Part shown: positions 1 to 44,237 of the stretch, one piece after another
Position numbering within the stretch: the stretch's first letter is position 1
How the letters are laid out: the number at the start of each line of letters is the position of its first letter
Virus record (IMG/VR): IMGVR_UViG_3300033571_029033
Span: 1-44,237 of that record
Reading direction: 5' to 3' (one strand)
Source: a virus
Length of the DNA stretch: 44,237 bases
Made by a program: the position numbers and the translations under genes
The notes under the pieces: model-generated
Database searches by the model: none
What the model was told of the DNA's origin: nothing
What the model saw: only the letters and a program-made list of their open reading frames with translations

Positions 1-87
1 CATCTCCCTTCGCAGGGCCGCCAGCTCCGCCCTCGAGTCGCCCCAGCGCTCGGGGTACTTCCTGCTGAGGAACCACTGGAGGTAGCG
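1..87. repeat. Terminal direct repeat, left copy
   Basis: These 87 bases are identical to the last 87 bases of the window. The small terminase reading frame continues without a break from this copy into the sequence just before the right copy. This is what an assembler leaves when it closes a circular or circularly permuted genome, so the unit length is 44,150 bp. It could instead be a true short terminal repeat; coverage would tell. Confidence 0.95.
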
Positions 88-321
88 TGGGTCCCTCTCG
101 CCGGACATCATGATGCGTGTCACGGCCGACGCCTCTGCGTCCGCCTCCGCCTTGGCGAGCGCCGTTGCGAACTCCGGATGCTTCCTCTTGTGTATGTAGA
201 CCGCCTGGGGGGTGACGCCGACGACCTTTGCGGCGGCGCAGACGTAGTTGCCGTTGCGAACGACCTGGAGGATGGTCTCGAGGGCCTCCTTGGTCAGCCT
301 GCCCTTATGCCGAGTCGCCAT
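1..321 (-). CDS. Terminase small subunit, N-terminal part (gene cut by contig end)
   Basis: First 107 codons of a protein whose remaining 63 codons lie at the other end of the window (43959-44150), 170 aa in total. The N-terminus has a helix-turn-helix-like segment (residues about 10-45, with AAAKVVGVTPQAVYIHKRK) followed by EFATALAKAEADAE and a YLQWFLSRKYPERWG motif, a layout typical of small terminases that bind DNA and load the large subunit. The ATG at 321 overlaps the end of the upstream gene by 17 bases, with GAGGACG as ribosome site. The gene order with the large terminase supports the call; family identity is by motif only. Confidence 0.8.
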   Translation of the reverse strand, partial: MATRHKGRLTKEALETILQVVRNGNYVCAAAKVVGVTPQAVYIHKRKHPEFATALAKAEADAEASAVTRIMMSGERDPRYLQWFLSRKYPERWGDSRAELAALRREM

Positions 322-520
322 CGTCCTCGTCATCCTCGTACAGGGCCTCGGCGTCGATGTCACGGTCCTGCTGCCTGTCCCAGACGCCGAAGACGAGGTT
401 CGCCAGGGCGATGGCCGCATTGCCACGCTGCACGATGTCCTCGCAGGACACGCTGATGTGCATCAGGGTCTCCAGGGATGTGCGCATGGCGTCATGGAGG
501 TCGTCGTCGCTGAAGAACAT
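305..520 (-). CDS. Small acidic protein, unknown function
   Basis: 71 aa, helical in the middle (ISVSCEDIVQRGNAAIALANLVFGVWDRQQD) with a strongly acidic C-terminal tail (ALYEDDEDDGDS). It sits between a small beta-rich protein gene and the small terminase and overlaps the latter by 17 bases, so it is probably co-translated with it. The ribosome site is weak (GGGTGACGCC). I recognise no family. Confidence 0.6.
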   Translation of the reverse strand: MFFSDDDLHDAMRTSLETLMHISVSCEDIVQRGNAAIALANLVFGVWDRQQDRDIDAEALYEDDEDDGDSA

Positions 521-524
521 GGCG

Positions 525-857
525 TCACCCGTTGATTGCGTAGTAGGTGATGTGGCCGCCGACGGTGGCCGCCGATCCGAGGTTGAGGACCAGGTCCTCG
601 CCCACGTTCAGCGTGGTCATCAGCGCCATCGGGCCGCCCGGCGCAAGGAAGTTGCTCGTGCAGGTCACGCCGCCACGCTCGGCGATGGGCATGGGGCCGC
701 TGATGTCGGTGGCGTCCGACTTCCACTTCAGGGTGACGTCGGCGTCGCTGAGCACCGTGTACGCAAGCACACGGATCCTCTGGTTCGGAAAGTCCGAACC
801 GGTGACGATGACGTTGTCGCCCGACGTTGCCTCAATCTTGGCGAACTGTAAACTCAT
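525..857 (-). CDS. Small beta-sandwich phage protein, probable virion accessory
   Basis: 110 aa. The pattern (RIRVLAYTVLSDADVTLKWKS, a DISGPMPIAERGGV turn, a VLNLGSAATVGGHITYYAI ending) matches a small beta-rich protein common in tailed-phage genomes and usually annotated as hypothetical or head/decoration-like. No catalytic residues are visible. The start at 857 has a strong GAGGGGG ribosome site and overlaps the end of the RusA-like gene by four bases, so the two are translationally coupled. Role is inferred from family resemblance only. Confidence 0.7.
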   Translation of the reverse strand: MSLQFAKIEATSGDNVIVTGSDFPNQRIRVLAYTVLSDADVTLKWKSDATDISGPMPIAERGGVTCTSNFLAPGGPMALMTTLNVGEDLVLNLGSAATVGGHITYYAING

Positions 858-1270
858 GTTTCGATCCCCCTCACTGGCTTAATTGACAGTTTGACCGTCT
901 TGCGCTCATGGAACCCCTTGGCGTAGCGCACGGTCATGCTGCTGACGCCCTCGTGGTTGTCGTCAACGATCGTGCCGTGCCGCTTCATGGCGTCCAGAAG
1001 GGTCTTGTTGACGGAGTCGATGTCGATGGGGTTCCTGCGTGTCTGGTAGATGGTGAGCGTGATGTCCACGGGCACGCTGAAGCGGGGCAGCTCGTCGAGG
1101 TACGGCTTGAGGCCGTCGTAGCCGAGCTTGTCTGGGTTGCCCCGCTTGCCCCTCTTTCCGTTGACCTTCAGCCTTGACTGGTGTCGTGCCGGCGTGCGCA
1201 GTATGTCGTTGAGGAGGACGGGGCAGGCTTCGATGTGGACTGTGTGTCTCATGCGATACGAGAGTGTCAC
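854..1270 (-). CDS. RusA-like Holliday junction resolvase
   Basis: 138 aa from a GTG at 1270 that overlaps the preceding stop as GTGA; an ATG at 1252 is the alternative start. The C-terminal half carries the RusA signature: acidic residues in PIDIDSVNKTLLDAMKRHG followed by TIVDDNHEGV, the metal-binding aspartates that cut four-way junctions in this family. Length is close to the 120 aa of the E. coli enzyme. In a phage it would resolve branched DNA before packaging, which fits its place upstream of the terminase genes. It is one of very few DNA-metabolism genes here. Confidence 0.8.
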   Translation of the reverse strand: MTLSYRMRHTVHIEACPVLLNDILRTPARHQSRLKVNGKRGKRGNPDKLGYDGLKPYLDELPRFSVPVDITLTIYQTRRNPIDIDSVNKTLLDAMKRHGTIVDDNHEGVSSMTVRYAKGFHERKTVKLSIKPVRGIET

Positions 1271-1731
1271 CTTGTGATTTCCACCTCGACGCCGCCTGCG
1301 TCGGCCACGACGACCGTGACCGTGTGGGCGCCGACCGCCATTGGCTCGGTGAGCGGCTGCATGAAGCTCTTCTCCCTCTCGCCCTCGTCGCTGACGGCCA
1401 CGGCGAGGAAGTTGCCGAGGAAGTCCGGGCACGACAGGGAGAACTGCAGGGGGTGCGGTGCGGGGTCGGTGCCGTCGTAGCGCACGGACACGCACGACCT
1501 CGACTGCTCCCCCGAGCAGAGCTTGAGCGCCGCCGTGTGGATGCCGAAGTCCCTGCCGTCAACGTGCCATCTCCAGCCTCCGGACCTGGCCGGCAGGAAC
1601 ATCCTTTCGTTGCTGACGTCAAGGTATGCGACATGGCCTACGTAGCTGAACTTGGACAAAAGCCCAAGCAGGGTTATCGAGATTTTGTCCTCGTGGACGA
1701 TTGATTGCCTGAGGTCAATTCTGTACTTCAT
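1267..1731 (-). CDS. Beta-rich protein of unknown function
   Basis: 154 aa from ATG 1731, with AGGTGG as ribosome site; a longer frame back to 1824 would run through the inverted repeat at 1791-1826 and is less likely. The sequence alternates short beta strands (KISITLLGLLSKFSYVGHVAYLD, GGWRWHVDGRDFGIHTAAL) and ends with an Ig-like segment (PMAVGAHTVTVVVADAGGVEVEI). There is no transmembrane segment and no catalytic motif. The last bases overlap the RusA-like gene. I recognise no family. Confidence 0.65.
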   Translation of the reverse strand: MKYRIDLRQSIVHEDKISITLLGLLSKFSYVGHVAYLDVSNERMFLPARSGGWRWHVDGRDFGIHTAALKLCSGEQSRSCVSVRYDGTDPAPHPLQFSLSCPDFLGNFLAVAVSDEGEREKSFMQPLTEPMAVGAHTVTVVVADAGGVEVEITR

Positions 1732-1774
1732 GTAGCCACCTCTCCATGCAGATTGCCATTCGCAAAGGAGTGCC

Positions 1775-1796
1775 CTTGACGGATTTTTCGCCTTGC
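1775..1796. promoter_or_regulatory. 22-bp intergenic motif, copy 1
   Basis: A 22-base sequence with core TTGACGGATTTTTCGCC that recurs at 7387-7408 with one mismatch. Both copies lie just upstream of a minus-strand gene (start codons at 1731 and 7373) and I found no others. It may be a phage promoter element or a protein-binding site; its last six bases are the left arm of the adjoining inverted repeat. Confidence 0.5.
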
Positions 1797-1826
1797 TGTA
1801 ACCTACAGCGTAGGTTACTTGCAAGG
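1791..1826. repeat. Perfect inverted repeat between phoH-like gene and the next gene
   Basis: CCTTGC, one base, GTAACCTAC, loop AGC, GTAGGTTAC, two bases, GCAAGG: 15 paired bases without mismatch. It starts eight bases past the PhoH stop. No T-run follows on the minus strand, so a simple Rho-independent terminator is unlikely; an operator or an mRNA-end hairpin fits better. Confidence 0.7.
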
Positions 1827-1833
1827 TTGCTTT

Positions 1834-2523
1834 TCACATCTTTTCCAGTATCTTCGAGATCAGCGGGTTCCTCACCTGCGCATCCTCCGGGAGCCTGATG
1901 ATGGCTATGCCGGGGATATTCTCGAGCCTATTCACCACGTCCATGCAGCCCTCCCTCAGGTCGGACTGGAACGGGTCGCCGGTCACGATCAGCTTCGATC
2001 GCCTGCCGACACGGGTCAGGAACAGCTTGAGCTGCGCCGCCGTGGCGTTCTGCGCCTCGTCAAGCAGCGCCACCGAGTGGTTGAACGTCCGCCCCCTCAT
2101 GAACGCCAGCGGGGCGAACTCGAGGGCCTCGTCGATTCGCTTCCTGTCCTGCCCGCCCGCTCCGCAGCAGGTGTCGAGGCTGTCAAGGATCGGTATCAGG
2201 AAGGGATGTATCTTCTCGTCGCTGCTGCCCGGCAGGTAGCCCATCTGCTCCGTGCAGACCATGGGCCTCGTCAGCAGGATTTTCCTGGCCCTCTTCTCGA
2301 GGAATGCCCTCGCTGCGTAGGCCGTCGCTATCTGCGTCTTGCCGCAGCCGGCCGGGCCGAGCAGGAACGTGATTTCGTTGGTTTCGATTGCCTCCCACGC
2401 CGCCTTCTGGTGGTGGTTTAAAAACGTGAAGTGGAACTTGCCGACCGTCTTGTCGGCGAGCTGGGGGTGCGGGGTGGTAGCCGCAGACTCCACGTCGAGT
2501 CTTTTCTTCTTGGCTCTGGACAA
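1834..2523 (-). CDS. phoH: PhoH-like ATPase
   Basis: 229 aa. Walker A is GPAGCGKT (residues 56-63), Walker B is LLDEAQ (153-158), and the sensor-like KLIVTGDPFQ follows at 176-185; TRPMV and the GYLPGSSDEK segment are also typical of PhoH. The family consists of P-loop ATPases related to the helicase fold and frequent in phages, with a proposed role in RNA metabolism; the exact job in phages is not established. Its distance from a replication module is notable because this genome has none. Confidence 0.92.
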   Translation of the reverse strand: MSRAKKKRLDVESAATTPHPQLADKTVGKFHFTFLNHHQKAAWEAIETNEITFLLGPAGCGKTQIATAYAARAFLEKRARKILLTRPMVCTEQMGYLPGSSDEKIHPFLIPILDSLDTCCGAGGQDRKRIDEALEFAPLAFMRGRTFNHSVALLDEAQNATAAQLKLFLTRVGRRSKLIVTGDPFQSDLREGCMDVVNRLENIPGIAIIRLPEDAQVRNPLISKILEKM

Positions 2524-2536
2524 GTTTCTTGGCCTT

Positions 2537-2767
2537 TTAGTTTGAGTCGCCTAAGGCGTTCTGGCACTTCTCGCACCTGGCGAGATGATCCTTCAGCTTT
2601 GCCTCTGCGTCGTCGAGGCTGCGTTTGGCCGTGTCGTTGCCGGGCTGCTTCTCGACGATCTCCCTGAGCGTACCGATCGCAAGAACCAGGCCTGCGGTCA
2701 GGCCGCAGATGTCAAGGCAGGGCAGGTCCTCGTTGACCAGTAATCGACCGATTGCGTCATCGTCCAC
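2537..2767 (-). CDS. Small protein with HxxxCxxC zinc-binding-like motif
   Basis: 76 aa from a GTG at 2767 with a strong AAGGAGG ribosome site six bases upstream. A hydrophobic stretch (LDICGLTAGLVLAIGTL, 18-34) is followed by a charged helix and DHLARCEKCQ, with H61, C65 and C68 in the spacing of zinc-binding anti-sigma (ZAS) domains. Since this phage encodes its own sigma factor, an anti-sigma role is worth considering, but the motif is short and the rest does not prove it. Confidence 0.6.
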   Translation of the reverse strand: MDDDAIGRLLVNEDLPCLDICGLTAGLVLAIGTLREIVEKQPGNDTAKRSLDDAEAKLKDHLARCEKCQNALGDSN

Positions 2768-2768
2768 G

Positions 2769-2975
2769 TCAGGCCTCCTTCCTGCAGCTTCCGGGGCTGT
2801 ACGGCTTCTTGCCGGGCACGGGCTCGTAGCCCTTCCAGCACCGCTCCTCCACGGCCTCGCCACGCAGCATCTTGTATGCGATAGCAAGTGCTTGCTTAAT
2901 GGGATACCCATCTTTCCTGAGTTGCCTAATGTTTGCCTGAAAGGCCTTCTGGCTGTGTCCCTTGTCTAGCGGCAT
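2769..2975 (-). CDS. Conserved small phage protein, unknown function
   Basis: 68 aa with ribosome site GGAGACGACCG. The N-terminus (HSQKAFQANIRQLRKDGYPIK then QALAIAY) matches a short motif found in many tailed-phage proteins of unknown function (KAFxxNIxxLxxxGxPxxQAxAIAY). The C-terminus has WKGYEPVPGKKPYSPGSC, a second recurring phage motif. Its role is not known. It ends two bases before the HxxxCxxC gene begins and is probably co-translated with it. Confidence 0.75.
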   Translation of the reverse strand: MPLDKGHSQKAFQANIRQLRKDGYPIKQALAIAYKMLRGEAVEERCWKGYEPVPGKKPYSPGSCRKEA

Positions 2976-3067
2976 CGGTCGTCTCCTTGGTTCGCTTTAA
3001 TCCAGTGAATGAACAGGAACATCGTCAGCAGCATAGCCACGACGAGAGCGTCAGATCCGTTGCTCAT
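2966..3067 (-). CDS. Tiny single-pass membrane protein
   Basis: 33 aa (MSNGSDALVV through DDRCR). One hydrophobic helix (ALVVAMLLTMFLFIHWI) spans most of it, with a charged C-terminus. Its ATG overlaps the stop of the upstream gene (ATGA) and its end overlaps the next gene by ten bases, so it sits exactly where a translationally coupled gene would. Its function is unknown; it has the size of small phage membrane effectors. Confidence 0.55.
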   Translation of the reverse strand: MSNGSDALVVAMLLTMFLFIHWIKANQGDDRCR

Positions 3068-3432
3068 TTGAGGAATTTGAGCTTGTATATGGTCGAGTAC
3101 GCTGTTGATATCAGCTCCTCGATCATGTTCACATAATGCCCGTAGGCTGACATGTCGGCGGCCAGGTCCTTCTTCGCCTCGTCGAGGAGAAGCACCAGGC
3201 GCATCACGGCGTCAAGGCCGGAGCCCTGAAACCCTGCATCAACGTGAACCATGTCGAACTCGACTAGGCCGTGCTGCCCCTGCCAAGTCTCGATGAAAGA
3301 GTCGGCGAAGTCCCGAACGTCCTCATAGATGCCAAGCGCCTTGTGCTCCGCATAGCTGGTGGTCTTCAGGTGGCACTCGTGTATCATGTCCGCCACCGAC
3401 AGAAGCCTCGCCGCAAACTCGCCTATTTCCAT
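3064..3432 (-). CDS. Ferritin-like four-helix phage protein (DUF5856-like)
   Basis: 122 aa, entirely helical. The segment MIHECHLKTTSYAEHKALG then YEDVRDFADSFIETWQG resembles the ferritin/Dps-like four-helix proteins carried by many phages (histidines and acidic residues spaced as in H...SYxxHKALxxxYxxLxDxxDxFxE). Whether it binds metal is unknown. The start at 3432 has a strong AGAGGGGG ribosome site after a 33-base gap from the methyltransferase gene, so it may be made at a higher level than its neighbours. Confidence 0.65.
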   Translation of the reverse strand: MEIGEFAARLLSVADMIHECHLKTTSYAEHKALGIYEDVRDFADSFIETWQGQHGLVEFDMVHVDAGFQGSGLDAVMRLVLLLDEAKKDLAADMSAYGHYVNMIEELISTAYSTIYKLKFLK

Positions 3433-3465
3433 GTTCGATACCCCCTCTGTGTAATGAACAAGTGA

Positions 3466-4092
3466 CTACCTAACGTGCCGGAGCACCCAGTAGTTGCCCT
3501 CGACGACCTCAAGGCAGGCGTTTTTCGTCGCCCGTGCGAAGGTGGAGACGTCCGTGCAGACGGGGCCGTACGACCAGTCGTCGCCAAACATGATCCCGCC
3601 CGGCTCGAGCAGCTTCCAGAATCCGGACACGTCCTGGTGGACGTCCGGCGTCTCGTGGCTTCCGTCAACGTAGATGAGCTGGGCCCTCACGCCCCTTCGG
3701 AGGAGCCAGCGTGCGCAGTTGACGCTCGTGTTGGGGACGGTCCGGAGGTGCTCGAGGCAGCCAGCGTGCTGCATGTTTGACAGGAACTGCCTGTAGAGCT
3801 GCGGGTAGCCGTACTGCGTCCGGAACAGCCCCCCGAAGGCCTCCCCCTCCATGTGCTCGATGCCGCCGAGCCACGTGTCGCAGCACCAGAGCCTCCAGTC
3901 CTTGCCCATGACGGGCAGCTTGACGGCCCTCATGGCGTTGTAGAGCCGGATTGCGCTCATGCCCTTCCAGGTGCCCACCTCGATGACGTCGGTGGGGTCA
4001 ACCTCCCTGACGAGACGGTCGAATATGCCGCTGGTGTGGTTCCAGCCCTGGTAGTCGGCCGGCAGCAGGTCCTCGGGCAGAAGCGGGCTCAT
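3466..4092 (-). CDS. SAM-dependent methyltransferase (Methyltransf_24-like)
   Basis: 208 aa. The Rossmann SAM-binding motif is VIEVGTWKGMSA (36-47); the post-motif strand reads LIYVDGSHETPDV (139-151), followed by WKLLEPGGIMFGDDW, the standard ending of this class. Such enzymes often methylate sugars in glycan clusters. It overlaps the CgeB-like gene by four bases and is the last of five genes in the glycan cluster (3466-7373), which suggests O-methylation of a phage-made glycan. The substrate is inferred from context only. Confidence 0.82.
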   Translation of the reverse strand: MSPLLPEDLLPADYQGWNHTSGIFDRLVREVDPTDVIEVGTWKGMSAIRLYNAMRAVKLPVMGKDWRLWCCDTWLGGIEHMEGEAFGGLFRTQYGYPQLYRQFLSNMQHAGCLEHLRTVPNTSVNCARWLLRRGVRAQLIYVDGSHETPDVHQDVSGFWKLLEPGGIMFGDDWSYGPVCTDVSTFARATKNACLEVVEGNYWVLRHVR

Positions 4093-4937
4093 GTCAGTCT
4101 CTCCAGAACGTACTTGATCAGCGCCTCGGTGGTGCAGTACTTGCGTGCGTGCTCATAGGCCTCGTCCATCGCCGGCAGGAGCTCGGGGGTGACCCTCGTC
4201 CCGTGTCTCTTCCTGTACCCCTCGACGACGTCCTTGGGGAACGTCGTCATGGTCATGCGTGGGCAGCGGTGGAGGTCGGGGAAGTGCGGCATGCAGTGGT
4301 TTGCGAGTATCTCATAGTGCCGCAAACAGTCCCAGCCGGCCTTTTTGCTCGTCTGTCCGAAGTGGCTCCTGGCGTAGTCGAGGTGGTACTCGTCCTCGGA
4401 GTGGAACACGTATGTCCTCGGGTCGCCCGGGACGCACGTCGCCATGACCTGCACCTTCGGCACGTTCCTGCGGAAGAGCTCCCTGGGGATGCCGAAGCTG
4501 ATCGGGTGCAGCTTCGGGTCGTCGTTGACCAGCTCACGCTTGAAGTACGTCCCCTTCTGCACGACGGCCCAGTAGACCCCGTTGTGGTCCTCCCCGTCCA
4601 GCAGGGCTATCTCGTTCGGCCTGTAGTGCTTGAACACCAGGTCCATGTGTTCCATGCATCTGGTGACGCTGCCGAACACGACCCTGTCGTAGTGGCGGTC
4701 ACGTATCTTCTCCTGCACGGTCTTTGGGTCGTCCTGCGTGGCCGGCCTCCTGAGCCTGCAGTACAGGCTGAAGCCACGCCCGTAGAGGGTGTGCTTGCTG
4801 GGGGCGTAGTCCAGCGACATGTAGTCGGGCGGGCTCGAGGACTCGTAGTCGTCGCCGTGCACCATCCTGCCGCCATGATAAACCATGTCGTTCAGGTAAT
4901 CTGGGTAGGAAAAGTTGTTTATGTGGAGGATTTTCAT
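4089..4937 (-). CDS. CgeB-like glycosyltransferase
   Basis: 282 aa. It opens with a beta strand (MKILHINNFSYPDYLNDMVY), has an IALLDGEDHNGVYW strand in the middle, and carries FHSEDEYHLDYARSHFG (179-195) and KKAGWDCLRHYEILAN further on. The last resembles the donor-site region of GT-B enzymes of the CgeB/YkvP type (W-x-CxRxYEIxA). GT-B proteins transfer a nucleotide-activated sugar to an acceptor. It lies between two methyltransferases, overlapping each by four bases. Donor and acceptor cannot be read from sequence. Confidence 0.7.
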   Translation of the reverse strand: MKILHINNFSYPDYLNDMVYHGGRMVHGDDYESSSPPDYMSLDYAPSKHTLYGRGFSLYCRLRRPATQDDPKTVQEKIRDRHYDRVVFGSVTRCMEHMDLVFKHYRPNEIALLDGEDHNGVYWAVVQKGTYFKRELVNDDPKLHPISFGIPRELFRRNVPKVQVMATCVPGDPRTYVFHSEDEYHLDYARSHFGQTSKKAGWDCLRHYEILANHCMPHFPDLHRCPRMTMTTFPKDVVEGYRKRHGTRVTPELLPAMDEAYEHARKYCTTEALIKYVLERLT

Positions 4938-5539
4938 TTTCTTGCCAGCACCATGAGGCCGTTGTTGTTCAGGTGATGCTCTACGACCTTCCAGTCGTGG
5001 ACGGCCAGGAACTCGTCGACGGCCGCAAGGAGGCCCTGCCGCCTCGGCATGGAGTTGATCATCTCGGCGGTCTCCTTGGGCAGGACCGACAGGTCCACCT
5101 GTCCCTCGTCGTGGTTGCCGAAGCTGACGGTGTCGTGCAAAACTATGTGCCTCCTCGCCTTGTGCCCGTGCATGTAGAGCTCGGTCTTTAGCTGCCTGTA
5201 GCTGTGTAGCGTGTCGATGAAGAGAACGTCAGTCTCGACCACGGCGTCAGTGTCGAGGACGTTTGCCTGGACGAAGCGGAACTCCGTGCCCTGCTCGCCC
5301 GCTATGCGTGTCAGTTCCGACAGCATCTCAGGGTTCACCGGGTTGACGTCTATGGAAAGCAGTCTCTTGGGTTTGGCCAGCAGCAGGCCCCAGCTAGAGC
5401 ACACCCAGCGAACGCCCAGCTCCGTGACGTGGTCGCAGCCCTCGGCGAGCCTGGCAAGCGAGCGCAGGTGCTCGCTGATGTCCCCGCCCTTGCGCTCGTG
5501 CAGGGTTACCCACTCCTCAGCCGTGCTGAACTCTTTCAT
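4934..5539 (-). CDS. SAM-dependent methyltransferase, second copy
   Basis: 201 aa from ATG 5539 (ribosome site GGCGGAG); a longer in-frame start at 5593 lacks support. The SAM motif is degenerate (HVTELGVRWVCSS, 37-49), followed by LLSIDVNP (60-67) and VLFIDTLHSYRQLKTEL (105-121), the acidic/His core shared with Methyltransf_24 and cephalosporin-hydroxylase-like enzymes. The first 23 bases lie inside the end of the upstream GT2 gene. It is only distantly similar to the 3466-4092 enzyme, so the two probably modify different positions. Confidence 0.75.
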   Translation of the reverse strand: MKEFSTAEEWVTLHERKGGDISEHLRSLARLAEGCDHVTELGVRWVCSSWGLLLAKPKRLLSIDVNPVNPEMLSELTRIAGEQGTEFRFVQANVLDTDAVVETDVLFIDTLHSYRQLKTELYMHGHKARRHIVLHDTVSFGNHDEGQVDLSVLPKETAEMINSMPRRQGLLAAVDEFLAVHDWKVVEHHLNNNGLMVLARK

Positions 5540-6272
5540 TCTCCGCCGCCTTTCTGGCCAGAGCCACGTAGTCCTCACGCCAATGCGGCTCAAGGATAAT
5601 CTTTCCCGTCCTGACCTTGCCTATGGCCTTGCCGTGCTGGACGGACTGAGCGGCAAGGTCGCTCACGTTGTTTATGCCGGTTCCCCAGCCGCTGCCGTGA
5701 TACAGTCCGCAGCCCCAGCGGTATATGTAGGACATGTGCTCGGGCTCGGGGTGCTGGCTGTAGCTGCCGAGCCTCTGCGTGAACCTGCCCATGAGGCTGA
5801 CGTCCACGGTGCAGTTGTCGATGGGGTGGTAGCCACCGACGCTGTCATAGAGCTCCCTCGTGAACACGAGGTTGCCGTGAAAGTGGTTTCCGCTCTTGTG
5901 CAGGCTGCCAGGCGCCGTGTGGACCCATGCGACACCGCTGTGGAATATGCCGTCTTTCATCCGCTCGACGGCCATGCTGAGGTGCCAGGGGAGGAAATAG
6001 TCGTCATCCTCCCATACTGCGATGATGTCGTGCGAGCACATGTTGACGTTGCTGGCGAACTTGCGCCCGAGAGGCTTGATCTGTTCCTTCAGGTTGACGA
6101 CGACGACCTCGGGGTGCTGGTAGATCAGCTCCTGCTCTGCGAAGTCGTTAAGAATCACGAGCTCCTTCTTGCCGGGGTAGTCCTGGCGCAGGAAGCTCTC
6201 GATGGCTTCCTCGAGGCACCAGGTCCTGCCGTAGGTGCTCGTGAAGCATGATATCGGTGGGTGGTCACTCAT
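5517..6272 (-). CDS. GT2-family glycosyltransferase
   Basis: 251 aa GT-A fold. It opens with ISCFTSTYGRTWCLEEAIES and ELVILNDFAEQ, the nucleotide-sugar-binding start of GT2, and has the metal-binding DxD in AVWEDDDYF (85-93). The family uses a nucleotide sugar and inverts the anomeric centre. It overlaps its neighbours on both sides, so it is made with the other four genes of the cluster. The sugar and acceptor are unknown. Confidence 0.85.
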   Translation of the reverse strand: MSDHPPISCFTSTYGRTWCLEEAIESFLRQDYPGKKELVILNDFAEQELIYQHPEVVVVNLKEQIKPLGRKFASNVNMCSHDIIAVWEDDDYFLPWHLSMAVERMKDGIFHSGVAWVHTAPGSLHKSGNHFHGNLVFTRELYDSVGGYHPIDNCTVDVSLMGRFTQRLGSYSQHPEPEHMSYIYRWGCGLYHGSGWGTGINNVSDLAAQSVQHGKAIGKVRTGKIILEPHWREDYVALARKAAENERVQHG

Positions 6273-6483
6273 CGCAGCTAGGGCTCCAGTCTTCGTTTAT
6301 GCTGCGGAACCTCTGGGCTGGCGGTGGCGGGGTGGTGCTGGCAGGGCCGAGGGACGCCTCTGCCTCCATCCTGCCTATGGCCAATCCTGCGTCGTAGGCT
6401 GCCTGCGACATGGCGTCGGATTCCGTCTGGAATGCACGCCACTCTTGGACTCCGGTGTGGGAGACGGTCGTGCTGCCGTGCAT
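6265..6483 (-). CDS. Small protein within the glycan cluster
   Basis: 72 aa (MHGSTTVSHTGVQEW start). A helical core (SDAMSQAAYDAGLAIGRMEAEA) is followed by a short STTPPPPAQ linker. Its ATG shares one base with the preceding stop (TGATG) and its end overlaps the GT2 gene by eight bases. I recognise no family; it could be an accessory to one of the glycosyltransferases. Confidence 0.6.
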   Translation of the reverse strand: MHGSTTVSHTGVQEWRAFQTESDAMSQAAYDAGLAIGRMEAEASLGPASTTPPPPAQRFRSINEDWSPSCDE

Positions 6484-7373
6484 CAGTCCATCTCCTCCCA
6501 GGTCTTGCCCCCTGCTTTCCTCGTCCAGACGTCGGGGAAAGTGGCCTCAAGCTCTGCGGAGTTGTGCCTGAGCTGGTCGGCGGGTAGCTTTCGGGCGAAG
6601 TACCTGCGCACGGCCTCGGTGTCCCAGCCGCACTTGTAGAACCCTACGACATAGTTCTTGAACTTGTCGTTGATGGTGAGTGCGTAGGAAACTGGTTTTG
6701 GCTTGTAGAATCGGTGCTGCCACCTGAGTGCGTCGTGGCAGTAGTGCAGGCCTCCGGTCTTCTGCCGGTTGATCTCGGAAATGATAAGCTCCTCGCCGCC
6801 GAAGCCACGCATCTCCTTCGGGAAGCACTCGTTGTCGAGGAAGTTCCTTGTCTTCATGCAGAAGAAGGCTGAGCCCATGCCCATGATCTCCTTCACCTTA
6901 CTTTCCACGATCGACTGGTCGGTCTCCCATATGCCGAAAAACTCTCCACGCCACCTCGGCAGGAGTTCCGTGGCGATGATTCCGCCGTTCTCGCTGACGA
7001 GCGGGCCTGACCAGATGTCGTTGCCGATTGCGCCGCTGTCGATCCCGTTCAGCAGGTACTCGATGCTGCCGGGCAGGCAGAGGACGTGGCTGTCGAGCAG
7101 GAGGGTGTACTCGGAGTCGGACTCCTCGAAGACGCTGGTCTTTGCGTGGGCCGGCCCCATCGCCTTCGGCTTGTGGACGAACTTGGCGTTGGCGAGGTTG
7201 CACAGGTGGCGGAGCTCCCGCTGCTCCGTTGGCATGTCGTCGACAACGAGAAGCTGGACCTCGTCCCTCAGGTGCGAGTAGTAGGGGACGTGGAACTGAC
7301 GCAGGATGCTGAGCGACCAGAAGGTCCCCTCAACGTCATCCCACACCGGCATTCCGATCGTTAGCTTTGGCAT
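6483..7373 (-). CDS. GT2-family glycosyltransferase resembling polypeptide GalNAc-transferases
   Basis: 296 aa GT-A fold. LTIGMPVWDDVEGTFWSLS and VQLLVVDDMP form the nucleotide-binding half. The metal motif is LLLDSHVLCLPG with D94-S95-H96, and residues 190-198 read GFGGEELII. DxH plus GGE is the combination of polypeptide N-acetylgalactosaminyltransferases, which start mucin-type O-glycans on Ser/Thr; H220 in WQHRFY could match their third metal ligand. It lies just downstream of the poly-Ser/Thr fibre gene and has its own 140-base structured leader. Donor specificity cannot be proved from motifs. Confidence 0.78.
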   Translation of the reverse strand: MPKLTIGMPVWDDVEGTFWSLSILRQFHVPYYSHLRDEVQLLVVDDMPTEQRELRHLCNLANAKFVHKPKAMGPAHAKTSVFEESDSEYTLLLDSHVLCLPGSIEYLLNGIDSGAIGNDIWSGPLVSENGGIIATELLPRWRGEFFGIWETDQSIVESKVKEIMGMGSAFFCMKTRNFLDNECFPKEMRGFGGEELIISEINRQKTGGLHYCHDALRWQHRFYKPKPVSYALTINDKFKNYVVGFYKCGWDTEAVRRYFARKLPADQLRHNSAELEATFPDVWTRKAGGKTWEEMD

Positions 7374-7386
7374 GTTTTTGCCCTCT

Positions 7387-7408
7387 CTTGACGGATTTCT
7401 CGCCTTGC
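7387..7408. promoter_or_regulatory. 22-bp intergenic motif, copy 2
   Basis: Same sequence as 1775-1796 with one T-to-C change. On the minus strand it ends 14 bases before the ATG at 7373, with GAGAGGG as the ribosome site between them. The close match of two copies in separate leaders argues for a bound protein or an RNA element. Confidence 0.5.
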
Positions 7409-7424
7409 ATTAGTGTTATGTCAG

Positions 7425-7475
7425 CCGAGCTAGTCTCGGGGCTGCCTAGGCAGTCAACGTGCCCACTGATGGCAC
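7425..7475 (-). promoter_or_regulatory. Three short hairpins in the leader of the GalNAc-transferase-like gene
   Basis: CCGAG/CTCGG at 7425-7439, the 12-base palindrome CTGCCTAGGCAG at 7442-7453, and GTGCC/GGCAC at 7459-7475 lie in a row in the 140-base gap between the fibre gene and the glycosyltransferase gene. No T-run follows any of them. They may separate expression of fibre and modifying enzymes by pausing, mRNA processing or protein binding. Confidence 0.5.
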
Positions 7476-7513
7476 CCCTCCCACCATGTATGAGTAAGGA
7501 CTGCGGATTTTTT

Positions 7514-9106
7514 TTAGATCGCCCACTTGGCTGCGAGGTAGTTCCTGATGGATTGCTGCTCGCTGGCGGTCAGGGCACGGTTGTAGCAAATGAACTCGGC
7601 GATCTTGCCGTTGAGGAAGTCGCCGAATGGCGCAGTTGCGTAGCCGAGGTACAGCCTTCTCAGGGTTGTGGTGCCGAAGGCTATGTTTGTGTTCCATGTG
7701 GTTCCGGAGTTCTGGCGCAGGACCATATACGGTCCGTCCCCGTACTGGTTCATCCAGTAGTTCCATGTGGTTGGCGTGGCGCCGTCGGCAACCGTTCCGA
7801 CCTGCAGCGAGTCAGTCCTGCCCCTGTAGGTGATGCTGCTTGACCCGCCGGTCATGGTCATGTACGAGTTTGTCGTCACGGGTGCGCTCGTGAACCCGTA
7901 GAAGGCTTGCGTCCCGGAAGCGGAGTCCACCCTCATGACGATGAAGACCGTCGAAGTCATGCTCATGTTGCTTGCGAGTGCGCCATCGAACACGTACTGC
8001 GTGCCATCGAAATCGACCACGTCCCTTGTGTTCTTGCCGGGACTTATGAGCGTCGGCCTCTGTGCGGCGACTCCCTGCGTCAGGTGATTGCCCTGGCCCG
8101 ACTTGTCCTCCCACCTGCCGATTGGGTCGCCTGTGACCGTCGGGTGAGTCGAGCCGCTGTCAGAGGTGAACAGCGTTGAGTTGTCGGAGGCGTCGTACCA
8201 GTTCACCAAGTTGGGTATGACGCTTGGCGCAAAGGTCGTGGAAGTGGTCGGCGTGACGCTTGTTGATGAGGACGAAGTGGTCGGCGCAGCCGTTGACGAG
8301 GTAGAACTCACCGACGTAGTTGAGCTCGACGAAGTTGGCGCAGCCGAAGTGCTGGTGGTCGTTGTTCCTGGCGGTCCGGACGTGCTTGTAGTTGTTGTTC
8401 CGGGCGCAGCCGAAGTGCTTGTAGTCGTTGTGCCTGGCGCAACTGAAGTAGACGACGAGGACGACGAAGAAGTCGAAGAAGTCGAAGATGAAGAAGAAGA
8501 AGAAGAAGAAGAAGAAGAAGAAGAAGAAGAAGACGAACTCGTAGAGGTAGTCGACGAAGTCGCAACCGGTGTCGTTGACGAGGATTGAGTTCCGGAAGTC
8601 GAACTTGATGTCGTCGAGGTCGTTGTCCCGCCCGGCTCGGACAGGCCGAGAATGGTTATCTTGTAGACAAGGTCGGTCGTTGCGCTGGGGTTGGTCAGCG
8701 TGATCCTCTTCGACGAGGGGCTGGCCGCCAGCCAACCCCTGGACAGGTAGCTGACGGTGCTTCCGGCCTTCACCTCGACGCTGGAGTTGTTCTGCAGGAA
8801 CAGGTGCTGCGGTGTGCTGGCGCCTGGGCTGAGGATCAGGTTTGCGTCAGCGCTGCTTAGCTGGAATGCGTAGATCCTCGTCAACTGCACGGGATCGTTG
8901 AGGAAGTCGACCAGCGAGTCGAGGTCTATGTCGACGCTTGAGCCCTGCGGCAGGGTCGCCTCCTGGCCCCAGACGGCGTTGACGGCCGACGACGGGTAGT
9001 TCACGGCAAGGGAGACCCTGCCGTCCTGCTGCGACGGGGCGAACGGCAGGTTCTCCCTCTCCTGCCGGTAGCCCAACGCCAGGTATCCCTTGCTGCTGGT
9101 GATCAT
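7514..9106 (-). CDS. Tail fibre/adhesin: beta domain, long Ser/Thr linker, LamG-like lectin domain
   Basis: 530 aa. Residues 1-158 form a beta domain that matches the N-terminal domain of the protein at 30946-31581 (shared pattern DF...FTRxY/IYAF..., YxITILG/YQIVILG). Residues about 160-300 are almost only Ser and Thr, with a run of about 20 Ser and three copies of an 11-residue unit built on PGTTTTSTS. Residues 305-530 are a concanavalin/LamG-type sandwich (NLVNWYDASD, WEDKSGQGNHL, ending YLAAKWAI). The linker looks mucin-like and a probable acceptor for the neighbouring glycosyltransferases. The start has only a weak ribosome site. Confidence 0.8.
   Translation of the reverse strand: MITSSKGYLALGYRQERENLPFAPSQQDGRVSLAVNYPSSAVNAVWGQEATLPQGSSVDIDLDSLVDFLNDPVQLTRIYAFQLSSADANLILSPGASTPQHLFLQNNSSVEVKAGSTVSYLSRGWLAASPSSKRITLTNPSATTDLVYKITILGLSEPGGTTTSTTSSSTSGTQSSSTTPVATSSTTSTSSSSSSSSSSSSSSSSSSSTSSTSSSSSSSTSVAPGTTTTSTSAAPGTTTTSTSGPPGTTTTSTSAAPTSSSSTTSVSSTSSTAAPTTSSSSTSVTPTTSTTFAPSVIPNLVNWYDASDNSTLFTSDSGSTHPTVTGDPIGRWEDKSGQGNHLTQGVAAQRPTLISPGKNTRDVVDFDGTQYVFDGALASNMSMTSTVFIVMRVDSASGTQAFYGFTSAPVTTNSYMTMTGGSSSITYRGRTDSLQVGTVADGATPTTWNYWMNQYGDGPYMVLRQNSGTTWNTNIAFGTTTLRRLYLGYATAPFGDFLNGKIAEFICYNRALTASEQQSIRNYLAAKWAI
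8491..8532. repeat. Perfect (AAG)14 trinucleotide microsatellite
   Basis: Fourteen uninterrupted AAG units (TCT serine codons on the coding strand) inside the linker of the 7514-9106 fibre gene. Units of three keep the frame, so slippage during replication would lengthen or shorten the poly-Ser rod without breaking the protein. Confidence 0.95.
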
Positions 9107-9115
9107 CCGTTCGGA

Positions 9116-10351
9116 CTACAGCCCCCACTTGTCGGACAGATAGCTTTCCACGTCGTCCCTGTCGGTCGTTCCGAGCGCCGAGTTGTACACGACGATCTCG
9201 CCGATGATGACGTTGGACCCGCCTATGATCGAGTAGTCGATGGCCGACGTGCTGCTTGCGCTGATCGAGCTGACCTGCACGCCGTCCCTCCTGACGACCC
9301 AGTTGCTGGCGTTGTACGTCAGCGTCCAGTAGTGCCAGTTCGTGTCGTTGGACTCCGTGATCTCACGCATGTTGCAGTTCGGGCCACGGTAGCGGTAGGA
9401 GAACAGGCCGCTGTCGCCGACCACGGCGATGAGGTCGCAGTTTCCGAACGGGTCCACGCTGTCACGGTAGTCGAGGAACTGGTGGGTGTTGGTGTCGGTC
9501 GTCTTTCCGGTGAAGGCTATGGTGAACTCGCCGAAGCCCGCCGAAAGGTTGGTGTTGCTGAGGCTGTCGTCAGAGTCGAAGGTCACGGCGCCGAGGCTGT
9601 TCTGAACATTGCTGTTCCACACGCCCTTGTTGCCTGCGGTCGCCTGGATGACGTTGTTGTTTCCGGAGCTGAGGTCGTCCGCAAACCCGACGCTGTCGCC
9701 GTTGGTGACGGTCCCCGTCCCGTCGTCGTTCTGCTTCACGTTGTTGGCGGACGAGAAGTCGAACCACTGCACCAGCCCTGCGATGTCGTCCGGCTGGAAC
9801 GCACCCGCAGTCGTTGTGGACGTGGACGTGGACGTGGAAGTTTCAGTCGTTGACGAAGTTGAAGTCTCCGTCGTTGACGAGGTGGTCGTTGGCTGCTCCT
9901 GGCAGATTCCGCATCCCGTGATGTACCAGACGCCGTTGTACACCAGCACGGCCGTGTCGTACTGCCTCAGCAGCAGGTCATCGCTGGAGCGGAACCTGTT
10001 GGCGGCCGAGCTTCCGGCGTTGTCCGTGCTCAGCAGCACGTCGTCGGGCCCGTTGTTCGTCACGTAGACGACCTTGTATGCGTACTGCGCTGCCGAGTTC
10101 ATGCCGGTGACCGTGACCTGGCCGCCGGTGCTGTTGTTGAGTGCGATGAACTTCCAGTCGCTGACTGCGAGGTCGTTGTTGTTGCCCGCCGACAGGCTGA
10201 CGGACCCGTTCAGGTCCATGCTGCGCACCATGTCGCTGATGTTGGTCTTTCCCGTCGGGCCGCCCGTTGGGCTGACGGGCACGAAGTACCCGGTCGGGGT
10301 GACGAACGTGGCGTCTAGCTGGTCGGGCCTCTTTGGCGCAAACTCTGGCAT
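9116..10351 (-). CDS. Tail fibre/adhesin with Ser/Thr linker and LamG-like domain
   Basis: 411 aa. Residues 1-153 are a beta-rich head (DWKFIALNNSTGGQVTV, FRSSDDLLLRQYDTAVLVYN then VWYITG) with a CGIC pair at its end; this layout is common in phage tail proteins. Residues 154-182 are a Thr/Ser/Glu linker (TTTSSTTETSTSSTTETS). Residues 187-411 are a LamG-like lectin sandwich (GLVQWFDFSS, ADDLSSGNNN, ending YLSDKWGL). Ribosome site GGAGACAGCC. It is one of three proteins with the same C-terminal YLxxKWxI/L ending. Confidence 0.78.
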   Translation of the reverse strand: MPEFAPKRPDQLDATFVTPTGYFVPVSPTGGPTGKTNISDMVRSMDLNGSVSLSAGNNNDLAVSDWKFIALNNSTGGQVTVTGMNSAAQYAYKVVYVTNNGPDDVLLSTDNAGSSAANRFRSSDDLLLRQYDTAVLVYNGVWYITGCGICQEQPTTTSSTTETSTSSTTETSTSTSTSTTTAGAFQPDDIAGLVQWFDFSSANNVKQNDDGTGTVTNGDSVGFADDLSSGNNNVIQATAGNKGVWNSNVQNSLGAVTFDSDDSLSNTNLSAGFGEFTIAFTGKTTDTNTHQFLDYRDSVDPFGNCDLIAVVGDSGLFSYRYRGPNCNMREITESNDTNWHYWTLTYNASNWVVRRDGVQVSSISASSTSAIDYSIIGGSNVIIGEIVVYNSALGTTDRDDVESYLSDKWGL

Positions 10352-10361
10352 GGCTGTCTCC

Positions 10362-11162
10362 TTATTCGTAGACTATGTAGTCGGTCGCCGCCTCGTAGAC
10401 GAGCGGGTCATCGAACGTTGCGTATATCATCAGCGCCGCAGGCAGCGGCGGGGTGGGCTCGACCGGCAGCCTCGAGATGAAGTAGTTGGCGTTGCTGGTC
10501 AGCTCGGCCTGGCTGAGGGCACGGTCGTAGGTCATGAAGGCTGCGAAGTCGCTGGCCCACTTGTACCCGACGAACGTGTTGACGTTGGCGACGTAAAGGA
10601 TTGGGTTGTTCACGTTCGGCCCGGAGGCGGGCGTGTCGCTGGCCAGCAGGGTGCCGTTCTTCCACAGCTTCCTCGTGGTTCCGTCCCACGTTGACGACAG
10701 GACGTACCAGGGCACGGCGATGTCCGTGGCCACGCCGTCGATGCCGCTGGTCCACCACGAGTGCTCGACCTTTCCGAGCGAGTCCTGCCTGGTGGCCACC
10801 CAGTTGAACCTGTTAGGGTCGCCGGGCACGCCAAGGCTGTACACGCCGGCGTCGTCCCACTCGCCGTTCGTGCGCACGACTGCGGAGAACGTGTAGGTCC
10901 CCGTGGTCGGGACGCTGGCCGAGGCACGGCTCCAGTATCCGGTCTCGCCCGTGAAGAAGTAGCCCGAGGGGAAGTGGATTATGTCGCCTGGGTTCTCGAA
11001 CGTCAGGTCGTTGTCGCCCGCCAGGTCAAACCATGTGGTGCCGGTGCCGGGGTAGCTGGCGGCACGCCCCCCGTCGACGTAGAGGACGAGGCCGTCATTG
11101 ATCGGGCCTATCGCTCCCGAGCCGCTGAAGCTTGAGCCTGCGCCAGTAAGTAAGAGACTCAT
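10362..11162 (-). CDS. LamG-like lectin-domain protein, tail associated
   Basis: 266 aa from ATG 11162, which overlaps the fibre stop (ATGA) and uses GGAGGCG. A short Ser/Gly N-terminus leads into a LamG/concanavalin fold: GLVLYVDGGRAASYPG, TWFDLAGDNDLTF, TGTYTFSAVVRTNG, WYVLSSTWDGTTRKLWKNG, VGYKWASDFAAFMTYDRALSQAEL. This is the glycan-binding sandwich seen in many phage adhesins. Unlike its relatives it has no Ser/Thr linker; it ends in a short acidic tail. A longer in-frame extension upstream overlaps the fibre gene and is not real. Confidence 0.75.
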   Translation of the reverse strand: MSLLLTGAGSSFSGSGAIGPINDGLVLYVDGGRAASYPGTGTTWFDLAGDNDLTFENPGDIIHFPSGYFFTGETGYWSRASASVPTTGTYTFSAVVRTNGEWDDAGVYSLGVPGDPNRFNWVATRQDSLGKVEHSWWTSGIDGVATDIAVPWYVLSSTWDGTTRKLWKNGTLLASDTPASGPNVNNPILYVANVNTFVGYKWASDFAAFMTYDRALSQAELTSNANYFISRLPVEPTPPLPAALMIYATFDDPLVYEAATDYIVYE

Positions 11163-14100
11163 CTCGCCTCCAGTTCCTTGATCCTTGCGCTCAACTGCTG
11201 CACGGCCTTGACGAGCATGAAGAGGAGCTTGCCGGGCTTCGCCTCGAGCCTGTCCGGGTTGCTGTCCATGACCAGCCTGGCCCAGTCGAAGTCGTGCAGC
11301 TCCTGTGCCTCCTGAAGCTCCTGAGCAATAAAGCCGTAGTCCGGTATGCCGACACGGCCCCCGTCTCGCTGGTTCCACGTGAACCTGACGGGCCGGAGCG
11401 TCTCGATGAAGTCGAGCGTGTCGGGCATGTCCTCTATGTCGGTCTTGTCCCTGGCGTCCGACAGCGAGCTGATCGTCGTGTCGTTGCAGCGCAGGTTCGT
11501 GACCGAGGAGTTGCCGAGCGTGAACTCGTTGCTGGCGTTGTTTGCGGAGGCCGTGGCCCCGTAGCCGAGGACCGTGTTGTTCGACCCCGTGGTGATGTTG
11601 TTGCCGGCGCCGGACCCGAGGCACGTGTTCTGGGCGCCGGTCGTGATGCCGCCGCCTGCGTCGTAGCCTATGCCCGTGTTGTGGTCGCCGGTGGTGACCG
11701 CATCGAGCGCCGTCGCCCCCACTCCCGTCTCGTACGATCCCGTGCTGACGTAGCATGCGTTCGTGCCGACGGCGGTCGAGTAGGACGCCGTGGTGTTGCT
11801 CCGCAGCGTGTTGGCGCCTATGGCGGTGATGTAGTCGCCTGTGGTGTTCGACAGAGCCGCCTCGTATCCGTAGGACGTCATCGCCAGGCCGGTGTTGGCC
11901 TGCGCCGCCCGGTAGCCTATCGCCGTGATCGGCTGGCCCGTTACGCTCTCGGCGGCCTGGTAGCCCATGGCGACGTGGTTGCTCGCTGTCGTCGACGAGG
12001 CGAGGCACCTGTAGCCTATGCCTATGTTCCCCAGCCCGGTCGTGACCGCCGTGCCTGCAGTGCTGCCTATGAATATATTTTCTGATCCGGTAGTTATCGT
12101 ATCTGCAGTCTCGTAACCTATTGCTATATTGTTGTCGCCGGTGGTGATCCCCTTCAGCGGCTGATATCCGATTGCGACGTTGTAGTTGGCGCCGGTGGAC
12201 GTGGAGTTGACGCCGGCCCCGGCGTTGTAGCCGACCAGCGTGTTGCCCGACGATGCGTCCAGGTAGGTGCCGCTGTTGAGGCCCACGCACGTGTTGTAGT
12301 CGTTTTTTATCGAGTTCCCGGCGTCAGTCCCGCACATCGTGTTCCCGATGCCGGTGACGCACGTGGCCAGCGCCCTGTTGCCGAAGGCGCTGTTGTAGTT
12401 GCCGGTGGTGGTGTTCGTCCCGGCGCTGGTGCCGACAAAACATGCGTCCAGGCCCGTCGTGTGGGCGTCCCCGCAGTATGCCCCGACGAACACGCAGTCG
12501 TCAGCCGTGCACTGGTATCCGGCCCTGTAGCCGAGGGCCGTCGTGTTGTCCGTGGTGCTGGCCGACCCGTTGCCCAGCGCCTCCGTGCCTACCGCCGTGT
12601 TCTGGCCGCCTCCCGACGCCTTCAGCCGCATGGCGCCGTACCCGACGGCAACGCAGTTGCTCCCTTGGTCGGCGCTCGCCATGGCGTAAGCGCCGACGGC
12701 GACGTTCTTGTCGCCGAGGGTCGTGTTGATCGCCGTCCCTGCGTCGTAGCCGCAGACCGTGTTGTCGTTGGACGTGGTGATGGAGTTCCCTGCGTTGGCG
12801 CCGATGCAGGTGTTCCTGTCGCCGGAGCCGATGTTCGTGCCTGCCGTGTACCCCACGCTCGTGTTGTATGTGCCAGCGCTTGTCTGGTTGTCTGCGTCCT
12901 GCCCGATCATCAGGCTGAAGCTGGTCGGCTTGGCGTAGATGTAGCAGTAGCCTGCGAAGAGCTCTAAGTTCGTGGAGTAGGTCAGGCTGGAGGGGCTGAG
13001 GAGGAGCTTGCCCGATGTCCCGTCGAAAAGGGCCACGGACCTGTCGGTGCTGCTCGGCGGCCCGACCACGTCCCCGAGGCTCTGCGAGCCCTGGAATCCC
13101 TGCGCACCCTGCGCACCTGCGGCCCCCTGCGCCCCGGCAGCGCCCTGGGCGCCGTTCGTTCCCGCTGCGCCCTGCGCCCCGTTCGTGCCGTTGGCTCCCT
13201 GCGCCCCGGCAGCGCCCTGCGCCCCGTTCGTGCCTGCCGTGCCGGTGGCCCCCTGAGCGCCTGCGAGGCCCTGCGCCCCTGCCGCACCCTGCGCTCCGGC
13301 AGCCCCCTGCGCCCCGTTCGTTCCGTTTGCGCCCTGCGCACCCGCAGCGCCCTGTGCGCCCGTGGGGCCGGATGCCCCCTGGAAACCCTGAGGCCCAATC
13401 TGCGTGTAGGTGACCTGCGCCACCGTGACGATCGCCGACGGGGTCGCCGGCCTCGTCGGGTTGCTCTGCGACCCGAAGGCGAGCAGCTCAACGTCCGTGT
13501 CTGGGCTCATCCACGCAAGCTCGATGTAGTCGCCGGCGTTGACGTTGACTTGGAAGTTCCACGCCGCCACCTGCTCGGCGTCGCTGCCGTCAAGCAGGAC
13601 ACGGGTGTTCGTCGACGCCACGTTGCTGCCGTTCTTGAGCAGCCAGATGTCTATGTAGTCGGCGCCGGCGTCCGTCTTGGTGAGCTGGAGGCTGAACTGT
13701 ATGTCGTAGGTCCCGCCCTCAGTGAAGGTGATCTGGCTGTTGCTAACTATGGAGACGCCGTTGTTGTTTACAGTGTTGTTGAGGGTGATCTTGTTGACGG
13801 CCTGCGCCCCGGCGTTCGTCTGGGTCTGGTCGCTGTAGAACTGCCCGTAGTTGGCGATGACGCCGCCGGTCCCCTGGTAGCCCTGCGAGCCCTGGAAGCC
13901 CTGTGGCCCCTGAGCCCCCTGAAAGCCCTGCGCACCCTGTGCGCCGGCCGTCCCGCCGATGGTGATCTGGCCGGCCTGGTGCCCGACGGTTACCCCGCCG
14001 CTGCCCACCAGAGTCTTGTACTCGTTGAAGTTTCCGGTCTCGTCGATGCCGAGGAGCTGGTCTGCGGTTCCTGAGTTCGATGCGAACACGATCTCGGCCA

Positions 14101-14215
14101 GCGTGGCCTTCTTTGCCTCTCCGCCGGGTGCGCTGGAATAATCGGTCCAAGGCACGACGCTCTGTGCGCCGCTGGGCGCCGCCGGGTCGAGCTGAAAGAT
14201 CTGCTTGTCTGCCAT
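11159..14215 (-). CDS. Long tail fibre: collagen-like repeats, YadA-type head repeats, S74 chaperone
   Basis: 1018 aa. Residues 91-117 and about 274-380 are Gly-X-Y collagen-like repeats ([10 protein letters not shown] type) flanking a jelly-roll-like domain (about 120-272). Residues about 440-905 are a long array of TGxxNxxxGxxAG units, as in trimeric-adhesin heads. The C-terminus (about 915-1018) is a Peptidase_S74 intramolecular chaperone: the S919-D920 cleavage dyad in [34 protein letters not shown], then a coiled coil ([16 protein letters not shown]). In this family the chaperone trimerises the fibre and then cuts itself off. It is probably the main receptor-binding fibre. Confidence 0.9.
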
Positions 14216-14218
14216 GGT

Positions 14219-14572
14219 TTACCTGTTCGATTCGACGCTTCTGATTCTCGCCTCTAGCTCATCGATGTTCTGGGAGAGGCGGTCGAGGAGGTCGACGACC
14301 TTCTCCTGGTTGTTGGCGACGTTGTTTAGTCTCGTCTCGAGGTTGTTCATGGTCGCAACCATGCGTGTCATGTTGGTGACGAGGTCCATCTGACTGTTCT
14401 GGAGGGTGTCCAGCGTGGACTCGAGCTTCGCCACTAGCTGGTCGTGGCGCTTCTGGGTCGGCTCGTAGACTTTCTCGACGAAATATATGCCGATCTGCCG
14501 CACCACGTACGCCAGGGCGCACGTTGCGGTAATGGGGAAAACCGTCGACTGGATGAGGGACTGCCAGTCCAC
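14219..14572 (-). CDS. Holin-like membrane protein with coiled coil
   Basis: 117 aa from a GTG at 14572 (overlapping the upstream stop; ribosome site GGAGAGGAA). An N-terminal hydrophobic segment (STVFPITATCALAYVVRQIG, residues 9-28) is followed by VEKVYEPTQKRHDQL and a long amphipathic coiled coil (about 50-110). One transmembrane helix plus a charged helical tail is the layout of small phage holins and BhlA/UviB-like proteins. Position next to other small membrane proteins and a protease supports a lysis role, but a virion role cannot be excluded. Confidence 0.6.
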   Translation of the reverse strand: MDWQSLIQSTVFPITATCALAYVVRQIGIYFVEKVYEPTQKRHDQLVAKLESTLDTLQNSQMDLVTNMTRMVATMNNLETRLNNVANNQEKVVDLLDRLSQNIDELEARIRSVESNR

Positions 14573-14970
14573 TACTTCCTCTCCAGCCACTTCTTGGCGA
14601 CGATCTCGAGGAGCCACAGCCCTAGGGTGACCCAGACGGCCGGGGTGAACTCGACTGGCTCCCTCTCGGACTCCGCCAGCTCGCCCTCGATGACGGCCTT
14701 GTCGGCCGAGCTGAGCGTGGGCCTGAGGTCGGCGTCTGCGAGCTCGACCTTCCACTTCTCGTCGTCGAGGTGGTCGGCCAGCAGGGCCTCAAGGAGCTGG
14801 TCCGGCGTTGCATCGCCCGGGACGTCGCCCTTGGGCAGCACGCTGTCGGTGAGCTTCCTCCAGCCGTACTGAAGAAGCTCGATGGCCGCCGCTATGACGG
14901 CCTCGTCAAGTGGTTGCTTGCCCCGGGCGAATTGAAGCAACAATAAAGCTGACCTGAGCGGGAAATCCAT
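14572..14970 (-). CDS. Small protein with C-terminal membrane anchor
   Basis: 132 aa with ribosome site GGAGGG. The N-terminus (LRSALLLLQFARG) is hydrophobic; the middle is acidic and helical (PDQLLEALLADHLDDEKWK); near the C-terminus a hydrophobic stretch (PAVWVTLGLWLLEIVAKKWLE) looks like a tail anchor ending in basic residues. It lies between the holin-like gene and another membrane protein, so it may belong to a lysis cassette. I recognise no family. Confidence 0.6.
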   Translation of the reverse strand: MDFPLRSALLLLQFARGKQPLDEAVIAAAIELLQYGWRKLTDSVLPKGDVPGDATPDQLLEALLADHLDDEKWKVELADADLRPTLSSADKAVIEGELAESEREPVEFTPAVWVTLGLWLLEIVAKKWLERK

Positions 14971-15014
14971 GGCGTTGCCCTCCGATGGGTAAGTGACTGT
15001 CTAGGGGAGCGTGG

Positions 15015-15197
15015 TCAGTGCGTTTTCTTCAGCCTGTCCTCGAAGGTCCGCTCGAAGCAGGCGCAGTTGACCCTGCCCTCACGCTCGCATGCGCAGACGT
15101 CTGCCAGCGCCGTGTGGCGCATGACGGCTGCGGCGGTGACCACGGCCCAGAACAGGAAGGTCACGAAGATCAGGTTGTTGCGGGTTTCCGTACTCAT
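15015..15197 (-). CDS. Small Cys-rich single-pass membrane protein
   Basis: 60 aa. A short polar N-terminus, one hydrophobic helix (LIFVTFLFWAVVTAAAVM), then an outer domain with four cysteines (VCACEREGRVNCACFERTF) and a basic end. Its ATG shares a base with the protease stop (TGATG), so it is coupled to the papain-like gene. Size and topology recall spanin-like or antiholin-like lysis accessories, but no signature settles it. Confidence 0.6.
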   Translation of the reverse strand: MSTETRNNLIFVTFLFWAVVTAAAVMRHTALADVCACEREGRVNCACFERTFEDRLKKTH

Positions 15198-16144
15198 CAG
15201 AAGCTCCAGTCGAGCTCATCAATCTTCTTGCGCCAGCCGGAAAGGCCGGAGAAGGCGAAGCTGTCCTTCATGGAGAGCATGCGGTGGACGGTGTCGGCGT
15301 TGGCGAGGAACGTCCCTGCGTTGTAGCCCTCGGGCACGGAGCCCGACATATACCCGCCACCCCATGAGTTCTCTATTGCAAAATGAAGTTTCCCGTTGAT
15401 GTGCCTGTAACCACATATGCACATGCAATGCGCCCATGATCCCTGCGGGGCGCAGACGCCGTTGGAGTCCCTTCGCTTCGAGAAGCCCTGCGTGCTGCAG
15501 ACCGATATGCCGTGACCGTTCGCCAACGCTTTCATGGCGTCGTCTGCGGTCGTCACGATGGCCGTGCTGGCCACGAGGTGGTCGTCGGCGAGGTCCAGAA
15601 GCTCCTTGGGCACGCCCTTGCTGCCGAACTCCCTGCACTGCGACTCGCTGTAGACTGACAGGTCCCACTTTCCATGCTTGGCCATGTCGATGACGCCATA
15701 TTTGGTGCACCACTTGGCCGCCCAGGCGCCGATGCTGCCGTCTGACCTGAACGGGCTGCGTCCGCCGTTGACGTTGACACGGCTTCCGCCGTAGATGACC
15801 GGACGGGAAAGCAGCCGAAACTCCTCCTCGTCGCCAGTTCCGATCTCGACTATGTTCGTGAGCTCGACCGCCCTCGCCGCACCATGTCCGACGCAGGAGC
15901 CGACCTGGCCCTGGTTTCGCACGTCGAGGAGCGGCTTGCCGGTGGCCATCTGGCAGAATTTGTAGAGGTTCACTTCTTTCGGCAGCTCGGCGATGGGAAT
16001 CTCGCAGATCGGCAGGTCGTGGACGTCGGGGCAGCCCATGTCCGCCACGGCCACACGGACTGCGTCCGGGTCGTCCACCCAGCCGGTGTAATGAAGACTG
16101 TCGCCGACCATCACCTCGTCGTTGATGTTGCTTTCGTCGCTCAT
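15197..16144 (-). CDS. Papain-like (C1A) cysteine protease
   Basis: 315 aa. The catalytic set of papain is present: oxyanion Gln78 and Cys84 in VRNQGQVGSCVGHGAA, with the same six-residue spacing as papain Q19-C25; His239 in GSWAHCMCICGY; and Asn259 in IENSWGG. There is no signal peptide; the first 70 residues look like a propeptide or linker region. It sits with the small membrane proteins and a secreted protein, where an endolysin would be expected, and no muramidase or amidase is seen. It could attack host envelope protein or process virion proteins. Confidence 0.85.
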   Translation of the reverse strand: MSDESNINDEVMVGDSLHYTGWVDDPDAVRVAVADMGCPDVHDLPICEIPIAELPKEVNLYKFCQMATGKPLLDVRNQGQVGSCVGHGAARAVELTNIVEIGTGDEEEFRLLSRPVIYGGSRVNVNGGRSPFRSDGSIGAWAAKWCTKYGVIDMAKHGKWDLSVYSESQCREFGSKGVPKELLDLADDHLVASTAIVTTADDAMKALANGHGISVCSTQGFSKRRDSNGVCAPQGSWAHCMCICGYRHINGKLHFAIENSWGGGYMSGSVPEGYNAGTFLANADTVHRMLSMKDSFAFSGLSGWRKKIDELDWSF

Positions 16145-16761
16145 TTCAGTGCCTCCAGTCCCTTGACGATGTCGTCGATGGTTTTCGCCAAAACGGCGGC
16201 ATCAACGGCTGCGGAGCCTGAGCGCCCGAAGACGGCGAGCAGGTGGCCGGAGATCAGGTCCCTGAGCGATCTGAGCTGCTGGGGTTCCAGCTTGCTGCCG
16301 ACCTTGTCCTTGACTTCCCGGTTCAGGTCGGTGACGGTGCTGATCGACGACTGGTCGATCCTCGAGAACCCCTCGAGGATCTTGTTTTTGCTGACGTTTT
16401 TTTCGGGGTCGTCGATTGTCTGCCAGACCGCCTGCATGCCCTTCTGGAGTGCACCTGGTTCTGGTTTGGGTGCGTCGCCAATGGTGATGATGGTGTATGC
16501 TGGCTGGGTGGGCTTGTTGTCGATGGCTGAATAGGCGAGAAGCTTGTAGCTGCCGGGCTTGCCGGTGGCCACGAAGCTCTTGGCGTCCTTCAGCAGCGAA
16601 GCGTCTAGGACCTTCAGCCCCTCGCTCAGCGGCACGTAGACGACGGTTTCGCCCTTGGTCACGGCCTTCAAAATCACGTAGTCGCCTGTCGCCACCTGCA
16701 CGCTTGGCGGCAGGCTGATGTCGGGCTGTCCGAGCAGCAGCAGAAGTATGATGCTTTTCAT
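16141..16761 (-). CDS. Secreted protein with Ig-like domain, planctomycete-like
   Basis: 206 aa. A short hydrophobic N-terminus (MKSIILLLLLGQP) is a weak signal peptide. Residues about 15-95 form one Ig-like domain (PPSVQVATGDYVILKAVTKG, GLKVLDASLLKDAKSF, GSYKLLAYSAIDNKPTQPAY); the rest is helical (LRSLRDLISGHLLAVFG). The arrangement resembles short secreted proteins I associate with planctomycete genomes and their phages. It overlaps the protease by four bases and has its own AGGGGG ribosome site after a terminator hairpin. Possibly a partner, inhibitor or target of the protease. Confidence 0.65.
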   Translation of the reverse strand: MKSIILLLLLGQPDISLPPSVQVATGDYVILKAVTKGETVVYVPLSEGLKVLDASLLKDAKSFVATGKPGSYKLLAYSAIDNKPTQPAYTIITIGDAPKPEPGALQKGMQAVWQTIDDPEKNVSKNKILEGFSRIDQSSISTVTDLNREVKDKVGSKLEPQQLRSLRDLISGHLLAVFGRSGSAAVDAAVLAKTIDDIVKGLEALK

Positions 16762-16784
16762 GTTTTGTCCCCCTGAAAAGCAAA

Positions 16785-16807
16785 TGACCGGCCTCTGGGG
16801 CCGGTCA
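16785..16807 (-). terminator. Hairpin between two leftward genes
   Basis: TGACCGGCC, loop of five, GGCCGGTCA: nine GC-rich pairs. On the minus strand it is followed by TTTGCTTTTC, a moderately T-rich tract, before the ribosome site of the 16141-16761 gene. It would end or reduce transcription from the 17842-17870 promoter after the first two genes. Confidence 0.6.
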
Positions 16808-16834
16808 AGGAGGGGGGTTTAGGATTGACTTGAG

Positions 16835-17440
16835 TTATTTGGGCCTAGTTTCCTCTAGCTCTCGATAGAAATCCTCGGCAGTATATATTGGAGCCTTGGC
16901 GAGGTGCCGTGCTGCGGCACGCATGGCGATGCGCATCGACTCCTTATGAAAGTCTCGCCTCTTCTCGTCCATACCCCACGTCGCCACCTTATGGGCGAAG
17001 TCGTGGTACGTCCTGCCGGGCTTGGCGCCATAGAGCAGCACCTGCTCGAGTGCCTTTTGGGTGTCGTCAAACGACTTGTGCCAATCCCAGGTTTTAGGGT
17101 CTGCGTGAACCTCGGCGACACGCTTGCAGCTTCCCTTAAAGTCGCTGCCGATCTGGGCTATCTGCCCAAGGAAACGAAGCAGGGGATGCCTCGAGGTCGG
17201 AAGCTCGACCGTCATGCCGACGCTGACGTCCCTGTCGGTTTCATACGTGTACTTTCGCTTGTTGTCGGTCATGACGACGACACGCTGCACCCTCCTGTAG
17301 GTCTTGGGCTCGATGCCCGCAGCATATGCAACTGGCGGTGTGTCGTACCTCTGGGCGACTAGGACGGTCACCTGTACTGCGTCCGGTAGCGGGGTGGTCT
17401 GCGTGGTTTCGACCACGGCCTTGCGATAAATGCTAGTCAT
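16835..17440 (-). CDS. Unknown protein, second gene of the hub A leftward operon
   Basis: 201 aa. The N-terminal half is beta-rich (PDAVQVTVLVAQRYDTPPVAY, KTYRRVQRVVVMTDNKRKY); the C-terminal half is helical and rich in His and basic residues (KTWDWHKSFDDTQKALEQVL, HDFAHKVATWGMDEKRRDFH). It has no transmembrane segment and no known motif. It overlaps the preceding gene by eight bases and lies close to the promoter, so it is probably made early. Function unknown. Confidence 0.7.
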   Translation of the reverse strand: MTSIYRKAVVETTQTTPLPDAVQVTVLVAQRYDTPPVAYAAGIEPKTYRRVQRVVVMTDNKRKYTYETDRDVSVGMTVELPTSRHPLLRFLGQIAQIGSDFKGSCKRVAEVHADPKTWDWHKSFDDTQKALEQVLLYGAKPGRTYHDFAHKVATWGMDEKRRDFHKESMRIAMRAAARHLAKAPIYTAEDFYRELEETRPK

Positions 17441-17801
17441 GGTTGTTTTGGGCCCTGAATGTCTGGTACTGGCCTCGGGTGACCTTCTCGCACACGTCAG
17501 CGATCATGAGCTCGGCCTTGGCGACGGCCTTGTCGAGCTGGGCGTCCGTGAACCTCCTATAGCTGCCGATCTCGACCACAACCTTGGACACCTCAGCCAC
17601 GAAGGTCCACCTGTCCGACACCTCGTCTCCCCACCTGCCGTCCTTGACGTGGACGACCGTCATCATTAGCTTCCCCGCCTCGGCGTGAACCATCACCGAC
17701 TTCCTGTCTGCGGGGCTTCCGAAGCTCAGGCACTTCGATCTTCGATGGCATGGGTAGCGAAGAACAGAAAACTCGTGGTTGATTCCTTTTTGCCAGTTCA
17801 T
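17433..17801 (-). CDS. Unknown protein, first gene of the hub A leftward operon
   Basis: 122 aa from ATG 17801, chosen because AGGAG lies seven bases upstream; the frame opens further back but would reach into the promoter leader. Alternating strands (FSVLRYPCHRRSKCLSFGS, KLMMTVVHVKDGRWGDE, KVVVEIGSYRRFTD) and a C-terminal helix, with two Cys near basic residues. As the first gene behind the strongest leftward promoter it is a candidate early or host-takeover protein. No family recognised. Confidence 0.7.
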   Translation of the reverse strand: MNWQKGINHEFSVLRYPCHRRSKCLSFGSPADRKSVMVHAEAGKLMMTVVHVKDGRWGDEVSDRWTFVAEVSKVVVEIGSYRRFTDAQLDKAVAKAELMIADVCEKVTRGQYQTFRAQNNHD

Positions 17802-17841
17802 CGCTGTCTCCTTTGATGCGCCACGTTCATACACCTCAATC

Positions 17842-17870
17842 AATATACGACGACGAGTTCAGGCAGTCAA
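17842..17870 (-). promoter_or_regulatory. Strong sigma70-type promoter, leftward
   Basis: On the minus strand TTGACT, a 17-base spacer and TATATT: five of six consensus bases in each box. Transcription would start near 17835, about 35 bases before the 17801 start codon. The AT-rich stretch just upstream (17871-17896) could act as an UP element or unwinding region. Confidence 0.8.
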
Positions 17871-18233
17871 GCGAAAATTTTTTCTTTTACTTTTTGGAGG
17901 TAAGCGCTATATTAAGGTCGGAGCTGAATCTCACCACGAGACCGGATCTATCTCGACCAGCGTTCTGCCTAGCGCCTGCATCCTGCGGGCCGCCAAAGCG
18001 GGGGCCAACGCTGTCCGAGACCGGTGGAGCGGACAAGGGACTAAGCGAGCGACAACGGGGGTCACGGGCCTTGAGCCTGCGATTCTAGCCTGCGGTCGAC
18101 TCTGCGGCTCACTCTCTTGGGGGCGCACCCGGGCCATGTCGCAGTTAAACCTGGGGCTCGGGGGTAAGGGGGCGCTCACCCTGTGAGGCGAAAGGGAAGA
18201 GATCCGTAATCGAATCATCAAATCGTTCAGAAT

Positions 18234-18283
18234 GAACATCCAGTAACATCCAGCTAACCCAAGCAAACCCAAGCGAACCCCAA
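18234..18283. repeat. Five iteron-like repeats at helical spacing
   Basis: Five units beginning AAC at 18235, 18245, 18256, 18266 and 18276: two AACATCCAG, two AACCCAAG and one AACCCCAA. The spacing of 10, 11, 10 and 10 bases puts them on one face of the helix, as at origins bound by an initiator or at multi-site operators. Confidence 0.7.
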
Positions 18284-18554
18284 TCGTACTGCCGGCTCGC
18301 AGGCTCGCCGGGCGACCTCCCGGCTGCGCCGGTCGATCGCTACAACCACATCCTCGGTTCGATTGGGCCAAGAGCACAGATGTCGCAGTCCCCCCGACTC
18401 CAACGGAGGAAGCGACCCCCAAAACGGCTGGGCGCTTCGCCCGGCCGCATTTCGTAGCGTAGCGAGGCCGCAGGCCGAGCGGAGCAAGAACCGTTGGGCT
18501 ACGGTTGGGTTACCCTCGCTGTCGGCCGGCCATGCTGCCAACCAGGTTTCGGGG

Positions 18555-18583
18555 TTGACGGCCGGGCAGCGACCGGCTAGCCT
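18555..18583 (+). promoter_or_regulatory. Possible rightward promoter for the hub A small genes
   Basis: TTGACG (18555-18560), a 17-base spacer and TAGCCT (18578-18583), 34 bases before the ATG at 18617. The -35 box is good and the -10 box poor, so an activator or the phage sigma factor may be needed. Confidence 0.35.
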
Positions 18584-18616
18584 GAGGCGGGGTTGATGGT
18601 GATGGAGGGCTTGGCG

Positions 18617-19099
18617 ATGTCCGATGACAGGTACACGTCTTGGCGTGAGGGTCTGGTGCAGAGGCTGCAGGTGGAGCTTGACGACCTTGGCAGGGAGACG
18701 GGCTGGAACGCTGCGCTCGACCGGCTTAGGCAACTGCAGAACGAGCTTCGTCGTGCGGTTGAAGACAACCGCAGGCTCTCAGCCGCAGACGAGACCATGA
18801 GACGGCGTCAGTCGTTCCAGGGCAGGATCGCAGAGCTGAACTCACAGGACGAGCCCACGACGCAGGCCTTGCTGGCACTCAGGTGCGGGAACGACGAGTT
18901 CAGCTCCCTCTGCGGCTCCAGAGTCATGACCCTCGCCGGAGACGAGGCGAGCAAGATATGCGGCGACCTGTTCGCAGGTGACAGGTTCAGCCGTGACAGA
19001 GCCCTTCGCTGGGTCCTCCGTGGCCTCAGGCCAGAGCATGCGGTCAAAAAAGTGCGTCTCGACAACGAGAAGTTCGGAACTGAGAGAAAAAGAGCATGA
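18617..19099 (+). CDS. Helical protein of unknown function, first rightward gene of hub A
   Basis: 160 aa. ATG 18617 is chosen because GGAGGG lies seven bases upstream; TTG, ATG and ATG codons at 18593, 18596 and 18602 are in frame but lack this site. The N-terminal two thirds is a charged, probably coiled-coil helix (LQVELDDLGRETGWNAALDR, LQNELRRAVEDNRRLS); the rest is mixed with two Cys (LALRCGNDEFSSLCGS). No known domain. Likely an early protein given its place next to the putative origin. Confidence 0.7.
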   Translation: MSDDRYTSWREGLVQRLQVELDDLGRETGWNAALDRLRQLQNELRRAVEDNRRLSAADETMRRRQSFQGRIAELNSQDEPTTQALLALRCGNDEFSSLCGSRVMTLAGDEASKICGDLFAGDRFSRDRALRWVLRGLRPEHAVKKVRLDNEKFGTERKRA

Positions 19100-19127
19100 C
19101 GCATATCATTCACGGCGAGTACGAGGC

Positions 19128-19514
19128 ATGAGGCACCTCGCCAGCCCAGACTACCCGATGGAGTGGTACGAGAGGCAGAACGAACTCCTGCTCGCCAGCA
19201 TCAGGCGCTCGTTCGACGAGGCCAAGCTAAGGCAGAGCTTCGGCATGACCTGGGAACGCTACTGGGGCCCCGTGCCGCAGATGCTTCTCGGCAGTCCGTA
19301 CTTCACTTGGGTCTACCTCTCCGGCATTGGCGGCTGGGGCGACACGACCTTCGAGATACCGAGGGACAGGGAGCGCAAGAAGGACAGGAGAACCCTCGAG
19401 CGTGAGTGGCAGGAGTCCTTGCTTGAACGGCGTGACCGGCGCTGCATGGCCATCACCGATGAGTTCAGGAAGAACCAGGCCTACGTGAATTCATTGAACG
19501 GGCGACTATTCTGA
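19128..19514 (+). CDS. Charged protein of unknown function
   Basis: 128 aa from ATG 19128, with ACGAGG upstream; the frame opens earlier but overlaps the preceding gene. It has Trp/Tyr-rich segments (PMEWYERQNELLL, TWERYWGPVPQMLLGSPYFT) and a basic/acidic helix (RDRERKKDRRTLEREWQESL). No transmembrane segment, no known motif. It ends two bases before the upstream region of the helix-turn-helix gene and is probably in the same transcript. Confidence 0.65.
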   Translation: MRHLASPDYPMEWYERQNELLLASIRRSFDEAKLRQSFGMTWERYWGPVPQMLLGSPYFTWVYLSGIGGWGDTTFEIPRDRERKKDRRTLEREWQESLLERRDRRCMAITDEFRKNQAYVNSLNGRLF

Positions 19515-19521
19515 GGTGCGT

Positions 19522-19710
19522 ATGGGAAAAGAGATTCAGGTCATCCACGACGGCAAAACGTACGACAGCATCCGTGCCCTGGCGAGGGAGCTGGGAATTC
19601 ACGTCCAGACCCTGTACTCAAGGGTGCGCCGTGGCGAGTTCCAGGTCTTGCGGCCGGAGAGGGTGACGACCACCAAGTCCGTCGAAGTCGTCGAGTGGCG
19701 GTGGCGCTGA
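19522..19710 (+). CDS. Small helix-turn-helix protein
   Basis: 62 aa from ATG 19522 (GAGGTG ribosome site; a GTG at 19516 is an alternative). The core DGKTYDSIRALARELGIHVQ then TLYSRVRRG is a helix-turn-helix of the kind found in NUMOD-type modules and small phage regulators, where an aromatic/Gly strand precedes the recognition helices. It lies two genes before an HNH nuclease, with which such modules often travel. It could bind hub A or the HNH target site. Confidence 0.7.
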   Translation: MGKEIQVIHDGKTYDSIRALARELGIHVQTLYSRVRRGEFQVLRPERVTTTKSVEVVEWRWR

Positions 19711-19859
19711 TGTGTTATCGGTATGTCTATGAATATGCAGGCTTTCTAATCCGCATTGAGGGACTCTGCCGCATATTCGGGTGCAGATCGCCCCAGCACA
19801 TGCGCTGGCGGATTCAGCGTGATCTGGCCGACAAAATCAAAAAAGTCTGGCCGAAATAG
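19710..19859 (+). CDS. Very small basic protein, coupled to the HTH gene
   Basis: 49 aa (MCYRYVYEYAGF start). Its ATG shares one base with the preceding stop (TGATG), a typical coupling. The sequence is basic with LIRIEGLCRIFGCRSPQHMR then WRIQRDLADKIKKV, which could be a second short DNA-binding helix pair. It ends 18 bases before the terminator hairpin. No family recognised. Confidence 0.55.
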   Translation: MCYRYVYEYAGFLIRIEGLCRIFGCRSPQHMRWRIQRDLADKIKKVWPK

Positions 19860-19877
19860 AAAAATCATATCGACCAT

Positions 19878-19926
19878 ACTCCTCTGATGACAAGGGAATC
19901 ACCCCTGTTATCAGAGGAGTTTTTTT
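19878..19926 (+). terminator. Strong terminator hairpin that also holds the next gene's ribosome site
   Basis: Two 19-base arms (19878-19896 and 19902-19920) pair with a single mismatch around a five-base loop and are followed by seven Ts: a textbook Rho-independent terminator for the three rightward genes. The right arm contains AGAGGAG, which ends seven bases before the ATG at 19927, so the same hairpin hides the HNH gene's ribosome site. Confidence 0.92.
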
Positions 19927-20466
19927 ATGATACGACCCATCAACGTTCGTCAGGCATATATCGATTTTGATTACGATCGAGAAAACGGCAACCTCATCTG
20001 GAGAACCGGACCCTGGAAGGGCCAAATCGCAGGCACCATCAACGGCTGCGGGTACCGCATCGTGACCTGGCTGGGCAGGAAGTGGTATGCGCACAGGATC
20101 GCCGCCGCCATGGTCCTCAACAGCGACCTGGTCAACAGCATCATTGACCACCGCAATTATCGGCAGTCTGATAACCGCTGGGTCAACCTCTGGGTCGGGA
20201 CGCTGCGGGAGAACGTCGCCCGCCGGCGCCTCAAGCCCGGCAACCGGGGCCTGCGCTACCAGGGCATCGAGAAACGGGTGTACTCGTTCGGCGTCCGCTA
20301 CCGCATGTCGATCGTGGCGGGAGGCAAGAAGTTCGTCGGCCAGCCGCAGAGGACGCAGCGTGCCGCCTATGTCGACTACCTTAACAAGTTCCGTGAGACG
20401 CAGGGATTCCTGTACATGCCCCCGAAGCTGCAGGCCGACTACCTGCGTCTCATTGGCGCCGCCTAG
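19927..20466 (+). CDS. HNH homing endonuclease-like protein
   Basis: 179 aa. The HNH core is YAHRIAAAMVLN, then IIDHRNYRQSDNRW and VNLWVGTLREN, matching the phage HNH group (H.....VDHxNxxxxDNRxxNLRxxTxxxN). The C-terminus has an AP2/DNA-binding-like strand region (LRYQGIEKRVYSFGVRYRMS) common in this group. Such genes are usually selfish mobile elements. It starts immediately after a terminator and its end overlaps the convergent 20450-21841 gene by 17 bases, which looks like an insertion at an operon boundary. Nothing shows it interrupts another gene. Confidence 0.85.
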   Translation: MIRPINVRQAYIDFDYDRENGNLIWRTGPWKGQIAGTINGCGYRIVTWLGRKWYAHRIAAAMVLNSDLVNSIIDHRNYRQSDNRWVNLWVGTLRENVARRRLKPGNRGLRYQGIEKRVYSFGVRYRMSIVAGGKKFVGQPQRTQRAAYVDYLNKFRETQGFLYMPPKLQADYLRLIGAA

Positions 20467-21841
20467 CGCAACCGCAGCCCTTCGTGACGGCCCGCCTCAT
20501 CATCTCCGGAGTCATCCGGGGCGGTGCGGCGGGCCGCCTCGTCGTGGTCGTCGGGGTCTCGTCGGGAGGAATTCCCATCATCATCATCGGCGGCAGGCAG
20601 GTGGTCGACGTGGTCGAAGTGGTTCCGGCAGGGAAAGGGTAGGCCGTCGTGCTTGTCGGACTCTCCGGGTAGGGTGTCGTGCTGGTGCCTGGGCAGACAG
20701 GCAGGATGTCCTGGTTCGGGAATGGCGCCAGGTAGAAGTACACGTAGAAGTCCGGAAAGTCCACGAAGTAGACCGTCGGGTTGCCGTCCCTGACCTTCTG
20801 CGGAGCGCCCCACGTCCATGAAAGAGTCGTTGAGTCGTAGTGTCCAAAGTTCAGCGGCCCCTCGTTGATGCTCTTTATGGCGAAGTAGCCAAGCCCCGAG
20901 ACCACCCCGACCTGCACCTGCTGCACGGCTCCGACCGTCTCGCCGGGCAGGCCAGTCACTCCGAAGACCTGCACGAAGTCGTTGGCGTTTGGCCCCTCCC
21001 ACTCGTTGTTGACGGTCTCGCCCTCGACTGGGCTCAGGGACGTCAGCGTGATCTGGTCACAGTAGCAGTATGCAGTGAAGTTGGTCCCGCAGGGGTTGGG
21101 GTTCCTGCCCAAAACGAATGGATATGGCACGAATGCGTCGGTCTTCGAGGTCACGATGGCCGTGGCGCAGGCCTGGAACTGGCCCCCGTGGAACAGGCCG
21201 CACGGCTCGCCGCAGCGCTCGACGAACGGGACGACCCCCGCCACCATGGTCACCGCACCGATGTCGCCCTTGCCTCCGCTCTGGCTGACGGTTATCGGGA
21301 GGTACTGGGTCGGAGTCTGGTACCCACGAGAGTCGTACTGGCGCAGCCTGCCGGGGATCTCCGTCATTCCCGATCCCCAGCTAGCGTACCCCACCCACAC
21401 GTTCTCGCCGCCGACCTGGTTCAGGACCTGCACGGTCACCGTCACGTTGATGGCGTTGGGGGCCGTGGGGACCAGCGTGGCCCTCGCCCTGTACTGATTA
21501 GTGCACAGGCCGGCCGAGACGCCGCCGAAGTACGCATAATCGCTGATCCACGTGCTGGGGTTCGGCTCCTGGTTCTGCGGCACGGCGGCAGGGCAGAAGC
21601 GGAAGGTGACCGTGCCGGGGATCCACTCTGACAGCGTGTACTCAGGGTTCGGGGCCGGACACGGTCCGTCCCAGAACTGGACGGTTATGATGCCGTACCT
21701 GTATATCCACCCCTGCGTGGGGCTGTAGTTCCATCCGATCGGGCTGCACGACAGGCCCGCCTCGACGCTCTCCGGCCCGCAGACTCCCTCGTCCCCGCAG
21801 ACGTTCTGAGCCACAACCTGAAGCGGATTCTCGATCGTCAT
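20450..21841 (-). CDS. Structural protein with Cys/Thr-rich C-terminus, tail tip or fibre-associated
   Basis: 463 aa, last gene of the structural operon. The first 360 residues are beta-rich with many Cys (GDEGVCGPESVEAGLSCSP, CGEPCGLFHGGQFQACATA, NPCGTNFTAYCYCDQ). After residue about 365 the chain becomes a Pro/Thr/Ser linker (GTSTTPYPESPTSTTAYP) and ends in a basic Met/Pro-rich tail closing with GCGCARRR. No known domain. It overlaps the upstream gene as ATGA, so it belongs with the four genes before it. Confidence 0.65.
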   Translation of the reverse strand: MTIENPLQVVAQNVCGDEGVCGPESVEAGLSCSPIGWNYSPTQGWIYRYGIITVQFWDGPCPAPNPEYTLSEWIPGTVTFRFCPAAVPQNQEPNPSTWISDYAYFGGVSAGLCTNQYRARATLVPTAPNAINVTVTVQVLNQVGGENVWVGYASWGSGMTEIPGRLRQYDSRGYQTPTQYLPITVSQSGGKGDIGAVTMVAGVVPFVERCGEPCGLFHGGQFQACATAIVTSKTDAFVPYPFVLGRNPNPCGTNFTAYCYCDQITLTSLSPVEGETVNNEWEGPNANDFVQVFGVTGLPGETVGAVQQVQVGVVSGLGYFAIKSINEGPLNFGHYDSTTLSWTWGAPQKVRDGNPTVYFVDFPDFYVYFYLAPFPNQDILPVCPGTSTTPYPESPTSTTAYPFPAGTTSTTSTTCLPPMMMMGIPPDETPTTTTRRPAAPPRMTPEMMRRAVTKGCGCARRRQ

Positions 21842-23004
21842 GCTGCGCCCACCAGTACGGTCATGTCGGATAAATTAAATCTTATGGCCTCCTGGCCTCC
21901 GGAGTAATACGGGAACAAGACGTCAAAGTACCAGTTCGAGTTGAAGCTGCCGAGGCACATGCTGAAATAGGGCTCGAACCACTGGAAGCCGCCCGACTGG
22001 CCGGCGGACGAGTACATCCACCACCGCTTCCTGCCGATGCACGGGCTGGCCAGCCCCGGGCTGTCGCTGACTGCGTACACGAGCAGCTCGAGCTGGTACA
22101 TGGCGTTGCGGGGGTTTATGTAGGGTGGGTTCGGCAGGTTGCTGTTGGGGTCCCGGGGCAGATAGGGCCTGACGGGGAAGGACACGGTCGCCTGCGAGAA
22201 CACGAACGAGAAGCCGTATCCCACGTAGGACCCGAGGACCGTGCCTGAGCTGTCCCTCGCAGGGAGGGTGCAGCACCACGGCATCATCGCCTCGCCGCCG
22301 AGCCTGCTGGCCCTTGGCGGGAAGGTCCCTCCCTCCTCCCACAGGTCCTTTGCCAGGAACGGCTGCGGCAGCGAGGCCCACAGCGGGCTCGCCGGCGCCT
22401 GCGTGATGATCCAGTCCCTTATCTTGCATGGAGGCGGCTCTGGGGCGGGCGTGGTGGTTGGGTATGGCGGCGGCCCAGGTGGCTCCGGCGTGGTCGTCGA
22501 GGTCGTGGTGGGCTGTATGGGTACGTTGGCGTCCAGCCAATCGTATTCGTACTGGCCGGCGTAAGGTCCGGCGTTGGCGGCACGACGCCTGAGGGCAGCC
22601 CAGGCATGAGAGCTCTGCACGGACGGGCCGGAGGCGAACATCCGGTATATGTTCGGCACGAAAAGCGGCCGCTGGCGGAAGCACTCAAGGTCGTCAGGGC
22701 AGAAGTAGACCGGCTCGTTGCCGTATGTCCTCAGGCTGACGCTGGCGGAAGTCCTGCCGTACTCGCCCGGCGCACGGAAGGTGCTGCCGTTCGGGTAGAT
22801 GTACATGTCCGGTATGATGCGTGTTCCCTGCGCCGTCGTGAACGGCGAGTTGACGCCGCATGCGAAGGTGCCGGCGTCGAAGCCCTGGCCCGTGGGCGAG
22901 TTCATCACCACGTGCGCCGTGATCGTCCGGTGGAGGCGGACGTTGTTGTTCAGTGTGTTTTGGAGGCAGTCGCCGACGATGCCCTTGTTGAAGCCACGGC
23001 CCAT
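21838..23004 (-). CDS. Structural protein with Pro/Thr linker, tail tip or fibre-associated
   Basis: 388 aa. A beta-rich N-terminal region (NNVRLHRTITAHVVMNSPTG, GEYGRTSASVSLRTYGNEP) leads to a linker at about 165-195 (PTTTSTTTPEPPGPPPYPTT) and a second beta domain (CCTLPARDSSGTVLGSYVGY, FVFSQATVSFPVRPYLP). No catalytic motif. The two-domain, linker-joined layout matches the other adhesin-like genes here. It starts two bases after the preceding stop. Confidence 0.65.
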   Translation of the reverse strand: MGRGFNKGIVGDCLQNTLNNNVRLHRTITAHVVMNSPTGQGFDAGTFACGVNSPFTTAQGTRIIPDMYIYPNGSTFRAPGEYGRTSASVSLRTYGNEPVYFCPDDLECFRQRPLFVPNIYRMFASGPSVQSSHAWAALRRRAANAGPYAGQYEYDWLDANVPIQPTTTSTTTPEPPGPPPYPTTTPAPEPPPCKIRDWIITQAPASPLWASLPQPFLAKDLWEEGGTFPPRASRLGGEAMMPWCCTLPARDSSGTVLGSYVGYGFSFVFSQATVSFPVRPYLPRDPNSNLPNPPYINPRNAMYQLELLVYAVSDSPGLASPCIGRKRWWMYSSAGQSGGFQWFEPYFSMCLGSFNSNWYFDVLFPYYSGGQEAIRFNLSDMTVLVGAA

Positions 23005-23005
23005 G

Positions 23006-23509
23006 TCACACCCCCGTGTAGGTGATTATGAACGGCATCTGGCAGCCGCTGCTGTTGAGAACGGCTCCCGAGAGAGTGAATGTGGTCTCGTTGGTCTGCG
23101 GGTTCCATGAGCAGGAGCCCGCAAGGTCGACGCCATCGAGCACATACCAGTATGTGCCCGAGGTCATCTGCGCCGTGATGTCGGGCATGTCCGCCGTGCC
23201 GCACATTAGCGGCTGGATGCTGGAGGTGCTGAGAAGCAGGTAGGCCCCGGTGCCGTTGCTCCACGACCACGTGTATGAGCAGGGGATTCTGGTCAAAATC
23301 ACCTCCTGTGTCGTCGTCGTCCAGCCCTCGTCGGCGCAGTTAGGGGCGGGAGGGCTCGGCTGGGTCTGCGTAGTCGGGTAGACCGTGGCCCTGAAGGCGC
23401 TCGGCAGCCGCTTCAGGCCGAAGCATGGGTAATAGACGGGCTTGTACTCGTAGGCCGGTGCGGTGTTCTTGCAGTCGAGTAGTTCATTCAGGGGCATAAG
23501 GTCATCCAA
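23006..23509 (-). CDS. Small Cys-containing structural protein
   Basis: 167 aa from ATG 23509, overlapping the upstream stop as ATGA. It carries a short TTQTQPSPPAPNC linker at about 47-58 and a C-terminal beta domain (SYTWSWSNGTGAYLLLSTSS, TYWYVLDGVDLAGSCSW). Seven Cys suggest disulfide-stabilised virion parts exposed outside the cell. Probably a minor tail protein; no family recognised. Confidence 0.6.
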   Translation of the reverse strand: MDDLMPLNELLDCKNTAPAYEYKPVYYPCFGLKRLPSAFRATVYPTTQTQPSPPAPNCADEGWTTTTQEVILTRIPCSYTWSWSNGTGAYLLLSTSSIQPLMCGTADMPDITAQMTSGTYWYVLDGVDLAGSCSWNPQTNETTFTLSGAVLNSSGCQMPFIITYTGV

Positions 23510-24029
23510 AGAGAAGGCTGTCGGTGCCGTTGATTAGCAGGGCGTCACCGCCGCCGTTTATGCTGATGAAATTGCCGGGCTGCGGTGTCGTAGACGTCGT
23601 GCTGGTCGTCGTCTGCACGCATGCATCAGAGTACAGAACGCTCAGGAATCCCTGCGAGCAGTCGACGTTCAGGACACGGCAGCATGAGTCGCTGTACGTT
23701 GCGCCGGCCCCGCTCCGGACGAACTCGAATACGTTCTCCTCCTGATCGACGGCCGCACGCCATCGCATGAGGACGATCTCGTCAAGCGCTGGCTCGTTGC
23801 CGTCGATCGGGACGGCTACGTTAAGGCCCTCCTCGCAGTCCCCGTAGAGGACGCCGGACTCGACGTCCGTGAGGCCCTGCATGTTGGCGCAGTAGACCAT
23901 CTGCTGCCATGAGCAGCGCCAGTTCGAGCACGGGTCGGCCGGGTCCTTGGGGCAGATGGCCGTGATCCTTGCGATGAACCACTCGGATGTGGTGTACATC
24001 GAGCCGTCGCTGTTCCTTGTCGTCTTCAT
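23502..24029 (-). CDS. Cys-rich tail protein, paralogue of the next upstream gene
   Basis: 175 aa from ATG 24029 (ATGA overlap). Residues 1-100 align with the 24026-24439 protein: NSDGSMYTTSEWFIARITAI, CSWQQMVYCANMQGL, YGDCEEGLNVAVPI, EIVLMRWRAAVDQEENVFEF. It then adds a Thr/Ser linker (TTTSTTSTTPQPG) and a short C-terminal strand pair (NFISINGGGDALLINGTD). Conserved Cys positions suggest the same disulfide pattern in both copies. Role in the tail tip is inferred from position. Confidence 0.65.
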   Translation of the reverse strand: MKTTRNSDGSMYTTSEWFIARITAICPKDPADPCSNWRCSWQQMVYCANMQGLTDVESGVLYGDCEEGLNVAVPIDGNEPALDEIVLMRWRAAVDQEENVFEFVRSGAGATYSDSCCRVLNVDCSQGFLSVLYSDACVQTTTSTTSTTPQPGNFISINGGGDALLINGTDSLLFG

Positions 24030-24439
24030 TCGGGAGCCTCGCATCCCTCGGAGAACGTCGCCGACAGCACGTCGCCGGAGCACTGTATGGCCGTGAGCGC
24101 CAGGGTCTCGGTGTTGCCGCCGGGCGAGAAGAACTCGAAGGCGTTGTTGTCCTGTCCGACCGCCCCACGCCAGCGCATCAGCACTATCTGGCCCGTCGAA
24201 GGCGGGAAGCCGCTGATCGGGTAGGCCACGTTGTCGCCGGACAGGCAGTCACCATAGGTCAGGCCGCTTGGCTCGCCCGTGAACGACTGCATGTTTGCGC
24301 ACGGGACAAGAGTCCTCCATGAGCAGCCGATGCCGGCGCAAGGGTCGTCCGAAACACGGTCGCAGACCTGGGTGATCTCGGCGAGGAACCACTCCCGTGA
24401 GGTGAATACCGACCCGTCGCTCTGCGCTATGGCCCTCAT
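24026..24439 (-). CDS. Cys-rich tail protein, paralogue of the next downstream gene
   Basis: 137 aa from ATG 24439 (ATGA overlap). SDGSVFTSREWFLAEITQV, CSWRTLVPCANMQSF, YGDCLSGDNVAYPI and IVLMRWRGAVGQDNNAFEF match the following protein line by line. It lacks the Thr/Ser tail, so it may be the ancestral, unextended form. Seven Cys. Probably a minor tail protein made with the two large paralogues upstream. Confidence 0.65.
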   Translation of the reverse strand: MRAIAQSDGSVFTSREWFLAEITQVCDRVSDDPCAGIGCSWRTLVPCANMQSFTGEPSGLTYGDCLSGDNVAYPISGFPPSTGQIVLMRWRGAVGQDNNAFEFFSPGGNTETLALTAIQCSGDVLSATFSEGCEAPE

Positions 24440-25698
24440 GCGTGACCTGGGTCCCACAGGACCTGAGGGCTGAACGACCAGTACGGGGGCCACGCAATGG
24501 TCTTGTTGGCCTCGTTGTTGGACTCGACGTAATAGAACATCCTGTTGGGAAGCGGAACGAAGTTCCATCCGTTGGTGATCATTTTGCCGAACTCGGGGTT
24601 CCAGATGATGTCGAGGAACGGCTGGACCCTCTGGTCCTCGGGGATGGTGTACTGTATGAACTCAAAGGTGATGTTCACGGTCTGGTTCTTCAGGACGTTG
24701 TTGAGCAGGTCGTTGTCGGTCTTTCCGGAGAACCCTAGGATCGGGTACGGGCAGGACGGCTCGGACACCGTGTAGCCCGTGTATAGGAGAGTGCCGGGCG
24801 CATAGTTGAAGAAGTTGTAGTTGAAGGTCTCAAAATCGCCCTCGTCGTCGTTGAAGTTCGGGCCGAAATTGCACTGCGCTGCGTAGCGTGTGTACTTGTC
24901 GGACAGGGCGACGGACTTCGGCACCTTGTTCCAGGTGATGCGCACCTTGTTCTTGGTGATGTTGATGAAGTTGACCGAGGCGTTCTGCGCCACGAGTGGC
25001 GTCTCTGCAAAGGGAGCCGGCTCCTCGGGCTGAACCTCGCCTGGCGGGGCCGACTTCCAGTAGAACTTGCCGTCGCCGCTGACGATGACGTCGTTGCCCG
25101 GCTCGATCTTTATTTCCGTGTACCTGAGGTATTCCCTGTAGTCCGTGTACTGGACGGCCTTCACCTTGCTGTTCTGCGTGTTGTCACGCTGCCAGAACGT
25201 GTACTTCGGCGGCGCCGCCCCGCCCTGCAGGATGGCCGGCTCGAGCTGCTGGTCGGTCAGGACGAAGTAGTTCCGTGTCCTGAAGGTCACGGCGATGCGG
25301 TACATGTCGTAGACCGCCTGGTACGGGAAGGTCCGGTAGTCTATGGGGACCTGCCTGTCCGGGTCGTTTGTGCGGAAGATCGAGTTGGCCACCGTGAAGG
25401 ACTCGGCGGCCATCTTGCCGGCAGCCTTGACCCCCACGATGTCGATCGAGTCGGCGTACAGGTACGGATACCTCGGGTGGGACATCTCGACCTGGCGCTT
25501 CAGCCCGCCGACCTGCCCCGGCCCCCAGACCTTGTCGGACACGTACACGTAGCCGAGCACGAACCAGAAGACGTCGTATATGTCCTTCCTCTTGACGGTG
25601 AAGAAAAGCGTGGCCTGCGTTGCGCCGGGCGCCACGGCGAGGTCGCCCGGGCTCTCGCCGTCGAGGTTTTCCAGCATGTAGGCCAAATCGACGGCCAT
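24436..25698 (-). CDS. Baseplate/distal tail protein B (paralogue pair)
   Basis: 420 aa from ATG 25698, which shares one base with the preceding stop (TGATG). It is a diverged copy of the 25698-26924 protein: YRIAVTFRTRNYFVLTDQQL against YKVTVEFTSRNYAVYTDEQL, TDYREYLRYTEIKIEPGNDV and GDGKFYWKS at matching places, and a similar opening (LDGESP). It lies directly after the tape measure, where baseplate hub and distal tail proteins are encoded. No Dit or Tal motif is obvious. Confidence 0.7.
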   Translation of the reverse strand: MAVDLAYMLENLDGESPGDLAVAPGATQATLFFTVKRKDIYDVFWFVLGYVYVSDKVWGPGQVGGLKRQVEMSHPRYPYLYADSIDIVGVKAAGKMAAESFTVANSIFRTNDPDRQVPIDYRTFPYQAVYDMYRIAVTFRTRNYFVLTDQQLEPAILQGGAAPPKYTFWQRDNTQNSKVKAVQYTDYREYLRYTEIKIEPGNDVIVSGDGKFYWKSAPPGEVQPEEPAPFAETPLVAQNASVNFINITKNKVRITWNKVPKSVALSDKYTRYAAQCNFGPNFNDDEGDFETFNYNFFNYAPGTLLYTGYTVSEPSCPYPILGFSGKTDNDLLNNVLKNQTVNITFEFIQYTIPEDQRVQPFLDIIWNPEFGKMITNGWNFVPLPNRMFYYVESNNEANKTIAWPPYWSFSPQVLWDPGHA

Positions 25699-26924
25699 CA
25701 GGCGCCCTCCACGTAGTTGAACAGGTTTGCGAAAGGATAGGAGAAGAACTGGCTCGTGCCGGTTGAGTTGGGCTCCCACGCCACGATGTCGCCCTGAGGG
25801 TTCGGCACGCCCGTGGCTGGCCGGCTCTCGAGGTAGTACCAGACGAGGTCCTTGGGCCACGGAGCACGGTTGTGCGGGCTCATGACGTCCTTGCAGTTGA
25901 GCGGCGTGTAGGTGTCGGGGTTTGGCTGCGGCACGATCCCGCCCGGGACTGACCTGTGCACGAGCCGGAAGGTGATGTCGCAGTACTGGTTCTTGTTAAA
26001 TTCCGTAAAATAATCAAAAACGGAGCTGTTTTGTGTCAGGTCCACCTTGCTGAATGGAAAGAATGGCTCGTATTTCTTGACGGCTATCTCCTTGAGCAGC
26101 AGGCTGCCCTTGCCGTAGTAGAATATGGCCGAGGAGTTGATCTTGCTGGCTGCGTCAACCCATATGCGGTTTCGGACGCTCATCTCGAAGGGAACGTAAT
26201 ACCAGTTCCACTCGACGTTGGTCTGCACGAGCTTGAAGTTGTTGGAGCCTCCGGACTCGTTGCTGATGGGCAGGTCGAACTTGTCGACGTTCTCTGCGTT
26301 CTTTGCGAAGAAGTTGCCGCCTCCGTAGGTCAGGAGCTGGATGTCTGGTTTCCAGTTGAACGTCGTGTACCTGGCGTACTCGAACCTGTCGTTGAAGCTG
26401 TCCCTGCTCTCCGTCCACTGGCCGGTCGTCGGGTTCCTCCTCGGCATCCAGATGTCCTGGTTGAGCTTGAAGTGAGGATTGAGTTGCTCGTCGGTGTACA
26501 CCGCATAGTTCCGACTCGTGAACTCCACGGTGACCTTGTAGTACGAGTACGAGCCCGTATAGGGCGGTGACTCGGTCTGGATGTCTGCGTAGGGTCCCTG
26601 CGACTTGATCGTGCTCGCCTCGTCACGCCCGTTGGCGTTGACGCCCTTGATGTCGCTGATCCGGTAGGCGTAGAGCCATGGGAACATCGGGTGCGAGGCA
26701 GGTATCGTTCGGCTGAGGTACGAGCTGTTCTTCAGCGTGGCCGTGCCGAGCACGTCCGTGAAGAAGTTCCTGTACGTCTGCCCGTCCTGCACGCCGGTTA
26801 TCTGGGCCTGCGTGACGAGGAAGGTGATGTAGCTGACGGCCTCACGCTGGTTGAACGACACCTTCGTCGGGCTCTCTCCGTCGATGATCTCGTAGTAGGT
26901 GTCGTTGAGGGGAAGTATGGCCAT
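25698..26924 (-). CDS. Baseplate/distal tail protein A (paralogue pair)
   Basis: 408 aa, beginning one base inside the tape-measure stop. Beta-rich throughout (EAVSYITFLVTQAQITGVQDG, YYKVTVEFTSRNYAVYTDEQ, YARYTTFNWKPDIQLLTYGG). It shares its core with protein B. Two homologous baseplate subunits in tandem could form a hetero-oligomeric ring. Position after the tape measure is the main evidence for the role. Confidence 0.7.
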   Translation of the reverse strand: MAILPLNDTYYEIIDGESPTKVSFNQREAVSYITFLVTQAQITGVQDGQTYRNFFTDVLGTATLKNSSYLSRTIPASHPMFPWLYAYRISDIKGVNANGRDEASTIKSQGPYADIQTESPPYTGSYSYYKVTVEFTSRNYAVYTDEQLNPHFKLNQDIWMPRRNPTTGQWTESRDSFNDRFEYARYTTFNWKPDIQLLTYGGGNFFAKNAENVDKFDLPISNESGGSNNFKLVQTNVEWNWYYVPFEMSVRNRIWVDAASKINSSAIFYYGKGSLLLKEIAVKKYEPFFPFSKVDLTQNSSVFDYFTEFNKNQYCDITFRLVHRSVPGGIVPQPNPDTYTPLNCKDVMSPHNRAPWPKDLVWYYLESRPATGVPNPQGDIVAWEPNSTGTSQFFSYPFANLFNYVEGA

Positions 26925-28690
26925 CAGACGCCCTTCCCGAAGTCGCCGCCGGCACGGTTGGGGAACTCGTTCTTGTCGCCCTTGGCGGCTATCTTCTCAA
27001 GCAGCTCGACCTGCTTGCCCGTGTTGTTGGCGATCTGGTTCAGCCTGTCGTTGCCGCTGCCGCTGAAGGCCGCCTTGATCAAGTTCTTGCTCAGGTCCTC
27101 CACGGCCGTGTACTGAGCCTGCTGGGCGGCCGCCCCGACGCTTGCGCCTGTCTGGCGGAACCTGGCCGCCTCCTTGGCCTCCTCCTTGGCACGCTGCTTG
27201 CGTTGGAACTCCGTCTCGTTGCCCATGAGTCGGTCCCACGGGTGGGCAATCCAATCCAATAGATTTTCTATGCCGGTGGCCAGTAGGTCTATCCATCCGA
27301 CTACGTAGTCTATGGCGGCGCCAAGGTAGCTCAGGCCCGTGCCGAGAATGTTCAACGCTGGTCCGACATAATCCATGATCAGCCCGACGAACATGCCGAC
27401 AACACGTGCCCCGACGTTGAAGGCCCGTATGAACGGCGTGATTGCATCGGCCAATCCGCCGATGAAGGTCAGGAGTGGACCTATGACGTCAAGGGCGGCC
27501 TGTATGATCGGCTCCAAGCCCTTGATCATCTCACCAATCATATTACCGACTTGACCAGCCACCTTAGCGACTATTGATGCAAACTCGTTCAGGCTGGGTG
27601 TCAGGCCTGCGAGAACCTCGGTCATCGCAGAGAATATGGGCACGAGGAACTGTATGATCGCCTCGCCGACCTTCTGGAAGGCCGGCTGCAGTTTGGTCAT
27701 GATCGGCACGAGGCTGTCCGCAAGCGCACGGAACACCACGGTGAGGGCTGAGGTTATTGGCTGGAGGCCGGAGCCTATCACGGCCATCAAATCCTTCATG
27801 GTCAGGGTGAACATCTGGACGAGGGCGGGGTTGAAGGCCGCAACGAAGCTGTTGACGACGACGGCGCCCTTCATGAGCGTGCTGAAAAGGTTCTGGAAGG
27901 CGCCGACCACCATGTCAGTGTACTCGCCTATCTTGCCCGTCAGGCTGCCGAGGAAGCCGCCGATGTTGCCGCCCATCATGGCTCCGGCCTGGCCGCCGGC
28001 GAGTGCGCCAGGCAAGGCGCCGACGCCACCAGCCATCGACCCGGTGACCGCCCCGGCGATGCCGCCGACGGCACGGCCGACGAGGCCACCGCCGAGGCGA
28101 CCCGCCCTTGCCGTGTACGGCTGGATGGTCTCGCCGAAACGCTCGAACCGGCCCTTCCTGCGCTCCCTCTCACGCTCCTTGCGCTGCTCGCCGCCGATCG
28201 CCTTGTGCTCCTCGGAGGTCATCTCCTTCAGGTTCAGGCCCTGGAGGGGTTTCAGCACGAAGTCGAAGCCCTTTAGGCTCTCGCTGATCGAGTCGAACAT
28301 GGAACCGGTCTTCTCGCCGGTCTGTCGAAGGCTGTCCGCTGCGTCCATGGCGGAGCCGGCGAGGCTGTCCAGGGACTGCGTCGATGTCGACAGGTTCGCT
28401 GCGAAGCTGTCCAGCTCCGCCGAGGCCAGGCCGACGACCTGTGGGCCGCCTAGCCCGGCGGCCTCCGGAGGCACGCCCTGGCCGGCCCCAAGCCCGCCGA
28501 TGAGCCTCTGCACGCTGGCGTTGAGGCTCTCGACGAAGCGGTCCATGGCGGACTGCATGCGCATGAAGCTCTGCCCCATGCCGTTCAGGCTGACGCTGAT
28601 GTTGCCGACCCCGGCGAGCATGGAGTTGACGGCGCCCGTCATGGACGCCGCCGCCTGCTTCATGCTCTCGCTGCTGTCAAACGCTGCCAT
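26924..28690 (-). CDS. Tape measure protein
   Basis: 588 aa. N-terminal helical/coiled regions (MAAFDSSESMKQAAASMTGA, FMRMQSAMDRFVESLNASVQ), a Gly/Ala-rich glycine-zipper stretch at about 205-255 (GGLVGRAVGGIAGAVTGSMA), then long hydrophobic helices (VFRALADSLVPIMTKLQPAF, VVGMFVGLIMDYVGPALNIL) and a charged C-terminus. Composition, length and place right after the tail-chaperone genes define it. At about 1.5 angstrom per residue it predicts a tail near 90 nm. It overlaps the chaperone T frame by 14 bases. Confidence 0.88.
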   Translation of the reverse strand: MAAFDSSESMKQAAASMTGAVNSMLAGVGNISVSLNGMGQSFMRMQSAMDRFVESLNASVQRLIGGLGAGQGVPPEAAGLGGPQVVGLASAELDSFAANLSTSTQSLDSLAGSAMDAADSLRQTGEKTGSMFDSISESLKGFDFVLKPLQGLNLKEMTSEEHKAIGGEQRKERERERRKGRFERFGETIQPYTARAGRLGGGLVGRAVGGIAGAVTGSMAGGVGALPGALAGGQAGAMMGGNIGGFLGSLTGKIGEYTDMVVGAFQNLFSTLMKGAVVVNSFVAAFNPALVQMFTLTMKDLMAVIGSGLQPITSALTVVFRALADSLVPIMTKLQPAFQKVGEAIIQFLVPIFSAMTEVLAGLTPSLNEFASIVAKVAGQVGNMIGEMIKGLEPIIQAALDVIGPLLTFIGGLADAITPFIRAFNVGARVVGMFVGLIMDYVGPALNILGTGLSYLGAAIDYVVGWIDLLATGIENLLDWIAHPWDRLMGNETEFQRKQRAKEEAKEAARFRQTGASVGAAAQQAQYTAVEDLSKNLIKAAFSGSGNDRLNQIANNTGKQVELLEKIAAKGDKNEFPNRAGGDFGKGV

Positions 28691-28967
28691 TTCTCCTGGC
28701 CTCCTCGATGATGGCCTCTATCTCCTCGTCAGTCTTGCCGATCTGCTTTCCGAACTGACGGAACATCTCAAGCTGCGCCGCCCTCTTCTCCGCCTTCGGG
28801 GCGAAGTAGTATGGAAGCGGCTTCGGCTTGCCCTGCCTGTCCCTTTCCCGGTAGTAGAGGAAGCTGATCTGGCGGACGGTAAGCCTGCCTATCTCCTCCA
28901 GCCTCATGCAGTAGGGCTCGTCAAGCAGCCCCGCAACGATCTGCGACCAGTGCGGGACCTCAGTTAC
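28677..28967 (-). CDS. Tail assembly chaperone T domain, made by -1 frameshift
   Basis: This frame has no ribosome site at its only ATG (28907) but is open, without a stop, back to the slippery site at 28967-28976 at the end of the upstream gene. A -1 shift there adds VTEVPHWSQIVAGLLDEPYC and then 76 residues (MRLEEIGRLTVRQISFLYYR and on) to the G protein, giving about 244 aa. In phage lambda the equivalent G-T fusion binds the tape measure and recruits tube subunits. Charged, helical C-terminus as usual for T domains. Confidence 0.82.
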   Translation of the reverse strand, partial: VTEVPHWSQIVAGLLDEPYCMRLEEIGRLTVRQISFLYYRERDRQGKPKPLPYYFAPKAEKRAAQLEMFRQFGKQIGKTDEEIEAIIEEARRNGSV

Positions 28968-29410
28968 TTTTTTCCCTCGCCGCCCTCCCCGTCACCCTCC
29001 TCGGCCGAGCCGATGCTCTTCCGCACCACCTCGTCGAATAGGCGGCGGAACGGCTCGCCCTCGGCCACGATGAGCCTCAGGGCGTCCTCGGGCTCAAGGC
29101 CGCACAGGATGGACGTCAGGTCAGCCACGCCCTGCACGGTGGCGAGGCTGCGGCTGCAGAGCTCGCTGCCGAATGCGTAGGCGCCGGACGCTATGCGGTC
29201 CATCAGGTCGCCGAAGAGCTTGTCGAACGTGTCGTTCGGTATCGCCCCACGCTGCTCGGCCAGCTTCCTGATGGCCCGATTCTGCAGGCGGTTCTCGTAC
29301 TCGCTCATCGCCTTTAGGCTAAGGTAGCGCACGGCAATGGTCTTGCCGTCCCTGGCCACGTACTCCACATGGCCACCCTCGTTCTGAAGCACGTCGCTGA
29401 CGGTTCGCAT
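28964..29410 (-). CDS. Tail assembly chaperone G protein
   Basis: 148 aa, ribosome site GCGGAGA. N-terminal strands (HVEYVARDGKTIAVRYLSLK) then helices (ALRLIVAEGEPFRRLFDEVV) and a Gly/Glu-rich acidic tail (EEGDGEGGEGKK) that provides the slippery codons. It is placed between the tail tube and tape-measure genes, as in lambda. The unshifted form should be the more abundant product. Confidence 0.82.
   Translation of the reverse strand: MRTVSDVLQNEGGHVEYVARDGKTIAVRYLSLKAMSEYENRLQNRAIRKLAEQRGAIPNDTFDKLFGDLMDRIASGAYAFGSELCSRSLATVQGVADLTSILCGLEPEDALRLIVAEGEPFRRLFDEVVRKSIGSAEEGDGEGGEGKK
28967..28976 (-). promoter_or_regulatory. Programmed -1 ribosomal frameshift site
   Basis: On the coding strand the last codons read GAG GGA AAA AAG TAA. 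This holds two overlapping slippery heptamers in the right register, G GGA AAA and A AAA AAG, directly before the stop. A slip joins the G frame to the T frame, as in nearly all long-tailed phages. Confidence 0.85.
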
Positions 29411-29422
29411 TTTTTTCTCCGC

Positions 29423-29995
29423 TCAAACAGGTTTGTTGCCGGGGAAGACGTCGAACTCGCCGGTGCTCGTGGCCGTCATGGTCCATCGCTGGTAGTTTCT
29501 CACGTTCCAGTCGAAGACCACCTCGTTCACGATGCACGTCGGGAAGTTAAACAACGTCTGGGCAGCCTCAATAGAGTTAGAGAACTGAATATGTACGTAG
29601 TTGTTTATGCGGGGCATGACGTTTTCCTCCGTGTCCTCGTCGTACTTGCCGCAGAGGCCGGAGCAGGTGATCTTGGCGACACGGAGGCCGGAGTCTATGA
29701 GCAGCCGTGCGGCGCCGTACTGGGACTGCTTCTGGCCCAGGTTGTTGTTGGTCTTGAGCTTCCACGGGAGGTCCGTGTCAGGCACGTTCCTTGGAAACGG
29801 CTGGTTTAGCTGGCCTGGGTTGTTGTTCTGGTCAAGGGGGTTTGGGAGCCCGTTGGGCGTGTCGTATATGGATATGTTGGTCACGTCCATCGTGTCGCTG
29901 GTGATGTACACGGACCAGTTGTCGACGAACAGCAGCACGGTGCCGTAGTAGATGAGGCCGTTCGCCCCGCAGAACTCTTGGTCGATGACGGCCAT
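29423..29995 (-). CDS. Tail tube-like protein
   Basis: 190 aa. Beta-rich (YYGTVLLFVDNWSVYITSDT, INNYVHIQFSNSIEAAQTLF, VNEVVFDWNVRNYQRWTMTA) with a Pro/Asn-rich loop between. The ending, a long strand with a WxxxATSTGEF close, recalls tube subunits. It lies just before the chaperone gene, the usual place of the major tail protein. A 28-base gap with GGGGAAGACC suggests a strong independent start. The two smaller genes upstream are alternatives for the major tube. Confidence 0.6.
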   Translation of the reverse strand: MAVIDQEFCGANGLIYYGTVLLFVDNWSVYITSDTMDVTNISIYDTPNGLPNPLDQNNNPGQLNQPFPRNVPDTDLPWKLKTNNNLGQKQSQYGAARLLIDSGLRVAKITCSGLCGKYDEDTEENVMPRINNYVHIQFSNSIEAAQTLFNFPTCIVNEVVFDWNVRNYQRWTMTATSTGEFDVFPGNKPV

Positions 29996-30023
29996 TCGGT
30001 CTTCCCCCTAAGGGGAAAGTGAC

Positions 30024-30437
30024 CTAAATCTTCGGCTCGCTTATCCGTGCGGACACGGTGAAGGTGGCGGTGCCGTCGTTCGTCATCGAGAAGTCAAGCT
30101 CGTCGATTATTGCGTCGATGTCGGTAAAGCCGATGTTCACGTCTCCGAACTCGAAATAGAGGTCAAACTTCACCTCGGTCCCTGCGGCAAGAGCGGGGTT
30201 GTTCGGGTCGTCGTTGAATATCTCCTCCATCAGCCGCTCGGTCACGTAGCCGTCGGCCTTGATCGTCCCGCCCTGCAGGTTCGGTATGTACTGGTTCTTC
30301 CCGAACGATAGGGAGTTGGTGATGTCCACAAGCCCCTTGTCCTTGACGTACGACCAGTTCGTGCAGGTGAATATGTCGTCGGGGAAGGTGGCTATCACCA
30401 TGCGGCCAAGGAATCCGGAGAAGTATACGTCTGGCAT
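30024..30437 (-). CDS. Tube-like structural protein, paralogue of the next upstream gene
   Basis: 137 aa from ATG 30437 (GAGGAG); an in-frame start at 30482 would read through the hairpin and is rejected. MPDVYFSGFLGRMVIATFPD and GKNQYIPNLQGGTIKADGYV align with the upstream 30519-30911 protein, showing a duplication. The C-terminus (FEFGDVNIGFTDIDAIIDEL then FSMTNDGTATFTVSARIS) is a typical virion beta-sandwich ending. Probably a tail tube or decoration subunit. Confidence 0.68.
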   Translation of the reverse strand: MPDVYFSGFLGRMVIATFPDDIFTCTNWSYVKDKGLVDITNSLSFGKNQYIPNLQGGTIKADGYVTERLMEEIFNDDPNNPALAAGTEVKFDLYFEFGDVNIGFTDIDAIIDELDFSMTNDGTATFTVSARISEPKI

Positions 30438-30462
30438 GTTGGGCTCCTCGCCTGATAAATGA

Positions 30463-30496
30463 CCCGGCCGCCCAAGCAACAACTTGGGCGGCCGGG
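30463..30496 (-). terminator. Perfect 14-bp GC-rich hairpin between paralogous tail genes
   Basis: CCCGGCCGCCCAAG, loop CAACAA, CTTGGGCGGCCGGG: 14 pairs without mismatch. On the minus strand it is followed by TCATTTATC, too few Ts for a strong terminator. It lies downstream of an apparently major tail gene, so it may be a leaky terminator or a 3'-end stabiliser, and it shares GGCCGCCC with the hairpin after the capsid gene. Confidence 0.65.
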
Positions 30497-30518
30497 CGAA
30501 GGATAGGTATATAAGCTG

Positions 30519-30911
30519 CTATACCAAGTTAGGATTTGGTGTTATCTGGGCCGTGATTTCCTGCCTTGCGTGACCCTTCACGTCCTGGCTGGGGTTGATC
30601 TCGGTGATCAGGGCGACGACCGTGTAGCCTAGGCCAATGCCCACGCCGAGGTAGAAGGTGGCGTAGGCGCCGGCGGTCGGCCGTGCCGGTATCAGGGCTG
30701 CGTCAGGGCTGCCGAGGCTGGTCAGCGGGCCGGAGCAGGTGATGGTCCCGCCCACGAGGTTCGGGATGTAGGCCTCCTGTCCCAAAGGTATCGTGAAGTT
30801 CGAGACCTCGACCGCCTGGGTTGCGCTGTTGAGCTCCCAGGTGTCAAGCGGATAGGCGATGCCGCCGATGGTGCATGAGCCCATCTTTCCGGAAAAGTAT
30901 GTGTTCGGCAT
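30519..30911 (-). CDS. Tube-like structural protein, upstream paralogue
   Basis: 130 aa, ribosome site TTAGGAGACAATC. MPNTYFSGKMGSCTIGGIAY and GQEAYIPNLVGGTITCSGPL match the downstream paralogue. A Gly-rich strand region (AYATFYLGVGIGLGYTVVAL) and a C-terminal strand (HARQEITAQITPNPN) follow. Strong ribosome site and downstream hairpin suggest high expression; it may be the major tail tube protein. Confidence 0.68.
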   Translation of the reverse strand: MPNTYFSGKMGSCTIGGIAYPLDTWELNSATQAVEVSNFTIPLGQEAYIPNLVGGTITCSGPLTSLGSPDAALIPARPTAGAYATFYLGVGIGLGYTVVALITEINPSQDVKGHARQEITAQITPNPNLV

Positions 30912-30945
30912 GATTGTCTCCTAAATGCGGCTCTTGGCCGTCTTG

Positions 30946-31581
30946 TTATGTTGCAGTCGTCGTCGACGTGACTGAAGTCGACGAAGTTGAAGTCGACGAA
31001 CTCGATGTAGAACTCGATGTCGTTGACGTCGGGGCTGCCGTTGTCGTTGACGAGACTGTGGTGGCACTTGTCGTCGTCGTTGACGTTGTTCCGGCCCCCT
31101 GCCCGCCGAGTATGACGATCTGGTACGTCATCGTCTCCGTCGGCGAGCTGTTGTAGAGGTCGATGTTCTTGGCCGACGCCGACACCGTGAACGGGTACTG
31201 CGTGGCGTACTGGAAGTCCGACCCGTCCTTGACGACGATGCGGTCGGTCGGCCCGCCGAAGAACCAGACGAGCGGGTCGGTGGCGCCGGGGCCCCACTGG
31301 AGGTCGGCGCCAACCGCCCTGATCTGGATCGAGTAGGCCCTGGTGAAGACCATGGCCTGCCCGAAGAAGTCCGTGATGGACTGGAGGTTGATCGTGGTCG
31401 ACGCAAGCGGCGCCAGCGTTCCCTCCACGGCATAGACTGAGTCCATCCCGAGGTCGTCGACCGTGTAGGTGATGGTCGAGGAGAAGGTGTCAGGCCCCTG
31501 ATAGGTCGGGAGGAAGCCTGGGTTGGCCCGCTCCTGCGACCAAGTGAGGGCGTTGTAGCTGATAGCCGATGTCAGGGCCAC
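30946..31581 (-). CDS. Beta-domain structural protein with Ser/Thr-only C-terminal tail
   Basis: 211 aa. Residues about 45-160 are homologous to the N-terminal domain of the 7514-9106 fibre (DFFGQAMVFTRAYSIQIRAV; ADLQWGPGATDPLVWFF; MTYQIVILGG). Residues 162-211 are nearly all Ser and Thr (AGTTSTTTTSATTVSSTTTA and on) and the protein simply ends there, with no lectin domain. This tail would be a flexible brush on the virion surface, and a good substrate for the phage's own glycosyltransferases. Ribosome site TAGGAG. Confidence 0.72.
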   Translation of the reverse strand: MALTSAISYNALTWSQERANPGFLPTYQGPDTFSSTITYTVDDLGMDSVYAVEGTLAPLASTTINLQSITDFFGQAMVFTRAYSIQIRAVGADLQWGPGATDPLVWFFGGPTDRIVVKDGSDFQYATQYPFTVSASAKNIDLYNSSPTETMTYQIVILGGQGAGTTSTTTTSATTVSSTTTAAPTSTTSSSTSSSSTSTSSTSVTSTTTAT

Positions 31582-31595
31582 GGTGCGCTCCTAGG

Positions 31596-31976
31596 TTATA
31601 CGTCTTCGCCGAAGTAGCCGACGAGGTTGCAGCCCGGGGTGGTGGTCACCTCGACGGTGGCGCAGTCGCCGGTGATGGGGCAGGAGGTCGGGAAACCGAA
31701 CTGCCAGATCAGGGGCTTGTTCGCCACGAAGGTGAAGGTGTCCACCGTGCTGCCGCCCGAGGTCTTGGTGACGACGGTGCAGGCGGCGTCCGAGTAGAGG
31801 ATCACCGACTTCAGGGTGCTGGCGTCGACGGGGCAGATGATGCTGAAGTTGCTCGATGCGGCGGGCACGGCCACGTCGATGCTGACCTGCCCGTCGAAGG
31901 TCTGGTTGCCGGTGAAGGTTAGGGGCGTGCCGCCGTTGACGGAAACGCCGTAGGTGATGCTGTGAGAGAATGCCAT
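31596..31976 (-). CDS. Small beta-rich structural protein
   Basis: 126 aa, ribosome site AAGGAGACACAGAC. It is made of alternating strands (SITYGVSVNGGTPLTFTGNQ, QVSIDVAVPAASSNFSIICP, STVDTFTFVANKPLIWQFGF) and ends in an acidic turn (FGEDV). Its length and pattern suit a tail tube or decoration subunit. No known motif; a virion role is inferred from place between the neck and tail genes. Confidence 0.65.
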   Translation of the reverse strand: MAFSHSITYGVSVNGGTPLTFTGNQTFDGQVSIDVAVPAASSNFSIICPVDASTLKSVILYSDAACTVVTKTSGGSTVDTFTFVANKPLIWQFGFPTSCPITGDCATVEVTTTPGCNLVGYFGEDV

Positions 31977-31988
31977 GTCTGTGTCTCC

Positions 31989-32441
31989 TTAGGGCGCCAT
32001 TCGGCGCTCCTGAATTGCCTTGAATCTGAACGTATAGCCGCTGCTGCTGGCCGTCCCCTTCTGGTCGGGGAGGGTGAACGGCTTCGTGGCGCTTATGTCC
32101 ACGTCCCACACCTCGGCCACGCCAGCGAGCAGCGGGAAGAACAGCCTGTCCCTGATCGCCTCCCTGACGTCAAGGTAAACCTCGGCGTCGAGGTCAAGGG
32201 AGTTGTCCCGGTCGTCCGGGTATATCAGGTTCACGTTCACGGGGTACACCCATGTCGTGCCACCCGTGAAGTCCATCTCCGCCAGCTTCTCCTCGTCCGC
32301 CGGGCTGACGATGCAGACCGGAAGCGGGTCGCCGTTGGCCCAGACGTTCCTCCGCCTGAGCAGGACCGGCACGCCGTGGCCGGCGAGGACTGTGTCGACC
32401 TCGCTGGCAACGGCCTCCAGAACCTGGTAGAAGAGAGACAA
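31989..32441 (-). CDS. Neck or tail-terminator-like protein
   Basis: 150 aa from a TTG at 32441, with AGGTAGG upstream; no ATG or GTG fits before residue 50. The N-terminal helix (FYQVLEAVASEVDTVLAGHG), the strand GDPLPVCIVSPADEEKL and the VYLDVREAIRDRLF helix resemble tail terminator/completion proteins that cap the tube at the neck. It follows the decoration paralogue by eight bases. The TTG start would lower its level, as expected for a protein needed in few copies. Confidence 0.6.
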   Translation of the reverse strand: MSLFYQVLEAVASEVDTVLAGHGVPVLLRRRNVWANGDPLPVCIVSPADEEKLAEMDFTGGTTWVYPVNVNLIYPDDRDNSLDLDAEVYLDVREAIRDRLFFPLLAGVAEVWDVDISATKPFTLPDQKGTASSSGYTFRFKAIQERRMAP

Positions 32442-32449
32442 ATCCTACC

Positions 32450-32983
32450 TCACGTGGTGGTTGAAGTCGAAGTCGAAGAAGTCGACGTGGTTGTCGCCGG
32501 AGCCGGAGCCAGGGGCACGACGGTCGGGAGCAGCCTCACCTCGCAGCGGTCGAGCAGGGTTCCGGCCTTGACGCAGACGCCGATTGCGCTGCTGAGTGCG
32601 CCCACCTTCTCGCCGACCTGAGGAAGGAGCTCGTTGGCCGAGGCGTTCTTCGCCAGGCCGATGTAGTCCCCCACGACCAGCGTGGTCGGGCTCTGCAGGT
32701 CGATGGCGTAGACCCCGGTCGTGCTGACGCCGATGATGTTGTCGGAGCTGTTGCCGTAGACCTGGTCGGTGGCCGCATCCTTGAGCTGGAAGCAGTGCCC
32801 GAGCAGGGCGGCGACGAAGTTGTACTGGGTGGCGGCCTTGCTGCCCGCCCAGGTGAAGTCGTTCGCCGGCACGACCTCGCCGCCCACGAGGGCGCAGAAG
32901 TCGCCGATCGCAACGGCCGATGCCGTGGCGACGGGGGCGAAGACGGGGTTGGTGTCCTCTCTGAGATACTGTGCGACTGCCAT
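32450..32983 (-). CDS. Head decoration-like protein (DUF2190-like) with Ser/Thr tail
   Basis: 177 aa, ribosome site CAGGAGATT. It is a paralogue of the 37051-37530 protein over its whole length (QYLREDTNPVFAPVATASAV, IGDFCALVGGEVVPANDFTW, GVYAIDLQSPTTLVVGDYIG, LDRCEVRLLPTVVPL), but continues beyond the common end with PAPATTTSTSSTSTSTT. DUF2190-like proteins decorate capsids of several phages. Placed among neck genes rather than beside the capsid gene, it may decorate another part of the particle. Confidence 0.75.
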   Translation of the reverse strand: MAVAQYLREDTNPVFAPVATASAVAIGDFCALVGGEVVPANDFTWAGSKAATQYNFVAALLGHCFQLKDAATDQVYGNSSDNIIGVSTTGVYAIDLQSPTTLVVGDYIGLAKNASANELLPQVGEKVGALSSAIGVCVKAGTLLDRCEVRLLPTVVPLAPAPATTTSTSSTSTSTTT

Positions 32984-33018
32984 GATTGAATCTCCTGTCT
33001 TGTAAATGACCGGTCAGG

Positions 33019-34608
33019 TCATATGTTCCACTTGTTCATGAGGTAGTTGGCGACCAGGTTCCTGTCGCCGGCGCTGAGGCTGCTGTCGTAAAGCAGGACC
33101 TCGCACAGGATCACGGATCCGTCGCCGTTTCCGTTCCAGTCCATGGTGGTCGGAACGGCCGCCGCCATGGTGCCGCCCGGCGTCAGGGCGTTGCCGGTGG
33201 CCACGAGCGGCCCCGAGACGTTCGTGTTCACGTAGCACTGGCCGGTCGTGCCGTCGAACGTCTCGACACGGACGCCAGCCTGAACCAGGCCGCTGTTGGT
33301 GGTGGTCGCCGAGACGTTGACGTTGGCCGATGAGCGCAGGTTCCATGAGTTGCCGTGCTGGGACTGGGCGATCTGAACTGGGCTCTTGTTGAAGATGCTA
33401 ATGGCGGTGTTGCCGCCGTTGCTCGGGCCGGCCCCGACCAGCGTGTACACGTAGAAGTGCGTGAATGCGTTGTTGAGGGGCACGTCCGTCTGCCTCATGG
33501 CCGTTCGGCTGCCGTCGCCCCAGTTCAGACCACGGAAGTTCGCCACGCTCCTGCCGTTGATGTAGTTGGTGTTCAGCTTCGGCCAGTTTGCGTACAGCTT
33601 TGAGTTGCAGAAGCGGTTGTTGCCGGAAAGGTCGTTGACACGCTGTATCTCGTCGTTGTTGGCCGTGGCGGGTATGGTGCCGGCCTGGTCCTTGAACAGC
33701 GTGCTGGTGTCTCCGAAGTCAAACCACAGGTTCAGTCCCGCAATGTCGAGCGGGCTGAAGGGCGGAATGGTAGTGGTTGATGTAGAACTTGTAGAAGTTG
33801 ATGTAGAACTTGTAGAAGAAGTTGTCGTAACCGCTACTGAATCTATATCGATATATGCAACGTTTGCGAAAAGCGGGGTGGCGTTCTGGATTGCGAACCG
33901 CCACACGTCTCCGACGCTTGGGTTGGCGAACGAGAAGGTTGAGGTGAGGCCTGCGAAGTTGCCCTGGTAGACGACCCCGTTGCGGTATATGACCGCCGAG
34001 CCATTGCTGATGCCCGTTGCGTCGGCGAAGAAGTCAAGGCTGGACATGGCCGAATCGACGACGATGTCGGTGACGGCGGACTGGTTCGCCAGCGTGGCCT
34101 GGTTGATGGAGCGCCAGCCATTCGGCCTCGTCTCGGGGCAGAACCTGAGCTGTGGCCCGAGCTGCAGGCCTGCGTTCACGTCACCCTCGGGACGGCACGT
34201 GCTGGTGGTTCCGGTCGTTGTCGAGGAGGAGGTCGTGCTCGTGGCCTGCGGTATCTGCTGGTCCTCGACGCCGACCCCGGCCCTCGACTCTGTCTTCAGC
34301 GTGAAGACGTTTCCGAAGTAGCGGTTCTGGACGTCCGAGACGTACCAGTCGGTTCCGTTTGAGTCGGTGATCCTCGTGTTGATCTGCGGTATCAGGTCGT
34401 CCGGGACGGTTGTCTTGTAGAAGACCCATGTGCAGGTAGTTCTCTGGCTGTACGTGCCGTTGCCGTTGTCGTCCGTCATCAGGGTGTCGGTCGGCTCCCT
34501 CAGCGCCTCCACGTTCGTCCACGACATGCCGTCCGGATTCCGGACGGTCACGGTCTGAACGTTGTAAAAAATTTTGTATATCGAACTGAGGTCGAGGGTC
34601 GGGTTCAC
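33019..34608 (-). CDS. Neck/head-completion protein fused through Ser/Thr linkers to a LamG-like domain
   Basis: 529 aa from a GTG at 34608 (GAGGAC). Residues 1-115 (LDLSSIYKIFYNVQTVTVRN, TWVFYKTTVPDDLIPQINTR, GTDWYVSDVQNRYFGNVF) look like a small head-tail joining protein. Linker 1 (121-137), a beta domain (140-258), linker 2 (261-280, TTTSSTSSTSTSTSSTSTT) and a LamG-like lectin domain (285-529, GLNLWFDFGD, RVNDLSGNNR, ending YLMNKWNI) follow. The fusion would place glycan-binding domains around the neck, like whiskers. Confidence 0.75.
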   Translation of the reverse strand: MNPTLDLSSIYKIFYNVQTVTVRNPDGMSWTNVEALREPTDTLMTDDNGNGTYSQRTTCTWVFYKTTVPDDLIPQINTRITDSNGTDWYVSDVQNRYFGNVFTLKTESRAGVGVEDQQIPQATSTTSSSTTTGTTSTCRPEGDVNAGLQLGPQLRFCPETRPNGWRSINQATLANQSAVTDIVVDSAMSSLDFFADATGISNGSAVIYRNGVVYQGNFAGLTSTFSFANPSVGDVWRFAIQNATPLFANVAYIDIDSVAVTTTSSTSSTSTSTSSTSTTTIPPFSPLDIAGLNLWFDFGDTSTLFKDQAGTIPATANNDEIQRVNDLSGNNRFCNSKLYANWPKLNTNYINGRSVANFRGLNWGDGSRTAMRQTDVPLNNAFTHFYVYTLVGAGPSNGGNTAISIFNKSPVQIAQSQHGNSWNLRSSANVNVSATTTNSGLVQAGVRVETFDGTTGQCYVNTNVSGPLVATGNALTPGGTMAAAVPTTMDWNGNGDGSVILCEVLLYDSSLSAGDRNLVANYLMNKWNI

Positions 34609-34615
34609 GTCGTCC

Positions 34616-34828
34616 TCACATAATGATGGAGCGTTTTTCTTGCGGGTTGAATGCGTTGAGCAGCTTGTTCACCCGTGCGATGTTGCTGAGCATCGCCTCA
34701 CGCCACTCCGTGGCCGAGACGCTGATGCCGTCGATGGTGTGCGTCGGCACGGGGTTGGCCGCATCGTTGACTAGCGCCTGCAGGTAGCCGTCACGGATGC
34801 TGATCAACTGCTCATATGCGCTGGGCAT
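34616..34828 (-). CDS. Small head-tail connector-region protein
   Basis: 70 aa from ATG 34828, chosen for GGGAGGG upstream. Helical (SAYEQLISIRDGYLQALVND, TEWREAMLSNIARVNKLLNA) with a short loop. Small helical proteins of this size are common between capsid and neck genes. It overlaps the upstream gene by 17 bases. Function unknown. Confidence 0.6.
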   Translation of the reverse strand: MPSAYEQLISIRDGYLQALVNDAANPVPTHTIDGISVSATEWREAMLSNIARVNKLLNAFNPQEKRSIIM

Positions 34829-35162
34829 CTGGCCCTCCCTGCTTCTTGCACATTGCCTCAAGGTTGACGAGCATGTCGTTCAGGAGGCCGGTTATCTCCG
34901 GGTACTGCACGGCGAACTCGTCGCTGAGGACGTTATTGAAGACGTTCACCCTGTTCTTGGCGGAAAGCTCGACCATGTCCTCGCCGGCCTCCTTGTACGT
35001 GCGTCCGAGGGACCAGTTGACGACGAGGTCCATCTCGTTGCCACGCTTGCTCGTTAGCTGGACGCCGGTCATGAACCACTTGTCGAAGTCCTTCTTGGGC
35101 TCGGCCGGCTTGACGTCGGGCTTGTCGCTTGGGAAGTTCGGGTAGGGTTTCTTCTTGGCCAT
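34812..35162 (-). CDS. Structural-module protein of unknown function
   Basis: 116 aa from ATG 35162 (AGGAGG; the ATG shares a base with the upstream stop, TGATG). A Lys/Pro-rich N-terminus (PYPNFPSDKPDVKPAEPKKD) precedes a mixed core (FMTGVQLTSKRGNEMDLVVN, LSDEFAVQYPEITGLLNDML). Probable minor head or connector protein from position; no family recognised. Confidence 0.6.
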   Translation of the reverse strand: MAKKKPYPNFPSDKPDVKPAEPKKDFDKWFMTGVQLTSKRGNEMDLVVNWSLGRTYKEAGEDMVELSAKNRVNVFNNVLSDEFAVQYPEITGLLNDMLVNLEAMCKKQGGPDAQRI

Positions 35163-35413
35163 CACTTCTTTCCTCCTGTCCTGCAGCGCCAGAGCCGGCA
35201 TGCCCAGTAGCCTGCCGTCTTGCGGTCGGTCTTGCCGGCGCAGTTGTGCCTTGCGCAGAAGTTCCTCCTGCGCTCGGGGTTGCTGGCCTTGACCCGCAGG
35301 TTCGGGTCGCCGAAATGGATGGTCTTGCCGCCCACCCTCACCATGTACTTCTTGTCCGACCGGGTGCTTGCCCGCCAGGGCACGCCCTCCATCAGGTACT
35401 CAAGGGCCGTCAT
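35162..35413 (-). CDS. Small Cys/His-rich phage protein with RHNC motif
   Basis: 83 aa from ATG 35413 (GGGGAGGACGG). KTIHFGDPNLRVKASNPERR, NFCARHNC and GYWACRLWRC (residues 30-76) match a small domain found in many phages, alone or fused to other proteins, with consensus SNPERRxxFxARHNC...ARYWSCxxW. Four Cys and the His suggest metal binding. Role unknown; here it is coupled to the next gene within the head module. Confidence 0.72.
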   Translation of the reverse strand: MTALEYLMEGVPWRASTRSDKKYMVRVGGKTIHFGDPNLRVKASNPERRRNFCARHNCAGKTDRKTAGYWACRLWRCRTGGKK

Positions 35414-35429
35414 GTCCGTCCTCCCCACA

Positions 35430-35669
35430 CTAGGAAGTGACCTGGACGACCTCGTGCCTGTTGGTCGTGTGCGTCACGCCCATCATGCGGTTGTAGTACG
35501 CCTTCGCCTCCTCCTCGTCAGCCGCCTCGACGACCATCTCGGGGAGGAAGGTTAGCGTGACCTTCCATTTCCTGGCCGGTGGGACGGTCCCACTTTCAGG
35601 GACGACGGTTCCCGTTGCCGGCGTGACGGCCTCCCACTGGACTGGCTGCCTGCTTTTCTGCTTCGCCAT
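35430..35669 (-). CDS. Small protein downstream of the capsid gene
   Basis: 79 aa from ATG 35669 with AGGAG eight bases upstream. A basic start (MAKQKSRQPVQWEAVTPATG), a Pro/Val linker, then KWKVTLTFLPEMVVEAADEE, EAKAYYNRMMGVTHTT: strand, helix, strand. Its leader carries the capsid terminator hairpin and a further multi-branched structure. Probable head-associated protein; no family recognised. Confidence 0.6.
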   Translation of the reverse strand: MAKQKSRQPVQWEAVTPATGTVVPESGTVPPARKWKVTLTFLPEMVVEAADEEEAKAYYNRMMGVTHTTNRHEVVQVTS

Positions 35670-35693
35670 ATGCTTCTCCTGAATGAAATATGC

Positions 35694-35790
35694 GGCCGTG
35701 GCATGCGCTGACGTCGCTAATCTCCACGCATGCCTGAAGCCCGAGCCGGGGATCGAAGCGACAGAAAGTCCCGCCATCTGGGCAACGGCC
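35694..35790 (-). other. Structured leader between capsid gene and the next gene
   Basis: GGCCGT (35694-35699) pairs with ACGGCC (35785-35790) and encloses an eight-pair hairpin (GGCATGCG/CGCATGCC, 35700/35727) and a GC-rich stem around 35750-35775. The order vaguely resembles a tRNA but lacks a proper T arm and anticodon arm, so I call it an mRNA structure, possibly guarding the 35669 start. Confidence 0.4.
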
Positions 35791-35802
35791 AAACATAAGA
35801 GA

Positions 35803-35836
35803 GCGGCCGCCCCAGAATTCCTTCCGGGACGGCCGC
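35803..35836 (-). terminator. GC-rich hairpin after the capsid gene
   Basis: GCGGCCGCCCC, a 12-base loop and GGGACGGCCGC: ten pairs with one mismatch, starting 23 bases past the capsid stop. The minus-strand flank (TCTCTTATGTTT) is partly T-rich. A leaky terminator or mRNA stabiliser fits a gene that must be expressed far above its neighbours. Confidence 0.65.
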
Positions 35837-35858
35837 AGGTTTGGTTCTGTTGCGCTGG

Positions 35859-37031
35859 TTAGGACACGACGCCCAAAGCCACGCAGCGGGGTTCGTACAC
35901 GCCGCAGGATCCCATGAACAAGGCTCGCACGCTCATCACCACGTCGTTCTCGAAGGAGAAGGTGTTGGGGACGGGCAGGCTGGTCACCTCCAAGGGACGT
36001 GCCTCACGATACATGAAGGCCCTCTGGATGTTGCCGAACAGGACGAAGTTGGCTGCGTCGCTGTAGGACATGCCGTTGTCGCTCAGGACCTTCTGGACGT
36101 AGATCGAGCTCAGCAGCTCGTACTCGCCGGCCTGCAGCGGGTTCTGGGCGTAGGTGCCGATGGGGTCACCGGACGCCGCAAACGGGCCGGAGCGGACCAT
36201 CTGGCTGCTCAGGATGGTGCGCAGCTTGTAGACGGACTGCGGGACCACGAGGACCTGCTTGCGGTCCAGCAACTCGATGGGCTGGCCGGACACGGGGTCG
36301 ACCTGGTTCAGCACCGTCTGCTCGAGGGTGTTGATGTCGGTCCAGTCGTTGATGCTGAACGACGTGATCTTGTTCACGAAGTTGGCGTTCGGCGACACGT
36401 TGTAGGTGTTGATCGCATTGCCATTAAAAATGTAGTTGTTGACGTAGCCAAGAACCACATTCAGGATCTGGTATTCCTTGCTCAAGGCCACCCACTTGCC
36501 AACGGCCTGGGCCTGCTGGACGAGCTGCGCCGTCTTGTCGGCGAAGATCGACTCGTAGCTAAGGTGGATCAGCCGGCCGAACTTCTCGATCTTCGGAAGC
36601 TGGAGGTACTGGCCGGTGACCTGGGTCGCCGGAATGGTTTCCTGCTCCTGCACGGTCGAGCCGATGTCGAACGGGGAGCTGATGTAGCCCACGATCTCCG
36701 GCCCAAGGTTGTTGTTGCTCACGCCGATGGTGGTGACCAGCTTGTCGCCGATGGTCGGCTGGAGCTGATAGGCATCCTTGATGATGGAGAGCATGAGCTG
36801 GCCGCTGATGGCGGTCAATGCGCTTGCGCTGACGGCCTCGGGACCTTCCATGACCCTCTTGGTCTTCAGCTCCTCGACCCAGTTGGGGCCGTGGAAGGCC
36901 TCGGCCAAGCGGCGGAGGGACCAGTCACGGGCGGGGTCGAACTTCTTCTCGGCGATGGCGTCGGACAGGCACTGCAGGGTGGCCTGCTTGCCGTGCTGTT
37001 CCATCACGGACTTCAGCTTGTACTCAAACAT
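35859..37031 (-). CDS. Major capsid protein, HK97 fold
   Basis: 390 aa, ribosome site AAGGAGA. N-terminal helices (EYKLKSVMEQHGKQATLQCL) that could be a delta-domain, then the E-loop and P-domain pattern (IGVSNNNLGPEIVGYISSPF, YLQLPKIEKFGRLIHLSYES, YELLSSIYVQKVLSDNGM, FVLFGNIQRAFMYREARPLE, VMSVRALFMGSCGVYEPRCV). Order with portal, protease and decoration genes is the classic head module. The first 100 or so residues may be removed by the protease encoded upstream. Confidence 0.88.
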   Translation of the reverse strand: MFEYKLKSVMEQHGKQATLQCLSDAIAEKKFDPARDWSLRRLAEAFHGPNWVEELKTKRVMEGPEAVSASALTAISGQLMLSIIKDAYQLQPTIGDKLVTTIGVSNNNLGPEIVGYISSPFDIGSTVQEQETIPATQVTGQYLQLPKIEKFGRLIHLSYESIFADKTAQLVQQAQAVGKWVALSKEYQILNVVLGYVNNYIFNGNAINTYNVSPNANFVNKITSFSINDWTDINTLEQTVLNQVDPVSGQPIELLDRKQVLVVPQSVYKLRTILSSQMVRSGPFAASGDPIGTYAQNPLQAGEYELLSSIYVQKVLSDNGMSYSDAANFVLFGNIQRAFMYREARPLEVTSLPVPNTFSFENDVVMSVRALFMGSCGVYEPRCVALGVVS

Positions 37032-37050
37032 GTGGGAGTCTCCTTGTGTG

Positions 37051-37530
37051 TTAGCGTGCGAACGGCACGACGGTGGGCAGCAGGCGGAACCTGCATCGGG
37101 TCAGGCTGGTTCCGGCCTCGACCACGGTGCCGATGGCCTTTGCGACGGCGTCGACCTTCGCCACCGTCTGTGAGAGCAGGTTGTTGCCGGTGTCCTTCGC
37201 CATGCCAACCCAGTCGCCGACGGCGAGGGTGGTGGCGGTGTCGAGGTCGGCCTCGTACACGCCGCTGGTGGACATGGTGATCACGTTGTCGGTGCCGTTG
37301 CCGTAGACGTAGGACTGTGCCGCCTTCTTGTACTGCGGCGAGTGGCCGAGGAAGGCTGCGGCGAAGTTGGTCTGGGTGGTGGCGAGGTTGCTGGTCCAGG
37401 TGAAGTCCACCGCAGGAACGCACTCGCCCGCCACGAGGGCGCAGAAGTCGCCGATGTTGACCTCGGAAGCCGTCGCCACGGGCACGACGGTCGGGTTCAC
37501 GGCCTCACGAATGTACTGGCTGGTTGCCAT
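37051..37530 (-). CDS. Head decoration-like protein (DUF2190-like)
   Basis: 159 aa, ribosome site AAGGAGATT. It opens with SQYIREAVNPTVVPVATASE and VNIGDFCALVAGECVPAVDF and has GVYEADLDTATTLAVGDWVG and RCRFRLLPTVVPFA, a pattern of capsid decoration/stabilisation proteins. It lies directly upstream of the capsid gene. A second copy with a Ser/Thr tail is at 32450-32983. Confidence 0.75.
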   Translation of the reverse strand: MATSQYIREAVNPTVVPVATASEVNIGDFCALVAGECVPAVDFTWTSNLATTQTNFAAAFLGHSPQYKKAAQSYVYGNGTDNVITMSTSGVYEADLDTATTLAVGDWVGMAKDTGNNLLSQTVAKVDAVAKAIGTVVEAGTSLTRCRFRLLPTVVPFAR

Positions 37531-37548
37531 GTCTGGAATCTCCTTGTT

Positions 37549-38745
37549 TTAGGATCGCAGGGCCTTCATGAGCCCGTCGACGGTCAGCTTGGTGTGGGAA
37601 GCCAGCGAGTCGGTGGACACGCTGATCGGGCCCTTGCTGGTCGCTATGGCCTTTCGGTCCTCGACAAGCTTCGCCCACTTTTGTTCGGGTACGGAGGCCA
37701 TGACGTCAACGAACGCCTCGGTCACGAGGCGGTCGGCGAGGCCGGCCTTCCTGCAGAACTCGTTCACCCTGCCCAGGAGAGCCTGGTGGGCGTCCCTCTG
37801 GCGGTAGGCGTCCAGCTCCTCGAGGAGAAGCTTGTAGCCGACCTTGCTGGATTTCCTGATGGACTCCTCGGCCTTGACCTTGTCGTCAACGTCGTCTGCG
37901 TCATGGTCCTCGGCCTCCTTGGCCACCATGTGCGCATCGTCCATCTCGTCCTTCTTGTCGTCGTGGCCGTCCATCTCCTCGTGGAGGTCGTTGGGCACGA
38001 GGGTTGAGATGATCTTCTCGAGCTTCTCCTCGGGGTCCATCTCCTCGGACATGCACGCCCTGACCTTCTCCTTCATCGCCGAGCGGAACTCCTCGAAGGA
38101 GCCGTACTCCTCCTCGGGGACGTGAACCTTCTTGCCGGGCTCGACGAGGGTGGCCTCGACGTTCAGGCCGGGCGGGACCATCTTGTCCTCGCCCTCGCAC
38201 ATGCCAGGACTGACGTCCTGCTTCTTAAGCTTTGCCATTTCGGACTCCATGATTCTGGTGTACTGCTCGAAGAGACCCTTTGGGTTCGTGGCCGGGTTGG
38301 CGACGAGGCTGACGGCGTCGAGCTCGACGATCTGCTCGACGACCTCGATGCCGGTCTTGTAGTCCATCTTGGTCTTCGCTATCGCCTCGTGGCTGAGGCC
38401 GACGCTCTCGGGCTGGTTGTTCGTGAACCACTGGAACGCAGGTGCGTACTCGTGGTCGGCGTTGTAGACGAGGTCGCCGATGATGCCGTCACGGGTCATC
38501 CTCGGGTTGACTATCTTGCCGAAGACGTCCTTGACGCTCCTCGGCCTGTCGTGCGACGGGTGGTCAAGGTAGACCCCGACGCCGTCGTACATCGGCAGCG
38601 CCCTCTCCATCACCTCGAGCGGGTACTCCCGGTTGTTCTTGGAGCGCACGCCGAGGACCTTGACGTTCCTGACGACGTTGCCGCTCGACACCGCCTCCTC
38701 GAGGCATGTCAGCGACTCGGCCAATCTCTTGCTTCTCTTACGCAT
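37549..38745 (-). CDS. Prohead protease fused to scaffold
   Basis: 398 aa. Residues about 25-160 are a prohead protease: NVKVLGVRSKNNREYPLEVM, LDHPSHDRPRSVKD, PESVGLSHEAIAKTKMDYKT, VELDAVSLVANPATNPKGLF, with a His and a Ser in positions fitting the phage head-maturation serine proteases. The remaining 240 residues are acidic and helical (YGSFEEFRSAMKEKVRACMS, KDEMDDAHMVAKEAEDHDAD) as in scaffolding domains. Protease-scaffold fusions cut themselves out after prohead assembly. The start overlaps the sigma-factor gene by eight bases. Confidence 0.82.
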   Translation of the reverse strand: MRKRSKRLAESLTCLEEAVSSGNVVRNVKVLGVRSKNNREYPLEVMERALPMYDGVGVYLDHPSHDRPRSVKDVFGKIVNPRMTRDGIIGDLVYNADHEYAPAFQWFTNNQPESVGLSHEAIAKTKMDYKTGIEVVEQIVELDAVSLVANPATNPKGLFEQYTRIMESEMAKLKKQDVSPGMCEGEDKMVPPGLNVEATLVEPGKKVHVPEEEYGSFEEFRSAMKEKVRACMSEEMDPEEKLEKIISTLVPNDLHEEMDGHDDKKDEMDDAHMVAKEAEDHDADDVDDKVKAEESIRKSSKVGYKLLLEELDAYRQRDAHQALLGRVNEFCRKAGLADRLVTEAFVDVMASVPEQKWAKLVEDRKAIATSKGPISVSTDSLASHTKLTVDGLMKALRS

Positions 38746-39319
38746 TGCCCTTTTTCCGTGGCGAACTGGCGCCTGTTACTAATTGACGAGGTTTCTCGAT
38801 TTTGCTGAGCCATGCATCGACGTGGGCCCTGAAGGCCTCGGGCGTGATGTGCAGGGCCCTCTGTATCTCGCCCTTCCTGTGCCCCTCGAAAAGCATCCTA
38901 AGCACCTCACGTCCGACGGGGTCGTCGCCGAGGCCCTCCATGAACTCCACGAGGTCGTAGCCCCTGTCGTCAGCGGGAGGCACGGGGCTGTCCGTGTAGT
39001 CGGTGACGACCATGCGCTTGTTGTGGATCAGGTTCTTCGTGCCGACGAGCGACCTGTATATGCGGCCGAAGATGTACTTGTGGCTGAAGGCCCCGATCGT
39101 GATCCCACGCCTGCGGTCCCAGTGCCGCACGCCGTGCAGCAGGCCCAGCCATCCCTCCTGGACGAGGTCGTCAAGGTCGACGCCGGCGTTCATTGCGTGG
39201 AAGTAGGTCGCTATGCTGCGGACGAGCGGCTCGTACTGCAGCAGCTCCTCATGGCTTGGGAGGGCTCGGGACCTTGGCGCCCGGCGCCTTTGCCCCTTCT
39301 TCTTCTTCTTCTTTTCCAT
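38738..39319 (-). CDS. Phage-encoded sigma70-family RNA polymerase sigma factor
   Basis: 193 aa. A very basic start (MEKKKKKKGQRRRAPRSRAL) is followed by region 2 (ELLQYEPLVRSIATYF, DLDDLVQEGWLGLLHGVRHW, FSHKYIFGRIYRSL, residues 25-91), binding core polymerase and the -10 element, and a region-4-like helix-turn-helix (VLRMLFEGHRKGEIQRALHI, 139-158, then TPEAFRAHVDAWLSKIEK). The layout suits a late-gene switch. It is unusual in sitting between portal and protease genes, with its first 71 bases inside the portal gene; no other start is available. Confidence 0.82.
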   Translation of the reverse strand: MEKKKKKKGQRRRAPRSRALPSHEELLQYEPLVRSIATYFHAMNAGVDLDDLVQEGWLGLLHGVRHWDRRRGITIGAFSHKYIFGRIYRSLVGTKNLIHNKRMVVTDYTDSPVPPADDRGYDLVEFMEGLGDDPVGREVLRMLFEGHRKGEIQRALHITPEAFRAHVDAWLSKIEKPRQLVTGASSPRKKGNA

Positions 39320-40901
39320 CTGGTTCCTTTGCCGCCGGGGCCGGCGCTGCGAACAGGGCGTCCACGAGCGAGTCCTCCAGCGTTGGGTAGTATTTCTTCA
39401 GCAGCAGCCTCGCACCCTCAGGGCTTACGCCGCCCTTCCTGATGCCCTCGACCGCCTTCAGCACCGCCTCAAGGCTCTCGTCCTGCTGGTTGTGCTTGCG
39501 CTGCTCCGCATAGTTGAGCCCCTGCTCGGCCGCTATGGTGTCGGCGCTCTTGATTCCCATATCAAAATATATCTTGTTGCTCTGCGCCTCCTCGTGCTGG
39601 TCACGGGTGACGACGCTGGGCCCCCTGTAGCCGATCTTGAGGTCGGTGAGGGACTCCCTCGGCAGCAGGCCCTTCTCGACTGCGAACACGAGCTGCTTCC
39701 ACATGATGCTCTGCTGCGGCTTGGCCCTGCGTCCGGCGATGTACTCGCCGATCATCTTCTGCCACCGCACGAAGTTCTTGTGGCTGGGGCTCTCGGCGAC
39801 GATGGCGCTGGCGTAGGTGCCGGCCTGGGCGTCTGCGCTGAGCTGCATCTCGCTGATGCCGTAGTGTGCGCAGATGGCCCTGAGGTTCGTCTGCAAGGTC
39901 TCCCTGCACTCGCCTGCGAAGGCGCCTATCTCGGGGAACTCGTAGCTGATGTTCTGCGAGCTGGTCAGGATCGACCCGTAGGGCATGCGCTCGATGTTGA
40001 GGCGCTGGTTGCTGACGGGGTCCTCGAGGACGACGTCGGTGGTCTTCTGCATGAGGCTGTCGACGGCGTCGGGCGGGGCCTCGTCGATCTTCCTCACCAT
40101 GGCGATCTTGGACCTGGCGTTGGCGAGGGTGACCATCGCCATCAGCACGGACTCGCACTGGCGGAAGTTCTGGTCGACCTGGAAACTCATGGGCAGGCCA
40201 CGCTTGGCGTTGCTGGGGCTGTTGACCTTTATGAAGTTGACCTCGTCCTCGGGCACGAGGATGGGCGTCAGGCCCTCCCACGGCCTCTCCACGATCCAGT
40301 AGCCGACGACGTCGTGCATGTCGTCCTTCCTGCACTGGATGCCGAAGCTCATGTCCGGGTCGTTGCTGTCGTTTGGCGGCTTGAGCAGCTCAGGCTCCAC
40401 CACCCTGATGGTGATGATGCCGTCGGAGTTGTAGAACAGCCTCGTGCAGCACTCGCCCTCGACGAGGAGGCGCCAGACGAGCTCGTTCTCGAACATGCCG
40501 ATGCGGTTGGTCTCGTGGAATATGTCGATGACGTCCTGGGCCTTGCGTATCAGCGTCTCGCTGACGCCGTCCTTGGTGGGCACGACCTTGTAGTCGAAGC
40601 CCGTCCCGATGACGTAGTCCTGCATCACCTTGATCGTGGCCGAGCAGTACTCGTTGAAGAAGGCCAGCTCACGGGCTGCGTCGGTGATCTGCTTCTTCTG
40701 GAAGGTCGTGAGGAAGACCGGCCTGAGCATGCCGCTGCCGTCGTCGTAGCGTGCGGCCAGCGAGAAGGGCGACACGCCGCCATAGCCCCATGCGCCCGTC
40801 ATCCACTGGTCGGTGAACAGCCCCTGGGTGCTCCACGGGTTGTACGGGAGGAACGGCAGTTGCTGCACGACCGACTCTGACGTTTTCTTCTGCTTGCTCA
40901 T
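39249..40901 (-). CDS. Portal protein
   Basis: 550 aa. Wing/clip pattern of phage portals: FFNEYCSATIKVMQDYVIGT, LVWRLLVEGECCTRLFYNSD, VNFIKVNSPSNAKRGLPMSF, ANARSKIAMVRKIDEAPPDA, ISEMQLSADAQAGTYASAIV, QSNKIYFDMGIKSADTIAAE, with an acidic/Pro C-terminal tail (DGKEEEEEGAKAPGAKVPSP). It forms the dodecameric channel at the capsid vertex. The length is normal for the family. Confidence 0.88.
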   Translation of the reverse strand: MSKQKKTSESVVQQLPFLPYNPWSTQGLFTDQWMTGAWGYGGVSPFSLAARYDDGSGMLRPVFLTTFQKKQITDAARELAFFNEYCSATIKVMQDYVIGTGFDYKVVPTKDGVSETLIRKAQDVIDIFHETNRIGMFENELVWRLLVEGECCTRLFYNSDGIITIRVVEPELLKPPNDSNDPDMSFGIQCRKDDMHDVVGYWIVERPWEGLTPILVPEDEVNFIKVNSPSNAKRGLPMSFQVDQNFRQCESVLMAMVTLANARSKIAMVRKIDEAPPDAVDSLMQKTTDVVLEDPVSNQRLNIERMPYGSILTSSQNISYEFPEIGAFAGECRETLQTNLRAICAHYGISEMQLSADAQAGTYASAIVAESPSHKNFVRWQKMIGEYIAGRRAKPQQSIMWKQLVFAVEKGLLPRESLTDLKIGYRGPSVVTRDQHEEAQSNKIYFDMGIKSADTIAAEQGLNYAEQRKHNQQDESLEAVLKAVEGIRKGGVSPEGARLLLKKYYPTLEDSLVDALFAAPAPAAKEPDGKEEEEEGAKAPGAKVPSPPKP

Positions 40902-40936
40902 TTGCTCGGCTCCATGACCTTTAATTGACCCGAAGC

Positions 40937-41065
40937 CTAGTTCCTGCTGAACGGCGGCGGCTTGGGGTGCTGCTGCCTGGCGAGTGCGTTGGACGTGGCC
41001 ACGAGCAGGACGCAGGTCACGAAGGCCTTGGCCGTGTAGGCGAGTATGTCGATAAGGTGATCCAT
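40937..41065 (-). CDS. Tiny membrane protein
   Basis: 42 aa (MDHLIDILAYTAKAF start) with ribosome site GAGGGCAC. One hydrophobic helix (FVTCVLLVATSNALA) and a basic Pro-rich end (RQQHPKPPPFSRN). It starts six bases after the C39-like peptidase stop and is probably made with it. Possible secreted or membrane accessory of that peptidase; no family recognised. Confidence 0.55.
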   Translation of the reverse strand: MDHLIDILAYTAKAFVTCVLLVATSNALARQQHPKPPPFSRN

Positions 41066-41071
41066 GTGCCC

Positions 41072-41497
41072 TCAGTAGATGTATGGGCTGGGCGCTATCG
41101 CCCAGCTACGGTACTCGGTCGCCATGCTGTCCCAGTCGTTCCAGGAGCGCTTGAAGCGGATGATGGACTCCCTGACGTGGTCCTCATGGAGCGGGTCCAT
41201 CAGCCACACGCTCCTGTCCTCCATCTCGCACACGACGAGCCAATGGCCGTCACGGCAGACGATGACGGGCAGCCTGCGCCCCACGTAATGCTTGAGTAAC
41301 GTCCACGAGAAATTGCCGGAGACGACGGAGAACCCCTGCTTGCGCAGGAAGCACTCGATCGTCCTCGGCGCCGTCCCGTCGACCTGCGAGCTGAAGTTCA
41401 GCCCACGCACGTTGGCCCCGTAGTGGCGCAGGATCGACTCCACCACGGCCTCGCCGCAGTTGTGGTCGGCAGTCTGGCGGACGATCGGCACCCTCAT
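41072..41497 (-). CDS. C39-like cysteine peptidase
   Basis: 141 aa from ATG 41497; an in-frame extension upstream runs through the hub B promoter and is rejected. The C39 set is present: oxyanion Gln8 and Cys14 in VRQTADHNCGEAVVESIL, His85 in DGHWLVVCEMED, and Asp101 in VWLMDPLHED. The family cuts leader peptides at double-glycine-like sites, usually fused to a transporter; here it stands alone and lacks a signal peptide. It is the first gene of the head operon, so it may process a phage or host protein. The ribosome site is weak. Confidence 0.75.
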   Translation of the reverse strand: MRVPIVRQTADHNCGEAVVESILRHYGANVRGLNFSSQVDGTAPRTIECFLRKQGFSVVSGNFSWTLLKHYVGRRLPVIVCRDGHWLVVCEMEDRSVWLMDPLHEDHVRESIIRFKRSWNDWDSMATEYRSWAIAPSPYIY

Positions 41498-41523
41498 GCA
41501 GGAAATTGACGGCAGAATTCTGT

Positions 41524-41562
41524 CATACACCCGTTTACAAGTATGAAGGCGGGTGGTATGAT
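41524..41562 (+). promoter_or_regulatory. Strong rightward sigma70-type promoter within an operator-like dyad
   Basis: TTTACA (41534-41539), 17 bases, TATGAT (41557-41562). An inverted repeat, CATACACCCG at 41524-41533 and CGGGTGGTATG at 41550-41560, brackets the -35 box and runs into the -10 box, with one extra base in the right arm. A bound repressor would block the promoter directly. The ten-base palindrome CAGAATTCTG lies just upstream at 41513-41522. Confidence 0.78.
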
Positions 41563-41606
41563 TGTCTCGTGGCCTGCGGGTGCGGGCCGAAACATGAGGT
41601 GAAGCG

Positions 41607-41891
41607 ATGGATATCCTTGACGTCCGATGCAAGCTGCAGTCGATCGGCCTCCCCTGGAGGCTCCACATGCCCGTGGCTATGGGTTTGGCCGCCTGCCTGC
41701 CCGTTGGCCTGTTCCTGGCGCTTTACCAGCCGTTTACCGGACAGGTGCACGGATTGGTCAGGTACAACGCACCGGCGGAGAAGGTGGTCAGGAGCAACGA
41801 GGGGTTCTACATAAAGACCCCGTACGGTAACGCAGCCCCAACGGGCCAGAACATGATCGCAATCGAGCGACTGAGAAAAAGTGGCTGGTGA
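41607..41891 (+). CDS. Membrane protein of unknown function, first hub B gene
   Basis: 94 aa, ribosome site GAGGTGAAG, about 40 bases after the predicted transcription start. One hydrophobic helix (PVAMGLAACLPVGLFLALYQ, residues 21-40) separates a short cytoplasmic start from a C-terminal domain of about 50 residues (HGLVRYNAPAEKVVRSNEGF, IKTPYGNAAPTGQNMI). As the first gene of a strong promoter it is a candidate early envelope protein such as a superinfection-exclusion factor. No family recognised. Confidence 0.65.
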   Translation: MDILDVRCKLQSIGLPWRLHMPVAMGLAACLPVGLFLALYQPFTGQVHGLVRYNAPAEKVVRSNEGFYIKTPYGNAAPTGQNMIAIERLRKSGW

Positions 41892-41989
41892 GAGACTGAC
41901 GCATGAAAATCCAGAAAGTAGACTTGACTTTGAACGAGGCAAGAATCGAGATGGCCAGGAGAACGACGAGTGAGCACCGAGGAGGGACG

Positions 41990-42364
41990 ATGAAGATCAC
42001 CGCAAAGAAGGCTCTGGACGCACTGGTTGCCAAGGGTTTGGCCGAGTCCTGGCGGAAGTTCAGGGTCAAGGAGTCACCACTGAAGATGCTGGGAAGGAAA
42101 GGCTTCGACGAGTTCAGCGTGACCAGCCTGAAGGTCAACGGCGCCAAGTTCCGCCTGAGCAGCGAGAGCTGGTGCAAGCAGAGCTTCCTGATCTTTTCCT
42201 TCGACACCTTCGAGGCCGCCTGTCAGGTGCGGGACGTCCTCAAGGAGGCCGGAGGAAAGCCAAGGTTTATCGGTTGGACCTGCGGCGAGGCTCGTGAGAG
42301 ACTGCAATTGCAGGTCTACTTCTTCAAGGCCTCCAGGTGGTGGGAGTATGAGTATGGACTATGA
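41990..42364 (+). CDS. Unknown small protein, hub B
   Basis: 124 aa from ATG 41990, chosen for GGAGGG just upstream; an in-frame ATG at 41903 would give 153 aa but has a poorer site. Basic helical start (KITAKKALDALVAKGLAESW), a strand-rich middle (FDEFSVTSLKVNGAKFRLSS) and an aromatic end (LQVYFFKASRWWEYEYG). No known domain. Its stop overlaps the following mini-gene as ATGA. Confidence 0.65.
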   Translation: MKITAKKALDALVAKGLAESWRKFRVKESPLKMLGRKGFDEFSVTSLKVNGAKFRLSSESWCKQSFLIFSFDTFEAACQVRDVLKEAGGKPRFIGWTCGEARERLQLQVYFFKASRWWEYEYGL

Positions 42365-42423
42365 GTATGGCTCTCGTTGACGACGAAAAGCGCACGTGGG
42401 TCACGGTCAGGTATGCTGACTAG
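42361..42423 (+). CDS. Possible 20-residue leader-like mini-gene
   Basis: MSMALVDDEKRT and eight more residues. Its ATG overlaps the upstream stop (ATGA), and its own stop lies inside the left side of the hairpin at 42408-42470. This is the layout of a translated leader whose ribosome could change folding ahead of the next gene, but it may be chance. Confidence 0.35.
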   Translation: MSMALVDDEKRTWVTVRYAD

Positions 42424-42470
42424 GGAGCATCTGGCGGTGGACAACGAGTCATCCGCCTCCTAGCATACTG
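42408..42470 (+). promoter_or_regulatory. Hairpin upstream of the last hub B gene
   Basis: CAG(G)TATGCT at 42408-42417 pairs with AGCATACTG at 42462-42470 with one bulge, and GGCGG at 42433 pairs with CCGCC at 42453 inside. No T-run follows. The next gene's strong ribosome site (AGGAGGTGAG) starts three bases later and stays free when the hairpin forms. Confidence 0.5.
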
Positions 42471-42483
42471 TCAGGAGGTGAGT

Positions 42484-42606
42484 ATGATGGACACTACCGA
42501 CTATGAGCTTCTGCGACGGCTTGGCATCAGGCTGGAGGTCGATTCCGAAGGCTACTGGGAAATACCCTCGGAGGCAATGGTTCTCGTCGACGAGAACGAC
42601 GAGTGA
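42484..42606 (+). CDS. 40-residue acidic protein, last hub B gene
   Basis: MMDTTDYELLRRLGIRLEVD and on to EAMVLVDENDE. Its ribosome site (AGGAGGTGAG) is the best in the window. Strongly acidic, no Cys, one short helix and a strand. It ends two bases before the convergent end of the large terminase gene. Small acidic early proteins of phages often bind host enzymes, but nothing here shows a target. Confidence 0.6.
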   Translation: MMDTTDYELLRRLGIRLEVDSEGYWEIPSEAMVLVDENDE

Positions 42607-42607
42607 C

Positions 42608-44131
42608 CTAGAAGTGTGACTCGTAGCTGCGTCTCTCGGGGATGAAGGCGAGGGTCATGGCGTCGGCCCAGTCAGGGCTCTGCCCAAGCCTGTCGCTGAT
42701 CTTGTCTTTCGTCTCCAGCACCGTCCTGCCACGCATGTCTATCCTGAACTCCGGCAGCCGCAGCTCGGCAAGGATCGCCGCCTGCTGCTCCGTCGGCAGC
42801 ATGGCGACGCTGATCTTCCTCGCCCTGGCCAGATCCCTAAGGTTTATCCAGAGCTCCGTCCGCTTGTTGGGGACGTAGAGGTCCATGTCCTCGCTCGGTT
42901 TCTGGGCGTTGTTGACTTCAATGAACCTGTACCGTGAGCTGCCCGTGCCGGCGAGGTCGCAGACCCCGCCGCCGACCCCCGTTCCGTCGATGTGGATCGG
43001 CACGGTCGTCCCGCTGTGCCCCTTCGTCTGCCACCTGTTGGCCAGCTCCTTGAGCCTGTTGGCGGTCTGCACGATGCTGTAGCCGTGGTGGCTCTCGACG
43101 TGGACGAGGTTGGGCCCACGGCGCACGGCCATGACGGTTGCGCAGGACCCGTACCGTGCCACGTCGCAGCCTATGGCCACCCTGTACGACAGGTCGTCCC
43201 TGATCGGCAGCCTCAGGTTCTCCAGGTCCGTGTCGGACCAGAGGCTGTAGTCGGACTGCCTCGGGTACTTCCCGAGAATCTGAACCTCGAAGAGCGGGTT
43301 CTCCGGAACCCAGAGCCCGCCGTCGAACTCGAAGGCCTGGTCGGCCTCGTGCGGCTCGGCGGCACGGCACTCGCTGCGCACACGCTCCGCCACCGTGCTG
43401 AAGCTGATTGCGCCAGGCACGACCTCACGCCTCTCGACGACGTTGGGGTGCTCCAGCGCAGACATCCTGAGCACGTTGTACCTGCCCGTCTGGCTCTCCA
43501 CCCACATCGGGCAGGACCTCGTGTACGGGTTACTGATGCCGAGGAAATAGTGGTTTTTCCGGCCCGCCTCGAACATGGAGTGGGCACGCTGCCAGAACAC
43601 GTCCTCTATGCCGCTGGCCTCGTCGAAGATGATCAGGATGCCGCCCGGGCTGTGCTTGCCCTGGAAGGCGTCGCCAGAGCTCGTGGCCAGGCCCTTCACC
43701 CACCAGTCGTGGGCACGCTGGAGCGAGCTCGCCTTCGGTGCGAAGTGCGGGCTGCCGGCCAGTATGCGCCGCATCTCCTTGAATATGATCTCGTTGATCT
43801 GGCGTGAGACGGGCGCCGTCACCATGCCTATTGAATTGGGGTGGGTCTCGAAGAACCAGCACGCCAGGAGGGCGGCCAGCATGGACTTGCCGACCGAGTG
43901 GGCCGCCTCGACGATGGTCGGGCGGTTGGTGAGGACGGAGTCGAGGACCCTGAGCTGGTCAGCGGTCAGACTGAGGCCCCTCGCCCTCGCATAGGCCCTG
44001 ATGTCCCTTGGGGGCATCCGCTGGGCCGGGCTCGCCGCCCGCTCCGCCTGCGACCTCAGTTGCGACAGTTGCCGCCTCATCCGACGCACGCTGGACATCC
44101 GGAACGACCTCCGGCGGGGCGATCCCGCCAA
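42608..44131 (-). CDS. Terminase large subunit
   Basis: 507 aa as drawn from ATG 44131; ATG 44017 (residue 39) is a likelier start because it cuts the overlap with the small subunit from 173 to 59 bases. ATPase: Walker A AHSVGKS (77-83) and Walker B LIIFDE (166-171). Nuclease: D323 in AIGCDVARYGSC, D382 in IPIHIDGTGVGG and D490 in SPDWADAMTLAF, the RNase H-like acidic triad. It cuts and pumps DNA into the prohead. The C-terminus meets the hub B operon head-on. Confidence 0.9.
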   Translation of the reverse strand: MAGSPRRRSFRMSSVRRMRRQLSQLRSQAERAASPAQRMPPRDIRAYARARGLSLTADQLRVLDSVLTNRPTIVEAAHSVGKSMLAALLACWFFETHPNSIGMVTAPVSRQINEIIFKEMRRILAGSPHFAPKASSLQRAHDWWVKGLATSSGDAFQGKHSPGGILIIFDEASGIEDVFWQRAHSMFEAGRKNHYFLGISNPYTRSCPMWVESQTGRYNVLRMSALEHPNVVERREVVPGAISFSTVAERVRSECRAAEPHEADQAFEFDGGLWVPENPLFEVQILGKYPRQSDYSLWSDTDLENLRLPIRDDLSYRVAIGCDVARYGSCATVMAVRRGPNLVHVESHHGYSIVQTANRLKELANRWQTKGHSGTTVPIHIDGTGVGGGVCDLAGTGSSRYRFIEVNNAQKPSEDMDLYVPNKRTELWINLRDLARARKISVAMLPTEQQAAILAELRLPEFRIDMRGRTVLETKDKISDRLGQSPDWADAMTLAFIPERRSYESHF

Positions 44132-44237
44132 CCAGTTTCCTGAGCTCGGCCATCTCCCTTCGCAGGGCCGCCAGCTCCGCCCTCGAGTCGCCCCAGCGCT
44201 CGGGGTACTTCCTGCTGAGGAACCACTGGAGGTAGCG
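43959..44237 (-). CDS. Terminase small subunit, C-terminal part (gene cut by contig end)
   Basis: Continuation of the gene at 1-321 across the circle junction; 44151-44237 duplicates its middle. After MAELRKLVGGIAPPEV (a helix, probably for oligomerisation) the chain becomes Ala/Glu/Gly-rich (TVATEVAGGAGGEPGPADAP) and stops at 43959 inside the large-subunit gene. A flexible tail of this kind often contacts the large subunit. Confidence 0.75.
   Translation of the reverse strand, partial: RYLQWFLSRKYPERWGDSRAELAALRREMAELRKLVGGIAPPEVVPDVQRASDEAATVATEVAGGAGGEPGPADAPKGHQGLCEGEGPQSDR
44151..44237. repeat. Terminal direct repeat, right copy
   Basis: Identical to bases 1-87; see the left copy. Counting it once gives the 44,150-bp unit. 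Confidence 0.95.

Follow-up and report, generated by a model that had tools for sequence, protein, structure and literature searches.

What is the function of the 815 bases without a gene at positions 17802-18616 of the virus record IMGVR_UViG_3300033571_029033, and do they encode a large structured RNA, act as a replication origin, or both, as had been proposed from the sequence alone? The window, i.e. the whole stretch of 44,237 nucleotides that was analysed, is a complete circular phage genome, whose ends repeat 87 bases and which therefore comprises 44150 bases (44.15 kb). Portal, terminase large subunit, capsid and tape-measure genes were recognised in it, and among the window genes scanned PhoH, RusA, methyltransferase and two glycosyltransferase genes were found as well; none of them was identified as a DNA polymerase, primase or helicase gene. 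The phage family is little known, as public phage records hold distant relatives only. Nearly all genes are located on the minus strand, with the exception of a small plus-strand cluster at 18617-20466 and a second one at 41607-42606. The gene-free stretch, termed the hub, is the point of divergence, from which minus-strand genes run leftward from 17801 and plus-strand genes rightward from 18617. The hub and the genes beside it are as follows:

17433..17801, minus strand: first leftward gene, an orphan of 122 aa with codon bias and a ribosome site and without relatives
17802..18616, no strand: the hub, whole noncoding and probable control region, without coding signal
18617..19099, plus strand: first rightward gene, encoding an orphan helical protein of 160 aa, with codon bias
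19522..19710, plus strand: gene of a small helix-turn-helix-like protein that may regulate the hub, with weak HTH_30/NUMOD1 and excisionase-like matches
19927..20466, plus strand: HNH endonuclease gene at the end of the rightward cluster (PF13392, 2.7e-5; phrog_99, 1.6e-18)

The model of the 18617-19099 protein is all-helical and of low confidence (pLDDT 61). The 19522-19710 protein was modelled with a pLDDT of 80, and a structural search with this helix-turn-helix model gave no significant match. In a 216-base gap between the rightward genes a consensus promoter was detected on the minus strand (19893-19864, TTGTCA-18-TATGAT), which faces back over the early cluster, so that antisense RNA could result.

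The absence of genes from the hub was confirmed, since codon usage, 3-base periodicity and ribosome sites were all negative inside it. All open reading frames of the hub score negatively against the codon usage of their own genome, and 3-base periodicity is absent, its values being among the lowest of all windows. The only combinations of ribosome site and start that begin a real gene at the hub are the flanking ATG 17801 (minus strand, AAGGAGA) and ATG 18617 (plus strand, GGAGGG); on the plus strand of the hub before ATG 18617 no ribosome site plus start was observed. Long GC-rich open frames are present, e.g. 18363-18596 (77 aa), which carry neither codon bias nor a ribosome site, and a missed gene was ruled out by codon score, periodicity and PHROG searches of these long frames. 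The hub is by far the longest gap of the genome, the second longest measuring 296 bases. It had been argued that 815 bases of this kind must be under selection; this does not follow, because related phages repeatedly show noncoding gaps of 400-1000 bases. No 5- to 9-mers were over-represented in the hub once word choice was corrected for, and counts of AACCC, being post hoc, were discarded as support.

Within the hub, the following sequence elements were identified:

17826..17915, no strand: AT-rich segment with P_L and P_R1, joint lowest-GC 90-mer of the genome (0.36)
17842..17870, minus strand: P_L, leftward promoter motif, TTGACT-17-TATATT (10/12 matches in the consensus scan)
17886..17913, plus strand: P_R1, first rightward promoter motif, TTTACT-16-TATATT (9/12 matches in the consensus scan)
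17920..18554, plus strand: predicted untranslated transcript of ~640 nt from P_R1 to P_R2, without ribosome site or coding bias
18235..18284, no strand: five tandem units of ~10 bp (lag-10 self-match 29/40, P=0.005 over lags 4-60)
18555..18583, plus strand: P_R2, second rightward promoter motif, TTGACG-17-TAGCCT, 34 nt before ATG 18617

An AT-rich border had been noted in the sequence-only reading, and the 90-mer at 17826, with a GC content of 0.36, indeed ties with one other 90-mer for the minimum of the genome. A promoter had also been assigned to each edge; divergent promoters were found, but their number had to be corrected to three, two of which share the left border. There, P_L (17870-17842) and P_R1 (17886-17913) stand back to back, and the -10 element of P_L ends 40 nt upstream of ATG 17801. 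The consensus scan yielded two sites in a 1.6-kb region, compared to 0.2 in shuffles, and only 10 in the whole genome. At the right edge, P_R2 follows the pattern TTGAC-N15-GGCTAGNNTGAG, which is common to the window and to the closest relative located among contigs, G013 (IMGVR_UViG_3300043772_004289). In G013, TTGAC-N14/15-GGCTAGNNTGAG recurs upstream of two rightward early genes, the second copy having TGAA for TGAG. The full pattern occurred 0 times in 200 shuffles, and the shorter pattern TTGAC-N14/15-GGCTAGNNTG had one further match in 3.26 Mb of related loci. An untranslated stretch of ~640 nt bracketed by two rightward promoters follows from the positions of P_R1 and P_R2. The hub is likely a bidirectional control region, in which the promoters are known as motifs and transcription would start from them in both directions.

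The predicted iteron-like repeats proved to be a single array at 18235-18284, which exceeds shuffles over all lags (P=0.005) and consists, in order, of the units AACATCCAGT, AACATCCAGC, TAACCCAAGC, AAACCCAAGC and GAACCCCAAT. Its score is matched by a few other 815-bp windows of the same genome, and it is the sole real repeat between P_R1 and P_R2. In related phages, tandem arrays were present in 13 of 31 divergent noncoding gaps versus 17 of 123 other gaps (Fisher P=0.0015). Iteron-type origins carry at least three tandem repeats near an AT-rich segment together with a cognate initiator gene, in most cases an adjacent one. The hub resembles them in its tandem short direct repeats near an AT-rich segment (18235-18284 and 17826-17915, respectively), but differs in that its units are only 10 bp long and imperfect and lie 320 bp from the AT-rich segment, and in that no initiator gene was recognised nearby, none being found among the hub neighbours in Pfam or PHROGs.

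Promoters and a 10-bp array would equally be expected in a plain bidirectional promoter/operator region that has a long 5' leader but lacks an origin, in which an early helix-turn-helix protein, e.g. that encoded by 19522-19710, binds the array and switches early to late expression. The presence of such a small gene in the rightward cluster is consistent with this explanation, as is a GC skew that is not significant (see below). On the other hand, 815 bases are long for an operator alone, and P_R1 lies 700 nt ahead of the first gene, for which a separate promoter, P_R2, is present. We consider the plain operator a credible though somewhat improbable explanation of the hub.

As transcription from P_R1 would cover about 640-680 nt in which there is no gene, the hub might instead encode a new family of large structured noncoding RNA, of GOLLD or ROOL size and transcribed from P_R1. 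The fold z of the whole hub on the plus strand (-2.3, 20 shuffles) and of the single window 18300-18449 (-3.1) point in this direction. However, the promoter-defined stretch 17919-18600 gave z values of -1.15 (plus strand) and -1.42 (minus strand), and coding controls of the same length, with z from +0.6 to -2.6, were equally low or lower. The several long-range pairings noted earlier do exist, but perfect stems in the hub do not exceed those in shuffles (8-mers P=0.07, 9-mers 0.17, 10-mers 0.32). A large structured RNA is thus not supported, as folding energy and stems match shuffles and coding controls. The search against large phage-borne RNA families gave no Rfam match that reached the gathering score, and nothing relevant appeared up to E=10; neither a tRNA nor a tmRNA was found in the genome, and consequently no tRNA cluster. 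Homologues of the hub DNA were found neither in phages and plasmids nor in 255 related loci and 392 genomes from the phylum to which a Brocadia contig (described below) belongs. Two weak matches among these 392 genomes lie inside apparent coding stretches and were attributed to chance, and a 12-mer, GGGGCTCGGGGG, common to the hub and a noncoding region of G029 is at chance level (E 4.8). GOLLD and ROOL RNAs are often located close to tRNA genes and have a conserved, covarying secondary structure. The hub is similar to GOLLD and ROOL RNAs in size range and phage setting (PMC12286853); it differs from them in having no covariance-model match, no tRNA island or tRNA in its proximity, and no fold excess. 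A new RNA family in the hub is therefore very improbable; the RNA reading is unsupported, though not disproved, and as a structured-RNA lead the hub can be set aside.

Is the hub a replication origin? The minimum of the detrended GC skew was detected at 18453, inside the hub. The range of the cumulative skew is within permutation expectation (P 0.18-0.21), and GC skew was rejected as proof of an origin since this range is not significant; in G013, a skew minimum also lies close to the divergent region, but gene direction confounds this signal. Neither an initiator nor any other replication gene was identified among the scanned genes, in the genome or beside the hub. The suggestion of an origin thus stands in part: the promoter layout, the AT-rich stretch and the array fit, whereas the skew is not significant and no initiator gene was recognised, which leaves an origin possible and unproven.

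The closest parallel to this arrangement is the origin of Lactococcus phage c2 (Ceduovirus), a stretch of noncoding DNA that separates the divergent early and late modules and is flanked by the first two early promoters (PMC7150918). The first early promoter of c2 makes an untranslated RNA which is thought to initiate replication, and the origin types within its genus have no sequence similarity to each other (PMC7150918). In the c2 record (NC_001706, 6635-7245) the intergenic region comprises 611 bp, in the order late promoter, EP1, noncoding stretch, EP2 and e1. The hub likewise lies between divergent modules, the opposite one of which begins with lysis genes, and shows the same succession of a putative late promoter, a first putative early promoter, an untranslated stretch without ribosome site, a second putative early promoter and a putative early gene. 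In both regions RNA folding is not in excess and a GC-skew minimum lies inside. Used as a yardstick, the origin transcript of c2 gave a fold z of -0.28, that is, no excess, and the GC-skew minimum fell inside its origin. Since this known origin also has no fold excess, the lack of fold in the hub is no argument against a c2-like mechanism.

Differences between the two are apparent as well. There is no sequence similarity; the hub is GC-rich except for its left border, while c2 has 33% GC; the two -10 boxes are 670 nt apart in the hub and 361 nt in c2; and, unlike in c2, the rightward cluster holds four genes only and long open frames are found in the hub. A c2-type origin is a noncoding region between divergent gene modules with two early promoters, no ribosome-binding site downstream of the first (PE1), and no open frame of at least 100 bp between PE1 and PE2; its replication requires the noncoding PE1 transcript, and it sustains a plasmid in the host. 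The hub is such a region, has two early promoters as sequence motifs (P_R1, 17886-17913; P_R2, 18555-18583) and has no ribosome-binding site downstream of the first. Because open frames above 100 bp are present inside, it was not filed as a c2-type origin, and its origin activity, suggested by analogy to c2, is putative. Based on the c2-like order of promoters, untranslated stretch and early gene, we favor the hub as an early/late control region that also serves as a c2-like origin, a reading whose chances we judge to be about even. A stronger version, in which P_R1 yields a functional structured RNA of ~640 nt that has no known relatives, possesses a fold of its own and primes replication in phages whose hosts are probably Planctomycetota, as a GC-rich counterpart of the PE1 transcript of c2, appears hardly probable.

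Gene order around the hub was compared with that in related phages, which were reached only through terminase and peptidase alignments. Protein scans of viral contigs with the flanking genes of the hub gave no matches, and single-sequence scans with the peptidase and portal found no relatives. Between the terminase and portal genes of the window lies a gene with a C39-type peptidase domain (41072-41497; PF03412, 8.4e-11), whose position is kept in relatives. The terminase alignments led to a phage family, one member of which, L131, is located on a Candidatus Brocadia assembly contig, a hint at Planctomycetota as hosts of this family. A gene pair of the window, encoding a signal-type protein (16141-16761) and a papain-like C1 peptidase (15197-16144), recurs in dozens of related loci, its order being retained almost throughout, and is preceded by a gene of the same direction in 44 of 47 loci, a count that includes near-duplicates. 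In G017 and L188 the pair abuts a homologue of 20450-21841, which in the window sits across the hub. As the genes on either side of the block 16835-20466 are direct neighbours in relatives, it looks as if this block, with the hub, was inserted into an older tail-lysis operon, in which case P_L would be needed for restarting leftward transcription. A homologue of the orphan gene 16835-17440 adjoins the capsid gene in the relatives G012-G015, and this gene has thus moved between genome sites.

An interrupted operon, and a hub of which relatives are found nowhere, would also be expected if the hub were recently inserted or decayed DNA, with relics of inserted genes awaiting removal. However, no periodicity or protein match is left in any frame, promoters and array are intact at both edges, and in G013 the corresponding site still has a divergent region with P_R2, so that we consider this reading very unlikely. 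The region in G013 (23479-24871, 1393 bases) contains a leftward promoter with 12/12 matches, a rightward promoter (24093-24121), direct repeats and P_R2. Like the hub, it is located directly upstream of the signal-protein and C1-peptidase pair and has back-to-back promoters over AT-rich DNA, a P_R2-type promoter before rightward genes, and direct repeats. It differs from the hub in a GC content of 35%, two small genes inside, real terminators and the lack of alignable sequence. Since a small gene and a terminator are located behind its P_R1, the corresponding transcript would be untranslated in the window only. Long divergent noncoding gaps are common in related phages, and the hub is one of a recurring kind without sequence conservation. 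A different noncoding stretch, upstream of a DUF932 gene in G033 (24387-24953; L170 4387-4953), harbors a long array of the hexamer AGAATA and a C-run.

If the hub combines a control region with a c2-like origin, P_L would fire to the left and start, or restart, the long operon on that side, which comprises lysis, fibre and further genes. P_R1 would fire to the right and produce an untranslated RNA of ~640 nt across the hub, and P_R2 would then start the small rightward early-gene cluster. By analogy to c2, transcription from P_R1 over AT-rich DNA is probably what activates or primes replication, with the tandem 10-bp array as a putative binding site of an initiator or regulator. The hub is a likely centre of transcription, and perhaps also of replication, in a little-known phage family. 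If the c2-like reading is true, origins activated by transcription would not be confined to lactococcal phages, and the hub could be used as a replicon for hosts without genetic tools.
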